The position numbers were made by a program, and so were the translations under genes. Shown piece after piece: positions 1 through 64,000 of a stretch of DNA of 64,000 nucleotides; within the stretch, counting starts at the first letter, position 1; each line of letters opens with the position of its first letter. The stretch is from Veillonella sp. 3310 (GTDB taxonomy: Bacteria > Bacillota > Negativicutes > Veillonellales > Veillonellaceae), in the NCBI RefSeq assembly GCF_003999875.1, contig NZ_RQVJ01000002.1, positions 62,001-126,000 on the forward strand, written 5' to 3'. The notes beneath the pieces are model-generated. The model made no database searches. It was not told the origin of the DNA and worked only from the letters and a program-made list of their open reading frames with translations.

Positions 1-444
1 AAGAAAAAACAGGTATACGATGAAGATATTTATGCCTTAGTGATGGATACAATGCATCATGAACAAGCATTCCATGTGGTACAACACGATTACCATTCCG
101 ATCAAAATGGATACGTGCTTGCTAGCATTCGTGTATTAACACCAAATGGTGAACGTATGGATGCCGCTGTTGGTGATGGCCCAGTAGATGCTTCTTTCAG
201 AGCTATCGAACGATTGGTGAACACACCATTTGTATTGGAAAACTTCCAAATCCGTTCCGTAACGGTAGGTAAGGATGCCCTTGGAGAAGCTGTGGTGAAA
301 GTTAACTACAATGGTCGCAGATTCCAAGGCCGCGGTATTAGCACAGACATCGTAAAATCCAGTGTAAATGCATATATTAACGCAGTAAACGCAATTTATT
401 TAGCAAAAGAATTAGAACAAGAGTTTGGAAACCAGGAGGGTTAA
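1..444 (+). CDS. leuA: 2-isopropylmalate synthase, C-terminal part (window-edge partial)
   Basis: First step of leucine biosynthesis: condensation of acetyl-CoA with 2-oxoisovalerate. Only the C-terminal end is inside the window. The reading frame is open from base 1, and the visible part is the leucine-binding regulatory (LeuA dimer) domain, with segments such as [20 protein letters not shown] and a C-terminal [18 protein letters not shown] helix typical of LeuA. The catalytic TIM barrel lies upstream. It is followed at once by leuC, whose ribosome site lies inside the last codons of this gene, so leuA and leuC are probably translationally coupled in a leuACD(B) operon. The internal ATG at 40 is not a true start. 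Confidence 0.93.
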
Positions 445-448
445 TGTC

Positions 449-1714
449 ATGGGTATGACGATTACAGAAAAGAATATGGCACGCCATGCAGGGCTTGCAG
501 AAGTAAAAGCAGGTCAAATGATCGAGTGTCAATTAGACTTCATCTTGATGAACGATATTACATTTCCACCAGCAAAGAAAGAGTTTGAAAAAATCGGTAA
601 ACCTGTCTTTGATGCAGATCGCATCTACTTAGTACCGGATCATTTCACACCGAATAAAGATATTAAATCTGCTACACAAGCGAAAGTGATGCGTGATTTT
701 GTACGACAACATAAGATTACACACTATTTTGAAGTAGGTCGTATGGGCATTGAGCACGTATTGTTACCAGAACAAGGCTTGATTGGGCCAGGGGAAATGA
801 TCATTGGTGCCGATTCCCACACTTGTACATACGGTGCATTGAATGCTTTCGCAACAGGCGTAGGCTCTACAGATGCTGGGGTCGCTATGGCAGAAGGCAA
901 AACTTGGTTTAAAGTGCCAGAAACAATCAAAGTTGTGTTAGAAGGAAAACCTGCCAAATGGATTTCCGGTAAAGATATTGTATTGGACTTGATTGGCAAA
1001 ATTGGCGTCGATGGCGCTCGTTACAAAGCCCTAGAGTTCCATGGATCTGGTGTGCAATACATGACGATGGCAGACCGCTTGACGATCTGTAATATGGCTA
1101 TCGAAGCGGGCGGAAAATGCGGGGTATTCCCGTACGATGCAGTGACAGAGGAGTATATCCAAGGTCGCATCACACGTCCTATTGAACCAATCGCAGCAGA
1201 TGAGGATGCAGAATACTGCCAAGTGGTAACTATTCAATTGGATGAATTAACTCCAGTGGTGGCGTACCCACATCTTCCTTCCAACACGCATTACATGAAA
1301 GATATTGTGAAAGAAGACCGTATTCAAATCGACCAAGTTATCATCGGTTCCTGTACGAATGGTCGCTTTGAAGACTTACAAATGTGCGCAGAAATTTTTA
1401 AAGGTCGCAAGGTGGCGGACTTTGTACGTTGCATCGTCATCCCTGGATCTCAAGATGTGTACAACCAAGCTGTGAAAGCAGGCTTGATGGACATCTTCAT
1501 CGAAGCAGGCTGCGCTGTAAGTACACCAACTTGTGGTCCGTGCTTAGGTGGTTACATGGGCATTATGGCAGAAGGAGAACGTACCGTTTCTACTACAAAC
1601 CGTAACTTCCGTGGCCGTATGGGACACGTAGACAGTGAAGTATATTTGGCAAGCCCATATGTGGCGGCAGCAAGTGCAGTAGCAGGGTATTTAGCAAGCC
1701 CTGAGGAGGTATAA
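449..1714 (+). CDS. leuC: 3-isopropylmalate dehydratase large subunit
   Basis: Aconitase-family [4Fe-4S] enzyme that isomerises 2-isopropylmalate to 3-isopropylmalate together with LeuD. About 421 residues, the usual size of the shorter bacterial/archaeal-type LeuC. Visible motifs are [11 protein letters not shown], the [11 protein letters not shown] cysteine loop, and [12 protein letters not shown], which supply the three cluster cysteines. The ATG at 449 is chosen because AGGAGG at 434-439 sits about 9 bases before it. A longer frame from TTG at 425 would place the ribosome site inside the gene. The ATG at 455 is an alternative. The stop is one base before the leuD start. Confidence 0.96.
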
Positions 1715-1715
1715 T

Positions 1716-2213
1716 ATGGCAGACTTTCAAGGAACAATTTGGCGCTACGGCGACAATGTAGATACAGACGTAATTATTCCAGCGCGTTATTTGGCGATTG
1801 CGGATATGGCGGAATTGGCAGAACATGCTATGGAAGATATTGATACTACCTTTGCACCGAATGTGAAAGCCGGTGAAATCATGGTAGCTGGTAAAAACTT
1901 TGGCTGTGGTTCTTCTCGTGAACATGCGCCAGCAGTGATTAAAGAAAAAGGTATTTCTTGCATTGTAGCAGATAGCTTTGCTCGTATTTTCTTCCGCAAT
2001 GCTATCAACATCGGGTTGCCAGTGATCGAAATTGGTGACGCTGTGGAGCGCATTCAAGAAGGTCACGAAATCGCTGTGGAAATGGCTACAGGTGTTGTCC
2101 ATAATGTGACTACAGGTGAAAGCTACCAAGGAACAGCGCTACCACAATTTGTGCAAAATATTGCCAAAGCAGGTGGACTAGTGAACTTTGCGAAAACAAG
2201 ACAAGACGGATAA
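1716..2213 (+). CDS. leuD: 3-isopropylmalate dehydratase small subunit
   Basis: Swivel-domain partner of LeuC. The 165-residue protein carries the typical start FQGTIWRYGDNVDTDVIIPARY and the GKNFGCGSSREHAP substrate-binding loop, matching the short LeuD type. It begins one base after the leuC stop, with GAGGAGG just upstream inside leuC, so the two subunits are made together. A 130-base gap follows before leuB. That gap holds a weak seven-pair hairpin around 2242-2268 but no clear terminator, so leuB is probably co-transcribed. Confidence 0.96.
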   Translation: MADFQGTIWRYGDNVDTDVIIPARYLAIADMAELAEHAMEDIDTTFAPNVKAGEIMVAGKNFGCGSSREHAPAVIKEKGISCIVADSFARIFFRNAINIGLPVIEIGDAVERIQEGHEIAVEMATGVVHNVTTGESYQGTALPQFVQNIAKAGGLVNFAKTRQDG

Positions 2214-2343
2214 GAAGAATAGAATTAATAGGAAGCATTAGGTTATGCTATTATTGATTAGCCTAGTGGTATTCCCTATAGTATGTATGCTAGATAGATA
2301 AAATATTTTAGTGTAGTGTAGAGACTTTCAAAAGAGGATTACT

Positions 2344-3417
2344 ATGAGTGAAAAACAGATTGTCCTAATTGCTGGTGACGGCATTGGGGAAGAAATAACA
2401 AATTCCGCGCGTGCTGTGGTGGACGCAGCCTTTGCTAAAGCGGGTGTAACAGCTAAGTGGATTGAGAAAAAAGCTGGTGGTGCGGCTATCGATGCCTTCG
2501 GTGAACCGTTGCCTCAAGATACGATCGATGCGTGCCAAGCAGCAGATGCTGTATTATTAGGTGCTGTAGGAGGTCCTAAATGGGACGATGTGGAGCCATC
2601 TATCCGTCCAGAAAAAGCTATCCTTGGCTTGCGCAAAGCATTGGGCTTGTTCTGCAACTTGCGGCCAGTGAAAATCTACCCAGCATTGCGTGAGTTCTCT
2701 CCGTTGAAACCAGAACTAGTAGAAAATGTTGACTTCGTTATCGTTCGTGAATTAACTGGTGGCATCTACTTTGGGGAACGTGAAGAAGCGCAAGGGGCAG
2801 GACCAAACGAATTTGCTTGGGATAAAGAGACATATGCTCGGTATGAAGTAGAACGTATCATGGATGTAGCTGTAGAGACAGCGCGTAAACGTTCCGGTAA
2901 AGTGGTGAGCGTAGATAAAGCCAACGTATTGGCATCCTCTCGTTTATGGCGTAAAATTGCAAAAGAAAAAGCAGAAGCCAACCCAGATATTTCCATGGAT
3001 TACTACTATGTAGATAACACAGCTATGCAACTCGTGACGAATCCAGGTCAATTTGATGTCCTAGTGACAACTAACTTATTTGGAGATATATTAAGTGATG
3101 AAGGGGCTGTTATCTCTGGCTCTCTTGGTTTGTTGCCATCTGCCTCCATCGGTACAGGCACTTCCTTGTACGAACCAATCCATGGCTCCGCACCAGACAT
3201 TGCAGGACAAGGTATTGCTAACCCATTAGGTACGATTTTGTCTGCTGCCATGATGTGTCGTTATTCCTTGGACTTACCTGCAGTAGCGGACTCCATTGAA
3301 CAAGCAGTAACAGCTGTCCTTGATGCGGGCTATCGTACAGGGGATATGTATCGTGAAGGATTCACAAAAGTGAATACACAAGGTATGACTGACGCTGTGA
3401 TAGCGCACTTAGGCTAA
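2344..3417 (+). CDS. leuB: 3-isopropylmalate dehydrogenase
   Basis: NAD-dependent oxidative decarboxylation of 3-isopropylmalate to 2-oxoisocaproate, the last dedicated step of leucine synthesis. The 357-residue protein has the family signatures: GDGIGEEI near the N-terminus, RELTGGIYFGE, VDKANVLASSRLWRK, and the NLFGDILSDEGA metal/substrate motif. GAGGA lies about 6 bases before the ATG. It is the last gene of the leu cluster and is followed within 30 bases by a hairpin with a T-run. Confidence 0.96.
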   Translation: MSEKQIVLIAGDGIGEEITNSARAVVDAAFAKAGVTAKWIEKKAGGAAIDAFGEPLPQDTIDACQAADAVLLGAVGGPKWDDVEPSIRPEKAILGLRKALGLFCNLRPVKIYPALREFSPLKPELVENVDFVIVRELTGGIYFGEREEAQGAGPNEFAWDKETYARYEVERIMDVAVETARKRSGKVVSVDKANVLASSRLWRKIAKEKAEANPDISMDYYYVDNTAMQLVTNPGQFDVLVTTNLFGDILSDEGAVISGSLGLLPSASIGTGTSLYEPIHGSAPDIAGQGIANPLGTILSAAMMCRYSLDLPAVADSIEQAVTAVLDAGYRTGDMYREGFTKVNTQGMTDAVIAHLG

Positions 3418-3442
3418 GATTTAGCGGTATATAAGGTAAAAA

Positions 3443-3509
3443 ATGCGGCATACTCCACCACAAACTGATATTATCGTTAGGTTTGTTTCGGAGCATGCCG
3501 CGCTTTTTT
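3443..3509 (+). repeat. Repeated hairpin element, copy 1 (leuB terminator)
   Basis: GCGGCAT at 3445 pairs with ATGCCGC at the other end, then CTCC pairs with GGAG after one mismatch, then CAAAC pairs with GTTTG; CGCTTTTTT follows. It can therefore end leu transcription. A second copy lies at 45428-45494. The two share most bases, including CACAAACTGAT in the loop, and one stem position differs as C-G here and T-A there. This suggests a small repeated structured element rather than a unique terminator. Confidence 0.75.
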
Positions 3510-3535
3510 GCGTATGGTATTGTTTGGTACTGCTA

Positions 3536-3587
3536 GCATAGCCTAATGACGTTTTATTGGAGCTCTAGGAAGAAGATTAGGCTATGC
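3536..3587. repeat. 12-bp perfect inverted repeat beside toxN
   Basis: GCATAGCCTAAT at 3536-3547 is matched exactly by its reverse complement at 3576-3587, with 28 bases between. Neither side is followed by a convincing T-run, so it is not an obvious terminator. It lies between the convergent leuB and toxin genes, at one edge of the accessory module. Its role is unknown. Confidence 0.6.
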
Positions 3588-3634
3588 ATACATATGTTAT
3601 ACATAATTCTCTTGCGATAGTATGAAAGAAAATA

Positions 3635-4213
3635 TTATATATATTCTTCTATCCAAGAGTCATGATAGGCAATGGCTTTTTGTAAGTCTACGCAATGTGT
3701 TTTATTGTGCTTTGGCAGGGTGTTAGTTATTGATTTTGTATAAAATCGTAGTGCTTTATCATAAATTGTATCTTTCATGGTATTAATGGCGTAATATTCT
3801 TTTTGTAACAAGTCACCATATTTTCTCTCAGAAGAGATAGTAGATGATAGCAAGTCATTGATAGAAATTTCAGAGATTTGAGAGCTAGGTACAGGAATTA
3901 TTTTTCCGATAATCATATTGCAAAGATGAATTTGCTTATTACTTATAACTTTTATACTGAGGCGTCTTTTCTTTATATTAGATTTTTTTGCTTTAGCAAT
4001 TTTTAAATCATTAGAGTTTAATGTATTTGGAAATTTAACTGTAGAAGACAATGGTGCAAAAAATAGTCTATTTTGTATGGTAAGTACCACGCCTATATAG
4101 GGCCGAGTTCTTTTTTCTCCAGTTGAAATTCTAACATTAGAATCGATGCTTTGTAATGCTTCCATATATGTTTCATTTATTTTATAAAAGCTTAAGTTTG
4201 GTTGTGTGTTCAT
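3635..4213 (-). CDS. toxN: Type III toxin-antitoxin endoribonuclease, ToxN/AbiQ family
   Basis: Predicted RNA-cleaving toxin held inactive by an RNA antitoxin; relatives act in phage abortive infection or plasmid stability. The 192-residue protein follows the family pattern: LSFYKINETYMEALQSIDSNV at the N-terminus, RPYIGVVLTI (37-46), FFAPLSSTVK (51-60) with the active-site Ser/Thr/Lys region at 56-60, NMIIGKIIPVP in the middle, and a C-terminal KYGDLLQKEYYAINTMKD helix. Upstream on the same strand are a promoter, a three-unit repeat array and a terminator, which is the standard ToxI-terminator-ToxN layout. The ribosome site is weak. The gene is visibly more AT-rich than leuB and pheA, suggesting transfer. 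Family assignment is by pattern recognition. Confidence 0.88.
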   Translation of the reverse strand: MNTQPNLSFYKINETYMEALQSIDSNVRISTGEKRTRPYIGVVLTIQNRLFFAPLSSTVKFPNTLNSNDLKIAKAKKSNIKKRRLSIKVISNKQIHLCNMIIGKIIPVPSSQISEISINDLLSSTISSERKYGDLLQKEYYAINTMKDTIYDKALRFYTKSITNTLPKHNKTHCVDLQKAIAYHDSWIEEYI

Positions 4214-4233
4214 ATAAAGTGCCTATAGTTTAT

Positions 4234-4263
4234 AAAAAGAAAAGCCGAGATACATCCCGGCTT
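4234..4263 (-). terminator. Intrinsic terminator between antitoxin RNA and toxN
   Basis: Read on the minus strand, AAGCCGGGA pairs with TCTCGGCTT over nine pairs (one G-U) around a four-base loop, followed by TTTTCTTTTTATA. In known toxIN loci a leaky terminator at this place makes much more antitoxin RNA than toxin mRNA; the position here fits that role. Confidence 0.85.
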
Positions 4264-4264
4264 A

Positions 4265-4431
4265 CATTGCAAATAAAGTATATCCATGGTGGGGAGCACC
4301 ATCCTTATGGGCCTCTCTTTAAAAATGATAACTCATTTTATGGTGGGGGTGCACCAACAATAAAGTCCCTCGCTTTCAGAATGATGAAGCATTCCATGGT
4401 GGGGAGCACCAACGATAAAGTCCCTCGCTTT
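4265..4431 (-). ncRNA. toxI: ToxI-like antitoxin RNA: three tandem 55-56-base repeats
   Basis: On the minus strand, units run about 4431-4377, 4376-4321 and 4320-4265. Units 1 and 2 begin with AAAGCGAGGGACTTT; unit 3 is diverged (AAAGAGAGG). Each contains a GGTG-loop-CACC hairpin with a C-rich loop (CTCCC or CACCCC), and the GAGGGA before it can pair with that loop, which would form an H-type pseudoknot like that of ToxI. A second small hairpin follows: GAATG/CATTC in unit 1 and AAAATG/CATTTT in unit 2, so the pairing is kept while bases change. The array lies between a minus-strand promoter and a terminator in front of toxN. Structure is by eye. Confidence 0.82.
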
Positions 4432-4451
4432 AGATATACATTTATAAGTCA

Positions 4452-4480
4452 ATCCTATCATACCAATTTTAGAATGTCAA
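4452..4480 (-). promoter_or_regulatory. Promoter of the toxI-toxN transcript
   Basis: On the minus strand TTGACA (4480-4475, consensus -35) is followed after exactly 17 bases by TAGGAT (4457-4452), with TG one base before it (extended -10). Transcription would begin near 4446, just before the first repeat. Confidence 0.75.
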
Positions 4481-4568
4481 TTGTGTTAGAAGCTTATTGG
4501 TTAATAGATTCTCGAACTATTTTTTGCAAAGTATCATAGTCTTGAAAATATCATTCTTCGATGCGGAA

Positions 4569-4597
4569 ATGACCAAAGAAGGTATTTTGTGTATAAT
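4569..4597 (+). promoter_or_regulatory. Promoter of pheA
   Basis: ATGACC, 17 bases, then TATAAT at 4592-4597 inside GTGTATAATAGT. The same 12-base -10 context recurs before alr and ilvE. The pheA start is about 45 bases downstream. Confidence 0.65.
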
Positions 4598-4643
4598 AGT
4601 GTACGTATGTCAATATTGGGAACGGAAAGTAGGAGGGTTTACC

Positions 4644-5531
4644 ATGGCAGATGAACGAGTTACGGATCTACAGTTGGCACATTCTGTGCTAGGTTATACA
4701 GGTGTACCTGGGGCCTATGCCTATGAAGTGTTGCAGAATGTACTTTCAAAATATATAGAAAAGGGCGGCTCCGTGGAGGGGCAACGGATTGAGCGTTGTC
4801 AAAGTCATCGTGAGCTCGTACAGGCTGTCCACGAAGGGCGCATCGATTATGCCATATTGCCCATTGAAAACTCTATCGTCGGGGAAGTGCGGGATAGCAC
4901 GGATTTAATCAAAGATAAAAATATTCACATCGTTGGGGAAGTGCGCCATCGCATTAGCCATAGTTTGCTAGGTGTACCGGGTGCTAGCCTCGACACGATT
5001 CAAGAGGTGTACTCTCACGAGCAAGCCCTCATGCAATGCTCACAATTTTTGGCGACCCACAGTTCTTGGCAATTAAGTCCTATGAATAATACTGCTATGA
5101 GCGCGAAATACGTGAGCGACACACAGGATGTGACGAAGGCATGCATTGCTAATGCATCTGCGAAAGAATTATATGGACTCACATTGTTAGCCCCAGACAT
5201 TGCAAACTTTAAGGAAAACTTTACGCGATTCTTCATCATCACTCATAAGGATGTAAGGATTCATGATGCGCACAAACTGAGCATTATTGTACAAACACCA
5301 AATACGCCAGGGGCACTGGTGAAAGTCCTACGAGTTTTTGAGGAACATCAATTGAACATGGTCAACATCAAATCACGCCCATGTATGCATACACCGTGGG
5401 AGTATTTCTTCTACATCGATATCGAAGGAGAAGGTCGAGAATCAGAAGTAGAACAAGCTTTAACTGAAGTGCGAGAACTATCCAATTATTTGCAGGTCTT
5501 AGGGCATTATAAAATTTATGATGTACTGTGA
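4644..5531 (+). CDS. pheA: Prephenate dehydratase with ACT domain
   Basis: Converts prephenate to phenylpyruvate in phenylalanine synthesis. The 295-residue protein is a stand-alone dehydratase: catalytic domain with GVPGAYAYEV, DYAILPIENSIVGEV and the NFTRFFII signature, then an ACT domain for phenylalanine feedback containing PGALVKVLRVFEEHQLNMVNIKSRP. The start at 4644 is chosen because AGGAGGG lies at 4631-4637. The frame is open further upstream to 4497, but that part contains the promoter and has no ribosome site. It stands alone. Confidence 0.93.
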   Translation: MADERVTDLQLAHSVLGYTGVPGAYAYEVLQNVLSKYIEKGGSVEGQRIERCQSHRELVQAVHEGRIDYAILPIENSIVGEVRDSTDLIKDKNIHIVGEVRHRISHSLLGVPGASLDTIQEVYSHEQALMQCSQFLATHSSWQLSPMNNTAMSAKYVSDTQDVTKACIANASAKELYGLTLLAPDIANFKENFTRFFIITHKDVRIHDAHKLSIIVQTPNTPGALVKVLRVFEEHQLNMVNIKSRPCMHTPWEYFFYIDIEGEGRESEVEQALTEVRELSNYLQVLGHYKIYDVL

Positions 5532-5745
5532 GAATTTAACGATAACTTAAATACCATATGATTCTAATAGGGGAGCGTATTGATTCTGTATGTGGTGAGT
5601 ATAGCTAGCATAAGAGGAATAGTTTAAAAGTTTGATGAAGTTTTATGACACCCCTTGCTTACGGAAATAAAGATATGATACTATACTCCTATGAGCTATA
5701 TAGAAATATATAGATATACTGTATAGATGTGCTAAGAGAATGTGC

Positions 5746-5810
5746 TATGTAAATGTAGTATGCAAATCTAGTATATAAATATAGTGTGCAAATACACTAT
5801 GCAAGCATAA
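5746..5810. repeat. 13-bp imperfect tandem repeat, five units
   Basis: Five consecutive 13-base units of the form TATGCAAATNTAG lie at 5746-5758, 5759-5771, 5772-5784, 5785-5797 and 5798-5810. They are in the 343-base gap between pheA and the PepSY lipoprotein gene. The rest of that gap is AT-rich with no gene that can be supported. The repeats could be regulatory or a slippage product. Confidence 0.7.
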
Positions 5811-5874
5811 TATAGGCAATCGCCAATTTCTATATACGAATTAAGAATGTGACATTTTAGCAAGGAGACATAGT

Positions 5875-6291
5875 ATGAAACGTACAATTATTTCTTTTTT
5901 TGTGGGCGTTATCGTGACAGGTTGTGCGATGGGCTGGTTCTGGTATCAAGACCGTGAACAATATACACGTGCAATCCCAGCTGTGAAAGGTCCGATCCAA
6001 GTAGCACCGGTAGTGAATGGAACACCAGCAGGAACGACAAATGGAGCTGTGCCACAACAAGCAGGAGTCGTAGCGCCGCAAGCAACACAACAACAAGTAC
6101 AAATTACGCAAGAAAAGGCGATGGAAATCTTTAAAACGGCATACCCAGACTATCGCATTGAAAAAGTGAAATTCGATACAGATCACGGTCGTGCTCATTA
6201 TGAAATCGATGGAGAAACATTAACTCGTGAAGTAGAAATTAAAATCGATGCTGTCACAGGGGAAATCTTTCACGTTAAAGAAGGACATTAA
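5875..6291 (+). CDS. PepSY-domain lipoprotein or membrane-anchored protein
   Basis: The 138-residue protein begins with a signal segment ISFFVGVIVTGCAMG whose VTGC is a plausible lipobox (Cys17), so the mature protein may be lipid-anchored. A Gly/Thr/Pro/Gln-rich linker (about 40-75) is followed by a PepSY domain (about 77-138: TQEKAMEIFKTAYPDYRIEKV ... EVEIKIDAVTGEIFHVKEGH). PepSY domains are often linked to control of peptidases or sit in envelope proteins; the partner is unknown. AAGGAGA lies 7 bases before the ATG. A terminator follows, so the gene appears monocistronic. Confidence 0.8.
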   Translation: MKRTIISFFVGVIVTGCAMGWFWYQDREQYTRAIPAVKGPIQVAPVVNGTPAGTTNGAVPQQAGVVAPQATQQQVQITQEKAMEIFKTAYPDYRIEKVKFDTDHGRAHYEIDGETLTREVEIKIDAVTGEIFHVKEGH

Positions 6292-6310
6292 TACGTTGAT
6301 ATAGAATTAT

Positions 6311-6346
6311 GAATACCTAACCTACCTAGTAGGCTAGGTATTCTTT
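6311..6346 (+). terminator. Terminator after the PepSY gene
   Basis: GAATACCTA pairs with TAGGTATTC, with CCTA/TAGG inside, followed by TTTC. The next 280 bases to 6625 contain no gene that I can support. Confidence 0.7.
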
Positions 6347-6625
6347 CATTAGCAAAGGAAAGGATTGTGTTAGTATTGCCATCGTCAAAACAAGTGGGTT
6401 TCTAACAACATCAAGAATCATTTGCTAGTAGTATATTTTAACGTACTGTGTTAGTATGAATTATAGAAGGCTTGGTAAATTATCTGCGTGTAAGGTGGAT
6501 TTATTTGGTGTATAGATGCTACTATATCAAAGATAAAGTTTAGAAAATCAATGGGAGGAGACCTTAAGGAATTTAGAATTTAGCCTATCAAATTTGAGTG
6601 AGTAAAGTAGAATGGAGGAGATTGT

Positions 6626-7135
6626 ATGACAGAATTACACATGTATGTAGCGTATTTGACAGCGTGGACCATATACCAATTATGGTCTATTCATAGATGG
6701 ATGAAATCGGAGTCAAAAGAGGAAAAAGCTGAGAATGCTGGTCATGCATTGCAAGAAATTTTAAACTTTGTATCTCCTAAGGCAGTAGCGGGATTAGCCG
6801 TGAGTGGAATCGTTTTTACCGGTGCTGCAGATGTGTTGGGTATTTTGCTAGTGAAAGGCTTCATACGTGAGCCTCAATGGTTAGATACTTTGTTACTAGC
6901 TCTCGTTTGTGTCAGTATTATAGTGGGAATTCGAGCTGCTATTGAGGCGTATCGCATTGTTCTAGGTGCATCTAATTCTCGTCAACCAGATCTCTTTTTG
7001 GTTCGCCATGAAAGACTCTTTAAAAGGGGACGTATCAATCTAGAAATTGTAGTGAACCGGGTATTAAATGTATTATACGCAGGATTTGCTATCTATACGA
7101 TGGTTATACTTTTACAATTATTACATATTTTATAA
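6626..7135 (+). CDS. Unknown membrane protein (169 aa)
   Basis: Not recognised as a named family. A short amphipathic N-terminus (YLTAWTIYQLWSIHRWMK) is followed by a charged stretch and then three hydrophobic segments, about residues 49-77 (AVAGLAVSGIVFTGAADVLGILLV), 86-107 (LDTLLLALVCVSIIVGIRAAIE) and 146-169. A basic loop RHERLFKRGRIN lies before the last segment. GGAGGAG is 6 bases before the ATG. It stands alone between the PepSY lipoprotein and the methyltransferase gene, with no shared operon evident. Confidence 0.75.
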   Translation: MTELHMYVAYLTAWTIYQLWSIHRWMKSESKEEKAENAGHALQEILNFVSPKAVAGLAVSGIVFTGAADVLGILLVKGFIREPQWLDTLLLALVCVSIIVGIRAAIEAYRIVLGASNSRQPDLFLVRHERLFKRGRINLEIVVNRVLNVLYAGFAIYTMVILLQLLHIL

Positions 7136-7283
7136 TCAAATCGTATACTATATGTCTATAGAATATTAGCAAAAGTCGTGGTAGTCTGTTATAATAAATT
7201 GATTACATTGAATACAGTGAAAATGATAACAGTGTGCATATCGTTATAAGATGACGAATATAAAAGTAAGAAAGGCATTGATA

Positions 7284-8855
7284 ATGAACGTAAACAAAAA
7301 TACATCAGTTGCAAAAGATGCAAGTGATGTTATCGAATCCTTAAAAAACTCGTATAACGAATTAGTATACCCTTCTAAATCCTTCGGAGTAACATCCGTT
7401 AACAGTTTGGAAGCAAAGGCGAAGTTATGGGGCTTAAATCCCGTACCAGCAAAAGAGGCTCGTGTCCTAGAACTAGGCTGTTCTATGGGTGGTAATATCA
7501 TCGGGCAAGCCGTGTATCATCCAGAAGGGTCTTATGTAGGCGTTGACCTCAGCGGATCTCAAATTGAAATTGGCAATGAAATCATTGAGGCCATTGAACT
7601 TAACAATGTAAAATTAGTAGAACAAGACATTTTGAAAATTGATAAAGACTTCGGAACATTTGATTACATTATCGTCCATGGAATCTGGTCTTGGGTACCA
7701 GATGTAGTAAAAGATAAAATTTTAGAAATCTGTAATGTAAACTTGTCCGAGCGTGGGGTAGCCTATATTTCTTATAACGTATACCCAGGTTGGCATCGAT
7801 TGAATCAAGTTCGTGAAATGATGATGTTTGCCACACAAAATAATCAAGGTATGGGTTTATTAGAACGTACAGAAAAAGCGATTTCCTTTGTACATCATAT
7901 GAATGAGCTTATTAAAGAGTCTAAAGATATTGTTCCTAAATTGGAGTGGAAAACAGACAGCTTTGATTCTGCGTTGGATCATAAAGCGTATTATATTGCT
8001 CATGAGTATTTAGAACCTATCAATGATCCGGTATATGTGAGTGATTTCATTAACAGAGCTAGAAAACATAATATGATATATGTAGCAGATACAGACTTTC
8101 AATTGTCGGCGATTACTTGGATGAAAAAAGAACGTAGAGAGTTAATTGAGACTATGTCAGGTGGAGATTGGAATACAAAGGAACAAATTCTAGATTTTTA
8201 TTATGATACACAATTCCGTCGTTCCCTATTATGTCATGAGTCACAAGCTCATTTACTACGTCATAATGAAGAATTTTTAATTGAAGCTATAGATTCTTTA
8301 TATTTCGGCATGGTTAATAAAGGTAAAGTGTTGAAAGATACTGAGAATGCTATAGAGCAAGTCATCGTAAATCAATGCCGAACAGGAGAATTCTTTAATG
8401 TCGCAGATTGTAAAGCAGAACTAGAACGATTGCAGAATGGTACAGAATACAATGAAGTAGAATTATACAGTATGCTCATTCGTTTCTTGTTGTGTGGATT
8501 TATTGTACCTGTGACGGAGAAAAAAGAAATCAGTACTTTTGTAGAAGGTGTATCTACGGTATCAAAAGAGTTGGCTAGCTATGTACAGACGGTGGTGGAT
8601 CGAGGAGGATCTAATTTTATTAATATTTCCGATTTGTACAATGATAGCGTTACAGGCTTTAACTCTGCTCATGTATTGATGATGAAAGAATTAGAAACAC
8701 CAAAAACATTAGAAGAGCTCTATGTAGTGGCAGATGAAAAATTAAAAGTAAATGAAACAGAATCATCTGGAAAAGTGGTAGAAATAGCTGGTCGTAGCGT
8801 TGTAGATGGTGCATTAGATGATTTGGGACGCCTTGGTTTCTTGTGTAATAAGTAG
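7284..8855 (+). CDS. SAM-dependent methyltransferase with methyltransferase regulatory domain
   Basis: The N-terminal part (about 30-190) is a class I methyltransferase fold: VLELGCSMGGNIIG is the SAM-binding glycine motif, YVGVDLSGSQIE the acidic motif after strand 2, and FDYIIVHGIWSWVPD the motif IV region. The C-terminal half (about 200-520) resembles the methyltransferase regulatory domain found in large proteins of this type. The substrate cannot be told. The start at 7284 is preferred over the ATG at 7251 because AAGAAAGG lies 8 bases before it. TATAAT preceded by TGT is at 7190-7195. Monocistronic. Confidence 0.82.
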   Translation: MNVNKNTSVAKDASDVIESLKNSYNELVYPSKSFGVTSVNSLEAKAKLWGLNPVPAKEARVLELGCSMGGNIIGQAVYHPEGSYVGVDLSGSQIEIGNEIIEAIELNNVKLVEQDILKIDKDFGTFDYIIVHGIWSWVPDVVKDKILEICNVNLSERGVAYISYNVYPGWHRLNQVREMMMFATQNNQGMGLLERTEKAISFVHHMNELIKESKDIVPKLEWKTDSFDSALDHKAYYIAHEYLEPINDPVYVSDFINRARKHNMIYVADTDFQLSAITWMKKERRELIETMSGGDWNTKEQILDFYYDTQFRRSLLCHESQAHLLRHNEEFLIEAIDSLYFGMVNKGKVLKDTENAIEQVIVNQCRTGEFFNVADCKAELERLQNGTEYNEVELYSMLIRFLLCGFIVPVTEKKEISTFVEGVSTVSKELASYVQTVVDRGGSNFINISDLYNDSVTGFNSAHVLMMKELETPKTLEELYVVADEKLKVNETESSGKVVEIAGRSVVDGALDDLGRLGFLCNK

Positions 8856-8902
8856 ATAAATGTATGGTCAGACTAGGTGGTAAATCTAGCATTTCCTATT
8901 AA

Positions 8903-8948
8903 AAAGAGCTGTACTTGCATGTATAAGTTACATGTGAGTACAGCTCTT
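8903..8948. terminator. Bidirectional terminator hairpin
   Basis: AAGAGCTGTACT pairs perfectly with AGTACAGCTCTT, with a further CATGT/ACATG inside. The T-run is better on the minus strand. It lies between the convergent methyltransferase and pepD genes. Confidence 0.75.
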
Positions 8949-9001
8949 GTGTTGTTTGGTGAAACATCTAAGAATAGATGTAATAATAATTTGTATTTAA
9001 C

Positions 9002-9032
9002 ACAAAGGGAATCGCATTACGATTCCCTTTGT
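9002..9032. terminator. Terminator hairpin after pepD
   Basis: ACAAAGGGAATCG and its exact reverse complement (13 pairs) around a five-base loop, nine bases beyond the end of the minus-strand peptidase gene. Confidence 0.72.
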
Positions 9033-9040
9033 TCATAGTG

Positions 9041-10486
9041 TTATTGTAATTTTTCTAATAAGGTTAACAAGAACTTAGACACTGTTGTTACTGATGGTAA
9101 GTGTAAACGCTCTTTTGGTGTATGGGCACCTAGAATGGTAGGACCAAAGCTCAACATCTGTGTATTTGGTAATTGTGCTTTCAATAAGCCGCATTCAAGG
9201 CCTGCATGAACAGCTGTCACATGAGGTTCTATACTGATGACCTCTTTGTATAGAGCGATGGCTTGTTCTTCTAAACGGCTACCGCGTTCATATTCCCAAG
9301 CAGGGTAACGGCCTTGTTCAGAGGCGGTGAAGCCATGGGCTTTTGCCAATGTCATGATGCGGTCACGTAAGTAGGCTAATTGGCTCATAGTTAAACTACG
9401 AACAGAGATAAGAATATCTAACTGAGTGTCATTGTCTTCGACGATGGCGATATTATTACTTGTATCTACTAAGCCTTCTAGTTTTTTGCTCATGCCGAAT
9501 ACACCATGAGGTGCTAAGTATAAGAATTGTAAAAAGTTTTGTGCTTGCGCATCGCTATAGATAGTGGCAGGAGTCTCACAAGGAGTGATGGTTACTTGTA
9601 AATTTGGATCTTGTGGAGATAATTCGTGACGAATGATGTTTGCATTCGCTTGGATATACTCTTGCAATGCTTTTGCATCAGAAGGCTGGCAAAGGATAGT
9701 AGCCTCTGCAAAGCGTGGGATGGCATTATGCTTAGAACCGCCTGTAAAATGGCTCACAGATATAGGAGTTTCACGATGCGCTTCTACCAATAAACGAGCT
9801 AAGATAGTTACGGCATTGCCTAATTGCTTGTCGATTTCGATACCAGAGTGTCCACCGTGAAGGCCATCTACCGAGACTTTCAAAGCAGTGAATCCTGCTG
9901 GTGTTGGTACAGAATTTGTAGGTAATGAAAGGTCTAATCGACAGCCCCCAGCACAAGCTACGATGAATTCATGTTCTTGCTCTGTATCAATATTGATTAA
10001 GTACTGTCCATGTAGACGTTCACCTTTCACCGCCATAGCACCATTCATGCCTGTTTCTTCGTTTGTAGTGAATAGACATTCTAACGGGCCATGTGGGATA
10101 GTTGGGTCATCTAGTACGGCTAGTGCCATTGCCACAGCAATACCATTATCGGCACCTAAAGTCGTTTCATTGGCGTGCAACCATTCGCCGTCCTCGATGA
10201 GCTCGATAGGATCTTTGGAGAAATCGTGAGTAGATGTATCAGATTTTTCTGCTACCATATCAATATGGCCTTGCAAGATGATAGATGGATGATTTTCATA
10301 CCCTGCAGTCGCATGAGCGCGGATAATCACGTTTAATTCTTCGTCTTGTTCTGCCTCTAAACCTCTATCGTTAGCAAATTGCATTAGAAAATCGCTAATG
10401 CCTTGCTCATTGCCAGATTCACGAGGAATTTGGCTGATTTCATGGAACCAGTGTAATACACTGGTTGTATAATTAGTATGTGTCAT
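9041..10486 (-). CDS. pepD: Aminoacyl-histidine dipeptidase (M20 family)
   Basis: Cytosolic zinc dipeptidase that cleaves Xaa-His and other dipeptides. The 481-residue length fits PepD. Visible motifs are ILQGHIDMVAEK (metal His/Asp), LGADNGIAVAMALA, CLFTTNEETGMNGA (catalytic Glu pair), DGLHGGHSGIEID, and HAGLECGLL near the C-terminus. It follows the PepD arrangement closely. GAAAGG lies before the start. It is transcribed divergently from the asparaginase gene, with about 180 bases between the starts. Confidence 0.93.
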   Translation of the reverse strand: MTHTNYTTSVLHWFHEISQIPRESGNEQGISDFLMQFANDRGLEAEQDEELNVIIRAHATAGYENHPSIILQGHIDMVAEKSDTSTHDFSKDPIELIEDGEWLHANETTLGADNGIAVAMALAVLDDPTIPHGPLECLFTTNEETGMNGAMAVKGERLHGQYLINIDTEQEHEFIVACAGGCRLDLSLPTNSVPTPAGFTALKVSVDGLHGGHSGIEIDKQLGNAVTILARLLVEAHRETPISVSHFTGGSKHNAIPRFAEATILCQPSDAKALQEYIQANANIIRHELSPQDPNLQVTITPCETPATIYSDAQAQNFLQFLYLAPHGVFGMSKKLEGLVDTSNNIAIVEDNDTQLDILISVRSLTMSQLAYLRDRIMTLAKAHGFTASEQGRYPAWEYERGSRLEEQAIALYKEVISIEPHVTAVHAGLECGLLKAQLPNTQMLSFGPTILGAHTPKERLHLPSVTTVSKFLLTLLEKLQ

Positions 10487-10663
10487 AATAATACCTTTCT
10501 AATTCTAGGTGAATTTGTTAATAAAATAACTATACTCCATTCGTCGTAAGGGGTCAATACAAGAATTAGGAGAGAGGAACGATTCCTTGATGATAAAACT
10601 TTGTGCCAACAAAGCAAGAAGGAATGCTATAATAGAAGTAATGATTTCAAAGGAGGTTACCAC

Positions 10664-11641
10664 ATGAAGGGTACAAAGATTATGATGATAGGCACAGGAG
10701 GCACCATTGCAGGTACAGGGAATGGGGCTAGTGCATTAACGGAATATAGAGCAGGATCGATTGGTGTGGATGATTTGATGCAGGCAGTACCCGCTTTGGA
10801 GGAGTATGGCCCTTTTGAAAGTATGCAATTCTCTAATATCGATAGTTCTGAAATGAGTCCCTATCGTTGGGGGCATTTAGCGTTGCTTGTGAATGAAGTG
10901 GCTGAGCGAGATGATATAGGTGGTATTGTCATTACCCATGGTACAGATACGATGGAAGAAACTGCGTATTTCTTGCAGTTGACTGTGAATACAAAGAAGC
11001 CCGTAGTAATGACTGGTTCTATGCGTCCTGCTACAGCACTTAGTGCAGATGGTCCTGTGAATTTATTGCAAGCAGTGCAAGTAGCGCGTAGTGAAAATGC
11101 TTGGAATCAAGGGGTATTAGTGGTCATGAATGGCTATATTGATAGCGCTAGAGAGGTGGCAAAGTTACACACCACTGATGTAGCTACCTTTGGAAATGCC
11201 CAATTAGGTCATATGGGTTGTGTACAAAATGGACAGGCTTATTTTTACTATACTCCATGTCGTAAGCATACCAGTGACAGTGAATTTGTTTTGCGTGAGG
11301 AAGTGGAATTCCCAGCTGTAGGAATTGTTAATCTTTATGGAGGTATGGATACAGAGATTTTAAACATGGTAGCTAGTCGGTCTCAGGGCTTAGTGATTGG
11401 TGGTTTTGGACATGGTACCTTACCACAGGGCGTTCGTGATACACTCAAAAAAATTGCCATTCCCAAAGTACGGTCATCCCGCATTGGAAATGGCATTGTG
11501 TCTAGCAATTCATCGGATGTGAAAGAAGGCTTTATCGTGAGTGATTCCCTGTCGCCTGTGAAAGCTAGAATTTTATTGATGTTAGCGTTGCAACAAGAAC
11601 GAAGTCGAGAAGAGCTAGAACGGATATTTGCTACCTATTAG
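10664..11641 (+). CDS. L-asparaginase
   Basis: Hydrolyses asparagine to aspartate and ammonia; aspartate can feed the fumarate-succinate branch used by this organism (inference). The protein is 325 residues. The first catalytic threonine lies in IGTGGTIAGTG (residues 8-18), the second in THGTDTMEETAYFL, and the conserved Lys-equivalent region reads SMRPATALSADGP. The start is set by AAGGAGG ending about 6 bases before 10664. A TGCTATAAT extended -10 lies at 10625-10633. No signal peptide is seen, so a cytoplasmic enzyme is likely. The stop is four bases from the end of the convergent cbiZ gene. Confidence 0.92.
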   Translation: MKGTKIMMIGTGGTIAGTGNGASALTEYRAGSIGVDDLMQAVPALEEYGPFESMQFSNIDSSEMSPYRWGHLALLVNEVAERDDIGGIVITHGTDTMEETAYFLQLTVNTKKPVVMTGSMRPATALSADGPVNLLQAVQVARSENAWNQGVLVVMNGYIDSAREVAKLHTTDVATFGNAQLGHMGCVQNGQAYFYYTPCRKHTSDSEFVLREEVEFPAVGIVNLYGGMDTEILNMVASRSQGLVIGGFGHGTLPQGVRDTLKKIAIPKVRSSRIGNGIVSSNSSDVKEGFIVSDSLSPVKARILLMLALQQERSREELERIFATY

Positions 11642-11645
11642 TTCT

Positions 11646-12380
11646 TTAGGTATCTAATGTATCTGCGTTCTCTAATGCTGTTTCGATGGCGGATCGTACG
11701 GCTTTAGCTAAGGTATCGCCAAATTGGGAGAATGTACCTGAGTCTGTAAGGAGTTCTCCGTTTGGATCGATGGTCATAATGACGCCATCTGTAGATGTCC
11801 CCGTAGCAGGTTGTCCAGATACAATGCTAGTAATGCCTTTGGATTGGAGTGCTACAGTTTTCGCTTCCGTTATGGTTAGCAATGATTTTGTGAGAGCCCC
11901 ATCGGTGAGGGCGCAATTGGTAAATACTAATAAGTTGATGGTGCCTCCAGAATGGAAGGCGCCATCTTTTTCGTAGTACGTATAGCCATCGCCTGCTCGA
12001 TGGGCTGTTTTTTCAACACCTGCGGTGGCAATGACCTCTACGATGATAGTTCCTTCTTGGTAACATACATAGGCATGTCGATCCATAGAGGCACTAGTCA
12101 ATAAGGCTGTACAGAAATGAATAGGTAAGTCTAACTGTACGCATTCTTTTGCCAAATAAGCAGATGTAGATCCACCAGGTAACTCATTTTCATCGTTGAC
12201 GAAAAATGTGAGTTGTTGATTGCGCACAGCCATTACATGGTGCAAGCCTCCGTTGAAGGGACTTGTGCTGATGGCATAATAAGGCATGTCATAGGTCACA
12301 GTAATGGCAGAATTGTGTATATCTACATAGCCACCACTGCGTAATGTAGCAGGGGCAAGGTATGAGTTTTGAGTTGTCAT
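11646..12380 (-). CDS. cbiZ: Adenosylcobinamide amidohydrolase
   Basis: CbiZ removes the aminopropanol tail from adenosylcobinamide or related corrinoids to give adenosylcobyric acid, letting the cell remodel scavenged corrinoids. The 244-residue protein has the family core: VIATAGVEKTAHRAGDG, GTINLLVFTNCALTDGAL, ITEAKTVALQSKGI, and ATGTSTDGVIM. AGGAGG is 6 bases before the ATG. It is divergent from yfbR and convergent with the asparaginase gene. Corrinoid salvage fits the two B12-dependent mutases in this window. Confidence 0.88.
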   Translation of the reverse strand: MTTQNSYLAPATLRSGGYVDIHNSAITVTYDMPYYAISTSPFNGGLHHVMAVRNQQLTFFVNDENELPGGSTSAYLAKECVQLDLPIHFCTALLTSASMDRHAYVCYQEGTIIVEVIATAGVEKTAHRAGDGYTYYEKDGAFHSGGTINLLVFTNCALTDGALTKSLLTITEAKTVALQSKGITSIVSGQPATGTSTDGVIMTIDPNGELLTDSGTFSQFGDTLAKAVRSAIETALENADTLDT

Positions 12381-12480
12381 GAATCCTCCTAGGAATTAAA
12401 TTTGTATTCTCTATATAGTTATAGTACCACAAAAGTGACAGGGATAGTATAATATAAATAGTTATTAGGAGGCATATACC

Positions 12481-13074
12481 ATGGAAGAAAGTCATTTTTT
12501 TGCCCTCTTAGGGCGTATGAAATATATTCAGCGTTGGAGCTTGATGCGTAATACAGAAGTAGAAAATTTACAAGGTCATAGCTTAGAAACGGCTATGATT
12601 GCTCATCAACTGGGAGTACTTCGGAATACATATTTTGCTGGAAATGTGGATGTGAATCGATTAGCGGTACTGGCCATGTATCACGATGTAAGTGAAGTAT
12701 TTACAGGAGATATGCCCACGCCAGTGAAATATTTTAATCCTAAGTTGCGCGCTCTCTATGGGGAAGTAGAACAATTGGCCAATGAAACCTTATGGCGTAC
12801 ATTGCCAGAACCAGTGCAACCAGCCTATGAGGAAGCTTTAGTATCTGTGCCAGAGGAATACGAAGTACTAGTGAAAGCAGCGGATACCTTGTCAGCGTTT
12901 ATGAAATGTGTCACAGAAAAAGCTGCCGGTAATAATGAGTTCAATGCGGCTTATGATACGATTTATGAACGTTTAGTACAGATGCAATTGCCAGAAGTAG
13001 ATCTATTTTTGAAAGTCTATGTTCCTAGTTTGACAAAATCCTTAGATGAAATGAATGTGTCCTTTACAAAATAG
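12481..13074 (+). CDS. yfbR: 5'-deoxynucleotidase, YfbR-like HD phosphohydrolase
   Basis: Probably removes phosphate from deoxynucleoside monophosphates. The 197-residue HD-domain protein has RWSLMRNTEVENLQGHS near the N-terminus (first metal His), LAMYHDVSEVFTGDMPTPVKYF (the HD pair), and ADTLSAFMKC (final Asp), closely following E. coli YfbR. AGGAGG precedes the ATG by 8 bases and TATAAT is at 12448-12453. It is followed by the valS T-box. Confidence 0.9.
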   Translation: MEESHFFALLGRMKYIQRWSLMRNTEVENLQGHSLETAMIAHQLGVLRNTYFAGNVDVNRLAVLAMYHDVSEVFTGDMPTPVKYFNPKLRALYGEVEQLANETLWRTLPEPVQPAYEEALVSVPEEYEVLVKAADTLSAFMKCVTEKAAGNNEFNAAYDTIYERLVQMQLPEVDLFLKVYVPSLTKSLDEMNVSFTK

Positions 13075-13134
13075 ATAGTTTTATAGATTGATATATTGAC
13101 GGTGTTGCATACTTTCACGTATACTAATACTATA

Positions 13135-13368
13135 TGGATAATAACTAGGAAGAGGAAAAATCTTTTGAACGCATCACAGAGAGCATTGGGGTGGTGGAAC
13201 AATGTATGTAGTAGGAAGAGGGTAGCCTCGGAGTTGGCATGGTGAACTAGAGTAAGTGTGCCCGCTGATCAGCGTTAACGATAATGAGTGATTGCTACGG
13301 CAATAATCTAGGTGGTACCGCGGAAGTATAGACCCTTTCGTCCTAACGGACGAGGGGTCTTTTTTTGT
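13135..13368 (+). ncRNA. T-box leader of valS
   Basis: Transcript leader that reads uncharged tRNA-Val and switches between antiterminator and terminator. The T-box core GGTGGTACCGCGG is at 13311-13323. It is followed by an intrinsic terminator, GACCC...CGTCC/GGACG...GGGTC with seven T, at 13331-13368. The Stem I region carries AGAGAGC near 13185. A GTA at 13252-13254, in a purine-rich loop before GTGTGCCC, is a plausible valine specifier codon (less certain). valS begins about 105 bases after the terminator. Confidence 0.93.
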
Positions 13369-13472
13369 ATATAGTAAAGCATATCTATCATTTTGTGACT
13401 TTGGAAGTTTACCATGGAAATATGCTAATTGAAGAGTAGCAATGTAAAGATATATTTGAACTAGGAGGACAT

Positions 13473-16133
13473 ATGAAAGAATATAAAAATTTGACAACCT
13501 ACAATCCTAAAGAGATTGAACAACAATGGTACACATATTGGGAAGAGAAAGGGTACTTTCACGAGGAAGTAGATACGAATAAAGAGCCTTTCAGTATTGT
13601 GCTACCACCGCCAAATGTAACAGGTCAATTGCATATGGGTCATGCCCTAGATAACACATTGCAAGATATTTTGATTCGTACGAAACGTATGCAAGGCTAC
13701 AATGTGTTGTGGATGCCTGGCACAGACCATGCAGGGATTGCAACGCAAGTAAAAGTAGAAGAAAATATCATGAAAACAGAAGGAAAGTCTCGCCATGACT
13801 TAGGTCGTGAAGAGTTCCTAAAACGTGTATGGGAGTGGAAACAAGAATATGGTAGCACTATTGTAAAACAAATTCGTAGCTTAGGTGCTTCTTGTGATTG
13901 GACGAGAGAGCGTTTTACTTTGGATGAAGGATATCATGAAGCGGTATTAAAAGTATTCGTAGAATTATATGAAAAAGGTTTAATCTATCGTGGAGAACGC
14001 ATTACTAACTGGTGCCCTAATTGTTTGACAGCTTTATCTGATATCGAAGTAGAACACGAAGATGAAAATGGTCATTTATGGCATATTAAATATCCTGTTA
14101 TCGGGGAAGAAGATACATTCTTAACCGTAGCTACCACACGTCCTGAAACGATGTTTGGTGACGTAGCCGTAGCGGTGAACCCTAACGATGAGCGCTATGC
14201 GCACTTAGTAGGCAAAGAATTATTACTTCCATTTGTGAATCGTCATATCCCAATCATTGCCGATGAATACGTAGATCAATCGTTCGGTACTGGTTGCGTA
14301 AAAATTACACCAGCTCATGACCCTAATGACTTTGAAATGGGACAACGCCACAACCTAGAAAGTATCGTGGTAATGAATCCAGATGGCACTATGAATGCAG
14401 GAGCAGGTCACTTTGTGAATATGCCACGTGAATTGGCTCGTAAACAAGTAGTAGCTGAGTTAGAAGCACAAGGTTTATTAGAAAAAGTGGAAGAACATGG
14501 TCACAGTGTAGGTCATTGTTCTCGTTGTAATACAACTGTTGAACCTATGGTATCGAAACAATGGTTCGTATCCATGGAACCATTAGCAAAACCTGCTTTA
14601 GAAGTGGTGCGTGACAAATCCATTGAATTTGTACCAGAACGGTTTACAAAAACATATACGAACTGGTTAGAATCCATTCGTGATTGGTGTATTTCTCGTC
14701 AATTATGGTGGGGTCATCGTATCCCAGCTTGGTACTGCCAAGAGTGTGGGGAAACGATCGTAACCACAGAAACATTGACAGAATGTCCACATTGTCATGG
14801 TAAGGTAGAACAAGATCCAGACGTATTAGATACTTGGTTCAGCTCTGCGTTATGGCCATTTGCCACAATGGGTTGGCCTAACAACACAGAGGAAGTGAAA
14901 CATTGGTATCCAACTAGCGTGATGGTCACAGGGTACGATATTATCTTCTTCTGGGTAGCTCGTATGATTTTCATGGGCTTAGAATTTAAAGAAGAAATTC
15001 CTTTCAAACACGTATTTATTCATGGGTTAGTACGTGATAGCCAAGGCCGTAAAATGAGTAAATCCTTGGGCAATGGTATCAATCCATTAGAAGTCATTGA
15101 AGAATACGGTGCTGATGCGTTGCGCTTTACATTAGTAACAGGCAACACGCCAGGCAATGATATGCGTTTCTACATGGAACGTGTGGAAGCAAACCGTAAC
15201 TTTGCCAATAAAATTTGGAATGCATCCAAATTTGTATTGATGAACTTAGAAGGCTTTGATGAAAGTTTTGTACCAAGTGCAGAAGATTACACATTGGCGG
15301 ATAAATGGATTCTAGAAGAATACAATAAAACTGTCACTAACATTACGAATAATCTTGATAAATTTGAATTAGGGGAAGCGGCAAGCTCTGTATATGATTT
15401 CATTTGGAATACCTATTGCGACTGGTATATTGAACTAGCGAAACCTCGTTTGTACAACAAAGAAGGTGGTCGTGACCGTCAAACAGTACAATACTTATTG
15501 GTATCTATCCTTCGTCATATGATGGAATTATTACATCCATTTATGCCATTTGTTACAGAACATATTTGGCAACACTTGCCTCATGAAGGGGAGAGCATCA
15601 TGGTTGCTCCATGGCCAAGTACATTATCTATGGAAGGTTTTAGCTCTGCAGCGGCTTATATGAATGTAATGATGGACGGCATTAAAGGCATCCGTAACAT
15701 GCGTGCAGAAATGAATGTACCAATGGGCAAACGCTCTGAAGTTATCTTAGTGCCTGCTACAGAAGAGTTAAAAGGCATCTTAGAAACGCATGGTGATTAC
15801 TTCCATACCTTAGGTTGGGCTGAAAAAGTAACGGTACTTTCACCAGATGCGCCTAAACCAGAAAACGCGACAGTAACAGTGGTGAACGGGTTAGAAGTGT
15901 ACTTGTTGTTGAAAGATTTAATCGATGCTGACAAAGAAAAAGAACGTATCGCTAAAGAACAAGCCACCGTATTGAAAGAAATCGCTCGTTTAGAAGGAAA
16001 ATTGAACAACCAAGGATTCTTAGCGAAAGCTCCTGAAGCGGTAGTAGCGAAAGAAAAAGAAAAATTAGAAGAATACAAACAAAAACAACAAGCTTTGAAC
16101 GAACGTGAAGAGTTCTTAAAAACATTAGCATAA
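13473..16133 (+). CDS. valS: Valyl-tRNA synthetase
   Basis: Charges tRNA-Val. The 886-residue class Ia enzyme has [15 protein letters not shown] (HIGH box, 54-57), the CP1 editing domain, CPNC and CPHCHG zinc-type motifs, [18 protein letters not shown], and [10 protein letters not shown] (KMSKS box at 527-531). The tail from about residue 810 is the charged valyl-specific coiled-coil arm. AGGAGG precedes the ATG. Expression is controlled by the upstream T-box; folC follows after 11 bases. Confidence 0.97.
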
Positions 16134-16144
16134 GGAGATCCATC

Positions 16145-17437
16145 ATGAATTATACGGAAGCGATTGCCTACCTAGAAGAGGTAGCCTCCTTTGGGATTCA
16201 TCCAGGATTAGAACGGATTACTGCTCTATTAGAAGAGCTAGGAAATCCACAAAATACATATAAGACAATCCATGTAACGGGGACGAACGGGAAAGGATCC
16301 GTTTCCACCTATATTACCTATGGATTGTACATGAGCGGTCTTCGTGTGGGGACATTTACGTCCCCGCACCTCCAATCCTATACGGAACGCATGCGTGTAA
16401 ACACAGCGTATATTACAGAAGAGGCCTTTGCTGATCTGATTGAACGTGTGAGCCATGCCGTGAAAGCCATTATAGACCGTGGCGTAGAAGCGCCTACACA
16501 ATTTGAAATCTTAACAGCTGCAGCCTTCTTGTTTTTCCAAGAGCAAGGCGTAGACTACGCTGTCATCGAGGTGGGGTTAGGTGGATTATTGGATTCTACT
16601 AATGTAATCACTCCAGAAGTGGCAGTGATTACAAATGTGACCATTGACCATCAAGCGTACTGTGGCGATACAGTAGAGGAGATTGCCCGCCATAAAGCAG
16701 GAATTATCAAACAAGGCGTGCCTCTTGTAACGGCAGCTCAAGGTGGTGCCCTTGATGTGATTAAAGAAACGGCAAAATCTTTAGGTGTGAAATATCATGT
16801 GTTCAACGAAGATTTTACTATCGATAGTCGCAGTGCCATGGCGATGGGACAAATGATTACCGTGAAAGACAAAGACGGTCATAAAGATATGCTTTTCACA
16901 TCCATGCATGGTATCCATCAAGCCTTAAACTTAGCCTGTGCAGCACGGGTCTTGCAAATCTTGAAAGACAAAGAACCAGCAGTGAGTGAAGAAACGTATC
17001 GTGAAGGATTAGCTCGTGCTACATGGACGGGTCGCTTTGAAATGTTCAAAGTCCATGGACGAACTATCATTTTAGATGGAGCCCACAATGCAAGCGGGGC
17101 AGAAGCCTTTTCGATGACCTTCAATGAACTGTACCCAGAACAAGCGAAAACAGTGGTGCTATCGATTTTAGAAGATAAAGATATATCCACGATGGTCAGC
17201 TATTTAGTGGGGCAAAAGGATCGTGTGATTACGGTACCAGCACCAACGCCACGAGGTACTGATCCAGTGCAATTGGCGAAACAAATGCCAGTCCAAGCAG
17301 AACCTATGGAGACTATCCAAGAGGGCTTAGACCATGCTATGAAAATAACTAAGGAAGGCGATATCATCGCTGTAGTGGGATCCTTATACATTCTTGGTGA
17401 CGTGCAACAATGGCTCGCCCAAGAAATGGGGCACTAA
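16145..17437 (+). CDS. folC: Folylpolyglutamate synthase / dihydrofolate synthase
   Basis: Adds glutamate to dihydropteroate and to folates. The 430-residue Mur-ligase-fold protein has the ATP loop HVTGTNGKGSVSTY (residues about 40-55), the FTSPHLQSYTERMRVN motif, LLDSTNVITPEVAVITNV, and the C-terminal-domain motif RTIILDGAHNASG. GGAGA lies 7 bases before the ATG, directly downstream of valS; valS-folC is a common pairing in Firmicutes. The stop overlaps the next start as TAATG. Confidence 0.95.
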   Translation: MNYTEAIAYLEEVASFGIHPGLERITALLEELGNPQNTYKTIHVTGTNGKGSVSTYITYGLYMSGLRVGTFTSPHLQSYTERMRVNTAYITEEAFADLIERVSHAVKAIIDRGVEAPTQFEILTAAAFLFFQEQGVDYAVIEVGLGGLLDSTNVITPEVAVITNVTIDHQAYCGDTVEEIARHKAGIIKQGVPLVTAAQGGALDVIKETAKSLGVKYHVFNEDFTIDSRSAMAMGQMITVKDKDGHKDMLFTSMHGIHQALNLACAARVLQILKDKEPAVSEETYREGLARATWTGRFEMFKVHGRTIILDGAHNASGAEAFSMTFNELYPEQAKTVVLSILEDKDISTMVSYLVGQKDRVITVPAPTPRGTDPVQLAKQMPVQAEPMETIQEGLDHAMKITKEGDIIAVVGSLYILGDVQQWLAQEMGH

Positions 17438-18636
17438 TGGATGCCCTACGTAGACTATCTGTGGATCAATGGATAGTCTATCTACTATACGGAGCAACGG
17501 TGTGTATTTCTTTGTTGCCCATAGGTGGTAATGTTCTTATTATCGTGGCGGGATTACTAGCGTTACTATTCGATAGACAACGTTTTACCGGAACCTTGCA
17601 TTGGCTGCAATGGGCAGTCTTGGGGTTTATTCTCTGGACAGGCATTTCCATTGTTAACTCTGCGAATGTCCCATGGTCGGCTATGAGTTGGCTCTATCAC
17701 ATAGGGATGTATGGCAGTATCTATTGGTTGATGACATATTATATGGATACTGAAAGACGACAGAAAACGTTTTTGTCCTTGTTTTGTATGACTGGATTCC
17801 TTGTCTGCTTAGGTGCTGGGTATCAATATTTTTATATGACTCCAGAGCATATCCATGAATGGGTAGATAATGTCCATTTTCCGGGACTTATGCGGCGCAT
17901 GTATGGAACATTGCAGAACCCTAATTTATTAGGAGAATACTTACTTTTTACCATTTCCATTGGTGGATTGGGCACCATGCAAGTGCTAAAAGCAAAAGAT
18001 TGGAATCGCTCAGCTATGATGGGTTTCGCCGTTGCAGTCATGTTATTGTGCTTAGTCCTTACCTATTCCCGTGGTATGTGGCTAAGTTTGGCAGTAGCTG
18101 TTTTTGTAGCCGGTATCTGTGTAGAGCGTAGGTTATTATATGCGTTATTAGCGGTTCCCTTAGTGTTATTCTTTTACCATGGAGAAGTGTCCAGTCGATT
18201 GTGGTCCCTTTTTAGTGGACAAGATACATCGGTTATGCTCCGGTGGGCACTGTGGGATAGTACTATGTACATGATAGAAGATTTTCCAATCTTCGGGATT
18301 GGTTGGGATACGTTTTGGCTGACTTATCCAGATTATAATTATTTCATCCAAGATCCAACGGTGATTATCTATCACGCTCATAATTTATATTTGCAAGTGG
18401 CAGCAGAAACAGGACCGATATCTTTATGCTTATTATTAGCAATTTTATTGGGACATAGCAGAAATGTGCAAAAACAAAAGCATCTATCTATTCCGTTCCG
18501 GTATGGTATGACCTTAATTACCGTAGTTGTTTTGGTAAGTGGTCTTTTTGATCATGCTTTATATAGCCAGCAAGTAAGCTTGGTACTATGGCAATTTTTG
18601 GGCTTTGCTATGAGTGTCATACGAAATAAAATATAA
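17437..18636 (+). CDS. O-antigen ligase/polymerase-like membrane protein
   Basis: The 399-residue protein has about ten hydrophobic segments, with the large external loop and following Wzy_C (O-antigen ligase) region: LVLTYSRGMWLSLAVAVFV and GIGWDTFWLTYPDYNYFI...HAHNLYLQVAAETGPISL. The SRG and HAHN-xYLQ patterns are typical of WaaL/Wzy-like proteins that transfer or polymerise glycans on lipid carriers at the periplasmic side. The start ATG at 17437 overlaps the folC stop, so translation is coupled. The specific glycan substrate is unknown; a diderm envelope is consistent. Confidence 0.82.
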   Translation: MDALRRLSVDQWIVYLLYGATVCISLLPIGGNVLIIVAGLLALLFDRQRFTGTLHWLQWAVLGFILWTGISIVNSANVPWSAMSWLYHIGMYGSIYWLMTYYMDTERRQKTFLSLFCMTGFLVCLGAGYQYFYMTPEHIHEWVDNVHFPGLMRRMYGTLQNPNLLGEYLLFTISIGGLGTMQVLKAKDWNRSAMMGFAVAVMLLCLVLTYSRGMWLSLAVAVFVAGICVERRLLYALLAVPLVLFFYHGEVSSRLWSLFSGQDTSVMLRWALWDSTMYMIEDFPIFGIGWDTFWLTYPDYNYFIQDPTVIIYHAHNLYLQVAAETGPISLCLLLAILLGHSRNVQKQKHLSIPFRYGMTLITVVVLVSGLFDHALYSQQVSLVLWQFLGFAMSVIRNKI

Positions 18637-18648
18637 TATATAAAACTG

Positions 18649-18690
18649 AAAGTATAGAGATTGTTATATGACTGTCTCTATACTTTTTGT
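18649..18690 (+). terminator. Terminator of the valS-folC-ligase operon
   Basis: AAAGTATAGAGA pairs with TCTCTATACTTT around a 14-base loop and is followed by TTG. The 430 bases after it are very AT-rich and I see no gene there. Confidence 0.8.
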
Positions 18691-19117
18691 ATTGTGGAGA
18701 CTATTGTATCTAAGCATGTATATGGTTTATAACATTATTTGTATAAGTCAATTTCTATAGATGATTATGAACATAAGCTTAACAATAATGAAAGATGATT
18801 TCTTACTAGTAAGGTTAAGAATTAAGAGAAGTATCATTACTCATATAGTTTTAAGTTAAGATATGAAACGGATTAAAGAATATAACGTGGGAAATAACAA
18901 AAAGTAATAAAAGCAAATAACTGTTAGTTATGAATAATATAACAGCTAGATATGCATAAACATAAATAGAGTTTATATATAAGAATTAAAATATCGAAAA
19001 AATTTGTACTATACCAATATTTATAGATATAGGTAGATAAAGGGTATAACAAAAAGTTATACTCGCATTAAATTTTCCTGTTCAGTATGCCTATTATGCA
19101 TATATTTACATATGTGG

Positions 19118-19146
19118 TTGACAATAACAAGAAAAATGAGTAGTAT
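19118..19146 (+). promoter_or_regulatory. Promoter of the succinate-propionate operon
   Basis: Consensus TTGACA at 19118-19123, exactly 17 bases, then TAGTAT at 19141-19146. This gives a leader of about 150 bases before the CoA-transferase gene. The leader contains an A/T-rich AAGAAATTCTTA-type inverted repeat near 19217 but no riboswitch that I recognise. Confidence 0.72.
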
Positions 19147-19305
19147 TTATGAGAATTAACAAATATCACACTTTGAGTAGATATTTAATCTAATATTTCT
19201 ATAAAGAATTTTTTAACTTAAGAAATTCTTAGTAGAAATAAAAAATGAAAAGTGTGTGAATGTTAGATAGCTGAATAAGTCATTCAAACTAAAGGAGATG
19301 GTAGT

Positions 19306-20814
19306 ATGATCGACATTTTAGATCGCGTGCAAGGCGCAGCGTTGCAAGCAAAAATTACTACAGCAGAAGAAGCAGCTAAATTGATTAATCCAGGAGACCA
19401 TGTAGGTATCAGTGGTTTTACACCATCTGGTTACCCTAAAGCAGTGCCATTGGCCCTTGCAAAACGCATGGAATCAGATCCTTTTCAAATTGATCTTTGG
19501 ACTGGTGCCTCAGTTGGTGATGAAGCAGACGGAGCGTTGACTCGTGTAAATGGTATTCGTCGTCGCTTCCCATATCAAACAAATAACGATACTCGTAAAG
19601 CTTTAAATAGCCAAAAAATTCGTTATATTGATATGCATCTTAGTCATATGGCGCAACAAATTCGTTATGGTTTCTTCGGTGACACTGACGTAGCTATCGT
19701 TGAAGCGGTTTGCATCCGTGAAGATGGTGGTATCGTTCCTAGTACATCCGTTGGTAACTCTCCAACATTTGTTAGCCAAGCTAAAAAAGTTATCGTAGAA
19801 GTAAACGTATCCCAACCAATGTCCTTGGTAGGTATGCATGATATCTATGAACCACAAGATCCTCCATACCGTGAGCCATTCCCAATCAAAGCGGCTGGCG
19901 ATCGTATCGGAACAGATTACATCCCATGTGACCCTGCGAAAATCGTAGCTATCGTTCCATGTGATGTGCCTGACACAACTCGTCCATTAGCACCAATCGA
20001 TGATGATGCAAAAGCGATGAGTCAACATTTGATTAATTTCTTCTTAGAAGAAGTTAAAGCAGGCCGTTTACCTGAAAACTTATTACCATTACAATCTGGT
20101 GTAGGTTCTGTAGCAAATGCTGTTGTGTCTGGCTTGGCTGAAGGTCCTTTCACAAACCTATCCATTTTCACAGAAGTTATTCAAGATGGTATGTTGGACT
20201 TAATTGATGCAGGTAAAGTAACAGACTGCTCTGGTACAGCATTGTCCCCATCTCCAGATGGATTGAAACGCTTCTACGCTAATATTGATAAATATAGCAA
20301 ACATATTCTTTTGCGTCCGCAAGAGATTTCCAATAACCCGGGCTTAGCTCGTAGACTTGGTGTTATCACTATGAATACAGCAATCGAATTCGATATCTTC
20401 GGTAATGTAAACTCTACTCATATCATGGGTAGCAAAATGATGAATGGTATCGGTGGTTCCGGGGACTTTACTCGAAATGGTTATATCTCCATTTTCTGTA
20501 CGAACTCTGTAGCAAAAGGCGGAGACATCAGTTCTATCGTTCCATTTGTATCTCACATTGACCATACAGAACATGATGTACAAGTATTCTGTACAGAACA
20601 AGGTATTGCCGATGTTCGTGGTTTGGCTCCAATTGAAAGAGCATACAAAATCATTGAAAACTGTGCTCACCCAGACTACAAACAAGAATTATTAGATTAC
20701 CTCGAAAGAGCTATTGAAAAGACAAATGGCGCCCATACACCTATCTTATTAGATGAAGCTCTTTCTTGGCATAAACGCTTCACTGAAACAGGAAGCATGA
20801 AAAAACAAGGTTAA
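19306..20814 (+). CDS. Succinate (propionyl-CoA:succinate) CoA-transferase
   Basis: Moves CoA from propionyl-CoA or acetyl-CoA to succinate, starting and closing the succinate-to-propionate cycle without ATP cost. The 502-residue protein belongs to the acetyl-CoA hydrolase/transferase (Ach1/Cat1) family: DHVGISGFTPSGYPKAVPLAL near the N-terminus, VGSVANAVVSGL, and FTEVIQDGMLDLID containing the catalytic glutamate, then GGSGDFTRNGYISIFC and TEHDVQVFCTEQGIADVRGL. AAAGGAG precedes the ATG. Its place as first gene of the mutase-decarboxylase operon supports succinate as acceptor; the preferred donor is inferred. Confidence 0.92.
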   Translation: MIDILDRVQGAALQAKITTAEEAAKLINPGDHVGISGFTPSGYPKAVPLALAKRMESDPFQIDLWTGASVGDEADGALTRVNGIRRRFPYQTNNDTRKALNSQKIRYIDMHLSHMAQQIRYGFFGDTDVAIVEAVCIREDGGIVPSTSVGNSPTFVSQAKKVIVEVNVSQPMSLVGMHDIYEPQDPPYREPFPIKAAGDRIGTDYIPCDPAKIVAIVPCDVPDTTRPLAPIDDDAKAMSQHLINFFLEEVKAGRLPENLLPLQSGVGSVANAVVSGLAEGPFTNLSIFTEVIQDGMLDLIDAGKVTDCSGTALSPSPDGLKRFYANIDKYSKHILLRPQEISNNPGLARRLGVITMNTAIEFDIFGNVNSTHIMGSKMMNGIGGSGDFTRNGYISIFCTNSVAKGGDISSIVPFVSHIDHTEHDVQVFCTEQGIADVRGLAPIERAYKIIENCAHPDYKQELLDYLERAIEKTNGAHTPILLDEALSWHKRFTETGSMKKQG

Positions 20815-20834
20815 TTTTTTAGGAGGATGATGAC

Positions 20835-22481
20835 ATGGCTAATGACAACTTAAAAGCCAAACTTGCTGAATACGAAGCAGCGTACGCTAAAAACTGTGAG
20901 AAAGTACCTGCACGTCAAAACTTACCAGAACAACCGGTATACACACCGCTTGATTTAGAAGGTTTTGATTATGAACGTGATCTTGGATTCCCAGGATTCT
21001 ATCCTTATACTCGTGGTGTACAACCTACTATGTACCGTGGCCGTTTCTGGACAATGCGTATGTATGCTGGTTTCGCAACTGCTGAAGAGTCCAATAAACG
21101 TTACCGTTACTTAATCGAGTCCGGTGCAACTGGTCTTTCTTGTGCATTCGACTTACCAACACAAATCGGTTATGACTCCGACGACGCTATGGCTGAAGGC
21201 GAAGTTGGTAAAGTAGGTGTTGCGATTGACTCCTTAAAAGATATGGAAATCTTGTTCCAAGGTATCGACTTAGGTAAAGTTTCCACTTCTATGACAATCA
21301 ATGCTCCTGCATCTGTACTTCTTGCTATGTACATTGCAGTTGCTGAAAAACAAGGTGTGCCTTCCACTGAACTTCGCGGTACAATTCAAAATGATATTTT
21401 GAAAGAGTACGCAGCTCGCGGAACTTACATCTTCCCTCCAAAACCATCCATGCGTTTGATCACTAATATTTTCGAATATTGCTCTCAATATGTGCCAAAA
21501 TGGAATACTATCTCCATCTCCGGTTACCATATTCGTGAAGCTGGTTCTACTGCTGCGCAAGAAATCGCTTTCACAATTGCTGATGGTATTGCATACATCG
21601 AAGCAGCTCTTAAAGCTGGCTTAGAAGTTGACGATTTCGCAGGTCGTTTATCCTTCTTCTGGAACGCACACAACAACGTATTAGAAGAAGTTGCGAAATT
21701 CCGTGCATCCCGTCGTCTATGGGCACATATCTTGAAAGAACGTTTTGGTGCTAAAAAACCTAAATCCATGATGTTACGTGTACATACTCAAACAGCTGGT
21801 TCCATGTTGACTGCACAACAAGTTGACAACAACATCGTTCGTGTTGCTCTTCAAACTGCAGCTGCTGTAATGGGTGGTACTCAATCCTTACATACTAACT
21901 CTCGTGACGAAGCATTGGCTCTTCCAACTGAAGCATCTGTACAAATCGCTCTTCGTACTCAACAAATCGTTGCTTACGAATCCGGTTTAGCTGACGTAGT
22001 TGACCCATTGGGCGGTTCCTACTATGTAGAAGCTATGACTAATGCTATTTACGAAGAAGCTAAAGCATACATCCAAAAAATCGATGAAATGGGTGGCGCT
22101 GTTGAAGCTATCGAAAAAGGTTACATCCAAAAAGAAATCCAAGAGTCTGCTTATAAATGGCAAATGGAAGTGGAATCTGGCCTTCGTACAATCGTAGGTG
22201 TTAACAAATTCCAAGTAGAAGAAAAACCAGTTGAAGGTCTTCTTCGTATCGATGCTTCTGTAGGTATCAACCAATCCAAGAAAACACAACAAGTTCGTGC
22301 AGACCGCGATCAAACAGCAGTTGATGCAGCATTAGCAGCATTAAAAGCTGGTGCAGAAGATGAATCTGTAAACTTGATGCCATTAATCTTGGCTGCCGTT
22401 AAAACATATGCTACATTAGGTGAAATTTGTAACGTATTGCGCGGCGTATTCGGTGAATACCAAGCTCATTCCACACTATAA
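20835..22481 (+). CDS. Methylmalonyl-CoA mutase, large subunit (split type)
   Basis: Catalytic TIM-barrel subunit that converts succinyl-CoA to methylmalonyl-CoA. The 548-residue protein contains [58 protein letters not shown] and [10 protein letters not shown], the substrate-binding signatures of this family, but it has no cobalamin-binding domain. That domain is the separate gene that follows. This split form is like archaeal and some bacterial mutases. AGGAGGATGATG lies before the ATG, 20 bases after the CoA-transferase. The cluster at 37741-42099 is a separate mutase with fused domain. Confidence 0.94.
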
Positions 22482-22511
22482 TTAATCGAACCTATTTGGA
22501 GGTATAACATC

Positions 22512-22907
22512 ATGGCAGAAAAACGTATCAGAGTAATCGTAGCAAAACCAGGTCTTGATGGTCATGACCGTGGTGCAAAAGTAGTAGCACGCGCACTTCG
22601 CGATGCTGGTTTCGAAGTTATCTACACAGGTCTTCGTCAAACTCCAGAACAAATCGTTGAAGCAGCTCTTTCTGAAGACGTTAACGTAGTTGCGTTATCT
22701 CTTCTTTCTGGCGCACACAACACATTGTTCCCTAAAATCGTTGAAATGCTAAAAGAAAAAGGCATGGGCGATGTATTAGTAGTTGGTGGAGGTGTTATTC
22801 CTGACGCTGATATCCCTGGCTTAAAAGCAGCTGGCGTATCCGCAGTATTCACACCAGGCACTCCAACAGCTGATGTAATTGAATTCATCAAAGCTAACGT
22901 AAAATAA
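22512..22907 (+). CDS. Methylmalonyl-CoA mutase, small cobalamin-binding subunit
   Basis: The 131-residue B12-binding Rossmann domain holds the corrinoid for the preceding large subunit. The DxHxxG motif is [10 protein letters not shown] with Asp16, His18 (the lower axial cobalt ligand) and Gly21. The SLLSG and [11 protein letters not shown] segments that wrap the nucleotide tail are present. It has the usual length of free-standing domains of this kind. TTGGAGG is 9 bases before the ATG. An intercistronic hairpin follows, before meaB. Confidence 0.94.
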
Positions 22908-22916
22908 TATACTTGA

Positions 22917-22948
22917 GCTAGGCTCGGGCATCTATGTTCGAGCCTAGA
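22917..22948 (+). other. Intercistronic hairpin between mutase small subunit and meaB
   Basis: CTAGGCTCG at 22918-22926 pairs perfectly with CGAGCCTAG at 22939-22947. There is no T-run, so it more likely affects mRNA stability or relative expression than termination. Confidence 0.6.
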
Positions 22949-22975
22949 CGTATATATAATTGGGACGGTGACAAT

Positions 22976-23917
22976 ATGGATTTAATCAAAGAACTATTAG
23001 AAGGTTCTCGTCTTGCTTTGGCACGGTCGATCACGGCTGTAGAAAATGAATACGATAATGCGATCGATATTATGAAAGCTATTTATCCACGTACTGGTAA
23101 AGCTCGTATCTTGGGTATCACAGGTGCTCCAGGAGCTGGTAAAAGTACATTGACAGATAAAGTGGTTAAGCATTATCTAGAACAAGGTAAGAGGATCGGC
23201 ATCGTTGCTGTTGACCCAACCAGTCCATTCTCAGGCGGCGCTATTTTAGGTGACCGTATTCGGATGAATGATTTGACATTAAATGAAAATGTATTTATCC
23301 GTAGTATGGGGACACGTGGTAGCCTAGGTGGATTATCTAAAAAAACAGCAGATGTTGTTAAATTAATGGATGCATTTGGCATGGATCTTGTTATCATCGA
23401 AACTGTAGGTGTTGGACAATCAGAAGTAGATATCGTTAAAAATGCAGATACTACATTGGTTGTATTAGTACCAGGTTTAGGTGATGATATCCAAGCTATC
23501 AAAGCAGGTATTTTAGAGATTGGTGATGTATTCGCTATCAATAAAGCAGACCGCGATGGCTGTGATAAGCTTAATGTTGAAATTGAAATGATGCTAGACC
23601 TAGATTCTCGTGAACTTGATTGGAGACCACCAATTAAGAGAACTATCGCTAGTAAAGATGAAGGTGTTGATGAATTAGTGGAAGCACTAGATGAACACTT
23701 TGAATATCTTGAAGATAGTGGAGAATTAGCAACTCGTCGTGCAGAACGTACTCACGATGAGCTCGTAGCGATGATTAATGAACAAATCATGCGCTATGTT
23801 CACGAACATGTTGTAGAAAGTGATGCTTTCAAACAAGATGTAGCAGCTGTTAATAATAGAACTAACGACCCTTATAGTGTTGTTAACTCGGTATTGGAAA
23901 AGTCATTAAAAAGATAA
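22976..23917 (+). CDS. meaB: MeaB-type G-protein chaperone of methylmalonyl-CoA mutase (copy 1)
   Basis: GTPase that protects and reloads the adenosylcobalamin mutase. The 313-residue protein has the Walker A GITGAPGAGKSTLTDK, the switch region DPTSPFSGGAILGDRIRM, the VIIETVGVGQSEVDI Walker B segment, and the NKADRDG base-recognition motif, ending in a dimerisation arm. The ATG at 22976 is chosen because the frame upstream runs through the intercistronic hairpin; the ribosome site (GGGACGGTGA) is weak. A second, longer MeaB is at 42227. Confidence 0.92.
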   Translation: MDLIKELLEGSRLALARSITAVENEYDNAIDIMKAIYPRTGKARILGITGAPGAGKSTLTDKVVKHYLEQGKRIGIVAVDPTSPFSGGAILGDRIRMNDLTLNENVFIRSMGTRGSLGGLSKKTADVVKLMDAFGMDLVIIETVGVGQSEVDIVKNADTTLVVLVPGLGDDIQAIKAGILEIGDVFAINKADRDGCDKLNVEIEMMLDLDSRELDWRPPIKRTIASKDEGVDELVEALDEHFEYLEDSGELATRRAERTHDELVAMINEQIMRYVHEHVVESDAFKQDVAAVNNRTNDPYSVVNSVLEKSLKR

Positions 23918-24018
23918 TAAAAAGAATGATAAAAATCTAATATCGTGGTATCATATAAGTAATCGAAGGATGATAAAAATCACTTTCGAGTTGCAGCTCA
24001 TTTGAAAGGAGAGTTATT

Positions 24019-24441
24019 ATGGCATTCAAAGTATTACAAGTAGACCACATCGGTATCGGTGTATCTGACTTAGCAGCAACAAAAGAATTTTATAAAAACG
24101 CACTTGGTATGGAACATCTACCAGAAGATGAAGTGGTTGAAGAACAAAAAGTAAAAGTAAGCTTCTTCCCTTGCGGTGATGCTGAACTTGAGTTCTTAGA
24201 ATCTACAACTCCAGATGGCCCTATCGGTCGTTTTATCGAAAAAAATGGTGGCCGTAATGGTATCCAACACGTAGCACTTCGCGTTGATGACATCAAAGCA
24301 GCTATCGCTGATTTAAAAGCAAAAGGTGTTCAATTAATCGACGAAGAACCTCGCTATGGTGCTGGTGGATCTGCAATTGCATTCCTTCATCCAAAAGCTA
24401 CTGGCGGTGTTTTATTAGAACTTTGCCAACGCATGAAATAA
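24019..24441 (+). CDS. mce: Methylmalonyl-CoA epimerase
   Basis: Interconverts the (R)- and (S)-epimers so that the mutase product can be used by the decarboxylase. The 140-residue glyoxalase-fold protein has the repeated beta-alpha-beta pattern with metal ligands: VDHIGIGVSDLAATKEFY (His), EFLESTTPDGPIGRFI (Glu region), NGIQHVALRVDDI (His), and GVLLELCQR (Glu). AAAGGAGAG precedes the ATG. It sits in order between meaB and the decarboxylase genes. Confidence 0.94.
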   Translation: MAFKVLQVDHIGIGVSDLAATKEFYKNALGMEHLPEDEVVEEQKVKVSFFPCGDAELEFLESTTPDGPIGRFIEKNGGRNGIQHVALRVDDIKAAIADLKAKGVQLIDEEPRYGAGGSAIAFLHPKATGGVLLELCQRMK

Positions 24442-24477
24442 TAGACTATATCCGTAATTATTCTATGGAGGTGTAAA

Positions 24478-26007
24478 ATGGCAACAGTTCAGGAAAAAAT
24501 TGAATTATTGCATAAAAAGCTGTCCACTGTAAAACAAGGTGGCGGTGAAAAACGCGTAGAAAAACAACACGCGAACGGTAAATATACAGCTCGTGAACGT
24601 ATTGAAAAATTATTCGACGATAATAGCTTCGTTGAATTGGATCAATTCGTTAAACATCGTTGTGTGAACTTTGGTCAAGAGAAAAAAGAATTACCAGGTG
24701 AAGGCGTAGTGACTGGTTACGGTACTATTGACGGACGTTTGGTATTTGCTTTTGCTCAAGATTTCACAGTAGAAGGTGGCTCCCTTGGGGAAATGCACGC
24801 TGCTAAAATCGTTAAAGCACAACGTATGGCAATGAAAATGGGCGCTCCTATTATCGGTATCAATGACTCCGGTGGAGCTCGTATTCAAGAAGCAGTAGAC
24901 GCATTAGCTGGCTACGGTAAAATCTTCTTTGAAAACACTAACGCTTCTGGCGTTATCCCACAAATTTCTGTTATCATGGGACCATGTGCAGGCGGTGCTG
25001 TATATTCTCCAGCATTAACTGACTTCATTTACATGGTTAAAAATACATCTCAAATGTTCATCACTGGTCCAGCTGTTATCAAATCTGTAACAGCAGAAGA
25101 AGTAACAGCAGAAGACCTTGGTGGTGCAATGGCTCATAACAGTGTATCTGGTGTAGCTCACTTTGCAACAGAAAACGAAGATGATTGCTTAGCACAAATT
25201 CGTTACTTGTTGAGCTTCTTACCAAGCAACAACATGGAAGACACTCCATTAGTTGACACTGGTGATGACCCAGCTCGTGAAGATGAAGGTTTAAATACTT
25301 TACTTCCAGACAATCCAAATATGCCTTATGACATGTTCGATGTTATCCGTGCAACAGTCGATAATGGTGAATACTATGAAGTACAACCACACTATGCACA
25401 AAATATTATTACATGTTTCGCACGTTTTGCTGGACAAAGCGTAGGTATCATTGCTAACCAACCACGCGTAATGGCAGGTTGCTTAGACATCAATGCATCC
25501 GACAAATCTTCCCGCTTTATCCGTTTCTGTGATGCTTTCAACATCCCTGTTGTAAACTTCGTTGACGTACCGGGCTTCCTACCGGGCACAAACCAAGAAT
25601 GGGGTGGCATTATTCGTCACGGTGCGAAAATGTTATATGCTTACTCTGAAGCAACAGTACCTAAAATTACTGTTATCACTCGTAAAGCATATGGTGGATC
25701 TTACCTTGCAATGTGTTCCCAAGATTTGGGTGCAGACCAAGTGTATGCATGGCCTACATCTGAAATCGCTGTAATGGGACCTGCTGGTGCAGCTAACATC
25801 ATTTTCAAACGCGATGAAGATAAAGATGAAAAAACAGCTAAATATGTAGAAGAGTTCGCAACTCCATACAAAGCTGCTGAACGTGGATTCGTTGACGTAG
25901 TAATTGAACCTAAACATACTCGTCCTGCTATCATCAATGCATTAGCAATGTTGGCAAGTAAACGCGAAACCCGTGCTCCGAAAAAACACGGTAATATCCC
26001 TCTATAA
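24478..26007 (+). CDS. mmdA: Methylmalonyl-CoA decarboxylase alpha subunit (carboxyltransferase)
   Basis: Transfers the carboxyl group of (S)-methylmalonyl-CoA to the biotin of MmdC. The 509-residue protein is a two-domain acyl-CoA carboxyltransferase. The N half has GGGEKRVEKQHANGKYTARERIE, GSLGEMHAAKI, INDSGGARIQEAVDALAGYG and GPCAGGAVYSPALTDF. The C half has NIPVVNFVDVPGFLPGTNQE and TRKAYGGSYLAMCSQDLGAD. GGAGG is 8 bases before the ATG. The order mmdA-D-E-C-B that follows is that described for Veillonella parvula. Confidence 0.96.
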   Translation: MATVQEKIELLHKKLSTVKQGGGEKRVEKQHANGKYTARERIEKLFDDNSFVELDQFVKHRCVNFGQEKKELPGEGVVTGYGTIDGRLVFAFAQDFTVEGGSLGEMHAAKIVKAQRMAMKMGAPIIGINDSGGARIQEAVDALAGYGKIFFENTNASGVIPQISVIMGPCAGGAVYSPALTDFIYMVKNTSQMFITGPAVIKSVTAEEVTAEDLGGAMAHNSVSGVAHFATENEDDCLAQIRYLLSFLPSNNMEDTPLVDTGDDPAREDEGLNTLLPDNPNMPYDMFDVIRATVDNGEYYEVQPHYAQNIITCFARFAGQSVGIIANQPRVMAGCLDINASDKSSRFIRFCDAFNIPVVNFVDVPGFLPGTNQEWGGIIRHGAKMLYAYSEATVPKITVITRKAYGGSYLAMCSQDLGADQVYAWPTSEIAVMGPAGAANIIFKRDEDKDEKTAKYVEEFATPYKAAERGFVDVVIEPKHTRPAIINALAMLASKRETRAPKKHGNIPL

Positions 26008-26087
26008 GATATTAGGTAGAGGCATACTACACACTTTGCTTCTTGCATGATTCTACTATCATGGTTCTCTATTAATGAGGTGAAAGT

Positions 26088-26411
26088 ATGACAGATAATC
26101 CGTGGCTAATTATGGCCATCAATATGACAATTGTATTCGCCGTTCTAATTTTATTAGGCGTGCTTATGCATATTATTTATCTAGTAGATCCTACAAAAAA
26201 AAAGTCAACTAAGGCTGAGGTAGCAGAGGTATCATCAGCCACAGCTCCTAGTGCGGTAACTACTACTAATCATGATGAAGTGGTTGCAGCCATCGTGGCA
26301 GCAGTATGTGCGATGGGATATTCCAAATCACAAATTGCTTCCGTAAGACCGATTGTGAGCACAGGTTGGAAATTGGACGGTAGACTGCTAGGTAGGAATG
26401 TAACCAGATAG
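26088..26411 (+). CDS. mmdD: Methylmalonyl-CoA decarboxylase delta subunit
   Basis: Small membrane-anchored subunit needed for assembly of the decarboxylase complex. The 107-residue protein has one N-terminal membrane helix (about 10-30, MAINMTIVFAVLILLGVLMHIIYLV), a charged and Ala/Thr-rich linker, and a C-terminal segment (about 63-103) that repeats almost entirely in the next gene mmdE. GAGGTGAAA lies just before the ATG. It is like OadG-family delta subunits. Confidence 0.93.
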   Translation: MTDNPWLIMAINMTIVFAVLILLGVLMHIIYLVDPTKKKSTKAEVAEVSSATAPSAVTTTNHDEVVAAIVAAVCAMGYSKSQIASVRPIVSTGWKLDGRLLGRNVTR

Positions 26412-26427
26412 TTTGGAGGAGAACTTA

Positions 26428-26592
26428 ATGAATAAGACTACCAACGCACAAGCTGCTAACAAAGAAACAGAAGTTGTAGCAGCTATTGTCAGTGCTATCG
26501 TTGCTATGGGCTATTCGCAAAACCAAATTGCATCCATTCGCCCTGTAGTGTCTAATTCTTGGCGACTAGCTAGTCGTTTACAGGCCCTATAA
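26428..26592 (+). CDS. mmdE: Methylmalonyl-CoA decarboxylase epsilon subunit (54 aa)
   Basis: Very short gene: 54 codons from ATG at 26428 to TAA at 26590-26592. TTGGAGGAG lies about 8 bases upstream, 16 bases after the mmdD stop. The product matches the C-terminal part of MmdD: EVVAAIVSAIVAMGYSQNQI here against EVVAAIVAAVCAMGYSKSQI in MmdD, and IRPVVSNSWRLASRL against VRPIVSTGWKLDGRL. In V. parvula, MmdE of about this size stabilises the complex. It has no membrane helix. Confidence 0.92.
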   Translation: MNKTTNAQAANKETEVVAAIVSAIVAMGYSQNQIASIRPVVSNSWRLASRLQAL

Positions 26593-26652
26593 GCTAATCT
26601 AAAGCTTATGAAAAAGTTTCATTACAAATAGGTAATTCAGGAGGAAGTTATA

Positions 26653-27030
26653 ATGAAAAAGTTCAATGTTACAGTAAACGGTACAGTTTATGAAGTAGAA
26701 GTAAATGAAGTTGGTGGCGCAGCTCCAGTGGCAGCAGCACCTAAAGCAGCAGCTCCAGCTCCTAAAGCAGCTCCAGCAGCAGCTCCAGCAGCGGCAGCAG
26801 CTCCAGTACCAGCAGGTGCAGAAACAGTAAAATGCCCAATGCCAGGTAAAATCTTATCCGTAGCAGTTACAGCTGGCCAAGCAGTTAAAAAAGGCGATCT
26901 TCTTTGCATCTTAGAAGCTATGAAAATGCAAAACGAAATCTACGCTCCACATGATGCAACAGTAGCTGAAGTTCGTGTAGCAGCTAACCAAACTGTAGCA
27001 ACTGGCGACGCTTTAGTTGTTTTAGGCTAA
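26653..27030 (+). CDS. mmdC: Methylmalonyl-CoA decarboxylase gamma subunit (biotin carrier)
   Basis: Carries the biotin that shuttles CO2 between MmdA and the MmdB pump. The 125-residue protein has a short N-terminal beta segment, an Ala/Pro-rich flexible linker (about 23-56), and a biotinyl domain ending at residue 125. The biotin attachment site is EAMKMQN with Lys91. AGGAGG is 6 bases before the ATG. The linker is coded by a GCAGCTCCAGCA-like repeat. Confidence 0.96.
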   Translation: MKKFNVTVNGTVYEVEVNEVGGAAPVAAAPKAAAPAPKAAPAAAPAAAAAPVPAGAETVKCPMPGKILSVAVTAGQAVKKGDLLCILEAMKMQNEIYAPHDATVAEVRVAANQTVATGDALVVLG

Positions 27031-27086
27031 TCATAACTTTATACTGCTTAAACTAAACCCTTCTATTACTAAAGGAGGAACTCCAT

Positions 27087-28202
27087 ATGGACGCTTTTCT
27101 TGTTGCACTCAACTCTGTTTGGGTGGATAGTGGTTTTATTAGTTTCACAATGGGTCATGGTATCATGATCCTTGTCGGAATTATCTTATTGTATTTAGCT
27201 TTTGCGAAAGGCTTTGAACCTCTATTATTGAGTCCAATCGCATTTGGATGTATTTTGGCTAACATTCCTAATAATGGTTTCCATGAAGGCGTTATGAACC
27301 TGATTGGCTTAGGGATTAAATATGAAATTTTCCCACCTCTTATCTTCCTAGGGGTAGGTGCTATGACTGACTTCGGTCCACTCATTGCAAATCCTAAAAC
27401 ATTATTATTAGGTGCAGCAGCTCAAATCGGCGTATTCGTGGCTCTTGGTGGAGCGATGATGGTTGGATTTACTGCTAAACAGGCAGCAGCTATCGGTATT
27501 ATCGGTGGTGCTGACGGTCCTACATCCATTTACTTAGCTTCAAAATTAGCTCCTGAGTTATTAGGTGCTATCGCAGTAGCGGCATATTCCTATATGTCCC
27601 TCGTACCATTGATTCAACCTCCGGTTATGAAGTTATTTACGACTAAAAAAGACCGTGAGATTGTAATGGAACAATTGCGTGAAGTAACTCGTTTTGAAAA
27701 AGTTGTTTTCCCAGTAGTAGCGACAATTTCCATTTCTTTGTTGTTACCACCAATCACTTCTTTATTAGGCATGTTGATGCTTGGTAATTTATTCCGTGAA
27801 TCTGGTGTAACAGCTCGTTTGGCAGATACTTCTGAAAACGCTTTGATTAACACAGTAACAATCTTCTTAGCTACTGGTACTGGTCTTACAATGACAGCAG
27901 ACAGTTTCTTAAATTTAGAAACCATTAAAATTATCGTATTAGGCTTAATCGCCTTCATCGGTGGCACCGCAGGTGGTGTTATCTTCGGTAAATTAATGTG
28001 CTGGGTAGATGGTGGTAAAACAAATCCATTGATCGGCTCCGCAGGTGTATCTGCCGTACCAATGGCGGCCCGCGTATCGCAAGTAGTTGGTTCACAGGCA
28101 AACCCAGCGAACTTCCTATTGATGCATGCGATGGGACCAAATGTGGCAGGTGTTATCGGTACAGCTGTAGCAGCTGGTACGATGCTTGCTATGATGAAAT
28201 AA
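27087..28202 (+). CDS. mmdB: Methylmalonyl-CoA decarboxylase beta subunit (Na+ pump)
   Basis: Integral membrane subunit that decarboxylates carboxybiotin and moves Na+ outward, the energy-conserving step of the pathway. The 371-residue protein has about ten membrane segments. It carries the family signatures [35 protein letters not shown] (with the Asp in the Na+/carboxybiotin region), and [18 protein letters not shown] near the end. AAAGGAGGA is 6 bases before the ATG. Last gene of the operon. Confidence 0.96.
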
Positions 28203-28213
28203 TTTGTAACAGT

Positions 28214-28246
28214 GTCTAGGCAATCCGCCTAAGGGTTGCCTAGGCT
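28214..28246 (+). terminator. Hairpin after mmdB
   Basis: CTAGGCAATCC pairs with GGTTGCCTAG (one unpaired base). The T-run (CTTTTT) comes about 12 bases later, so it is a weak terminator or an mRNA 3'-end stabiliser. Confidence 0.55.
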
Positions 28247-28345
28247 ATTACAGATACTTTTTATGATAAACTATTTAGTTTGTCTTACAGCGCTTTAGAA
28301 ATACTCAGACTTTTTTCACTTTTTATTATGTATGAGGTGACGCCT

Positions 28346-28609
28346 ATGATATTATCAGACGAAGGAAAGGTTTTTGCTTGTATTTGTATTGCGCTTTTTA
28401 TTTTTATCATCACCGCACTCCTATTAGGTGAAGAGCGAAAATCTAAATGGTTTCAAAAACGAAAAACATATAGCTTTTTTCTACGCCGTGGCCTACTTGG
28501 AGAGTGGCTACATTTTGGATACCCTTGTACAGTAGAAGGGTATGGAGTAGCGGCGATTATGTTATTTCTTATTGGCCTATCTTCCTATATTATATGCGCT
28601 TGTTTTTAG
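28346..28609 (+). CDS. Small unknown membrane protein (87 aa)
   Basis: Not recognised. Two hydrophobic segments (about residues 9-29, VFACICIALFIFIITALLLG, and 66-87, GYGVAAIMLFLIGLSSYIICACF) flank a basic region ERKSKWFQKRKTYSFFLRR. The start at 28346 is chosen because GAGGTG ends 6 bases before it; the frame is open back to a TTG at 28280. It lies 143 bases after mmdB and 52 bases before the transporter gene, so it may be co-expressed with the latter. Confidence 0.6.
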   Translation: MILSDEGKVFACICIALFIFIITALLLGEERKSKWFQKRKTYSFFLRRGLLGEWLHFGYPCTVEGYGVAAIMLFLIGLSSYIICACF

Positions 28610-28660
28610 AGCGTTTTGCGGCTAATAAGGAATGTATCCCTTAGGGAGGAGTTGATTCTT

Positions 28661-29956
28661 ATGGATCCGGCTGTACAAACCTTAATTGTCCTTGGTGTAA
28701 TGGCGTTATTATTTGTAACAGAAATTATTCCACTCGCAATTACTTCTATCGGTGGTGCTATGGCACTTGGTTTATTAGGTGTTATTCCAATGAAACAAGT
28801 ATTTAGTGGTTTATCCGATAGTACAGTAGTTTTATTTGCAGGTATGTTTATTATTGGTGCTGCATTATTCCATACTGGTTTAGCACAAAAAATTGGTATT
28901 TCCGTTGTTAACAAAGCAGGTAAAAGTGAAAACGGTCTTATGATTGCTTTAATGCTTGTAACAGCAGGTATGTCCTCTGTGCTTTCTAACACAGGTACGG
29001 CAGCAGCGTTATTGCCAGTAGTTAGTGGTATTTGTGCATCTGCTAAAATTCCAGCATCCCGTCAATTAATGCCTATGGCATTTGCTGCTGGGATTGGTGG
29101 TATCATCACATTAGTAGGTACACCTCCTAATATCATCATCAATGGTGCATTAGGCCAAGCTAAACTACCTCAATTCGGTTTCTTTGAATTTGCATGGATT
29201 GGTATTCCTTTAACAGTTGCATTTATGATCTACATGGTAACGATTGGTAAACATTTCTTACCTAAACATGATGGTAATGCAGATGCTGAAGTAGAACAAG
29301 AAGTGGATGCTAGTGAAATTTCTAACGACCCTAAAAAAATGTGGTACTCTGGTATCATCTTATTAGGCGTTGTATTATTTATGGCATTGTCTGATCCATT
29401 AAAAAGTATTGGTATTAATGTTCCTCTTCATTTAGCTGCTATCGTAGGTGCTATTTTAGCCGTTTTAGCTGGTTGCTTGAAAGAGAAACAAGCATATCAA
29501 TCTATAGATTGGGTAACTATTTTCCTATTTGCAGGTATGATGCCAGTAGCAGCTGCTATGAATGATTCTGGTGCTGGTAAAATGATTGCCAATGCAGTAG
29601 TAGGTATCATGGGTGATAATCCAAGTCCTTACTTTGCAACAGCTGTATTATTTATCTTGTCTTGTGTATTAACACAATTTATGTCCAATACAGCATCTTG
29701 TGCATTGTTAGCACCAATTGGTATCTCCATTGCCCAAGCGATGGGTGCAAGCCCTCATGCAGTACTTATGGCGATTGGCGTTGCCGCATCTTGTGCATTC
29801 GCCACACCTGTAGGTACACCACCTAATACAATCGTATTAACACCTGGTAATTACAAATTTATGGATTATGTGAAAGCAGGTACTCCATTAATCGTAGTAT
29901 GCTTTATTGTAAGTCTTATCATCATTCCAATGGTATGGCCTTTCAATATGCCATAA
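28661..29956 (+). CDS. DASS/SLC13-family anion (dicarboxylate) transporter
   Basis: The 431-residue integral membrane protein has two internally repeated halves each ending in the SNT/TPxN signature: SNTGTAAALLPV with GTPPNIIINGALG in the first half, and SNTASCALLAPIGISIAQ with GTPPNTIVLTPG in the second. These are the Na+/substrate sites of the divalent anion:sodium symporter family. Next to a succinate-fermenting operon, succinate or another C4-dicarboxylate is the likely substrate (inference). GGGAGGAG sets the ATG at 28661. Confidence 0.88.
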   Translation: MDPAVQTLIVLGVMALLFVTEIIPLAITSIGGAMALGLLGVIPMKQVFSGLSDSTVVLFAGMFIIGAALFHTGLAQKIGISVVNKAGKSENGLMIALMLVTAGMSSVLSNTGTAAALLPVVSGICASAKIPASRQLMPMAFAAGIGGIITLVGTPPNIIINGALGQAKLPQFGFFEFAWIGIPLTVAFMIYMVTIGKHFLPKHDGNADAEVEQEVDASEISNDPKKMWYSGIILLGVVLFMALSDPLKSIGINVPLHLAAIVGAILAVLAGCLKEKQAYQSIDWVTIFLFAGMMPVAAAMNDSGAGKMIANAVVGIMGDNPSPYFATAVLFILSCVLTQFMSNTASCALLAPIGISIAQAMGASPHAVLMAIGVAASCAFATPVGTPPNTIVLTPGNYKFMDYVKAGTPLIVVCFIVSLIIIPMVWPFNMP

Positions 29957-30006
29957 TGTAACGTACGTCGTTTAGGTATAATGTAAAAATAAATAGATAA
30001 TAAATA

Positions 30007-30056
30007 AGGACTGACTCGGAATCTTGTTTATAAGATTCTGTAGTCAGTCCTTTTTG
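30007..30056 (+). terminator. Terminator after the DASS transporter
   Basis: AGGACTGACT pairs with AGTCAGTCCT, with AATCTT/AAGATT inside, followed by TTTTTG. Confidence 0.88.
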
Positions 30057-30059
30057 TCC

Positions 30060-30120
30060 CTTTGTTAAATTGAGGCTGCTCATATAAGCTCTTTGTCAAA
30101 TTGGGGCTACTCAGATAAAG
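30060..30120 (+). repeat. Direct repeat, two 29-base units, period 31
   Basis: The units CTTTGTYAAATTGRGGCTRC (first 20 bases) begin at 30060 and 30091 and continue as TCAKATAAG, with only four or five differences. They lie between a terminator and a 28-base palindrome. No coding capacity is evident. Confidence 0.65.
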
Positions 30121-30127
30121 AGTTTTT

Positions 30128-30155
30128 AGCACTAGCTATTTAAATAGCTAGTGCT
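30128..30155. terminator. 28-base perfect palindrome
   Basis: AGCACTAGCTATTT followed directly by its exact reverse complement, with a TTTTT before and TTCTTCTT after. Possibly a second bidirectional terminator. The 450 bases from here to alr contain the tandem repeat below, a TATAAT at 30340-30345 and no other gene I can support. Confidence 0.55.
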
Positions 30156-30388
30156 ATTCTTCTTACTTAATAGAAGTATACGAATATTGAAGTAATCAAA
30201 AAGATCTCTATAAGGTAGTTTGGCGAAAGAACAGTAGAAATTTCGCAAAGTATGATTTTTGTTCTATAATATACTTTAAAATTTTCACTACTTCAAAGAA
30301 AATATTTGATTATCTAGAGAATTTGATTCTATTTAGGTGTATAATAGTAAAGTAAATATAGAATTTTATAGTTGATGATGATTATTTG

Positions 30389-30448
30389 TAGTCGTCTATA
30401 GTTATCTGTAGCTATCTGTAGTCGTCTTTGGTTATCTATAGGTGCTCA
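30389..30448. repeat. 10-bp tandem repeat upstream of alr, six units
   Basis: Six consecutive units close to TAGTYRTCTN: TAGTCGTCTA, TAGTTATCTG, TAGCTATCTG, TAGTCGTCTT, TGGTTATCTA and a diverged TAGGTGCTCA. The period is about one helical turn. It lies between a candidate promoter (GTGTATAATAGT at 30337-30348) and the alr start, so it would be in the alr leader. Confidence 0.7.
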
Positions 30449-30604
30449 TTGTGTTCTATAATAAATAGTACCTGGGCATTTTATAGATGATACATCAGTC
30501 ATATAGATGATAGTTTGGGATATTCAAGGGCTATTATACTAGCTTAGTAAATAGTATATTAGCCAATATTAGAGTGTATATACTAACAATAAGAAGGTGA
30601 ATGT

Positions 30605-31714
30605 GTGAGACCTACCTATGTAGAAATTGATACAGCACAAATACGAAGTAATTTAAGGAAAATTAAAGATTGTTTGCCGGAGTGGTGCACGAGTACAGCA
30701 GTGGTGAAAGCGAATGCCTATGGACATGGGAGTGTCATGGTAGGGCGGATTGCCGTAGAGGAAGGGTATGAGTCCTTAGCTGTAGCTTTCCCAGAAGAGG
30801 CTATTCCTTTGCGTGAGGCGGGCATTACGGTACCTATTTATCTATTAGGTTTGACGTTGCCTCAATCCTTTGATTTGGTAATAGAAGGGCATTCTAGACC
30901 AGCTATTTGTGAATCTACAGATTTAGAAGCTTTAAATGAATGTGCTCGTCGACATGAAACAATTGTAGAGTGCGCCATTGCAGTAGATACAGGTATGCAT
31001 CGTATCGGTAGTAAGCCCGAAGATGTATTGGTATTTTTAGAAAAAGTAGAATCTTATGAATATTTACGAGTTGATGGATTTTTTTCTCACTTAGCAAATG
31101 GAGATGCAGCCGATCAAAGCCATGCTAATTTTCAAGTGGAGCAATTTAGAAAGGTCGTAGAAATGATTCGTACCCATCGGGATGAAGCATATCGCTTTTC
31201 TTTAGCAAATAGTGCTGGTCTATTAGCGGTAAGGGATAGTCTATTTAATGATGCTCGACCAGGTATTATTCAATATGGTATTATGCCATCTATGGATGTG
31301 CCGAATCGATTGGGATTGAAACCTGCTTTGAGTTTATATAGTAAGGTAGTACATGTACAACATCTGCCGAAAGGCTCATCGATCGGCTATGGCAGCACGT
31401 ATACAACATTGGGAGAGGAAACGATTGCTACCATACCTGTAGGGTACGCCGATGGGTATCCTAGATCCTTATCAAATAAAGGGTCTGTATTGATTCATGG
31501 CACACGCTGTCCTATTGTAGGACGCATCTGTATGGACCAATTCATGGTAAAAGTACCTAATCATATAACAGTAGCCCCAGGAGATGCGGTTGTACTACTA
31601 GGACAACAAGGACAAGAGAGTATTACAGCGCTTGAATTGGCCTATTTGGTTGGAACCATTCCTTATGAAATATTCTGTAATTTCTCAGAGCGGGTGCCAC
31701 GACATTATATTTAG
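30605..31714 (+). CDS. alr: Alanine racemase
   Basis: PLP enzyme producing D-alanine for peptidoglycan. The 369-residue protein has the PLP-lysine motif VVKANAYGHG (Lys35), DTGMHRIGS, FFSHLANGDAAD, GYGSTYTTLGEETIATIPVGYADGYPR (catalytic Tyr region), and GRICMDQFMV. The start is GTG at 30605, with AAGAAGG about 8 bases upstream. The ATG at 30601 is in another frame. It has an unusually long leader with a 10-bp tandem repeat and is followed by a strong terminator. Confidence 0.94.
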   Translation: MRPTYVEIDTAQIRSNLRKIKDCLPEWCTSTAVVKANAYGHGSVMVGRIAVEEGYESLAVAFPEEAIPLREAGITVPIYLLGLTLPQSFDLVIEGHSRPAICESTDLEALNECARRHETIVECAIAVDTGMHRIGSKPEDVLVFLEKVESYEYLRVDGFFSHLANGDAADQSHANFQVEQFRKVVEMIRTHRDEAYRFSLANSAGLLAVRDSLFNDARPGIIQYGIMPSMDVPNRLGLKPALSLYSKVVHVQHLPKGSSIGYGSTYTTLGEETIATIPVGYADGYPRSLSNKGSVLIHGTRCPIVGRICMDQFMVKVPNHITVAPGDAVVLLGQQGQESITALELAYLVGTIPYEIFCNFSERVPRHYI

Positions 31715-31778
31715 AGGATATTGATAAAAGAAAATTGTTTCTGCAATATAACTATACTGATAAGGCCAAAATGAAGAA

Positions 31779-31836
31779 AAAGAATGCTCTACTTAGGTTC
31801 TCTTAGAGAGACACTAGGTAGAGCATTCTTTTTATA
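31779..31836 (+). terminator. Terminator of alr
   Basis: AAAGAATGCTCTAC pairs with GTAGAGCATTCTTT, with CTCT/AGAG inside, followed by TTTTT. It may also serve the convergent metF gene. Confidence 0.9.
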
Positions 31837-31883
31837 ATTTGTATGTATACTATACGTGTTGTAGGCTATATTGTGCTTCTTAT

Positions 31884-32765
31884 TTATTGGCTTTCATAAA
31901 TAGGAGAGCTAAATAAAGAACGTGCTGCATTTTCGATATACAACGCTGTATTGGATTGGTTCATTGTGTATAAATGAATGCCAGATACGCCTTCTGTTAC
32001 AAGGTCTACGATTTGATTTAATGCATAGGCAAGGCCAGCATCGCGAAGGGCAATTGGATCATGCTCATATTTGTCTAAAATGGCTTTGAATTTGCGTGGA
32101 ATAGCGGTAGCATTGCTTGTTAATAAACGCAAAGCTTGATTGCGGTTGATGATAGGCATTACCCCTGCTAAAATTGGTGCATCAATGCCTGCTAGTGCAC
32201 ATTTTTCTTGGAAGTCATAGAATACATTATTATCTAAGAAAAATTGTGTAACCAATAGTTCACAACCAGCATCCACTTTTTCTTTTAAGAATTTAATGTC
32301 TTGCAATTGGTTAGGTGAATCTGGATGCACCTCTGGGTAACAAGCACCGGAAATTTGGAAATGAGGTGCATATTCCTTTACGAAGCGTACGAGCTCTGTG
32401 GAGTGTTTGAAGTCACCTACGGGAGGTAAATCTTCTAAAATATCTCCACGAAGGGCTAATAATTTATGGATTCCTAGCTCATCTAGTCTATCTATGACAG
32501 ATTTAACTTGCTCTTTGGATAAATAAATGGCCGGTAAATGGGCTTTCGTAGGGATGTGCAATGTATTTTGTACATAGTTGGACAACTTGATAGTTGTTTC
32601 TTCGATATTACGTTGTTTATTACTGCAGGTAACAGAGATGAACTCTGGTTTTAGGCTTTTTAATTCATCTAAGACAGTAATGATTTTTTCATCTCCCACT
32701 TGTGTGTTAGGAGGGAATATTTCGTAAGATAATGTTGGTCGTTTTTGTTGTATAGTATCGCTCAT
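31884..32765 (-). CDS. metF: Methylenetetrahydrofolate reductase
   Basis: Reduces 5,10-methylene-THF to 5-methyl-THF for methionine synthesis. The 293-residue FAD TIM-barrel protein has SYEIFPPNTQVGDE near the N-terminus (catalytic Glu), ALRGDILEDLPPVGDFKHS, GACYPEVHPDSPN, and a QFFLDNNVFYDF segment, all typical of MetF. A ribosome site AAAGGAA lies just before the start. It is the only gene in its transcript as far as can be seen. Confidence 0.93.
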   Translation of the reverse strand: MSDTIQQKRPTLSYEIFPPNTQVGDEKIITVLDELKSLKPEFISVTCSNKQRNIEETTIKLSNYVQNTLHIPTKAHLPAIYLSKEQVKSVIDRLDELGIHKLLALRGDILEDLPPVGDFKHSTELVRFVKEYAPHFQISGACYPEVHPDSPNQLQDIKFLKEKVDAGCELLVTQFFLDNNVFYDFQEKCALAGIDAPILAGVMPIINRNQALRLLTSNATAIPRKFKAILDKYEHDPIALRDAGLAYALNQIVDLVTEGVSGIHLYTMNQSNTALYIENAARSLFSSPIYESQ

Positions 32766-32939
32766 GGCTAGTTCCTTTCTTATTAGTAAAAGATGTTTCT
32801 ATGATACCAATTTTTTTCTATATAGACCAATTGATAATATATATTGTGTGTTATAGGTAAAAACTATAAATATATAATGGACAATAGAAATTAGGAGGGG
32901 ATGCATATTAAATTAGCATAGAGAAAATGGAGGAATCCT

Positions 32940-33044
32940 ATGCTATATGTATTGGAACTTTCACTAGAAATCTATATAATAGAAGTATTCGGAATACTGC
33001 TATTGCTGCTCAGTTATAGCAGGACTTTCAGAAGAGAAAACTGA
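32940..33044 (+). CDS. Candidate 34-residue hydrophobic small protein or leader peptide
   Basis: ATG at 32940 with GGAGGA at 32929-32934 opens a 34-codon frame ending at TGA 33042-33044. The product begins MLYVLELSLEIYIIEVFGIL and continues with four more leucines, giving one likely membrane helix, then a basic tail SRTFRREN. It lies 62 bases before the M20 amidohydrolase gene. It could be a translated leader or a small membrane protein; no homology is known to me. Confidence 0.42.
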   Translation: MLYVLELSLEIYIIEVFGILLLLLSYSRTFRREN

Positions 33045-33106
33045 GGGAATGTAATTCCTGTAGTCATAGAGTTGTGCATGTATATTGTGCAAGAAAGGAG
33101 AAAGCG

Positions 33107-34267
33107 ATGAGTCAATTACTAGAAGAAATTGAATCCTTGCGAGGATCCATGAAAACATTAAATGATTTTTTCTTCGATCATCCAGAACTAGGGAATGAAG
33201 AGTTTTTAGCCCATGGTAAATTAACAGATTTACTAGAAAGCGAAGGATTTACTGTAGACCGTGAAGTGAGTGGTTTACAAACTGCATTTCGTGCTGTGTA
33301 CCATGTGCAAGGAGGAGGTCCCAAAATTGGACTTCTCTGCGAGTATGATGCCTTAGAAGGCTTGGGTCATGCGTGTGGTCATAACTTACAAGGCCCTTCT
33401 ATCTGTGCGGCCGCCATTGGTTTACGTCGTACCCTGCAAGTGCCAGCCACATTGGTGGTGTATGGGACGCCAGCAGAAGAGACTGCATCGGGTAAGCTAG
33501 TGATGGCCAAAGAAGGCGTATTCGACGACTTAGATGTAGCATTTATGATGCACGGCAGTGATTCTACAACGGTAGATGGTAAGTCCTTGGCGCTTAACTT
33601 GGTGAATATTAAATTCCATGGTAAGTCGGCGCATGCAGCGATTGCCCCAGAAAAAGGTATTAGTGCGTTGGATGCGGTATTGTTATTCTTTAATGGCATG
33701 GAATATCTTCGCGAGCACGTGCCTACAGAAGTACGTATGCATGGGATTATCACAGATGGTGGTAAAGCAGCGAATATCGTGCCAGATTATGCGTGTACAC
33801 AGTGGTATATTCGTTCCTCTAGTCGCATTCGCTTAGATGAAGTGGTGGAGCGCGTGAAACAAGTGGCGCAAGGAGCAGCCTTGCAAGTGGGAGCCACTAT
33901 GGAATGGGATGAAGTGAAGGCCTATGATAATAAGGTCAATGTGCAAAGCTTGAATGACTTGCTCTTAAAGAATGCAGAACAAGTGGGGGCTCCTGATATT
34001 TCTGAGCCGCGTAAAGTCACTGGTTCTACAGATTTTTCCAGTGTTACATTCCGTGTACCAGGAGCTTGTTTGCGGGTTAAATTTGTAGGCAGAGGAGTAA
34101 CAAGTCATTCCCAAGAATGGCTAGATAATGGAAAAACTCAATTAGCAGAGGATGCCATTATGTACGGTGCCAAAGGAATCGCTCTCACAGTAGAGGAAAT
34201 TCTCACTACACCGGGCTTATTGGCTAAGATTCAAGAAGACTTTCAACAGTCGAAAGCAAATTATTAA
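33107..34267 (+). CDS. M20-family metal amidohydrolase
   Basis: Zinc amidohydrolase/peptidase of the group that includes aminobenzoyl-glutamate and N-acyl-amino-acid hydrolases. The 386-residue protein has HPELGNEEF, LCEYDALEGLGHACGHNLQG (metal ligands), YGTPAEETASGKLVM (catalytic Glu), FHGKSAHAAIAPEKGISALDA, and a dimerisation domain with MHGIITDGGKAANIVPDYA. AAAGGAG precedes ATG 33107. It is followed after 35 bases by a DcuC-type carrier, suggesting uptake of a compound that the enzyme hydrolyses, or export of its product (inference). Confidence 0.88.
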   Translation: MSQLLEEIESLRGSMKTLNDFFFDHPELGNEEFLAHGKLTDLLESEGFTVDREVSGLQTAFRAVYHVQGGGPKIGLLCEYDALEGLGHACGHNLQGPSICAAAIGLRRTLQVPATLVVYGTPAEETASGKLVMAKEGVFDDLDVAFMMHGSDSTTVDGKSLALNLVNIKFHGKSAHAAIAPEKGISALDAVLLFFNGMEYLREHVPTEVRMHGIITDGGKAANIVPDYACTQWYIRSSSRIRLDEVVERVKQVAQGAALQVGATMEWDEVKAYDNKVNVQSLNDLLLKNAEQVGAPDISEPRKVTGSTDFSSVTFRVPGACLRVKFVGRGVTSHSQEWLDNGKTQLAEDAIMYGAKGIALTVEEILTTPGLLAKIQEDFQQSKANY

Positions 34268-34302
34268 GTAGCCTATTTTGAATGGGTAAGGGAGAAGTAG
34301 TT

Positions 34303-35664
34303 ATGAATTTATTGTTGTGCGCTATCGTAATTTTAGGCGCAGGCACATTGGTAATAAAAAAGTTTAAAGCACAAACAGTATTGCTCTTAGGTGGTTTAAT
34401 TATGATGCTAGGGGCGTACTTCCTTGGGTATACAACGGAGTTCGTGGAGGCGAAAAAAGGAACTGGTATGATGTTCTTCGATGCCTTTGAGTGGATTAAT
34501 AATACCACTGCAAAGGATGCAGCAGGCTTGGGTCTCATGATTATGACATGTACTGGTTTTGCTAAATACATGGATCATATCGGTGCTAGCTCTCGTTTGG
34601 TGACAACTGCGATTAAACCATTGCAAGCGATGAAAGCGCCTTATTTGGTATTATCTTTAACATTCTTAGTGAATATGTTTATGTCCTTGGTAATCCCTAG
34701 CACATCCGGTCTAGCTATGTTGATGATGGTCACTATTTTCCCTATCTTGGTACGCTTAGGCGTAAGTCCAGTTGGGGCGGCGGCAGCGGTAGCTACTGGT
34801 CATTTGTTGGATATTGGACCAGCCTCTGCTACAAGTCTATTAGTGTCTAAAACAGTGGGGTTAGGAGTAGAAGAATACTTCGTAGGCTATCAATTGAAAG
34901 TATATATTATCTGTGGTATTGTGACGGCCGTTGCTCATTACATTTGGCAACAATATATGGATAAAAAATCTGGTCATGTTCCGTCCGAAGTAGTACATAC
35001 AGAAGCACAAGAAGAAGTAGCAGTAGGACCTCTTGTGTACCTAGTATTACCATTCTTGCCACTTGTATTTATGTTAGGATTTAGTAAATATGGCATTGCG
35101 GGCATTAAGATGAATGTAAACTTGGCGATGTTCTTGAGCTTATTCATTGCTATGGTGTTTGAATTCATTCGATTCCGTGATTTCCGAAAAGTAGCTGCGT
35201 CTATCCAAACATTCTTTAAAGGTATGGGCGATCAATTTACAAATACCGTAACTTTAATCGTAGCAGGGGAAACCTTTGCATTTGGTTTGACATCGTTAGG
35301 AATTGTTAATGAGTTCGTAGCATTCATTAAAACCTTCTCCATCCAAGCAGATATAGTAGGTGTTATTGTATCTGGTATTATTTTAGTGTTGAGCATTGTG
35401 ATGGGCTCTGGTGTGGCCTCTATGTTTGCATTCTCCCCATTAGTGCCAAACTTTGCCAAAGAATTAGGTGGTAATGCAATTACTATGCTACTTGGTATGC
35501 AAAATGCGGCCTCTGTAGGACGTTTGTTAAGTCCAATTAGTGCAGTTATGATTGCCGTGGCTGGTGTGGCAAATATTTCTAGTTTTGATTTAGTAAAACG
35601 AACTGCAGTGCCAGTATTAATTACTTTCATTACTTCTACCATTTGTATTTTGATTTTCCATTAA
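34303..35664 (+). CDS. DcuC-family C4-dicarboxylate carrier
   Basis: The 453-residue protein has about 12 hydrophobic segments and the DcuC pattern: TGFAKYMDHIGASSRLV, FMSLVIPSTSGLAMLMMVTIFPILVRLGVS, ATGHLLDIGPASATSLLV, and GSGVASMFAFSPLVPNFAKELGG with MQNAASVGRLLSPISAV. DcuC relatives move succinate, fumarate or malate in anaerobes. The ATG at 34303 is preferred over 34282 because GGGAGAAG lies upstream at the right distance. Operon with the M20 enzyme. Confidence 0.84.
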   Translation: MNLLLCAIVILGAGTLVIKKFKAQTVLLLGGLIMMLGAYFLGYTTEFVEAKKGTGMMFFDAFEWINNTTAKDAAGLGLMIMTCTGFAKYMDHIGASSRLVTTAIKPLQAMKAPYLVLSLTFLVNMFMSLVIPSTSGLAMLMMVTIFPILVRLGVSPVGAAAAVATGHLLDIGPASATSLLVSKTVGLGVEEYFVGYQLKVYIICGIVTAVAHYIWQQYMDKKSGHVPSEVVHTEAQEEVAVGPLVYLVLPFLPLVFMLGFSKYGIAGIKMNVNLAMFLSLFIAMVFEFIRFRDFRKVAASIQTFFKGMGDQFTNTVTLIVAGETFAFGLTSLGIVNEFVAFIKTFSIQADIVGVIVSGIILVLSIVMGSGVASMFAFSPLVPNFAKELGGNAITMLLGMQNAASVGRLLSPISAVMIAVAGVANISSFDLVKRTAVPVLITFITSTICILIFH

Positions 35665-35817
35665 TTGGTGAAAGTCGTATAGAAGTAAGGTTTTCTGTAA
35701 TTCCTAAGAATTTGATAGAAATTAAATGTTGACGATGAGAGGTCTTTTTTGTATTATATTTGTACAAGACTATTACCCTATGAGGGTGAATAATGGAATC
35801 GTTAACAACATGAAGTA

Positions 35818-35857
35818 CCTAACGTGTAAGTATGTATATCTTACTCGTTAGGTTTTT
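35818..35857 (+). terminator. Terminator after the dcuC-like gene
   Basis: CCTAACG pairs with CGTTAGG, with TAAG/CTTA inside, followed by TTTTTC. It lies 150 bases past the carrier gene and 65 bases before the LysR gene. Confidence 0.75.
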
Positions 35858-35921
35858 CATTCCTATGAAAGTAATGATCAATGGATGTACTTCATGATAG
35901 ATATAGAAAAGGCCAATACAG

Positions 35922-36857
35922 ATGAGAATACAACAATTACAATATTTAGAAAAAATTGCAGAAAAAGGATCTATTAATGAAGCGGCTAAGGAATTATATT
36001 TATCCCAACCTAGCTTATCCAATGCAGTGAAAGAATTAGAACATGAAATGGGTGTTCAACTACTATTGCGTACTAAATCAGGAGTTACTTTGACTCATGA
36101 TGGTCGAGAATTTATGATTTATGCTCGGCAAGTGCTAGATCAAATTCAATTATTAGAAGAGCGATATAAATCGAATACCAAACGAAAAGAACATTTCTTT
36201 ATTTCCGCTCAGCATTATGCCTTTGTGGTCCATGCATTTGTAGAGCTTATTAAAAGTGTAGATACTGATGAATATCAATTTGGTTTACGTGAAACAGAAA
36301 CGCAAAATATTTTTGAAGATTTAGCTACTTTCAAAAGTGAATTAGGTATTTTGTATTTGAACAACTTCAATCGTCAAGTGATGGAGAAATTATTTAAAGA
36401 GTATAAATTGACATTTTATCCATTATTTGAAGCGGAACCACATGTATTTTTGTGTCGTGAACATCCATTAGCGAAACAAGATAAAATTACACTAGAAGAA
36501 TTAGAAGACTTCCCATACTTAAGTTATGACCAAGGGGAAGATAACTCCTTCTATTTTTCAGAGGAAATCTTAAGTACTTTGGACAGAAAAATGACGATCA
36601 AAGTATCGGACCGTGCCACAATTTTTAACTTAATGGTCGGTTTGAACGGATATACCATCAGTTCTGGTATTTTGAGCCGTGAGTTGAACGATGACAAGAT
36701 TATCGCTATCCCATTGGATGTAGAAGATACGATGACTATGGGGTACTTAATGCCACATATGCTAGAACCAAGTCCGATTGCGAAAAAATATTTGGAACTA
36801 TTGAAAGAACATATTCGCAACTATGGTTTTGAAATAATGGAATGGAAAAAGAAATAA
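35922..36857 (+). CDS. LysR-family transcriptional regulator
   Basis: The 311-residue protein has the N-terminal winged helix typical of LysR proteins (RIQQLQYLEKIAEKGSINEA, then AKELYLSQPSLSNAVKELE and LLLRTKSGVTLTHDG) and a periplasmic-binding-like effector domain from about residue 90. It is monocistronic, between a terminator at 35818 and another at 36886. The target is unknown; neighbours (the DcuC-like operon and the B12-controlled mutase operon) are candidates only. Confidence 0.9.
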   Translation: MRIQQLQYLEKIAEKGSINEAAKELYLSQPSLSNAVKELEHEMGVQLLLRTKSGVTLTHDGREFMIYARQVLDQIQLLEERYKSNTKRKEHFFISAQHYAFVVHAFVELIKSVDTDEYQFGLRETETQNIFEDLATFKSELGILYLNNFNRQVMEKLFKEYKLTFYPLFEAEPHVFLCREHPLAKQDKITLEELEDFPYLSYDQGEDNSFYFSEEILSTLDRKMTIKVSDRATIFNLMVGLNGYTISSGILSRELNDDKIIAIPLDVEDTMTMGYLMPHMLEPSPIAKKYLELLKEHIRNYGFEIMEWKKK

Positions 36858-36885
36858 ATTTTTCTAACAGAATATGAGAAAGTGA

Positions 36886-36923
36886 ACAGAGGTATGCTGC
36901 TGTAGGCGTACCTCTGTTTTTTG
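36886..36923 (+). terminator. Terminator of the lysR gene
   Basis: AACAGAGGTA pairs with TACCTCTGTT (GC pair inside), followed by TTTT. From here to the riboswitch at about 37262 is AT-rich. A TATAAT at 37239-37244 is a possible promoter; no gene is seen. Confidence 0.85.
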
Positions 36924-37261
36924 TGTATACAGCATATGGTGTTGTCTAACTACTTTAGCTAGTCACATTAGTGGGTGATGAGAGGATAGATGTGGTGTAG
37001 GTTCCGTAGGCAGGGTGTAGATGTAAAGATCTATAATAATTATTTTGAGAATAAATATTAATAATATGATGAATAACCTATGGTAATAAAATAACAGTCT
37101 ATTATGAGATAACTGTTAACTATTGTGTTGATGAGCTTGTAAAATGCAATAAAGATATCTTATGATAACTGAAGTTTATGTCAACGTGAAATGTTGTTAT
37201 AGTCTGTAAATGACGTTCTATTCTTTAAGAAAACAGTTTATAATCAAGGTATAACTTTATA

Positions 37262-37522
37262 TTCGCCTTACTGGTGCCGCAAGGCTTAATAGGGAAGCTT
37301 GGTGAAAAGCCAACACGGTCCCGCCGCTGTAAAGGGGAGCGAAACTTCATGTAACGTCACTGGGAAACTGGGAAGGCGAAGCGTAGCGAAGATCCTGAGT
37401 CAGAAGAACTGCCGTAAGAAGCATGTCGTTAGATCCGCGAGAGACGGGTAGAGATGGTTTTGCGCTAAGTGCATACGCTAAATCATAACCTACCGTTTTC
37501 CATCGAAAACGGTTTTTCTTTT
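37262..37522 (+). ncRNA. Cobalamin riboswitch with downstream terminator
   Basis: Aptamer from CGCCTTACTGGTGCCGC to about 37423, closed by CTTAC (37267-37271) pairing with GTAAG (37414-37418). Conserved blocks are present: GGTGCC, GGGAA, GGTGAAAAGCC, a B12-box form GCCGCTGTAAAGGGGAGCG, CACTGGGAA, GGAAGGCG, and GAGTCAGAAGAACTGCC. Next comes ACCGTTTTC/GAAAACGGT with a T-run at 37492-37520, an intrinsic terminator. ACGGGTAG at 37444-37451 could pair with CTACCGT at 37490-37496 as an antiterminator. The controlled genes are mutA, mutB and a meaB. Whether B12 turns the switch on or off cannot be read from sequence. Confidence 0.94.
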
Positions 37523-37740
37523 ATGAATGGTAGTTATATCTTTCAGTAAAAGACTAGGTAGGGTGATGAGTTATAGGGTTGGGTAGGGTATACCCATTTT
37601 CTAATTGTTTATTTTATTTTTATGAGAGCTGCAACGATTACATAAGCTATTAGAATCTCTATGATGAGGCAAATCTCACTAGAAAAGTGGTTTGAGTAAG
37701 GGAACGTATGCCTATGTGGTCAGAGAAAGGAAGCTAGACT

Positions 37741-39915
37741 ATGGGACAAGACAAGCATCATGAACCACAAGTTCACGAAGAACAGTTTGAGCTACCAGAC
37801 GTATCGTTTGATGAGTTTTCTATCCCTACCTACGAGGAGTGGAAAACGACGGTAGAAGGTATCTTGAAAGGGAAAGATTTCCAAAAAAGTATGTATACAA
37901 AAACATACGAAGGAATTACTTTACAACCAATGTATTGGTTGAGCGACCAAGAAGGATTGACTCAAAACTTGACATATCCTGGTCGTGATAGCAATTTACG
38001 GGGAGCGAAAGCTAGTGGATATATCCATACACCTTGGACAATTGCACAACGTTGTGACGGAAAAACAATTGCTGACATGCATGACATGTTACAATTTGAA
38101 TTAGATAAAGGTAGCACAGCTATCAGTTTCACGCTAGATAGTGCTACACGGAAAGGACAAGATGCTACGAAAGCTGAAGCTAAGGATGTGGCTGATGTAG
38201 GGGTATCCTTGTCCACTGTAGAAGAAGTGGAAGCTTTATTAAAAGGCATGGACTTAACTACAAAAGAATTAGATATTCGTACAGGTGCTAGTAGCGTATG
38301 TTGGGCGGCTGCTTTACATGCACTTTGCGAATCCCGAGGGGTGGATGTGAAATCCTTGTCCGGTATGATTGGGGCAGATCCAATTGGTACTTTGGCACAA
38401 GACGGTCATTTACCACGCCCTATGGATGAATATTTTGACGATATGGCACATACCATTGCTTGGGCATCTGCACATGCACCACAATTACGCACAGTGTTGG
38501 TAGACACAGATGTGTACCATAATGGCGGTGGCAATGATGTACAAGAATTAGGCTTTGCTATGTCTACGGCTGTCACATATTTGCGTGAGATGGAACGCCG
38601 TGGTATCGACGTGAATACATTTGCGAAACAAATCCGTTTCCATGTCAGTGTAGGAGCTAATTTCTTCATGGAAATAGCTAAACTACGTGCTATAAAAATG
38701 GTATGGGCTCAAATTATTGAACATTGTGGCGGTGATGAAGCAGCGAAGAAAATAAACTTGTTCGTAAGTACATCTCACTTTACACAAACTGTATTTGATC
38801 CATATGTAAACTTATTACGTGCTGGTTCTCAATCCTTCTCCGCAGTAGTAGGTGGTATGGATGGTATGTTTGTAAGACCTCTTGATGGCTGCATTCGTCC
38901 AAGTGATGAATTCTCTCGCCGTATTGCCCGTAATATTCAAATCATGGAGCAACAAGAGTTCAACTTCATTCAACCAGTTGACCCTGCTGGTGGTAGCTGG
39001 TACTTAGAACCATTAACACAAGAATTGACTGAAAAATCTTGGGCATTGTTCCAAGAATTAGAAGGTAAAGGTGGCATCTTAGAAACATTAGTATCTGGTG
39101 AAACGCAAGAAGCCGTGGATGCTATTTTACAAAGCCGCTTTAAAAACTTGGCAACTCGTAAAGATCGTGCCGTTGGTAGTAACATGTATCCAAATATGAC
39201 GGAAGAATTACTAGAAGTACCAGTGGTAGATTTTGAGGGCTTACGCCAAGCTCGTGTAGCAGCATTAGCTAATGTGGGTACAACTGATGCAGCTGAATTA
39301 GCTCTAAAAAAACTACAAGAATCCGACTTCAGTGAAATTGGTTCTTTGGTAAGTGCTGCGTATACTGCATTAGTAGCGGGCGCTAGCTTTGGACAAGTTT
39401 TTGAAGCCTTAGCAGATGGCAGTGAAGGTATCACTGTGAAAGCAATTCTATCTCATCGTTGGACAGAACAATACGAAGAATTGCGTATGCGCACTGAAAA
39501 CTTCAAAGAAACACATAATGGGGACAATGTTAAAATCTTCTTGGCTAACATGGGTCCAATTCCTCAACATAAAGCGAGAGCCGATTTCGTTACTTCTTTC
39601 ATGCAAGTAGCTGAATTTGATGTGCTTACAAATGATGGATTCCCAACTGTAGACGAAGCGGTAGCAGCTGCCTTAGCATCGAATGCAGATGTGACAATCG
39701 TATGTTCCACTGACGATACATACCCAGAATTGGCACCAGCAGTGACAAAAGCAATCAAAGCTGCTCGCCCAGCTATGAAAGTATTCTTGGCAGGGGCTCC
39801 ATCTGCAGAGTTGAAAGAACTTTGTGATGCAGCAGGCATGGATGATTATATTAGTGTACGCTCCAATTGCTATCAAACATTATTAGCAATGCAACGCGAG
39901 AAAGGAATGATGTAG
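37741..39915 (+). CDS. mutA: Methylmalonyl-CoA mutase small (non-catalytic) subunit
   Basis: Partner of the catalytic MutB in the two-subunit mutase. The 724-residue protein has the mutase barrel (SGYIHTPWTIAQR..., IRFHVSVGANFFMEIAKLRA, VDPAGGSWYLEPLT) and a C-terminal domain shaped like a B12-binding domain. The DxHxxG motif is missing: the matching stretch reads FLANMGPIPQHKARADFV. Hence it should not bind cobalamin, as expected for MutA. GAAAGGAAGC precedes the ATG, 220 bases after the riboswitch terminator. It stops directly before the mutB start. Confidence 0.94.
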   Translation: MGQDKHHEPQVHEEQFELPDVSFDEFSIPTYEEWKTTVEGILKGKDFQKSMYTKTYEGITLQPMYWLSDQEGLTQNLTYPGRDSNLRGAKASGYIHTPWTIAQRCDGKTIADMHDMLQFELDKGSTAISFTLDSATRKGQDATKAEAKDVADVGVSLSTVEEVEALLKGMDLTTKELDIRTGASSVCWAAALHALCESRGVDVKSLSGMIGADPIGTLAQDGHLPRPMDEYFDDMAHTIAWASAHAPQLRTVLVDTDVYHNGGGNDVQELGFAMSTAVTYLREMERRGIDVNTFAKQIRFHVSVGANFFMEIAKLRAIKMVWAQIIEHCGGDEAAKKINLFVSTSHFTQTVFDPYVNLLRAGSQSFSAVVGGMDGMFVRPLDGCIRPSDEFSRRIARNIQIMEQQEFNFIQPVDPAGGSWYLEPLTQELTEKSWALFQELEGKGGILETLVSGETQEAVDAILQSRFKNLATRKDRAVGSNMYPNMTEELLEVPVVDFEGLRQARVAALANVGTTDAAELALKKLQESDFSEIGSLVSAAYTALVAGASFGQVFEALADGSEGITVKAILSHRWTEQYEELRMRTENFKETHNGDNVKIFLANMGPIPQHKARADFVTSFMQVAEFDVLTNDGFPTVDEAVAAALASNADVTIVCSTDDTYPELAPAVTKAIKAARPAMKVFLAGAPSAELKELCDAAGMDDYISVRSNCYQTLLAMQREKGMM

Positions 39916-42099
39916 ATGATTCCGGATTTTAGAAATATTCCTTTTACAGCTGCTAGCCCAAAAGCATCCGATTTAGATGCATGGAAAGAGCAATTACAAG
40001 CTGAAACTGGCAAGTCCTATGATGACAACTTCATTCGTACTATGGAACAAATTGATGTGGGTCCTGTGTATGATGCCTCCATTTATGATCAATGTAACCA
40101 TTTACAATACGTAGCGGGTATTCCTCCGTATCTTCGTGGACCCTATGGTACGATGTATGTACAACGTCCTTGGACAGTACGTCAGTACGCTGGCTTCTCC
40201 ACAGCGGAAGAATCCAATGCCTTTTACCGTCGTAACTTAGCGGCAGGTCAAAAAGGTTTGTCTATCGCCTTTGACTTGGCTACTCACCGTGGTTATGACT
40301 CTGACCACCCTCGTGTAGTCGGTGACGTTGGTAAAGCCGGCGTTGCGGTAGACTCCATTCTAGATATGGAAATCTTGTTCTCTGGTATTCCATTAGATCA
40401 AATGTCTGTATCTATGACAATGAATGGTGCCGTATTACCAGTTATGGCCTTCTATATCTTAGCCGGTGAAGAACAGGGCGTAGATAAATCCGTTATGGCA
40501 GGTACGATCCAAAATGATATTTTGAAAGAATTCATGGTGCGTAATACTTATATTTATCCACCAGCAGCTTCCATGCGTATTATTGGTGATATCTTTGCCT
40601 ATACATCTAAATACATGCCTAAATTCAATAGTATTTCCATTTCTGGTTACCACATGCAAGAAGCAGGTGCTACAGCTGATATCGAATTAGGTTACACATT
40701 GGCTGACGGTTTAGAATACTTGCGTACTGGTGTGGCAGCAGGTCTTACAGTTGACCAATTCGCACCGCGATTATCTTTCTTCTGGGCGATGGGTAAAAAC
40801 TATTTCATGGAAATCGCTAAAATGCGTGCAGGCCGTATGTTATGGGCTAAAATTGTTAAATCCTTTGGCCCAAAAAATGTTAAATCTATGGCATTGCGTA
40901 CGCACTCCCAAACATCTGGTTGGTCTTTAACAGAACAAGATCCATTCAATAACATCACTCGTACATGTATCGAAGCGATGGCAGCAGCCTTGGGTCATAC
41001 TCAATCCTTGCATACGAATGCCCTTGATGAAGCCATTGCTTTACCAACAGACTTCTCCGCTCGTATTGCACGTAATACGCAATTGTATATCCAAGATGAA
41101 ACTAATGTATGTAAAGTTATCGACCCATGGGGCGGTTCTTACTATGTAGAATTCTTGACAAACCAATTGATTCGTAAAGCATGGGCTCACATTCAAGAAG
41201 TTGAAGCTTTGGGTGGTATGTCTAAAGCGATTGATACAGGTCTTCCAAAAATGCGTATCGAAGAAGCGGCAGCTCGTCGCCAAGCACACATTGACTCTGG
41301 CAGTGAAAAAATTGTCGGTGTTAACTACTTGCGCCTTGATAAAGAAGATCCATTAGATATTTTAGAAGTTGATAATACAGCTGTACGTTTGGCACAGATT
41401 GAACGATTAAAAACATTGCGTGCTAATCGCGATAATGATAAAGTACGTAGCTGTTTGGATGCCATTACAAAAGCGATGGAAACAGGAGAAGGAAACTTGC
41501 TTGAATTAGCCGTAGAAGCAGCTCGTGCTCGTGCATCTAAAGGTGAAATCTCCGATGCAGTAGAAAAAGTATGTGGCCGTCATAAAGCGATCATTCGTTC
41601 TATTTCTGGTGTATACAGTAGCGAATTCAGCGATGATGATGTCATCACAGAAGTACGCAGCATGACTGAAAAATTTGAAGAAAAACATGGTCGCCGTCCT
41701 CGTATTTTCGTAGCGAAAATGGGCCAAGATGGTCACGACCGCGGAGCTAAGGTTATTTCTACAGCCTTCGCAGATATGGGCTATGACGTAGATATCGGAC
41801 CTTTATTCCAAACTCCAGAAGAAGCAGCGAAAGATGCCGTAGATAATGACGTACATATCGTAGGTATGAGTTCCTTAGCAGCAGGTCATAAAACATTGAT
41901 GCCTCAATTATGTGAAGAACTTAAAAAATTAGGCCGTGAAGATATTATGGTAGTTATTGGTGGCGTTATCCCAGCTCAAGATTATGATTATCTCTATGAG
42001 CATGGTGCGGCAGCAATCTTTGGGCCTGGTACAATCATTCCAGTATGTGCTAAAAAAGTACTTGAGTTATTAGAAGAACGTCTAGAAGAGGAAGAATAA
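39916..42099 (+). CDS. mutB: Methylmalonyl-CoA mutase large (catalytic) subunit
   Basis: Catalytic, B12-binding subunit. The 727-residue protein has [66 protein letters not shown] and [17 protein letters not shown]. Its C-terminal cobalamin domain carries [11 protein letters not shown] (Asp605, His607, Gly610), then [15 protein letters not shown] and [15 protein letters not shown]. The start directly follows the mutA stop (TAG ATG), with GAAAGGAATG upstream inside mutA. Together with the split mutase at 20835-22907, the organism has two complete mutases. Confidence 0.95.
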
Positions 42100-42132
42100 T
42101 AAGTATTCACAATCTGATATACGTATATAGGT

Positions 42133-42203
42133 AAGACATGACACGTAGTCAGTGCCTCGTGCTACTTTGTAGCTGGCTACTGATTGCGTGTTTGTCATAT
42201 TCG
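42133..42203 (+). other. Intercistronic stem-loop between mutB and meaB copy 2
   Basis: ATGACACG...AGTCAGT pairs with ACTGAT...CGTGTTTGTCAT (a few interruptions), around an inner hairpin GTGCTAC/GTAGC-like. There is no T-run. As at 22917, a hairpin sits just before a meaB gene. Confidence 0.55.
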
Positions 42204-42226
42204 AATCGGTGAAAGGAGGGTGTCTT

Positions 42227-43411
42227 ATGAGTGATGATACCTATAAGCCTTCTTGGGTTCCTGAGGAGAAAGATGATAAATTTGCATGCCGTGTCATGCG
42301 AGGTGTGGACGGTGGCCATGATGGGATGGATGAACATACCCATGCCCCACAAAAGCCAGTAGCTCCTAAGGTAGTAAAACGGAAAAAATTGACCGTTGAT
42401 GACTATGTAGAAGGGGTGCTAGCCGGTAATCGAATGGTTTTATCCCGTGCCATTACCTTAATTGAAAGTAATGCAGCAGCCCATTTTGAAATGGCGCAGC
42501 AGGTAATCCAACGATTATTGCCATATACTGGTAAATCTACCCGTGTAGGGATAACAGGGGTACCGGGTGCTGGTAAATCGACTTTGATTGAAGCACTCGG
42601 TACAAAGCTGTGTCAAAATGGTCATAAGGTGGCTGTTCTTGCAGTAGACCCATCGAGCACAGTGACAGGGGGGTCTATCCTAGGGGATAAAACGCGGATG
42701 GAACAACTTTCACGGGAGCCGAATGCATTCATTCGTCCATCCCCGTCGGGCGGCACTTTGGGCGGTTTGACGCGTAAAAGTAGAGAAACCTTGCTATTAT
42801 GTGAGGCCGCTGGGTATGATACGATTTTAGTAGAAACCGTAGGGGTTGGTCAAAGTGAAACGACGGTACGTTCCATGGTAGACTTCTTCTTGCTGGTGGT
42901 GTTGACTGGTGCCGGTGATGAATTGCAAGGTATGAAAAAAGGCGTTATGGAATTAGCCGATGCCATCGTTGTCAATAAAGCCGATGGGGATAACTTGCAA
43001 CGTGCCAAAGTCACTCGCCAAGAATATGAACGTATTTTATGGTTCATTCGGGATGCCACGGAACAATGGACAACTCATGCGTATACATGCTCTGCTTACA
43101 CAGGGGATGGTATCATGGAATTGTGGCAAGGCGTTATTGAGAAATTTATGGAACAATGTAAAGGCAATGGAGTGCTACAAGCACGTCGTCGTGATCAAAC
43201 CTTATCGTGGGTATACTCCATGGTGGAAGAACATTTGCAAAACTTGTTCTATCGAGCTCCAGAAATTGTAGCCTGTCGAGGCGGTATTGAGGACGCCGTT
43301 GTAGAAGGTCGTTTGACACCGACTTTAGCAGTACAACAGTTCATTACTACTTTCACACAAACAGCCTTGGGAGACCAAGCTAAAAATGTTCCGTTATTTG
43401 AACTGAAATAA
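42227..43411 (+). CDS. meaB: MeaB-type G-protein chaperone (copy 2, extended N-terminus)
   Basis: Second GTPase for mutase protection. The 394-residue protein has GITGVPGAGKSTLIEALG (Walker A), DPSSTVTGGSILGDKTRM, ILVETVGVGQSETTVRSM and VVNKADGDNL. Compared with copy 1 it has about 60 more residues at the N-terminus, including a His- and Asp-rich stretch GGHDGMDEHTHAPQ (about residues 26-40). The start at 42227 is set by AAAGGAGGG. Each mutase cluster has its own MeaB, suggesting dedicated pairs. Followed by a terminator. Confidence 0.92.
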   Translation: MSDDTYKPSWVPEEKDDKFACRVMRGVDGGHDGMDEHTHAPQKPVAPKVVKRKKLTVDDYVEGVLAGNRMVLSRAITLIESNAAAHFEMAQQVIQRLLPYTGKSTRVGITGVPGAGKSTLIEALGTKLCQNGHKVAVLAVDPSSTVTGGSILGDKTRMEQLSREPNAFIRPSPSGGTLGGLTRKSRETLLLCEAAGYDTILVETVGVGQSETTVRSMVDFFLLVVLTGAGDELQGMKKGVMELADAIVVNKADGDNLQRAKVTRQEYERILWFIRDATEQWTTHAYTCSAYTGDGIMELWQGVIEKFMEQCKGNGVLQARRRDQTLSWVYSMVEEHLQNLFYRAPEIVACRGGIEDAVVEGRLTPTLAVQQFITTFTQTALGDQAKNVPLFELK

Positions 43412-43415
43412 CATA

Positions 43416-43445
43416 GAAACAGGAGGGGAAACTCTCCTGTTTTCT
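43416..43445 (+). terminator. Terminator of the mutAB-meaB operon
   Basis: AAACAGGAG pairs with CTCCTGTTT (nine pairs), followed by TCTG. The following 190 bases are AT-rich with nothing recognised. Confidence 0.75.
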
Positions 43446-43637
43446 GCTATTGTGGTCAAAATCCTAGTAGTTTTTTGGGTATATGGATTTTGAAAGATAT
43501 AAAATGAAAAATATATAATAAAAATCTACATGTGTGACAAAAGTAACATAAAAATGACATAAATGTATATTCTAAGTGGATGTGTAAAACTTTACTAGAA
43601 CTTAAAAGAATAGGAAAATAAATGGCGTATTTATTTA

Positions 43638-43666
43638 TTTTCACAAGTCTGAATATTTGTTATAAT
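43638..43666 (+). promoter_or_regulatory. Promoter of the hydrogenase gene
   Basis: TTTTCA, 17 bases, then TATAAT at 43661-43666, with TG one base before it (extended -10). The gene start is 60 bases downstream. Confidence 0.65.
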
Positions 43667-43726
43667 ATGACGGAAAGTTAATGAATACATAACTAGTATT
43701 GTTTACACTATGTGAGGTGCATAATA

Positions 43727-45169
43727 ATGAGTTTCGAAAGTCGATTCCAACATCTTGATCGCCGTGCCCCTATTGCTGAGGATAATGTGGCGATTATTCA
43801 TGATTTAGAAAAATGTAAGAACTGTACTCTATGTCGTAAAGCATGTGCTGACACTATGAGCGTACTTGACTATTATGATTTGGAAGCAACAGGAGATAAT
43901 CCTATTTGTATCCAATGTGGTCAATGTGCGGTAATTTGCCCATTTGGTGCAATGTACGAACGTACAGAATTAGATAAAGTAAAAGAAGCTATTGCAGATC
44001 CAGAGAAAATCGTAGTTATCCAAACAGCGCCAGCCGTTCGTGTGTCTATCGGTGAAGAATTTGGATTTGAGCCTGGTACATACCAAGAAGGCAAAATGGT
44101 AGGTGCTCTTCGTGCGTTAGGTGCTGACTATGTAGTTGATACTAACTTCGGTGCCGACTTAACTATCATGGAAGAAGCAAACGAACTATTAGAACGTAAA
44201 TTACATGGTACAGGTCCATTGCCACAATTTACTAGCTGTTGTCCAGCATGGGTAAAATTCTGTGAAACATTCTTCCCAGAATATGTACCTCATATTTCTT
44301 CAGCTCGTAGCTGTATCGCTATGGAATCTGCTATGGTAAAAACATATTTTGCAAAAAATATGAATATCGATCCTAAGAATATCGTATCCGTATCCGTAGC
44401 TCCTTGTACTGCTAAAAAAGCAGAAATCCGTCGTCCTGAGCAAAATAACGCGTCTCGTTTCACTGGCGAAGACTTGGGTCCAGATACAGATATCTGTATC
44501 ACTACACGTGAATTTGCACAATGGATTCGTGAAGCGGAATTAGATTTTGCTGCAGTAGAAGACTCTGCATACGATAAATTTATCGGTGCTGCTACTGGTG
44601 GTGGGGTTATCTTCGGTAATACTGGTGGTGTTATGGAAGCGGCTATGCGTGCATCCTATAAATTCATCACTGGTGACGAACCATCTCCAGCTCCACTTCT
44701 TAACTTAACAGATGTGCGTGGTATGGACGGTGTGAAAGAAGCTACTGTAGAAATCGGTGGACATACCATCAACGTGGCTGTGTGCCATGGTGGTAAAAAC
44801 ATCCGTGAATTCTTGAACGAATTGAAAGAATCTGGTAAAACATATGATTTCATCGAAATGATGGCATGCCCAGGTGGCTGTATCGGCGGTGGTGGACAAC
44901 CACGTGCAAAATTACCAGTTGCTGATAAAGTAAAAGGTGAGCGTATCGATGGTCTTTATAATTGGGATTCCAACATGAAGCTTCGTTCTTCCTATGAAAA
45001 CCCTGAAATTAAAGATGCTTATGCTAATTTCTTGGAAAAACCATTAGGACATATTGCTCATGAATTATTACATACTACCTATGTAGATCGTAGTGGTGAT
45101 TTGGGAGCTCGTAAAGACGTGACTCCTGAAACATGTCCAACATCTCCAAAATTTAAAAAGCCGGAATAA
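43727..45169 (+). CDS. [FeFe] hydrogenase
   Basis: Makes H2 from reduced ferredoxin, disposing of electrons from pyruvate oxidation. The 480-residue protein has two [4Fe-4S] ferredoxin motifs (Cys30-33-36-40 and Cys61-64-67-71), then the H-cluster domain: TSCCPAWVKFCE (L1), VAPCTAKKAE (L2, with Ala where many enzymes have Met) and MMACPGGCIGGGGQP (L3). About the size of the Megasphaera-type two-cluster enzyme. No twin-arginine signal, so cytoplasmic. GAGGTG sets the ATG at 43727. Maturation genes hydE, hydF and hydG are not in the window. Confidence 0.94.
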   Translation: MSFESRFQHLDRRAPIAEDNVAIIHDLEKCKNCTLCRKACADTMSVLDYYDLEATGDNPICIQCGQCAVICPFGAMYERTELDKVKEAIADPEKIVVIQTAPAVRVSIGEEFGFEPGTYQEGKMVGALRALGADYVVDTNFGADLTIMEEANELLERKLHGTGPLPQFTSCCPAWVKFCETFFPEYVPHISSARSCIAMESAMVKTYFAKNMNIDPKNIVSVSVAPCTAKKAEIRRPEQNNASRFTGEDLGPDTDICITTREFAQWIREAELDFAAVEDSAYDKFIGAATGGGVIFGNTGGVMEAAMRASYKFITGDEPSPAPLLNLTDVRGMDGVKEATVEIGGHTINVAVCHGGKNIREFLNELKESGKTYDFIEMMACPGGCIGGGGQPRAKLPVADKVKGERIDGLYNWDSNMKLRSSYENPEIKDAYANFLEKPLGHIAHELLHTTYVDRSGDLGARKDVTPETCPTSPKFKKPE

Positions 45170-45175
45170 TTTAGT

Positions 45176-45245
45176 TAGTAACTTCAACTCCGGTGAGTCA
45201 GCGAATGTGTAAGTTGGTTTGCTGCTGAACGAAGTTATTATATAG
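45176..45245 (+). ncRNA. Structured segment downstream of hydrogenase
   Basis: GTAACTTC at about 45178 pairs with GAAGTTAT at about 45234, and inside TCAGC pairs with GCTGA, giving a nested stem of about 65 bases. There is no T-run, and a separate terminator follows 30 bases later. I do not recognise it; it may be the 3' untranslated region of the hydrogenase mRNA or a small RNA. Confidence 0.4.
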
Positions 45246-45275
45246 TCATCTAAGCATGACAACATACTGCAAGAC

Positions 45276-45316
45276 GAAAAGACTCTCTGGGGCTATTCCC
45301 TCGAGAGTCTTTTCTA
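45276..45316 (+). terminator. Terminator downstream of the hydrogenase gene
   Basis: GAAAAGACTCTC at 45276-45287 pairs exactly with GAGAGTCTTTTC at 45303-45314 (12 pairs). Confidence 0.85.
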
Positions 45317-45319
45317 TTC

Positions 45320-45430
45320 TATTCCATCTTGGGGCGGTCGGTTATTTTGATTTGGGCAAAGGGAAGAGGGGAATACTTATGCTGGCTTCATTTGTAGCCT
45401 GTGGTGGATTTTTTTGCAAATGGAAGATCG
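45320..45430 (+). pseudogene. Possible remnant of a TM2-domain protein
   Basis: A 65-codon open frame (45256-45453) crosses a terminator and a repeat element, so it is unlikely to be a gene as such. Its middle reads FHLGAVGYFDLGKGKRGILM and then LASFVACGGFFCKW. This resembles the TM2 domain pattern (LGG-G-HRFYLGK---GILML then a glycine-rich second helix), with the HR pair lost. It may be a decayed fragment. Weak, pattern-level evidence only. Confidence 0.3.
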
Positions 45431-45494
45431 CGGCACATTCCTCCACAAACTGATCCTACGGTAGGTTTGCTCCGGAACATGCCGCGCTCTTCTT
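45428..45494 (+). repeat. Repeated hairpin element, copy 2
   Basis: GCGGCA pairs with TGCCGC, TTCC with GGAA and CAAAC with GTTTG. It shares TCCACAAACTGAT, TAGGTTTG and CATGCCGCGCT with copy 1 at 3443-3509, but here the tail is CTCTTCTT rather than a T-run. The copy does not directly end a gene. From 45495 to 45660 no feature could be supported apart from GC-rich patches. Confidence 0.75.
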
Positions 45495-45660
45495 GGTTTA
45501 TGTGGTGTAGCAGTATTATACCCACAGGCTACTGCTTATGAAGCTTATTCCCTTATATGTTCCCCTCTTCTGGGGTTGCCTAATGTAGAAGAACGAGGCG
45601 CCCCGAGATGATCTACGAATGAGGGCATTCCTAGGGTGGGGGGTGATAGAATAATTCTTC

Positions 45661-45689
45661 TTGTACATTTTCCGTGTTGGGTGTATAAT
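45661..45689 (+). promoter_or_regulatory. Promoter of ilvE
   Basis: TTGTAC, 17 bases, then TATAAT at 45684-45689 within GTGTATAATAGT, the same 12 bases as at pheA and alr. The ilvE start lies about 100 bases downstream. Confidence 0.6.
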
Positions 45690-45792
45690 AGTTTTTATCT
45701 AAAATACAAATCAGTAAATATTCATATGATGTGAAGAAGGAAAATGCACTGATGCATAGGCTTTCACGGGTATGGAATAGTAGGAGGACAGT

Positions 45793-46812
45793 ATGGCAAA
45801 GATTGATATGAACAATTTAGATTTTAGTTATAAAGAAACGCCATTCCGTTATGTGTCTAATTTCAAAGATGGTCAATGGGATGAAGGCGGTTTAACGGGT
45901 GAGGCGAATATTGTCCTCAATGAATGTGCTGGTGTATTCCAATATGCGCAAACGATTTTTGAAGGTTTGAAAGCATATTACACAAAAGATGGTCACATTG
46001 TGTGTTTCCGTCCAGATTTAAATGCTGAGCGCATGTATGATTCTGCGAAATACCTTGTGATGCAACCGTTCCCAACAGATCGTTTTATCGAGGCTGTGAA
46101 AGAAGTGGTAAAAGCAAACCAAGAGTTTGTGCCTCCATATAGCACAGGTGGTAGTTTGTATCTTCGTCCATTCTTGATGGGTACTAACAGTGTTATCGGT
46201 GTGAAACCAGCAGATGAGTTCCAATTCCGTATTTTCGGTACTCCTGTAGGAGATTATTTCAAAGGCGGTGTAAAACCTTTGAAAATCCAAATTTCCGATT
46301 TTGACCGTGCAGCACCACATGGTACTGGTCATATTAAAGCGGGCTTGAACTATGCTATGAGCTTGCATGCCTTAGAAGCAGCCCATGAAGCAGGGTATGC
46401 AGAAAATCTATATTTGGATCCTCGAACTCGCACAAAAGTAGAAGAAACTGGTGGAGCGAACTTTATTTTCATTACGAAAGATGGCAAATTAGTAACGCCT
46501 AAATCCGATAGTATTCTTCCATCTATCACACGTCGCTCCTTGATGTATGTGGCTGAACATTATTTGGGCATGACCGTAGAACATCGTGAAGTGTACAGAG
46601 AAGAATTGAAAGACTTCGCTGAATGTGGTCTTTGTGGTACAGCGGCTGTTATTTCTCCTGTGGGAATGGTACATTCCAAAGAAGAAGATATCTTCTTCCC
46701 AAGCGGCATGGATGAAATGGGCCCAACATTAACAAAATTGCGCGAAACATTACTTGGCATTCAACATGGTGAAATCGAAGCACCAGAAGGCTGGATTGTT
46801 CGCATCGTATAA
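45793..46812 (+). CDS. ilvE: Branched-chain amino acid aminotransferase
   Basis: PLP fold-type IV enzyme that makes leucine, isoleucine and valine from their keto acids with glutamate. The 339-residue protein has QTIFEGLKAYYTKDGHIVCFRP, YLRPFLMGTNSVIGVKPA, HIKAGLNYAMSLHALEAAHEAGY (PLP lysine region), ETGGANFIFI and ECGLCGTAAVISPVG. Length and motifs fit the IlvE type II group. AGGAGG is 7 bases before the ATG. Single-gene unit, with terminator downstream. Confidence 0.95.
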   Translation: MAKIDMNNLDFSYKETPFRYVSNFKDGQWDEGGLTGEANIVLNECAGVFQYAQTIFEGLKAYYTKDGHIVCFRPDLNAERMYDSAKYLVMQPFPTDRFIEAVKEVVKANQEFVPPYSTGGSLYLRPFLMGTNSVIGVKPADEFQFRIFGTPVGDYFKGGVKPLKIQISDFDRAAPHGTGHIKAGLNYAMSLHALEAAHEAGYAENLYLDPRTRTKVEETGGANFIFITKDGKLVTPKSDSILPSITRRSLMYVAEHYLGMTVEHREVYREELKDFAECGLCGTAAVISPVGMVHSKEEDIFFPSGMDEMGPTLTKLRETLLGIQHGEIEAPEGWIVRIV

Positions 46813-46834
46813 TAGAATACTTTTACAATGACGT

Positions 46835-46872
46835 AAACGCATGGTTACCTTAGGGTAGCTGTGCGTTTTCTT
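46835..46872 (+). terminator. Terminator of ilvE
   Basis: AAACGCA pairs with TGCGTTT with an inner TACC/GGTA, followed by TC. Confidence 0.7.
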
Positions 46873-47331
46873 GCATAGTAGGCATATATAAGGATGTGGA
46901 TGAAAGTAATGTTGAAAGAACCCATGAAAGTAAATGTATAAATTTTTGAAGAGTTGATAGATGATACACAATAATATATGAGTTTGAAGTCGTGAGATAA
47001 GAAGTAAAAAGAGGTGAATCGTTTAAGAATACATGTATACATGATGGATATGTATTGAAAAATAGTATAATATTTGCTACTATAATATACAGTTCTATAT
47101 TCTATAGAATTAGAGCTATATTTTATGATTATTATGAAATGTAGTTACTGATTATCATAAGAGGCTAACTCTTTACAGAGTGAGCATATAGTAGGTGGAT
47201 GCTAATACAGCATCTAGCCGAACTACTATGAAGTACAGTCATTTGACATATGAATTAGAACTTTCAGTATGTGTATACCTAGTGTTAAGTACGCTAGTGT
47301 AGTGATAGAGAGCCTACAGGAGGAGAGGGTT
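46873..47331 (+). other. Long leader region of gltB without recognised gene
   Basis: AT-rich, with two TATAAT sequences at 47066 and 47081 as possible -10 sites. Closer to gltB there are two small hairpins: ACTCT/AGAGT near 47169-47182, and TAGTAG...GATGCT/AGCATC...CTACTA at about 47190-47230. These could be leader structures; I recognise no riboswitch class. Confidence 0.4.
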
Positions 47332-50300
47332 ATGATGGAAATGAGTACCATTGCAAAACAACATGAGGAGCAGCGCCATTTGGAAGCAAATGGTTTGTAT
47401 AGTTCCCAATTTGAAAAAGATGCATGCGGCATGGGATTTGTGGTGAATATTAAAGGTAAGAAATCCCACGATATCATCGATGATGGCTTGCGTATTCTTG
47501 AGCGTTTAGAGCACCGTGGTGGTGCTGGCGCTGATAAGGATACGGGCGATGGAGCAGGTATCTTGGTGCAAATTCCACATGACTTTTTCCGTCGTGAGTG
47601 CGAAGTGTTGGGTATCCATTTACCGCCGGCAGGCGACTACGGTGTGGGCATGGTCTTTGCTCACAAGTACGAAACATTGCGAAATGAGCAAAAGCGTATC
47701 CTAGAAGAGGTTGTTCGTGAAGAAGGGCAAATCGTACTGGGTTGGCGTGAAGTGCCGGTAGATTCTACAGCTGTTGGACATGAGGCTGCTTTGATTCGCC
47801 CTTGGATGATCCAAATCCTCATCGGTAAAGGTCCAGATGTGACAAACCAAGCGGAGTTTGAACGTAAATTATATATGATTCGTAAAATTGCGGAAAAACG
47901 CATCGTTCCATTGAGCAAAGAAATGAGTAGCGATTTCTACATTGCATCCTTGTCGTCTAAAACGATCGTTTATAAAGGCATGTTGACACCAGTACAATTA
48001 CGTAACTTTTATCTTGACTTGAACGATTTAGATTTCACCTCTGCTTTAGCGATGGTCCACTCTCGTTTCAGTACAAATACATTCCCAAGCTGGGCACGGG
48101 CCCATCCTAATCGTTACTTAGTACATAATGGGGAAATCAACACGATCCGTGGTAATGTAAACTGGATTAATGCTCGTGAAGGAAAAGCAGAATCTCCATT
48201 GTTCCCAGATATTAAAAAAGTATTCCCCGTGGTGGATGATACAGGATCTGACTCTGCCATGTTCGATAATACCCTTGAGTTCTTACACATGACAGGCCGT
48301 AGCTTGCCACATGCCATCATGATGATGGTTCCAGAACCATGGGAACGCAATACTTTGATGAGTCAAGAAAAACATGACTTCTACGAGTTCAATAGTTTCA
48401 TGATGGAACCATGGGATGGTCCAGCAGCTATGGGCTTTACCGATGGGACTGTTATCGGTGGTGTCTTGGACAGAAACGGCTTGCGCCCTGCACGTTATTA
48501 TGTGACTGCTGACGACCGTGTGATCATGGCATCTGAAGTAGGCGTAGTGAACGAAGCGGACGATATGATTCGCGCCAAAGGTCGCTTAGAGCCAGGTAAA
48601 ATGCTTTTAATCGACACAGAAGAAGGTCGTATCATTTCTGATGAAGAAATCAAGCAACGAGTAGCTACAGAACTTCCTTATCACGAGTGGGTAAAAGAGC
48701 ATGTGATTCATTTGTCGGAAATTCAACAAGCTACGGAAGATAGCATTCCAGAAGTGGGCGATTTGTTCATGCAACAACAAGTATTCGGCTATACCCAAGA
48801 AGATTTGGTACGTATGATTATCCCTATGGCGAAAGATGGAAAAGATCCAGTAGGTTCCATGGGTGCCGATGCACCATTGGCGATTTTGTCCGATAAACCA
48901 CAAATGTTGTACTCCTATTTCAAACAACTATTTGCGCAAGTAACCAATCCGCCAATTGACGCCATCCGCGAAGAAATGGTGACCTCTACACGAGTGATGC
49001 TTGGCAATAGCGGTAACTTGACGGACCCCAACAAAGTGGGTACCTACGCCGTATCTATGCGGACACCAATCATGACGAACCAAGAATTGGCGAGTATCAA
49101 ACAATTGGACTGTCGTCGCATGAAATCGGTGACCTTGTCCATCCTGTTTGACCCTGCCAAAGGTGCGGAAGGCATGAAAGAAGCCTTAGACCGTTTGTGC
49201 AAAGATGCAGAGGAAGCAGCTCGTACTGACCAAAATGTGTTGATTTTATCTGACCGTGGCGTAGACGAACATCATGCGCCAATCCCTGCGTTATTAGCAG
49301 TGGCTGCGGTGCACAATCACTTGATTAACACCGTATTGCGCACAGAAATGGGCTTAATCTTAGAATCTGGGGAACCTCGTGAAGTACATCATTTCTGTAC
49401 TTTATTAGGCTATGGTGTAACAGCCATCAATCCGTATGTGGCATTAGCGACAGTTCGTGAACTACAAGCAACGAATCGCTTGGGCGATCTCACACCAGAA
49501 GAGGCAGAAGCGAATTACATCAAGGCTTCTGTATCAGGCATTATGAAAGTTATGTCGAAAATGGGCATTTCCACTGTACGCAGTTACCATGGAGCGCAAA
49601 TCTTTGAGGCATTGGGCTTGAATACAAACTTTATTAGTACCTACTTCCCAAATACACCGACACGCATTGGCGGTATCGGCTTAGGTGGCGTAGCCCGTGA
49701 AACGTTGGAACGATTCCAACGAGCTTTCAGAGAAGATGTGAAAGTCCTCGAACCAGGCGGTTGGTACGGTCCAATGAAAGATGGGGAAGAGCATTTATTC
49801 AATCCAGATACGATTAAGTTATTGCAAACATCCTTGGTTGAAGGGGATTACAATACATACAAAGAATACTCTAAAATGATTCGTGAAGATTATCACGTAA
49901 CCTTGCGTAGCTTGATGGAATTAAACTTCCCTGTGGGTGGCGGTATTCCTGTAGAAGAAGTAGAATCAGTGGAAGACATTGTGAAACGCTTTAAAGCAGG
50001 TGCTATGAGTTATGGTGCCATCAGTAAAGAGGCCCATGAAACTATTGCTATCGCTATGAACCGTTTAGGATCTACATCGAACTCCGGAGAAGGCGGCGAA
50101 GATACCAGTCGTTTTGTCCTAGACGCCAATGGCGACAATCGTAATAGTGAAGTTAAACAAATTGCGTCTGGTCGTTTTGGGGTAACTACGAATTATTTAG
50201 TACATGCGAAAGAGTTGCAAATTAAATGTGCCCAAGGGGCGAAACCAGGTGAAGGTGGCCAATTGCCAGGTAAAAAGGTATATCCTGAGATCGGTAAAGC

Positions 50301-51918
50301 CCGTCACTCCACACCAGGGGTAGAACTTGTATCCCCGCCTCCACATCACGACATTTATTCTATCGAAGATTTGGCAGAGTTGATTTATGACTTGAAATGC
50401 GTGAACCCAAGTGCAGCGATCTCTGTGAAATTGACCTCCGAAGCTGGGGTTGGTACCATTGCTGCAGGGGTAGCAAAAGCGAAAGCAGATAGCATCCTTA
50501 TCTCAGGCTATGATGGTGGCACGGGTGCAGCTGGTCGGACGTCTGTGAAACATGCAGGTGTGCCATGGGAATTAGGACTTTCAGAAACACATCAAACCTT
50601 GATGTTGAACCGTTTGCGTGACCGTGTACAACTGGAAGTAGATAGTAAGCTCATGACTGGCTATGATGTGGCTATCGCAGCCTTGCTAGGGGCAGAGTTA
50701 TTCGGATTTGGTACCTTGCCATTAGTGGCAGTAGGTTGTCGCATGGCACGGGTTTGCCATATGAATACATGTCCGTACGGCGTGGCAACGCAGGATGAAA
50801 AATTGCGTGCTAAATTCACAGGCAAACCAGAATATGTAGAAAACTTGATGAAGTTCATCGCCCAAGAATTGCGTGAGATCATGGCTCGTTTAGGCATTCG
50901 TAGCGTGCGTGAGTTAGTAGGTCGTATTGATTTAGTGCGCCAATGCTCCCAAGACGATAATTTTAAATTGTCTCGTGTGGACTTGAAACGAATCTTGTTC
51001 AAACCATACACAGATGCTTCTGTGGGACATTTGCATAGCATTGATCAAGACCATGAATTGGAACGCACTTTGGATATGAAAAAATTACTTCGTATGTGCC
51101 GTCCTGCCTTGGATGATCAAAAACCTATTCGTGCGAAATTGGCTATTAGCAATGTGAATCGTGTAGTAGGTACTTTAGTCGGCGGTGAAGTGGTTCGTCG
51201 TTACGGTGAAGCGGGCTTGGCAGATAATACGATTAAATTGAATTTCGTTGGTTCTGCAGGTCAAAGTTTCGGGGCTTTCATTCCGAACGGTATGACCTTA
51301 GAACTGGAAGGGGATGCGAACGATTACCTTGGTAAAGGTTTGTCCGGCGGTACGATTATTGCATACCCTCCAAAAGCAGCTACCTATGAAGCGCATGAAA
51401 ATATCTTGATCGGCAACGTGGCATTCTATGGGGCTACTTCTGGTACTGCCTATATCAATGGTGTCGCTGGGGAACGGTTCTGCGTTCGTAACAGTGGTAT
51501 TACTGCTGTCGTAGAAGGTGTGGGTGACCACGGTTGCGAATACATGACAGGCGGCGAGGTCCTTGTCCTTGGACGTGTGGGCCGTAACTTTGGCGCCGGC
51601 ATGTCCGGTGGCTATGCGTACGTGCTTGACCTAGATGGACGTTACTGCAATACAGGACTTGTGGAACTTCGTAAGCCTAGTGAAAGTGACCTAACACGGA
51701 TTCATGAGTTAGTGCAACAACATGTATTGCATACGAACTCTAAACAAGGTCGCCATATGCTAGAGAACTGGGTATTGTACAAAGATCGCTTTACCAAAAT
51801 TGTGCCAACCGCTTATGAAGAAATGCAACAAAGCATTGCTCACTTCCAAGGGGAAGGTATGTCATTAGAAGAAGCGCAATTAGCAGCATTTAAAGCAAAA
51901 TATATGAGTGGAAAATAG
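47332..51918 (+). CDS. gltB: Glutamate synthase large subunit
   Basis: Makes two glutamate from glutamine and 2-oxoglutarate. The 1528-residue protein has the full order: N-terminal glutaminase domain starting at Cys32 after a short propeptide (EKDACGMGF), central domain, FMN/2-oxoglutarate domain (GAMSYGAISKEAHETIAIAMNR, SGYDGGTGAAGRTSVKHAG), [3Fe-4S] cysteines in GCRMARVCHMNTCPYG, and the C-terminal GXGXG beta-helix. ATG 47332 follows AGGAGGAGAGGG; the frame is open back to 47269. No gltD follows: the next gene is on the other strand. The electron donor partner must be elsewhere or be ferredoxin. Confidence 0.95.
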   Translation: MMEMSTIAKQHEEQRHLEANGLYSSQFEKDACGMGFVVNIKGKKSHDIIDDGLRILERLEHRGGAGADKDTGDGAGILVQIPHDFFRRECEVLGIHLPPAGDYGVGMVFAHKYETLRNEQKRILEEVVREEGQIVLGWREVPVDSTAVGHEAALIRPWMIQILIGKGPDVTNQAEFERKLYMIRKIAEKRIVPLSKEMSSDFYIASLSSKTIVYKGMLTPVQLRNFYLDLNDLDFTSALAMVHSRFSTNTFPSWARAHPNRYLVHNGEINTIRGNVNWINAREGKAESPLFPDIKKVFPVVDDTGSDSAMFDNTLEFLHMTGRSLPHAIMMMVPEPWERNTLMSQEKHDFYEFNSFMMEPWDGPAAMGFTDGTVIGGVLDRNGLRPARYYVTADDRVIMASEVGVVNEADDMIRAKGRLEPGKMLLIDTEEGRIISDEEIKQRVATELPYHEWVKEHVIHLSEIQQATEDSIPEVGDLFMQQQVFGYTQEDLVRMIIPMAKDGKDPVGSMGADAPLAILSDKPQMLYSYFKQLFAQVTNPPIDAIREEMVTSTRVMLGNSGNLTDPNKVGTYAVSMRTPIMTNQELASIKQLDCRRMKSVTLSILFDPAKGAEGMKEALDRLCKDAEEAARTDQNVLILSDRGVDEHHAPIPALLAVAAVHNHLINTVLRTEMGLILESGEPREVHHFCTLLGYGVTAINPYVALATVRELQATNRLGDLTPEEAEANYIKASVSGIMKVMSKMGISTVRSYHGAQIFEALGLNTNFISTYFPNTPTRIGGIGLGGVARETLERFQRAFREDVKVLEPGGWYGPMKDGEEHLFNPDTIKLLQTSLVEGDYNTYKEYSKMIREDYHVTLRSLMELNFPVGGGIPVEEVESVEDIVKRFKAGAMSYGAISKEAHETIAIAMNRLGSTSNSGEGGEDTSRFVLDANGDNRNSEVKQIASGRFGVTTNYLVHAKELQIKCAQGAKPGEGGQLPGKKVYPEIGKARHSTPGVELVSPPPHHDIYSIEDLAELIYDLKCVNPSAAISVKLTSEAGVGTIAAGVAKAKADSILISGYDGGTGAAGRTSVKHAGVPWELGLSETHQTLMLNRLRDRVQLEVDSKLMTGYDVAIAALLGAELFGFGTLPLVAVGCRMARVCHMNTCPYGVATQDEKLRAKFTGKPEYVENLMKFIAQELREIMARLGIRSVRELVGRIDLVRQCSQDDNFKLSRVDLKRILFKPYTDASVGHLHSIDQDHELERTLDMKKLLRMCRPALDDQKPIRAKLAISNVNRVVGTLVGGEVVRRYGEAGLADNTIKLNFVGSAGQSFGAFIPNGMTLELEGDANDYLGKGLSGGTIIAYPPKAATYEAHENILIGNVAFYGATSGTAYINGVAGERFCVRNSGITAVVEGVGDHGCEYMTGGEVLVLGRVGRNFGAGMSGGYAYVLDLDGRYCNTGLVELRKPSESDLTRIHELVQQHVLHTNSKQGRHMLENWVLYKDRFTKIVPTAYEEMQQSIAHFQGEGMSLEEAQLAAFKAKYMSGK

Positions 51919-52033
51919 AGGTTGGACCCTATGCAAACTGAATGATATGCCTATGTCTATGCGTGGCAATATATCTTGGGGGCGCTTGCAGTCTTCTCTA
52001 AATATATGATAGAACCAATATAATATAGATATA

Positions 52034-52078
52034 AAAAGAGGAATGGAACTGATACATCAGAACCATTCCTCTTTTGGT
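52034..52078 (+). terminator. Terminator of gltB
   Basis: AAAAGAGGAATGG pairs perfectly with CCATTCCTCTTTT (13 pairs). Confidence 0.88.
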
Positions 52079-52118
52079 GTAAATGCTATATTAACATGAT
52101 TTCATGTATATAGAGAAA

Positions 52119-52147
52119 CAGAAAAGGCTCCATAGGAGCCTTTTCTA
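52119..52147 (-). terminator. Terminator of the ispE-gntR operon
   Basis: AGAAAAGGCTCC and its exact reverse complement around a three-base loop, just past the end of the minus-strand regulator gene. It can work in both directions. Confidence 0.82.
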
Positions 52148-52159
52148 TATAGTATGTAA

Positions 52160-52849
52160 TTATTCCTCATGTCCTTTGAGCTTCATACCAGCAAGTAATG
52201 TTTTCTCCGATTCTTCCATGTGGATGCGAGCAATATGGCGAGCTCGTTCTACATCGCGATCGGAAATAGCCTCTACTAATTGACGATGTTCATCCCACGT
52301 TTTTGCAAGACGTCCCGTCTGACTCATAGACAACGTACGGAAGCGCAAAGTTTGCTCCCGTAGGTTGTGAATCATTTCCACAAGACGATCATTACGAGAT
52401 GCTTTATAGAGAATTTCGTGGAATAGAATATCGGCTTGCACAACTTTGTCTAAATTATTTTCATTCATGTAGTTGCCGATTTCAACAAGATGCTGCTCTA
52501 AGGCCTCGATTTCTTCATTGGTAATACGCTCTGCGGCGAGTTCGGCAGCGAGTTCTTCTAAGATAGAACGAAGTTCAAATACTTCTGTTACATCTTTTAA
52601 ACTCATATCCGCCACATAGGTGCCACGGCGAGGAATCATAACCACAAGACCTTCTTGTTCTAAAATGCGGATCGCTTCACGAATAGGAGTACGGCTCACA
52701 CCGAGCTCCTCTGCAAGAGGAATCTCCATTAGCCTCTCACCTGGTGGCAACAGACCGTCACGAATGGCTTGGCGTAACGCATCGCTAACAATCTCACGAA
52801 GTGGTTTGTACGCATCTAAACGGATGGGTTGTAAACGTGGTGCATTCAT
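52160..52849 (-). CDS. GntR-family regulator (FadR/FCD type)
   Basis: The 229-residue protein has an N-terminal winged helix (PLREIVSDALRQAIRDGLLPPGERL, AEELGVSRTPIREAIRILEQEGLV, RRGTYVADM) and a C-terminal all-helical FCD ligand domain (EVFELRSILEELAAELAAER; ILFHEILYKASRND; HRQLVEAISDRDVERARHIARIH with the metal-type His residues). The effector is unknown. Its ATG overlaps the ispE stop by four bases, so the two are translated together, although a functional link is not obvious. Confidence 0.9.
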   Translation of the reverse strand: MNAPRLQPIRLDAYKPLREIVSDALRQAIRDGLLPPGERLMEIPLAEELGVSRTPIREAIRILEQEGLVVMIPRRGTYVADMSLKDVTEVFELRSILEELAAELAAERITNEEIEALEQHLVEIGNYMNENNLDKVVQADILFHEILYKASRNDRLVEMIHNLREQTLRFRTLSMSQTGRLAKTWDEHRQLVEAISDRDVERARHIARIHMEESEKTLLAGMKLKGHEE

Positions 52850-53730
52850 CGTAGGGCCTCCTCATCATGTGTTTTCGTAATTAGTGAAAGCCAGTTATGA
52901 CCGGCTTGTTTAATTTCTTCTTGTAATCGAATAGCATCCAGTGCTTTTTCCAATAACACCACCATAGTAGGACCACTACCCGTCATGATGGTAGGGAATC
53001 CACGGTCCAAGAAAAATTGCTTGCATATCACAAGTTCTGGGTGGACAGGGAAAATTAATTCTTCAAAGGTGTTGTCACTAGTTATGAAAGCCTGACGAAA
53101 GTCTTTGGCTTTCATATGTGTGGTAACGGTATCCATCGTTGCTGAAGTCACACGAGAAGTACCTGTAAATCTTCCATAGGCTTCTGCAGTGGAAATGCTT
53201 ACTTCTGGTTTTACGATCAGTAGCCATTGAGCACCGCTAGTAGGTAAAGTTTCTAATCGTTCGCCTCGACCAGTGCCGCGGGCAGTACCGCCTTTCAGTA
53301 AGAAAGGTACGTCAGAACCAAGTTTAGAAGCCATGGTCATTAGTTCCTCATCGGTTAAGCGAAGGTCCCAGAATTTGTTAAGACCCAGTAGCATTGCGGC
53401 ACCATCGCCACTACCACCGCCCATGCCAGCACAAGGGGGAACCCGTTTTAACAAATGAATAGCAGCTCCTTGCGTACAGCCCGTATAGTCTTGCACCATA
53501 TGAAGGGCTTTCATAGCAATATTGCTTTCTGTATAGGGGATTAATTGTGCCATATAATATGGCAGTTCAGGGGCATCGCCAGAGAATACCACAGAGTGGT
53601 GGCGTGCGAAATAAAGAGAATCCCCTAAGAAAATAGATTGAAAAATGGTATCTATATTGTGGTACCCGTCATCACGTTTGCCGGTGATAGCAAGGCCCAC
53701 ATTGATTTTACTAAAAGCTCGTTGTTCCAT
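52846..53730 (-). CDS. ispE: 4-diphosphocytidyl-2-C-methyl-D-erythritol kinase
   Basis: GHMP kinase of the non-mevalonate isoprenoid pathway. The 294-residue protein has AFSKINVGLAITGKRDDGYHNIDTIFQ at the N-terminus (substrate-binding Lys), the ATP loop RVPPCAGMGGGSGDGAAML, SDVPFLLKGGTARGTGRGE, and TGSGPTMVVLL near the end. GAGGTGA lies 8 bases before the ATG. It is divergent from tadA and forms an operon with the GntR gene. Confidence 0.95.
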   Translation of the reverse strand: MEQRAFSKINVGLAITGKRDDGYHNIDTIFQSIFLGDSLYFARHHSVVFSGDAPELPYYMAQLIPYTESNIAMKALHMVQDYTGCTQGAAIHLLKRVPPCAGMGGGSGDGAAMLLGLNKFWDLRLTDEELMTMASKLGSDVPFLLKGGTARGTGRGERLETLPTSGAQWLLIVKPEVSISTAEAYGRFTGTSRVTSATMDTVTTHMKAKDFRQAFITSDNTFEELIFPVHPELVICKQFFLDRGFPTIMTGSGPTMVVLLEKALDAIRLQEEIKQAGHNWLSLITKTHDEEALR

Positions 53731-53865
53731 AAGATTGTCACCTCAGTGAAGTCATCAAAATGTTTGCATGTACTTTTTATTATATCATAATTAGCTTAAG
53801 AAGTGACGATTCTCTGAAAGTATGGTATTCTATTGTGTAGCGGCAAGTGGAAAGGAAGTGATTGT

Positions 53866-54363
53866 ATGACTGATGAAGAGTATATGCGTGAAGCCTTGGT
53901 AGAGGCACGTAAGGCCTATGATATGGGTGAGATTCCTATTGGTGCTGTATTAGTGCATGAAGGCCAAATTATTAGTCGTCATCACAACCGTCGTGAGATT
54001 GACCATGATGCGACGGCCCATGCAGAGGTCCTTGTCATCCGTGAGGCGAATGCTATGCTTGAAAGGTGGCGGTTGACCGGTTGTACGCTTTATGTTACCA
54101 TAGAGCCGTGCCCTATGTGTGCTGGTGCTATTATTAACAGTCGCATTGATCGTGTTGTCTATGGTAGTAGCGACTATAAGGGCGGTGCGGTAGAATCTTT
54201 GTTTAATGTACTTTCACATCCGAATTTAAACCATGAACCACAGGTGTTGGCGGGTGTATTGCAAGAAGAATGCAGTCAAATTATGAAAGATTTTTTCAAA
54301 GAACGCCGTCGTATACGGAGAGGTACTCAAGTGGCTGAAGAGTCCGCACTCGAAATGCGGTAG
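53866..54363 (+). CDS. tadA: tRNA-specific adenosine deaminase; 3' end overlaps tRNA-Ser
   Basis: Converts A34 to inosine in tRNA-Arg(ACG). The 165-residue zinc deaminase has HAEVLVIREA (His52, Glu54) and PCPMCAGAII (Cys82, Cys85), and the RIDRVVYGSSDYKGGAVESLFN segment. GAAAGGAAG sets the ATG at 53866. The last 15 codons (from residue 151, GTQVAEESALEMR) lie inside the tRNA-Ser gene at 54317-54407, and the TAG stop falls in the tRNA variable arm. The conserved enzyme part ends at KDFFKERRR, so the tail is probably just read through the tRNA gene. Confidence 0.93.
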   Translation: MTDEEYMREALVEARKAYDMGEIPIGAVLVHEGQIISRHHNRREIDHDATAHAEVLVIREANAMLERWRLTGCTLYVTIEPCPMCAGAIINSRIDRVVYGSSDYKGGAVESLFNVLSHPNLNHEPQVLAGVLQEECSQIMKDFFKERRRIRRGTQVAEESALEMR

Positions 54364-54407
54364 GTCAGGAAACTGGCGCGGGGGTTCAAATCCCCCTCTC
54401 TCCGCCA
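54317..54407 (+). tRNA. tRNA-Ser (anticodon CGA)
   Basis: Acceptor stem GGAGAGG (54317-54323) pairs with TCTCTCC (54397-54403) with a G-U at the last position, then G and an encoded CCA. The anticodon arm CCGCA-CTCGAAA-TGCGG gives anticodon CGA. There is a long variable arm of the class II type, and the T arm is GGGGG-TTCAAAT-CCCCC. The tRNA starts inside the tadA coding frame on the same strand; a terminator follows it. Confidence 0.94.
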
Positions 54408-54411
54408 AAGT

Positions 54412-54444
54412 AAGGGCTGTGTCAGTAGATGCAGCCCTTTTTTA
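54412..54444 (+). terminator. Terminator after tRNA-Ser
   Basis: AAGGGCTG pairs with CAGCCCTT around a 12-base loop, followed by TTTT. Confidence 0.85.
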
Positions 54445-54473
54445 CAAAATGACGTAGTTATAGGAGGTATGAT

Positions 54474-55316
54474 ATGGAAGTATATTACTCCCCTTTACAA
54501 GAGGTTAATCAAGAATTAATCCATAAACGATTAGATTTTTTGTTGCGTAAAATCGGTTTTGATGAAATTGGTTGCGCTGGCAAAAAAGTGGCTCTACTTC
54601 GCAATGATTTGCATAGCGATTATGAGGCCTATGAAACGGTAGTGGCATATATGAAAGCACGCATCGAATCCGAAGGCGGCACTGTGGTCTATGTAGATGA
54701 GCCTAGCCATCATTCCCGTGAGGTTATTATTCCTGATGGTGAATCTGTGAAAGTAGCCTATATCGATGAACGCATTGCAACTAGTGATGTGGTGATTTCC
54801 GTGAATCACATTAAAGCGAATGAGTACAGCGGATTCTCTGGGGCTGTGAACAATACAGGATGGTACTCCGCCAGCTTAGAAGGTCGTCGTGAATTGGTAG
54901 CTTTAACAGGTACAGAGCATCATAAAGCGGTGGCTGAATATGCAGCAGCTGCCACACGGAATCGTCAACGATTCCATGTGGGCGTGGCTATGGATGTTGT
55001 GGCGGATTATGTGAACCAAGAAAAATTAAAAGACGCAGGTGCCACTAACGAAATCGTAGGAAACCTAGGTATCGTTGTGTCCTACGATATGGTGGCGATG
55101 GACGAAGCCTTAGGCGATATTATTACCCAAGCTACACCAGTGGAAAACGGTGTATTAAGCACAGTGGAAAAACGCACATGGGATTATTTCAAAGATATTT
55201 CCCCTAATAGCGAATGGCAAGCCATTTTATTACGTGCAGACCGCATGGGACTTGGTACACGTTCCTACGCCTTAGTGAAAGACGAAGAGTTAATCTTCTA
55301 TGGTGAAAAAATTTAA
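54474..55316 (+). CDS. DUF362-like protein
   Basis: The 280-residue protein resembles the DUF362 domain: KKVALLRNDL at the start, DVVISVNHIKANEYSGFSGAVNNTGWYS (the family's conserved K-H/N-x-GFSGA-KN block), and a C-terminal segment GNLGIVVSYDMVAMDEAL. It lacks the ferredoxin-type cysteine clusters that many DUF362 proteins carry. The biochemical role is unknown. AGGAGG precedes the ATG by 7 bases. Monocistronic, with a terminator downstream. Confidence 0.75.
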   Translation: MEVYYSPLQEVNQELIHKRLDFLLRKIGFDEIGCAGKKVALLRNDLHSDYEAYETVVAYMKARIESEGGTVVYVDEPSHHSREVIIPDGESVKVAYIDERIATSDVVISVNHIKANEYSGFSGAVNNTGWYSASLEGRRELVALTGTEHHKAVAEYAAAATRNRQRFHVGVAMDVVADYVNQEKLKDAGATNEIVGNLGIVVSYDMVAMDEALGDIITQATPVENGVLSTVEKRTWDYFKDISPNSEWQAILLRADRMGLGTRSYALVKDEELIFYGEKI

Positions 55317-55383
55317 TAGAACATAGCTAGAACAATACACAGATTTTAGGAGTTGTAGAAAGAATAGCGTATGTTAATAATAA

Positions 55384-55436
55384 AAAATCTCTAGTCTTAG
55401 CGATTGTGTATAGCATAACTTGGACTAGAGATTTTG
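55384..55436 (+). terminator. Terminator after the DUF362-like gene
   Basis: AAAATCTCTAGTC pairs exactly with GACTAGAGATTTT (13 pairs) around a 26-base loop. Confidence 0.82.
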
Positions 55437-55522
55437 TGTATTTAATTTGTATTGCAGGCCACTACTCATTAGTCCGAGCAGTACTTTCCTATTTCGTGAT
55501 ATAGTGGACTAAAAGTAATCTA

Positions 55523-55852
55523 TTACCGAGGATAATACATAATAATGAGTACCCCGATGATAGATACAATGCCGCCGATGATATCATATCGATCGGGCGT
55601 AATGCCATCTACATAATAGCCCCATAAAATAGAGAGAGCAATGAAGATACCACCATAGGCAGCATAGACCTTGCCGAAAGGTGCTTCTTGTAAAGTAGGG
55701 ATAATACCATAAATGATGAGGGTAATAGCGCCAGCGAGCATATACCAAGGGCTTTTATCATCTTTTAGATACAGCCATACTAAATAGCCACCGCCAATTT
55801 CAGCAATGCCGGCTAGAATAAAGTAAAAAATAGAGAGAAGAATTTGCGACAT
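55523..55852 (-). CDS. YnfA/UPF0060-family small membrane protein
   Basis: The 109-residue protein has four membrane helices and the UPF0060 pattern: FILAGIAEIGGGYLVWLYLKDDKS, GAITLIIYGIIPTLQ, FGKVYAAYGGIFIALSILWGYYVDGITPDRYDIIGG. The family is distantly like small multidrug-resistance proteins; the transported substrate is unknown. It ends the minus-strand gene pair; the secreted protein gene begins upstream. Confidence 0.88.
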   Translation of the reverse strand: MSQILLSIFYFILAGIAEIGGGYLVWLYLKDDKSPWYMLAGAITLIIYGIIPTLQEAPFGKVYAAYGGIFIALSILWGYYVDGITPDRYDIIGGIVSIIGVLIIMYYPR

Positions 55853-55863
55853 AATGAGTACCT

Positions 55864-56409
55864 TTAGAGTAAATATTGATCAGCAAGTGGATTAAAATAC
55901 ATATTGTAAGATTTGTAGAAGCTATATGTAGCTGCCACATAGCCTAGTGAAGCGATAGTAGCCGTTTTGGTTGTAAATTTAGGGTCAGTGGGGTGTATTT
56001 GACGATAAGGCTTGTATATTGAACCATCAAAATTATAACCTGCTAGGCCAGTCATTTTCCATTGTATTCCAGAATTTTTTTTCTGTTCATCAAAAATTGC
56101 CATATCGCCAGAGAACTTTTTCTTTAGCACTTCTGAGCTACGATTATAATCATAGAAAAAGGTAGTATCTGTTTTACCAATGGTATTTGTTTTGTATTGT
56201 ACCGTATAGATAGTTGCGTTGATAATATAGTATGGTGGATTATAACGTGTTACATTGATTGAAGGCATTTCTACATATCCATCGAGAGTTTGATCTGCAT
56301 AGACATGTTTATATTTTTCAGGTGAATTTCTCAGCTCGTCTAATGAAATGGCAAACGCTGACATTGTAAAGAGCGAAAAAATCGTTAATAGAAGAAACAG
56401 TTTTTTCAT
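55864..56409 (-). CDS. Secreted protein of unknown function (181 aa)
   Basis: Not recognised. The start at 56409 gives a clean signal peptide KKLFLLLTIFSLFTMSAFA with cleavage after AFA; GAGGTG lies about 6 bases upstream. The frame is open 20 codons further. The mature part is rich in Tyr, Thr and Ser, with a SLDELRNSPEKYKHVYAD start and a C-terminal IASLGYVAATYSFYKSYNMYFNPLADQYLL. Probably periplasmic or outer-membrane associated. The stop lies 11 bases before the start of the YnfA-like gene, so the two may form an operon. Confidence 0.72.
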   Translation of the reverse strand: MKKLFLLLTIFSLFTMSAFAISLDELRNSPEKYKHVYADQTLDGYVEMPSINVTRYNPPYYIINATIYTVQYKTNTIGKTDTTFFYDYNRSSEVLKKKFSGDMAIFDEQKKNSGIQWKMTGLAGYNFDGSIYKPYRQIHPTDPKFTTKTATIASLGYVAATYSFYKSYNMYFNPLADQYLL

Positions 56410-56492
56410 AATCGCACCTCGCTTAACACATAATAAATGATATGTACTTTCATTATATAAACTGTCCATAATAATTTCAACTATGAGAGCAT

Positions 56493-56526
56493 AAAAAAAG
56501 CAACCAATCCGAAGACTGGTTGCTGT
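56493..56526 (-). terminator. Terminator of rpsD
   Basis: On the minus strand AGCAACCAGTC pairs with GATTGGTTGCT around TTCG (one G-U), followed by TTTTTT. Confidence 0.92.
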
Positions 56527-56535
56527 AGTATCCTA

Positions 56536-57123
56536 TTATTTGGAGTACAATTCGACGATTAGTGTCTCGTTTACTTCGATAGGAAGTTCTTCACGTTCAG
56601 GAAGGCGAGTTAATGTGCCTTGGAAAGCGTCAAGATTTTTTTCAATGTAAGGAAGTTCGAAAGAACGAAGTTCTTGGAAGTTCACTTTGAACATTTCGTT
56701 GTCACGGCTAGCTTCACGAAGCTCGATTACATCACCTGGTTTACATTGGTAAGAAGGGATGTCAACGCGTTTGCCGTTAACAAGGATGTGACCATGGTTT
56801 ACCATTTGACGTGCTTGACGGATGGAGTTACCGAAGCCAATGCGATATACAAGGTTGTCCAAGCGGCATTCCAACAATTTCAACATGTTTTGGCCTGTAA
56901 CACCATGCATTTTTTTCGCTTTATCGTAATAGCGTACGAACTGGCGTTCTAGCAAGTTGTAGTATGCTTTAACTTTTTGTTTTTCTAATAATTGAAGACC
57001 ATATTCAGACATTTTCTTTTGACGTTGGTCTTTTTTTACACGTTTTAAAGCCTTCGCGTGACCGAAAACGTTCACACCGAAGCGACGGCATAACTTAAAT
57101 CGTGCTTCTCTTCTCGTTGCCAT
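56536..57123 (-). CDS. rpsD: 30S ribosomal protein S4
   Basis: Primary 16S rRNA-binding protein of the 30S subunit. The 195-residue protein has the S4 domain [49 protein letters not shown]. The N-terminus lacks the four-Cys zinc motif (only one Cys, KLCRRFG), so it is the zinc-free type. It stands alone rather than in the ribosomal alpha operon, as in many Firmicutes. GAGGTGA precedes the ATG. Divergent from zwf. Confidence 0.95.
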
Positions 57124-57216
57124 GTGATTATCACCTCATAGATTAATAAAACTTTGCACAAATTGTGCTTATTCATTATACCTTATGAAAATGAAAAAGT
57201 CAAAGGCGTATGACCA

Positions 57217-57244
57217 TTGTCAATAGTAGGGTTTGTGCTATAAT
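57217..57244 (+). promoter_or_regulatory. Promoter of zwf
   Basis: TTGTCA, 16 bases, then TATAAT at 57239-57244 preceded by TGC (extended -10). Confidence 0.68.
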
Positions 57245-57298
57245 AAAAGGTGCAGTATTAGTGTTTCCATTGGGAACTGATGTAAGAGGAGATTCACC

Positions 57299-58822
57299 AT
57301 GAATGTGTCCTATAATGTAAAAGAAGAATTATGTATTGAACATACACCAGGGGCGGGTGCCATTGTTATCTTTGGGGCCTCCGGAGACCTGACAAAACGT
57401 AAATTGTTACCAGCTATTTATTCCTTGTTTCAACGGGGCTTACTTTCACCAAAGGTAGCCGTGGTGGGTGTAGCGCGTACAGCGATGAGCCACGACGAGT
57501 TTCGTGAACAAGTGAAAGCGTCCATACTAGGTGATCGTGAACCAAGTGCAGAAGAACAAGCATTTATTGAACGTTTTTCCTATGTAGCGGGCCAATATAC
57601 AGATCCGTCTACGTATGTAGCGTTGCGCGAAGAGTTAGAGCGTGTGGCAGCGGCTCATTGTACGGGTGGAAATGCACTATTTTATCTGGCCATGCCACCA
57701 GAGTTATTTGAACCTATCGTACGTGAATTACATGGGGCAAAGCTATTAGAAGAAGTTGGCTCATGGTCTCGTGTGATCATTGAAAAACCATTTGGGCATG
57801 ACTTAGAAAGTGCTATTGCCTTAGATGAATCATTAAAACAATATATTACGGAAGAGCAAACTTATCGTATTGATCATTATTTAGGGAAAGAAACGGTACA
57901 AAATATTTTGATGCTTCGTTTCGCCAATGCTATATTTGAACCACTTTGGAATCGCAAATATATTGAACGTGTAGAAATTACCGTAGCTGAAGAGTTAGGT
58001 GTAGAAAAACGTGCAGGCTATTATGATGGGGCAGGCGCTTTGCGTGATATGGTGCAAAACCATATGATTCAAGTGCTATCTTTGATTGCCATGGAACCAC
58101 CGGCTAGTTTTAATGCTGATGATTACCGTGATGAAATCGGTAAGCTGATTTCCTCTATCCGTAGTTTACATCGTCAAAAATTGGGTGATATCGCAGTACG
58201 TGGTCAATATGTAGATTCTGGCAATACAGAACGTCCCGCTCCCGAGTATCGAAAAGAAGAAAACGTACCACCTACGTCTACGACAGAAACCTATGTGGCA
58301 TTGAAATTGTTCATTGATAATTGGAGATGGCGTGATGTGCCGTTCTACTTGCGTACAGGAAAACGATTGCCGAAGAAATCTAGTGAAATTGCTATTACTT
58401 TCAAACCTATTCCGCACTCTATCTTTAAACCGTTCCATGCGAAAGATTTTAACCAAAACGTATTGGTGCTTCGCATGCAACCAAATGAAGGTATGGGATT
58501 GTCCTTAGAGGTAAAATCTCCAGGATCTAAATTGAGTGTCAATACGTTAGAAATGGACTTTTCCTATAGCAACTCCAAGGAATTAGCAGACATTCCAGAT
58601 GCCTATGAAAGATTGATTTTAGACGGTTTACTAGGAGACCAAACGCTATTCGTTCGCAATGATGCGGTGGAAAAATCTTGGCGCTTATTTAAGCCATTGA
58701 TTGAGGCATGGGAACGAAATGATGAAGAAACACCGTTATGCTTCTACCCGGCTTTCAGTGAGGGACCAAAAGAGGCAGAAGAGTTATTAGAAGGAGGATC
58801 ATGGTCGTGGCGAGAGATATAA
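57299..58822 (+). CDS. zwf: Glucose-6-phosphate 1-dehydrogenase
   Basis: First step of the oxidative pentose phosphate pathway; supplies NADPH. The 507-residue protein has the NADP loop [20 protein letters not shown], the active site [41 protein letters not shown] and [20 protein letters not shown] lies 8 bases before the ATG. It overlaps the next gene pgl by 16 to 22 bases, indicating coupled translation. Veillonella cannot ferment glucose well, so the likely use is NADPH and pentose supply (inference). Confidence 0.95.
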
Positions 58823-59556
58823 TTCATGCATTTCCTACAGGAGATGACGTGGCGAAAGCAGTGGCCGATCGATTTTTAAATTATACCAATGCATATATTG
58901 CCGAGACGGGAACTTGTGTGGTGGCTGTATCTGGGGGTACCACGCCGAATGCATTGTTTTCTTTGCTTGATTCTGATGAGTATACAAATCGCATCGATTG
59001 GGAGCATATTTTCTTCCTTTGGGTAGATGAACGATTTGTGCCACAGTCAAATCCAGATAACAATTTTGGCCGTGCGAAAGATCGCTTATTTGGAAATATT
59101 ATGGGAGCTGCTCACTATTATCCAGTACCAACGAATAACGGTACTGTGGAGGAAGCAGCAGATAAATATGAACAAGAAGTACAAATGGTCTTGAAGCGTA
59201 CAGAAAAGGAATCCATAGATTTGGTGTTATTAGGATTAGGTGATGATGGACATACAGCGTCCTTATTCCCTAAATCTGAAGCGTTATACGAACGTGATCG
59301 TATGGTAGTAGCCGTAAAAGACGGCAAAGTATGGGAGCGTGTGACATTGACATTCCCAATGCTAGTGAATGCGAAATCTGTGTGGTTTACAGTGGTAGGT
59401 GCATCTAAAGAGTCGGCCTTAGCTCGCGTGCTTCGCCAACGTAAGGAATACGAAGAATATTCTTGGGAAGACCGAGTAGACCATTGTTTACCAGGTGCAG
59501 TGCTAACCCATGAGCCAGTGGAATGGTATGTAGATGAGGCAGCTCATAAAAACTAG
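58801..59556 (+). CDS. pgl: 6-phosphogluconolactonase
   Basis: Hydrolyses 6-phosphogluconolactone made by Zwf. The 251-residue protein has [56 protein letters not shown] and [17 protein letters not shown], the full family set. The ATG at 58801 is only three bases from AGGAGG (58793-58797 region). A GTG two codons later (58807) has better spacing and may be the true start. Confidence 0.94.
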
Positions 59557-59582
59557 TTGATGTGAAATACGAGGTGATACAC

Positions 59583-59807
59583 ATGTTTAATTTTGGTACA
59601 CAAGAATTATTTCTTATTTTAATTATTGCTCTTGTTATCTTTGGGCCTAAAAAGTTACCTGAAATTGGTAAAGCCATCGGTAAAGGGATTAATGAATTTA
59701 AAGATGCTGTTAGTGGCGATAAAAAAGTAGCTAAAGAAGAACCAGCAAAAGCAGAAACTATTGATGTAGAAGCTGGTGCTACTAATAGTCATAAACAAAA
59801 CAATTAG
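59583..59807 (+). CDS. tatA: Twin-arginine translocase TatA-family subunit
   Basis: Pore-forming Tat subunit. The 74-residue protein has one N-terminal membrane helix ([13 protein letters not shown]), the conserved hinge [21 protein letters not shown] with its amphipathic helix, and a charged tail. GAGGTGA is 7 bases before the ATG at 59583. tatC is not next to it. It lies between pgl and the HMA protein, apparently in one transcript. Confidence 0.92.
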
Positions 59808-59815
59808 GAGGAACT

Positions 59816-60121
59816 ATGTGCAAAGATTGCGGTTGTGGTAGCACAGGTAATGTGACTACGAAATTATTTCACGTGCCAGGCATGATGTGCGTGAACTGTG
59901 AAAATACTGTGAATGGTGCTGTTCGTGGGTTACCAGGCGTACTAGAATCTACAGTAGATTTGAAAACAAAAGAAGTGCGTATTCGCTTTGACCATACAAA
60001 AACTGATGAAGCGACCATTCGTGCAGCCATCGATGAAACAGGCTTTGAAGTGGAATCTGTGAAAGATTATGTCCATGAACATGGTGGCATTTTGGGTGCT
60101 ATTAAGAAAATATTCAAATAA
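59816..60121 (+). CDS. Heavy-metal-associated (HMA) domain protein, copper-chaperone-like
   Basis: The 101-residue protein has a Cys-rich start MCKDCGCGS, then an HMA domain (about 16-83) with the metal site GMMCVNCENTV (Cys26, Cys29) and the usual beta-alpha-beta-beta-alpha-beta order, and a C-terminal tail with DYVHEHGG. Such proteins bind Cu(I) or similar soft metals. The extra CxxCxC at the N-terminus is unusual for CopZ-type chaperones. AGGAGG is 5 bases before the ATG, 8 bases after tatA. Confidence 0.85.
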   Translation: MCKDCGCGSTGNVTTKLFHVPGMMCVNCENTVNGAVRGLPGVLESTVDLKTKEVRIRFDHTKTDEATIRAAIDETGFEVESVKDYVHEHGGILGAIKKIFK

Positions 60122-60167
60122 GGCGTACCTATCTGGTGATATGCCAGGTATATATTAGAATACAAGG

Positions 60168-60205
60168 AGGGGCTATCTGGATTGATTCCAAGATGGCCCT
60201 TTTAT
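60168..60205 (+). terminator. Terminator before the cupin gene
   Basis: GGGC-ATCT pairs with AGAT-GCCC, followed by TTTTAT. The cupin start is ten bases downstream, so part of the cupin leader is this hairpin. Confidence 0.55.
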
Positions 60206-60215
60206 AGGAGTTAGC

Positions 60216-60656
60216 ATGATACGCAAGTTTAATCAAAAAGAATACACCTGGGATGGAGTCGACACGTTGGTGTACAAGCAAGATAATAGCCCATTTAAAG
60301 ATGTAACCCGTCAAGTTCTTTTCGATGGGGCTTGGGATATTCCATGTCAGTTCCGCTATTTTGAAGTACAACCAGGTGGTTACAGTACTATGGAACGCCA
60401 TGAGCATACGCATATGGTGATGATCTTCCGCGGAAAAGGCCAATGTTTAATGGGTGATACCATAGAAGATGTACAAGAAGGGGATATGATTGAAATCCCT
60501 AAGTTGATGGCGCATCAATTTCGTGCGAACAAAGGAGATCATCTAGGATTTTTGTGCTTGGTCAATGTGGATCGAGATAAGGTGCAAGTCATTACTCCAG
60601 AAGAACAAGCGGAGATGATGGAAAATCCAGTAATCGAGGAGTTTTTAAATAGCTAG
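60216..60656 (+). CDS. Cupin-domain protein
   Basis: The 146-residue protein holds one cupin barrel. Motif 1 is seen in GGYSTMERHEHTHMVMIFRGKGQCLMGD (metal-type HEHTH and downstream Glu/Gly pattern) and motif 2 in GDMIEIPKLMAHQFRANKGDHLGFLCLV (PxxxxHxF). The substrate is unknown; it could be an isomerase, oxygenase or binding protein. AGGAG is 7 bases before the ATG. Confidence 0.82.
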   Translation: MIRKFNQKEYTWDGVDTLVYKQDNSPFKDVTRQVLFDGAWDIPCQFRYFEVQPGGYSTMERHEHTHMVMIFRGKGQCLMGDTIEDVQEGDMIEIPKLMAHQFRANKGDHLGFLCLVNVDRDKVQVITPEEQAEMMENPVIEEFLNS

Positions 60657-60688
60657 CCAATCAATTTACATAAAACTATCTTACAAGT

Positions 60689-60764
60689 AAGAAACATAAG
60701 TGATGAGGGCTCAAGGCATCGAATGAGGATGTTAGGAGTTGCTGTCACTTATGTTTCTTTTGTT
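60689..60764. terminator. Long-stem hairpin with a large loop
   Basis: AAGAAACATAAGTGA at 60689-60703 pairs exactly with its complement at 60745-60759 (15 pairs) around a 41-base loop, followed by TTG. It probably ends cupin transcription. The next 205 bases before the BASS transporter gene hold nothing recognised. Confidence 0.7.
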
Positions 60765-60969
60765 TTCTAATCAAATCCAGGAGCACCATGTGCGTGTTAG
60801 ATCTTGCACATGGAAATGTTATCCAAGAATGTATGATGAAGATAACTTTTAATAGCTGTGATTTATAAACGGACAAATATATTATAAATTTACCATAATT
60901 ATCTTTTATTTAATACGAAGATTTGCTATAATTGTAAAGTTCTCATTTTTTATAGAAAGTAGGTTACAT

Positions 60970-61908
60970 ATGAATTTTATTCGTAGTATCAATCGCTTGT
61001 TCAATGATTACCTAGCATGGATTGTGTTGGCTATGGCAGTTATCGCATTCTTAGTGCCAGAAGTATTCATGGGGGCAGCGAAACAAACAGTTCCTTTGTT
61101 GCAGTTAGTTATGTTCAGCATGGGCTTAACGTTAACAGGAAAAGTATTTTTAGATGTATTTAAACAACCGTGGCAAGTGATCTTGGTATCCTTGATTCAA
61201 TTCTTATGGATGCCACTAGCAGGCTGGTTAGTGGGTACCTTGTTTGGATTCCCACCTGAAATTGCTTTAGGCTTCATCCTATTGGGGGCTGCTCCAGGCG
61301 GTACTGCATCTAATGTGATGACATTCTTAGCAAATGGTAATGTGCCGTTGTCCGTATCTGCGACGACAGTATCGACTCTATTAGCGCCGGTATTAACACC
61401 GATTTTCATCGTTTTATACGCTGGACAAACAGTAGATATTGCATTCTGGCCAATGTTCATGTCCATCGTGAAAATCATTGCTGTGCCAATTGCATTGGGC
61501 ATTATTGTGAACTATTTCATCGGTTCTCGCATTGAACCTGTGAAAGAGGTGTTGCCAACAGTAGGTGCCGTAGCGGTATTGATTATCTTAGCTGGCGTCA
61601 CTGCGGTGAGCCGTGATAATATCTTAGCGCACGGTGTGATGATTTTCTTGGCTTGCTTAGTGCAAAACGTGAGTGGTTATGTAGTGACGTATTTCATTTG
61701 TCGTCTATTTGGTTCTAACGTACCAGATCGTCGTGCTATGCAAATCGAAGTGGCTATGCAAAACTCTGCGCTAGCAGCTAGCTTGGCGTTGAAACACTTT
61801 ACACCACAAGCAGCCGTAGCAGGCGCCGTGTTCTCTATTATCCATAACTTTACAGGATCTATCTTTGCAGGCATTTGCCGAAGAAACGATTCTAAAAGTA
61901 AACACTAA
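60970..61908 (+). CDS. Bile acid:sodium symporter (BASS) family transporter
   Basis: The 312-residue membrane protein has nine to ten hydrophobic segments and the family motifs: FSMGLTLTGKVFLDVFKQPWQ, LGAAPGGTASNVMTFLANGNVPLSVSATTVSTLLAPVLTPI (crossover region for Na+), and EVAMQNSALAASLALKHF. Bacterial BASS members carry pantoate, keto acids or other organic anions rather than bile acids; the substrate here is unknown. The ribosome site is weak (GTAGGTT). Confidence 0.88.
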   Translation: MNFIRSINRLFNDYLAWIVLAMAVIAFLVPEVFMGAAKQTVPLLQLVMFSMGLTLTGKVFLDVFKQPWQVILVSLIQFLWMPLAGWLVGTLFGFPPEIALGFILLGAAPGGTASNVMTFLANGNVPLSVSATTVSTLLAPVLTPIFIVLYAGQTVDIAFWPMFMSIVKIIAVPIALGIIVNYFIGSRIEPVKEVLPTVGAVAVLIILAGVTAVSRDNILAHGVMIFLACLVQNVSGYVVTYFICRLFGSNVPDRRAMQIEVAMQNSALAASLALKHFTPQAAVAGAVFSIIHNFTGSIFAGICRRNDSKSKH

Positions 61909-61963
61909 TCTGAAAGTTAGGATATATTGAGTATCAGTCGATAAAAATTGTATATCTATTAGA

Positions 61964-62018
61964 AACGTCATGTACTTTCATTGTCTGTTATAAGATAAAA
62001 GTATGTGGCGTTTTTTCC
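61964..62018 (+). terminator. Terminator of the BASS gene
   Basis: AACGTCATGTACTTT pairs with AAAGTATGTGGCGTT over 15 positions (three G-U), followed by TTTT. Confidence 0.85.
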
Positions 62019-62047
62019 TTGTAAAATCCTAAAATAAAGTATATAAT
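62019..62047 (+). promoter_or_regulatory. Promoter of typA
   Basis: TTGTAA, 17 bases, then consensus TATAAT at 62042-62047. It starts directly after the preceding terminator. Confidence 0.68.
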
Positions 62048-62114
62048 AGACTGTCGTAGTACGATTTGTACAACTATTAGGAATATCCTACTTAAGTAGA
62101 TAAAGGAGTATAGA

Positions 62115-63926
62115 ATGATTCGTGAAAATCTTCGCAATGTGGCGATTATCGCCCACGTTGACCATGGTAAAACAACATTGGTAGACGCATTGCTTAAACA
62201 AAGCCATATTTTCCGTGAGAATGAAAAAGTTGCTGAACGTGTAATGGACTCTAATGACTTAGAGCGTGAAAGAGGGATTACAATCCTTTCCAAAAACACA
62301 GCAGTTATGCATAACGATGTAAAAATCAACATCGTGGATACACCGGGCCATGCTGACTTCGGTGGTGAAGTAGAACGTGTATTGAACATGGTTGACGGCG
62401 TATTGTTATTGGTTGACTCTTTCGAAGGTCCAATGCCACAAACGAAATACGTATTGCGCAAAGCGTTGGAACAAGGTTTGAAACCAATCGTGGTTATCAA
62501 CAAAATTGACCGCCCTGACCAACGTGTTCACGAAGTAGAAGACGAAGTATTAGAATTGTTCATGGAACTAGAAGCAGACGATGATCAATTGGACTTCCCA
62601 GTGGTATACGCATCAGCTCGTGATGGTATTGCGAAAGCATCCATGGAAGATGATTCCACAGATATGACGGCTTTATTCGATGTATTGATCAAAGAAATTC
62701 CAGCTCCAGAAGGCGATATCGATGGTCCATTGCAATTCATGGTTACCACACTTGATTATGATGATTTCGTAGGTAAAATTGCCGTAGGTCGTATCGTTCG
62801 TGGCCGTATGAAAACAAATCAACAAGTGGTGTTGATGAATGGTGAAAGCACTCGTAAAGGCAAAATCGGCCGTGTGTACACATACAATGGCTTAAATCGT
62901 GTAGAAACAGATGAAGCAGGCATGGGCGACATCATCGCTTTCGTAGGTATCGATGACATCAATATCGGTGAGACTGTAGCGGATGCAGAAAATCCAGAAG
63001 CACTACCAACAATCTCTATCGATGAGCCAACATTATCCATGATGTTCTCCGTTAATAACTCTCCATTCGCAGGCCGTGAAGGTGACTATGTAACAAGTCG
63101 TCATTTACGTGACCGTTTGTTCAAAGAAGTAGAAACTAACGTATCCATGCGTGTAGAAGAAACAGATTCTCCGGACTCTTTCAAAGTATCTGGCCGTGGC
63201 GAATTGCATTTGGCAGTATTGATCGAAACTATGCGCCGTGAAGGTTACGAATTGCAAGTGGGTAAACCTCGTGTAATTTTCAAAGATATCAATGGTCAAA
63301 AATGTGAACCATTGGAGCATTTAACTATCGATGTGCCACAAGAATTTATGGGCGCTGTTATGGAAAACTTAGGTGTTCGTAAAGCTGAGTTAATCAACAT
63401 GGTTGAATTAGCTGGTTACTTACGTATGGAATTCGTAGTACCTGCTCGTGGCTTGATTGGTTTCCGTGCGCAGTTCTTAACAGCTACAAAAGGTAATGGT
63501 ATCATGAACCATGTATTCCATGGCTATGCACCATACAAAGGGGATATCCCAGGCCGTACGCGCGGTGCCTTGGTAGCCTTCGAAGACGGTGAAACAACAC
63601 CATATGGCTTGAACTCTGTACAAGACCGTGGTACTTTATTCTTAGGTGCTAACGTGCCAGTATACACAGGCCAAGTTATCGGCGAAAATGCTCGTGAAAA
63701 CGATATGGACGTAAACCCTAACAAAAAGAAACATGTTACTAATATGCGTTCTAGCTCCTCTGATGAGGCAGTTCGTTTAACACCCCCACGTATCTTCAGC
63801 TTGGAACAAGCCTTAGAGTGGATTAACGATGACGAATTGGTAGAAGTAACACCAGAAAATATTCGTATGCGTAAAGCGATCTTGGATCGTTCCGCTCGTG
63901 CGAAAGCAGCAAAAGCAGCAAAATAA
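62115..63926 (+). CDS. typA: Ribosome-associated GTPase TypA/BipA
   Basis: Translational GTPase of the EF-G family that aids ribosome assembly and stress or cold response. The 603-residue protein has G1 [16 protein letters not shown]2 ERERGITI, G3 [18 protein letters not shown]4 NKIDR and G5 SARDG, then domains II, III, V and the BipA-specific C-terminal domain ([33 protein letters not shown]). AAAGGAG is 8 bases before the ATG. The last 74 bases of the window after it show no gene. Confidence 0.96.
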
Positions 63927-64000
63927 TTACATATACTAGACTAGGAATAGTCTATGTACATAGAAATAGAGAAAGTAGTGGGATACCATGGCTTTCTCTA

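Follow-up and report, generated by a model that had tools for sequence, protein, structure and literature searches.

A chromosomal ToxIN locus of Veillonella with a probably circularly permuted, end-closed antitoxin RNA

The window, a 64,000-nt stretch of DNA from Veillonella sp. 3310, carries on its minus strand (3635–4480) a chromosomal type III toxin-antitoxin locus of the ToxIN family, as seen from its sequence, the predicted fold of its toxin and its gene order. Relative to ordinary ToxI, the antitoxin RNA of this locus appears to be circularly permuted and closed at its ends, and we propose that it folds into a ring of three pseudoknots. We put the probability of this reading at about 0.7, on the computed gene order, the ToxN fold, an insertion in pseudoknot loop L2, the phase of the repeats and a helix that closes the array. 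The pairing of the RNA ends had been overlooked in the original prediction for this locus.

The locus is flanked by leuB and pheA. A single promoter is followed by three tandem RNA repeats, then by a Rho-independent terminator and then by the toxin gene; the original prediction had this minus-strand order right at the same coordinates, and its reading of the genome as Veillonella-like is supported as well. The elements outside the array are as follows.

4452–4480, minus strand: promoter of the sigma-70 type (TTGACA-17-TAGGAT), predicted RNA start around 4445
4242–4263, minus strand: Rho-independent terminator at the boundary of array and toxN, 9-bp stem, AAGCCGGGATGTATCTCGGCTT and T run
3635–4213, minus strand: toxN, ToxN/AbiQ-family endoribonuclease toxin of 192 aa (Pfam PF13958, 2e-26)

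At the matching position, relatives also carry TTGACA with a −10-like box. The terminator is conserved in all seven arrays of the alignment (A3), and the region has two terminator-like sites where 0.6 would be expected. An Rfam search of the locus region gave no family above its cut-off.

The product of toxN is homologous to ToxN/AbiQ. It matches the Pfam family ToxN_toxin (PF13958) with 93.5 bits (cut-off 25), the PADLOC AbiQ model with an E-value of 2.4e-26 and, in a sequence search, the ToxN structure PDB 4ato with 8e-13. An AlphaFold model built from 20 window and locus sequences has a pLDDT of 89.5 and a pTM of 0.84, and the only significant PDB matches of this model in Foldseek are the four known ToxN/AbiQ structures, the best being ToxN of B. 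thuringiensis (1.2e-11). Pfam, PADLOC and the predicted fold thus agree on the ToxN/AbiQ type first proposed for this toxin. Two other identities were considered and rejected: CptN, since the PDB and fold searches give only ToxN/AbiQ structures, and TenpN, since Pfam gives only ToxN_toxin and PADLOC only AbiQ.

The three repeats of the array are spaced 56 and 55 bases apart. Most ToxN loci from the same class have repeats of 35–40 nt, and published gut ToxIN repeats measure 34–46 nt, with one TenpIN repeat of 55 nt (PMC6315513 Table 3); the unusual length claimed for these repeats therefore stands for ToxIN but not for type III systems overall. An ordinary unit (L014) reads GGUG-AGCCUCU-ACC-AUAAAGU-GAGG-ACCUAAAAAAGC, its parts being stem strand a, the loop with strand b, stem strand a′, loop L2, strand b′ and a linker with the cut site. 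The window unit is a normal ToxI of about 37 nt with a hairpin of 18–19 nt inserted in L2. A covariance model made from 15 ordinary ToxI units (R1) aligns a window hairpin with ordinary positions 2–26 at 15.8 bits (E = 0.0026), and aligns AAAGCGAGGGACUUUAUU with the end of L2, b′ and the linker. In the window, the segment AAAGCGAGG corresponds to the L2 end and b′, the next 10–12 nt to the linker, and the small hairpin lies within L2. After removal of the insert, 13 units (end-joined closing units included) score 7.2–15.8 bits in the ordinary order, 1.7–6.2 bits in the order first proposed and about −1 when shuffled, and shuffling of the 3′ half only lowers the mean score in 18 of 18 units. 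L2 is reported not to be vital for contact with ToxN and to accommodate changes in length (PMC3475682), and hairpins inserted in L2 are also seen in three ToxI arrays outside this clade, L028, L042 (in one unit) and L048 (in two of three units, the last unit being without it). Model alignment, order scores, half-unit shuffles, L2 hairpins elsewhere and the tolerance of L2 all lead to the assignment of an ordinary ToxI with an insert. By this homology and by S1/S2 complementarity, the repeat unit is able to fold into the H-type pseudoknot of ToxI, in a permuted phase. The elements of the array, in the order of transcription, are the following.

4432–4439, minus strand: 5′ closing-helix strand GUAUAUCU, pairing with 4278–4285 (probability 1.0); further pairing strand at 4440–4447
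4422–4431, minus strand: 5′-terminal half unit, L2 end (AAAGC) and S2 strand b′ (GAGGG), aligned to ordinary ToxI
4412–4421, minus strand: linker 1, between b′ and the next unit, a predicted ToxN cleavage region homologous in position to the ordinary linker
4397–4411, minus strand: unit 1 hairpin UGGU-GCUCCCC-ACCA (S1 and loop strand b), aligned to ordinary a-L1-b-a′ by R1
4378–4395, minus strand: unit 1 L2-insert hairpin GGAAUG/CAUUCU, with covariation
4367–4376, minus strand: unit 1 L2 end and b′, AAAGC-GAGGG; S2 with the unit 1 loop has four of five positions paired in seven of seven arrays
4357–4366, minus strand: linker 2, predicted cleavage region by the same positional homology
4341–4356, minus strand: unit 2 hairpin UGGU-GCACCCCC-ACCA, within the R1 match at 4332–4356 (15.8 bits, E = 0.0026)
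4322–4339, minus strand: unit 2 L2-insert hairpin AAAAUGA/UCAUUUU, with covariation
4311–4320, minus strand: unit 2 L2 end and b′, AAAGA-GAGGC, diverged in sequence; covered by the S2 pair count
4302–4310, minus strand: linker 3, predicted cleavage region, as for linkers 1 and 2
4287–4301, minus strand: 3′-terminal half unit, hairpin UGGU-GCUCCCC-ACCA, proposed partner of b′ at 4422–4426
4278–4285, minus strand: 3′ closing-helix strand GGAUAUAC, from folding, RNAalifold and pair counts; further pairing strand at 4267–4274

Two details of the original prediction recur here: the extra small hairpin does change its bases while keeping its pairs, as the covariation bears out, and the pseudoknot strand noted as diverged in its unit 3 is indeed GAGGC in place of GAGGG.

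Which loop pairs with GAGGG decides the phase of the array. Pair counts for S2 are the same in either register (73 of 100 cells), so the S2 partner was chosen by homology and geometry. The C run available to GAGGG adjoins ACC. A b′ strand placed upstream of the hairpin leaves 0 nt to cross the new stem, which is disallowed by the established topology of H-type pseudoknots, whereas a b′ placed downstream gives the geometry of known ToxI, with an L1 that is short (G5 and one base) and an L2 that is long. Pairing of GAGGGA with the downstream hairpin loop, as originally predicted, is thus unlikely given the missing crossing strand and the low score of that order, and the unit start and end given there are probably misphased. 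The rival in which the array is an ordinary linear one, with three complete 55–56-nt units starting from AAAGCGAGGGA, GAGGGA paired with the downstream loop, the extra hairpin as a 3′ tail and ends that are unrelated, seems to us quite improbable. It does yield three whole units from the array boundaries, with complementarity equal to that of the other register. The conserved, A-rich AAAG moreover resembles known ToxN cut sites (AA^AU, GAA^AU and AAA^AA; PMC8860590), and because AAAG is closer to these sites than the linkers are, cleavage might fall there, before GAGG. However, a linear array would reverse the ordinary ToxI order, with the loss in bits given above, and would leave a conserved helix between leader and trailer without explanation.

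Read in the ordinary order, the array opens with the last pseudoknot strand (b′) and finishes with the first hairpin (a-b-a′), and is very probably circularly permuted relative to ordinary ToxI; our confidence stops there because the pair counts tie and the crossing argument is one of geometry taken from known pseudoknots. Some 35 further ToxN arrays, L. lactis AbiQ among them, were inspected by eye; they lack the permuted phase and begin with a hairpin. The leader strand GUAUAUCU, located directly before AAAG, pairs with GGAUAUAC after the third hairpin, precisely where the internal units have their L2 hairpin. The two half-units at the ends would therefore form a third pseudoknot and close the ring, although we hold this split pseudoknot somewhat less firmly than the permutation. 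Once joined, the end halves score 8.9–14.6 bits as a ToxI unit (14.4 bits in the window), matching the internal units. Between the first b′ and the last loop, G-C pairs are maintained and both-sided changes occur.

In folding, the closing helix has a pair probability of 0.88–1.0 in nine arrays, all of which come from one genus and one Veillonella group. Unguided RNAalifold on seven arrays recovers the closing helix, three hairpins, two L2 hairpins and the terminator, with the closing helix unbroken in all seven. In the named whole-array structure, pairing holds in 90.3% of cells and both-sided changes are seen at 18 of 64 pairs, against 4.4 in shuffles (0 of 500 reach 18) and 1–3 in slid structures. 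None of the eight closing pairs is broken in any of eight arrays (64 of 64 cells), and C-G to U-A, U.G to G-C and A-U to G.U changes occur among them. Five of the eight pairs are invariant, so much of the case for this helix rests on conservation. The leader-trailer energy is −10.4 to −13.3 kcal/mol, with a shuffle P of only 0.004–0.02 per locus; in 11 ordinary loci it ranges from 0 to −7.2. Between the first 25 nt of the RNA and its last 40%, 8.4–19.2 pairs are expected in the permuted arrays and 0.4–7.9 in the ordinary controls, from which L016 and L026 are excluded.

It might be argued that the leader-trailer helix is real but serves only as a stability clamp, the end halves forming no functional pseudoknot and the RNA supplying two antitoxin units. 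Many small RNAs hide their 5′ end by such a clamp, and here the RNA 5′ end lies only a few bases ahead of the helix; furthermore, 1.8 to 2.5 repeats are enough for the known antitoxins antiQ and ToxI (PMC5086642). This explanation is doubtful to us, given the exact position of the helix at that of the internal L2 hairpins, the scores of the joined halves and the G-C pairs kept, with both-sided changes, between the first b′ and the last loop.

On the permuted, end-closed reading, the locus could work as follows. One promoter would yield an RNA of about 200 nt and thus much antitoxin, with some readthrough of the terminator giving little toxN transcript, as judged from known ToxIN. The RNA would start and end within L2, in the order b′ - linker - (a b a′ - L2 hairpin - b′ - linker) × 2 - a b a′, and leader and trailer would pair through 8 bp and a weaker outer helix, which in the cell would make a ring of three ToxI pseudoknots. 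Presumably, ToxN cuts the three linkers, leaving two units in one piece each and a third in two pieces that the closing helix keeps together. Each transcript would then supply three antitoxins, which might neutralise ToxN in a 3:3 complex; a 3:3 ToxIN hexamer is known from Pectobacterium and E. coli. We tentatively suggest, as a possibility rather than an expectation, that this non-covalently closed ring sets the 3:3 stoichiometry and hides the RNA ends, and that solitary arrays are retained as immunity to plasmid or phage ToxN. If true, the locus would be a natural test of ToxIN ring assembly, with three-fold closure already present in the precursor and with a closing helix that can be broken and restored by mutation.

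Compared with the characterised ToxIN systems (Pectobacterium atrosepticum, B. thuringiensis and E. coli) and AbiQ/antiQ of Lactococcus, the window locus has the same ToxN fold and the same order of array, terminator and toxin, together with a UGGU/ACCA-like S1, a G5 in the loop, AAG before the S2 strand and a linker of about 12 nt. In contrast, the characterised units are of 34–36 nt and in the ordinary phase, whereas the window array has 18–19 nt more in an L2 hairpin, is permuted and has paired ends. CptIN of Eubacterium rectale is like the window locus in its type III layout and H-type pseudoknot, but differs in its 45-nt unit with a long A-rich L2 and in forming a heterotetramer (PMC4627078); the window toxin has no CptN match in the PDB or fold searches. 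TenpIN repeats are published at up to 53–55 nt (PMC6315513 Table 3), and the window toxin matches only ToxN_toxin/AbiQ.

Six genomes of the genus were compared at the leuB site. The window genome, 3891 and VA142 carry toxIN there, G004 and G002 have only the array, and G003 has nothing. Both solitary arrays (G002, L074:2781-2991; G004, L075:1157-1367) keep promoter and terminator, with toxN deleted; in G004 some 25 nt remain from the 3′ end of toxN, and the deletion in G002 ends elsewhere. A clade RNA model found two more toxN-less arrays at a site flanked by a pseudouridine synthase gene and fba, both with a long terminator and the ring design.

G003:C4, about 112735–112960: second-site array L093, three hairpins
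G006:C4, about 25980–26190: second-site array L094 (G006b), two hairpins

With its two hairpins, the latter would make a ring of two. The G003 genome contains no ToxN gene. In total, four of nine arrays, at two sites, are without toxN, which corresponds to at least two separate toxin deletions, and these arrays retain the closing helix and compensated RNA pairs. VA142 has two further tandem toxIN of permuted design (L095:3726-5334), adjoining small helix-turn-helix-like ORFs and genes named by reading as MobA/L-like relaxase and replication-organiser-like; from the relaxase-like and replication-organiser-like neighbours, the tandem pair probably belongs to a plasmid or mobile element. The locus at the leuB site is judged to be old, as toxin dS is close to leuB dS. 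Over 379 genomes of the class, the clade model gave convincing matches in this genus only; weak matches in two genomes outside it (G091 and G108) resembled coding or AU-rich DNA and were dropped. No relatives were found in viral contigs by protein, alignment or array pattern, and the phage records contain one remote ToxN, whose array is ordinary. L007, from a different genus of the family (G013), is a degenerate toxN that has three in-frame stops and lacks an array.

The RNA of the toxin-less loci may act alone, for instance against plasmid-borne ToxN. Speculatively, solitary arrays could neutralise a foreign ToxN in the way known for excess ToxI and for phage pseudo-ToxI (PMC3475682). The pseudo-ToxI of phage PhiTE is a toxin-less ToxI-like RNA that can suppress ToxN, and its DNA repeat and RNA unit differ in phase (PMC3475682); like the arrays described here it is without a toxin, but it is phage-borne, and an end-closing helix is not described for it. 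Toxin-less copies at two chromosomal sites, with their pairing kept, would offer a natural case for RNA antitoxins as protection against foreign ToxN.

The toxins themselves raise the question of activity. By alignment, the active-site equivalents in the window toxin are R37 (E. coli ToxN Lys33), S56 (Thr52), S57 (Ser53) and V59 (Lys55). In E. coli ToxN, toxicity is abolished by K33A, T52V or K55A (PMC8860590). The nearest loci, in Veillonella sp. VA142 and 3891 (toxins 84 and 88% identical), have A59, so that the leuB-site lineage carries V/A at the Lys55 position, unlike characterised ToxN; plasmid-type copies have K. The residue after V59 in the window toxin is K60, which may take over the role of Lys55. 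Decay of the locus, with a toxin that is inactive or nearly so and an RNA that is a leftover, would fit V59/A59, the deletion of the toxin in G002 and G004 and the absence of the locus from G003. We nevertheless regard it as unlikely, since the ORF is intact in three species with a dN/dS of about 0.13–0.26 and the RNA pairs remain compensated even without the toxin. An attenuated toxin is possible in view of V59 and the two toxin deletions in sister genomes. A role in phage defence is plausible, but it is weakened by V59 and the toxin loss in relatives and should not be assumed.

A basic helix (window 3965–4015, toxin residues 67–83) is inserted directly after the active-site loop; it is present in the leuB-site toxins and in VA142b1, and absent from VA142b2 and other ToxN. 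A link between this helix and the L2 hairpin was rejected as a rule, VA142b2 combining a toxin without the insert and an array with hairpins. Between the toxI promoter and pheA, the segment at 4504–4572 of the window resembles the end of an msrAB-like gene that G002 has at this position (local score 56, against a shuffle maximum of 44), and is probably a remnant left by a deletion.

Follow-up and report, generated by a model that had tools for sequence, protein, structure and literature searches.

A putative promoter in synonymous codons of tadA may supply the overlapping tRNA-Ser(CGA) gene of Veillonella

In Veillonella sp. 3310, the gene for the tRNA-modifying enzyme TadA ends within a tRNA gene. 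The last 15 codons of tadA, stop included, lie inside tRNA-Ser(CGA) on the same strand, and the TAG stop coincides with tRNA nucleotides 45-47, the first bases of the variable region. Why does an enzyme gene run into a tRNA gene, and how is the tRNA made? The initial annotation of the window (the whole 64,000-nucleotide stretch of DNA that was analysed) suggested that the arrangement could be a built-in feedback: excision of the tRNA by RNase P would remove the stop codon of the tadA message, so that tRNA maturation and TadA synthesis compete. The analysis presented here points to another answer. Patterns of sequence conservation suggest that tRNA-Ser(CGA) is probably transcribed mainly from a sigma-70/sigma-A extended -10 promoter embedded in tadA and that the overlap is tolerated.

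The coordinates of both genes and their 47-base same-strand overlap, as given in the initial annotation, were confirmed by open reading frame analysis and ARAGORN (Table 1). TadA passes the NCBIfam model NF008113 (191.6 bits; cut-off 150) and shares 98% identity with TadA of Veillonella sp. VA142. Its start codon is the ATG at 53866, upstream of which the mechanical open reading frame begins at a TTG (53833). The tRNA has a cloverleaf, a CGA anticodon and a long variable arm, and passes the Rfam model RF00005 with 52.1 bits (cut-off 29). Could the long tadA frame be an artifact? A sequencing error is ruled out by the same frame in 24 of the 28 genomes of the family, and a spurious long open reading frame by the TadA core, which extends to FFKERR, a few codons before the tRNA, with no earlier stop. 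Three of the 40 tRNA genes of this genome contain the stop of a same-strand open reading frame of at least 50 codons. Among these frames tadA is the only recognized protein gene; the other two span several neighboring tRNAs and look spurious.

Table 1. Features of the tadA/tRNA-Ser(CGA) locus, in window coordinates
Feature	Positions	Strand	Basis
Candidate tadA promoter, GTGACG-17-TATTCT with TG	53803..53831	+	Weaker match, predicted
tadA, tRNA adenosine(34) deaminase, 165 aa	53866..54363	+	NF008113, Pfam deaminase models, PDB TadA chains
Putative -35 element, TTGACC, codons Leu70-Thr71	54073..54078	+	Promoter scan, codon conservation, pattern search
Putative extended -10 element, TG at 54093-54094 and hexamer TACCAT at 54096-54101, codons 76-79	54093..54101	+	Promoter scan, codon conservation, pattern search
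Predicted 5' leader of short tRNA precursor, 215 bases	54102..54316	+	Distance; transcript predicted
tRNA-Ser(CGA), 91 nt, CCA encoded	54317..54407	+	ARAGORN, RF00005
tadA/tRNA-Ser(CGA) overlap, 47 bases	54317..54363	+	Open reading frame and tRNA coordinates, tRNA alignment
Terminator-like hairpin, 12 pairs, 4-base loop, U run	54412..54443	+	Folding of 54408-54450: -19.2 kcal/mol, z -5.4

How did the overlap arise? The family set (f1) comprised 28 genomes of what we take, from the named near relatives and general taxonomy, to be the Veillonellaceae in the class Negativicutes. Whether relatives keep the overlap was a check proposed in the initial annotation, and they do: the 47-base form is present in 24 of the 28 genomes, while three have a 22-base overlap in another frame, with a TadA tail ending in KEKYPRG, and one (L115) has none, its tRNA beginning 32 bases past the tadA stop. 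On the TadA tree, L115 lies beside the other 27 family genomes, on a branch without strong support, and the overlap states need two changes; the simplest history is therefore a single origin with a later single frame change. The linkage between tadA and tRNA-Ser(CGA) is older than the overlap. Family f2, which belongs to the same order, has the tRNA 1-39 bases past the tadA stop in nine of ten loci; the tenth (L145) shows an independent overlap of 24 bases. None overlaps among 60 further loci from Negativicutes genomes outside the order, which are spread over genera and were drawn from the better-matching genomes among the matches listed. The tRNA begins 1-13 bases past the tadA stop in 22 of 48 non-overlapping Negativicutes loci, and outside the class it lies within 300 bases behind tadA in 7 of 73 loci.

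The wider neighborhood of tadA also contains other tRNA genes. In two loci outside the Negativicutes (L063 and L013), tadA sits among clustered tRNA genes for Ser and Arg, with its own substrate, tRNA-Arg(ACG), encoded upstream and tRNA-Ser(CGA) and tRNA-Ser(GGA) downstream. Of the 73 loci L008-L080, 19 have a tRNA-Arg(CCT) gene that precedes tadA in the same orientation, mostly 470-690 bases before the tadA stop.

Is the overlap itself under selection? The first stop triplets offered by the tRNA in the three frames are none/22/47 in 25 of the 28 family tRNAs and none/22/none in the other three, and the observed overlaps of 22 and 47 bases end at exactly the first stop triplet that the tRNA provides in each frame. 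The overlap-free L115 carries the same stop triplets in its tRNA, and the unused TAG has turned into CAG in the three species with the 22-base overlap. In the tRNA alignment (10 distinct sequences among 28), 8 of 25 pairs have changed on both sides and 99.6% of cells are paired. Among the changes in the TadA tail that can be read off the alignments for the 47-base part are G-to-S, V-to-E and E-to-G substitutions; most changes are tied to those in tRNA stems, for example E to G together with its D-stem partner. The shared bases track tRNA pairing, not codon constraints. Selection for the tail peptide was rejected, as tail substitutions mostly accompany tRNA stem changes. Selection for retention of the overlap was rejected by simulating neutral evolution along a tree scaled by fourfold sites, each of which undergoes 10.5 changes. 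The probability that all 27 species stay free of a stop in the two-codon spacer preceding the tRNA was 0.09-0.44, depending on the starting spacer, and retention does not exceed this neutral expectation. Because the tRNA drives the tail changes and the simulation retains the overlap under neutrality, neither the tail peptide nor the overlap needs selection, and the overlap is probably a tolerated, harmless by-product.

From where might the tRNA be transcribed? A candidate promoter, TTGACC-17-TACCAT with a TG, occupies 54073-54101 within tadA and ends 215 bases upstream of tRNA-Ser(CGA); a blind promoter scan had listed it beforehand. Its -35 hexamer matches TTGACA at five of six positions and its -10 hexamer matches TATAAT at four of six, giving 9 of 12 letters at a spacing of 17, and transcription would start near 54107-54109. 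Silent variation drops at tadA codons 65-80 in three genera separately. The consensus of the 28 family genomes over this stretch, TTG ACY GGN TGY NNN CTN TAT GTT ACN ATA, corresponds to TTGACY-17-TACNAT with TG. Four codons, TTG for Leu70, TAT for Tyr76, GTT for Val77 and ATA for Ile79, are invariant in all 28 genomes, and the spacer codons 72-75 vary within the family. The 28 tadA genes offer 110 degenerate sites at which the amino acid is conserved. Only five of these are codon-invariant, and four of the five are promoter letters; the chance that four of five invariant sites would fall within codons 70-79 is 1.7e-4. Elsewhere in tadA, none of 40 fourfold columns is invariant in the 28 family genomes. 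When 72 sites are ordered from least to most silent variation, these four take places 1, 2, 4 and 6 in 36 other Negativicutes loci that possess the tRNA (families f4 and f5 excluded). In the 41 loci that do not have it within 300 bases, all four fall outside the lowest 14 of 72. These comparisons suggest that the letters of the hexamers are under selection and those of the spacer are not.

The sequence around the candidate has further features. Codon 69, just outside the hexamers, is CGG in 26 of the 28 family genomes. In this genome, CGG TTG ACC GG (54070-54080) forms a small inverted repeat (CGGT-TG-ACCG) around the -35 element. The extended -10 pattern has two more matches in the window, at 4452-4480 on the minus strand and at 50431-50459 on the plus strand, making three found against 0.14 expected; the match at 50431 lies inside a 1549-aa open reading frame (47269-51918).

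Does the embedded site accompany the tRNA? Among 117 Negativicutes loci, the strict site is present in 56 of 76 with tRNA-Ser(CGA) within 300 bases downstream and in none of 41 without it, or in 28 of 48 against none of 41 when the family of the window is set aside. These counts are not independent by descent: adjacency changes only three times on the TadA tree and leaves no more than 1-3 independent pairs, too small a number for testing the association. Excluded from this set were L001-L007, named Veillonella loci that nearly duplicate members of the family set; L099-L103, which repeat L081-L085; and L218, whose contig ends 47 bases past tadA. L133 and L141 were kept, although their contigs end about 0.7 kb and 1.5 kb past tadA, respectively. 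The 41 loci counted as lacking the tRNA include L225, in which it lies 473 bases downstream, and L230 and L232, in which it lies roughly 0.6-0.7 kb downstream. The strict site is absent from all seven loci outside the Negativicutes with the tRNA behind tadA. An exact 35-base pattern of the site was found in 71 of 252 genomes of the class, once in each, and its reversed control in none of the 252. By family, the pattern occurs in 28/28 genomes of f1, 9/10 of f2, and 34/53 of f6-f20 and f22-f30, and is absent from f3 (0/11), f4 (0/4), f5 (0/39), and f21 (0/107). In families f3, f13, f14 and f21, a tRNA-Ser(CGA) pattern was matched in 40 of the 41 genomes searched; there the tRNA has another location rather than having been lost.

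What of the 20 tRNA-bearing loci, out of 76, that lack the strict site? A promoter-like match with a score of at least 9 lies within 80 bases of the tRNA in 13 of these 20, compared with 3 of the 56 loci that possess the site, and the scores of the tRNA-proximal matches differ with P 3e-5. The remaining seven of the 20 also lack a strong match near the tRNA. Loci such as L188, L219 and L238 have neither the strict site nor a clear promoter near the tRNA, and three of the seven (L211, L212, and L216) retain a variant of the embedded site. Upstream sequences can differ sharply within one genus: compared with L081, the DNA of L083 and L084 more than about 60 bases upstream of tadA is wholly different; the promoter-like stretch nearest the gene is much alike, as are tadA itself and the tRNA.

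How might the locus be expressed? Near the junction a single terminator-like hairpin was found, and it stands directly after the tRNA; therefore a tadA mRNA that keeps its stop must include the tRNA sequence. A pattern-based terminator scan reported neither a terminator between tadA and the tRNA nor the hairpin at 54412. Upstream of tadA, the TATTCT of the candidate tadA promoter is present in all six loci of the genus. We infer promoter activity, two transcripts and processing by RNase P as follows. The embedded promoter would give rise to a short untranslated precursor, consisting of a leader of about 210 nt and the tRNA and reaching to the hairpin, from which RNase P would release the tRNA. 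The tadA promoter would yield a longer transcript that serves as the enzyme message and also crosses the tRNA; such read-through from tadA into the tRNA is likely. Cleavage of this long transcript by RNase P between 54316 and 54317, with loss of the stop codon, is possible; it would strip the tadA message of its stop, with tmRNA on hand. A tmRNA gene scores over the cut-off in all 28 family genomes, tmRNA being generic in bacteria. As for the origin of the arrangement, the old tadA stop beside an abutting tRNA would have been lost in the common ancestor of all but one of the 28 sampled Veillonellaceae. Translation would since then have run on to a triplet that belongs to the tRNA in any case, and the overlap would be tolerated since the tRNA is supplied independently.

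The junction itself shows one regularity. Base -1 of the tRNA (54316) is C in all 24 loci with the 47-base overlap, where a CGG codon spans the RNase P site, but in only 14 of 48 non-overlapping loci, in which T is commonest. This invariance could reflect either a constraint on the junction or shared descent, and C-1 could pair with G73 of the tRNA. One may also imagine the tadA frame as enzyme, embedded promoter, tRNA leader and tRNA 5' half in one, in which the promoter secures the tRNA, excision strips the stop and keeps TadA low, and C-1 tunes RNase P; we regard this composite arrangement as quite improbable.

Is the overlap nevertheless a regulatory device? A selected competition between tRNA maturation and TadA synthesis would fit a stop codon inside the tRNA in 27 of the 28 family genomes and in two frames, the tmRNA gene in all 28, the position of the sole terminator-like hairpin near the junction, and an overlap that arose once and was then kept, with two changes in the family. 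The embedded promoter, however, would make tRNA supply independent of the tadA mRNA. Moreover, the overlap lengths of 22 and 47 bases are set by stop triplets present in L115 as well, and retention of the overlap under neutrality is not unlikely. The substrate of TadA is tRNA-Arg(ACG), which is encoded in this genome, and not tRNA-Ser(CGA), so a direct loop from product to enzyme is unlikely; we know of no regulatory link from tRNA-Ser(CGA) to TadA. With a candidate promoter, a tail driven by the tRNA, neutral retention and a different substrate all speaking against it, the built-in feedback is not supported and appears distinctly improbable. The initial annotation had itself named an independent tRNA promoter, with no read-through from tadA, as evidence against its model, and at the level of sequence a candidate for an independent promoter lies inside tadA.

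Two further explanations concern the embedded site itself. The invariant codons at 54070-54102 might answer to another constraint, such as RNA structure, a regulator site or codon choice near the active site, since the stretch precedes the zinc-site motif PCPMC, in a region of highly conserved amino acids, and codon 69 is nearly invariant despite lying outside the hexamers. Yet the conserved letters amount to two hexamers and a TG at a spacing of 17 with free codons between them, different codons encode the same amino acids where the tRNA is not behind tadA, and where the site is missing, a promoter-like match is often present at another place ahead of the tRNA; we consider such a constraint rather unlikely. 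It is highly improbable that the tRNA is made solely from the tadA transcript and that the promoter-like site is a relic or inactive, as four synonymous codons would not stay fixed in a relic while neutral sites each underwent 10.5 changes. The absence of a reported terminator between tadA and the tRNA would suit a single transcript, as would the close spacing in 22 of the 48 non-overlapping loci, which resembles that of a processed operon. Transcription of tRNA-Ser(CGA) mainly from the promoter embedded in tadA thus remains the reading that we favor.

What does this locus teach? What looked like a regulatory curiosity becomes a testable case, a putative promoter spelled by silent codons within an enzyme gene and retained in many Negativicutes families. 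This suggests that silent codons of tadA in the Negativicutes should not be counted as neutral and that gene finders that trim proteins at tRNAs would mis-end TadA in most sampled Veillonellaceae. Loci in which the tRNA is adjacent and loci from which it has moved away provide a natural contrast for studying the survival of a hidden promoter after its target leaves. A literature search, with most subscription journals outside its scope, found no report of a tadA/tRNA-Ser overlap or an embedded tadA promoter and no map of Veillonella transcription start sites.

Three kinds of known system bear comparison with this locus. Internal promoters in coding sequences that drive a downstream gene are a known general kind in bacteria, and the candidate in tadA is like them in being a sigma-70-type promoter in an upstream coding sequence aimed at the next gene. 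It differs in that synonymous codons preserve it throughout much of a class and in that it occurs, among the loci fetched, only where tRNA-Ser(CGA) follows. The locus also resembles mRNA-tRNA operons split by RNase P, with tadA and the tRNA on the same strand, no terminator found between them and a hairpin after the tRNA. Unlike in those operons, the stop codon lies inside the tRNA, so that a cleaved message would be stop-less, and a second promoter seems to serve the tRNA alone. Finally, the locus is like same-strand overlapping genes in that some bases serve two functional sequences read in one direction, but here a structured RNA is one of the two, and the bases in common obey RNA pairing.
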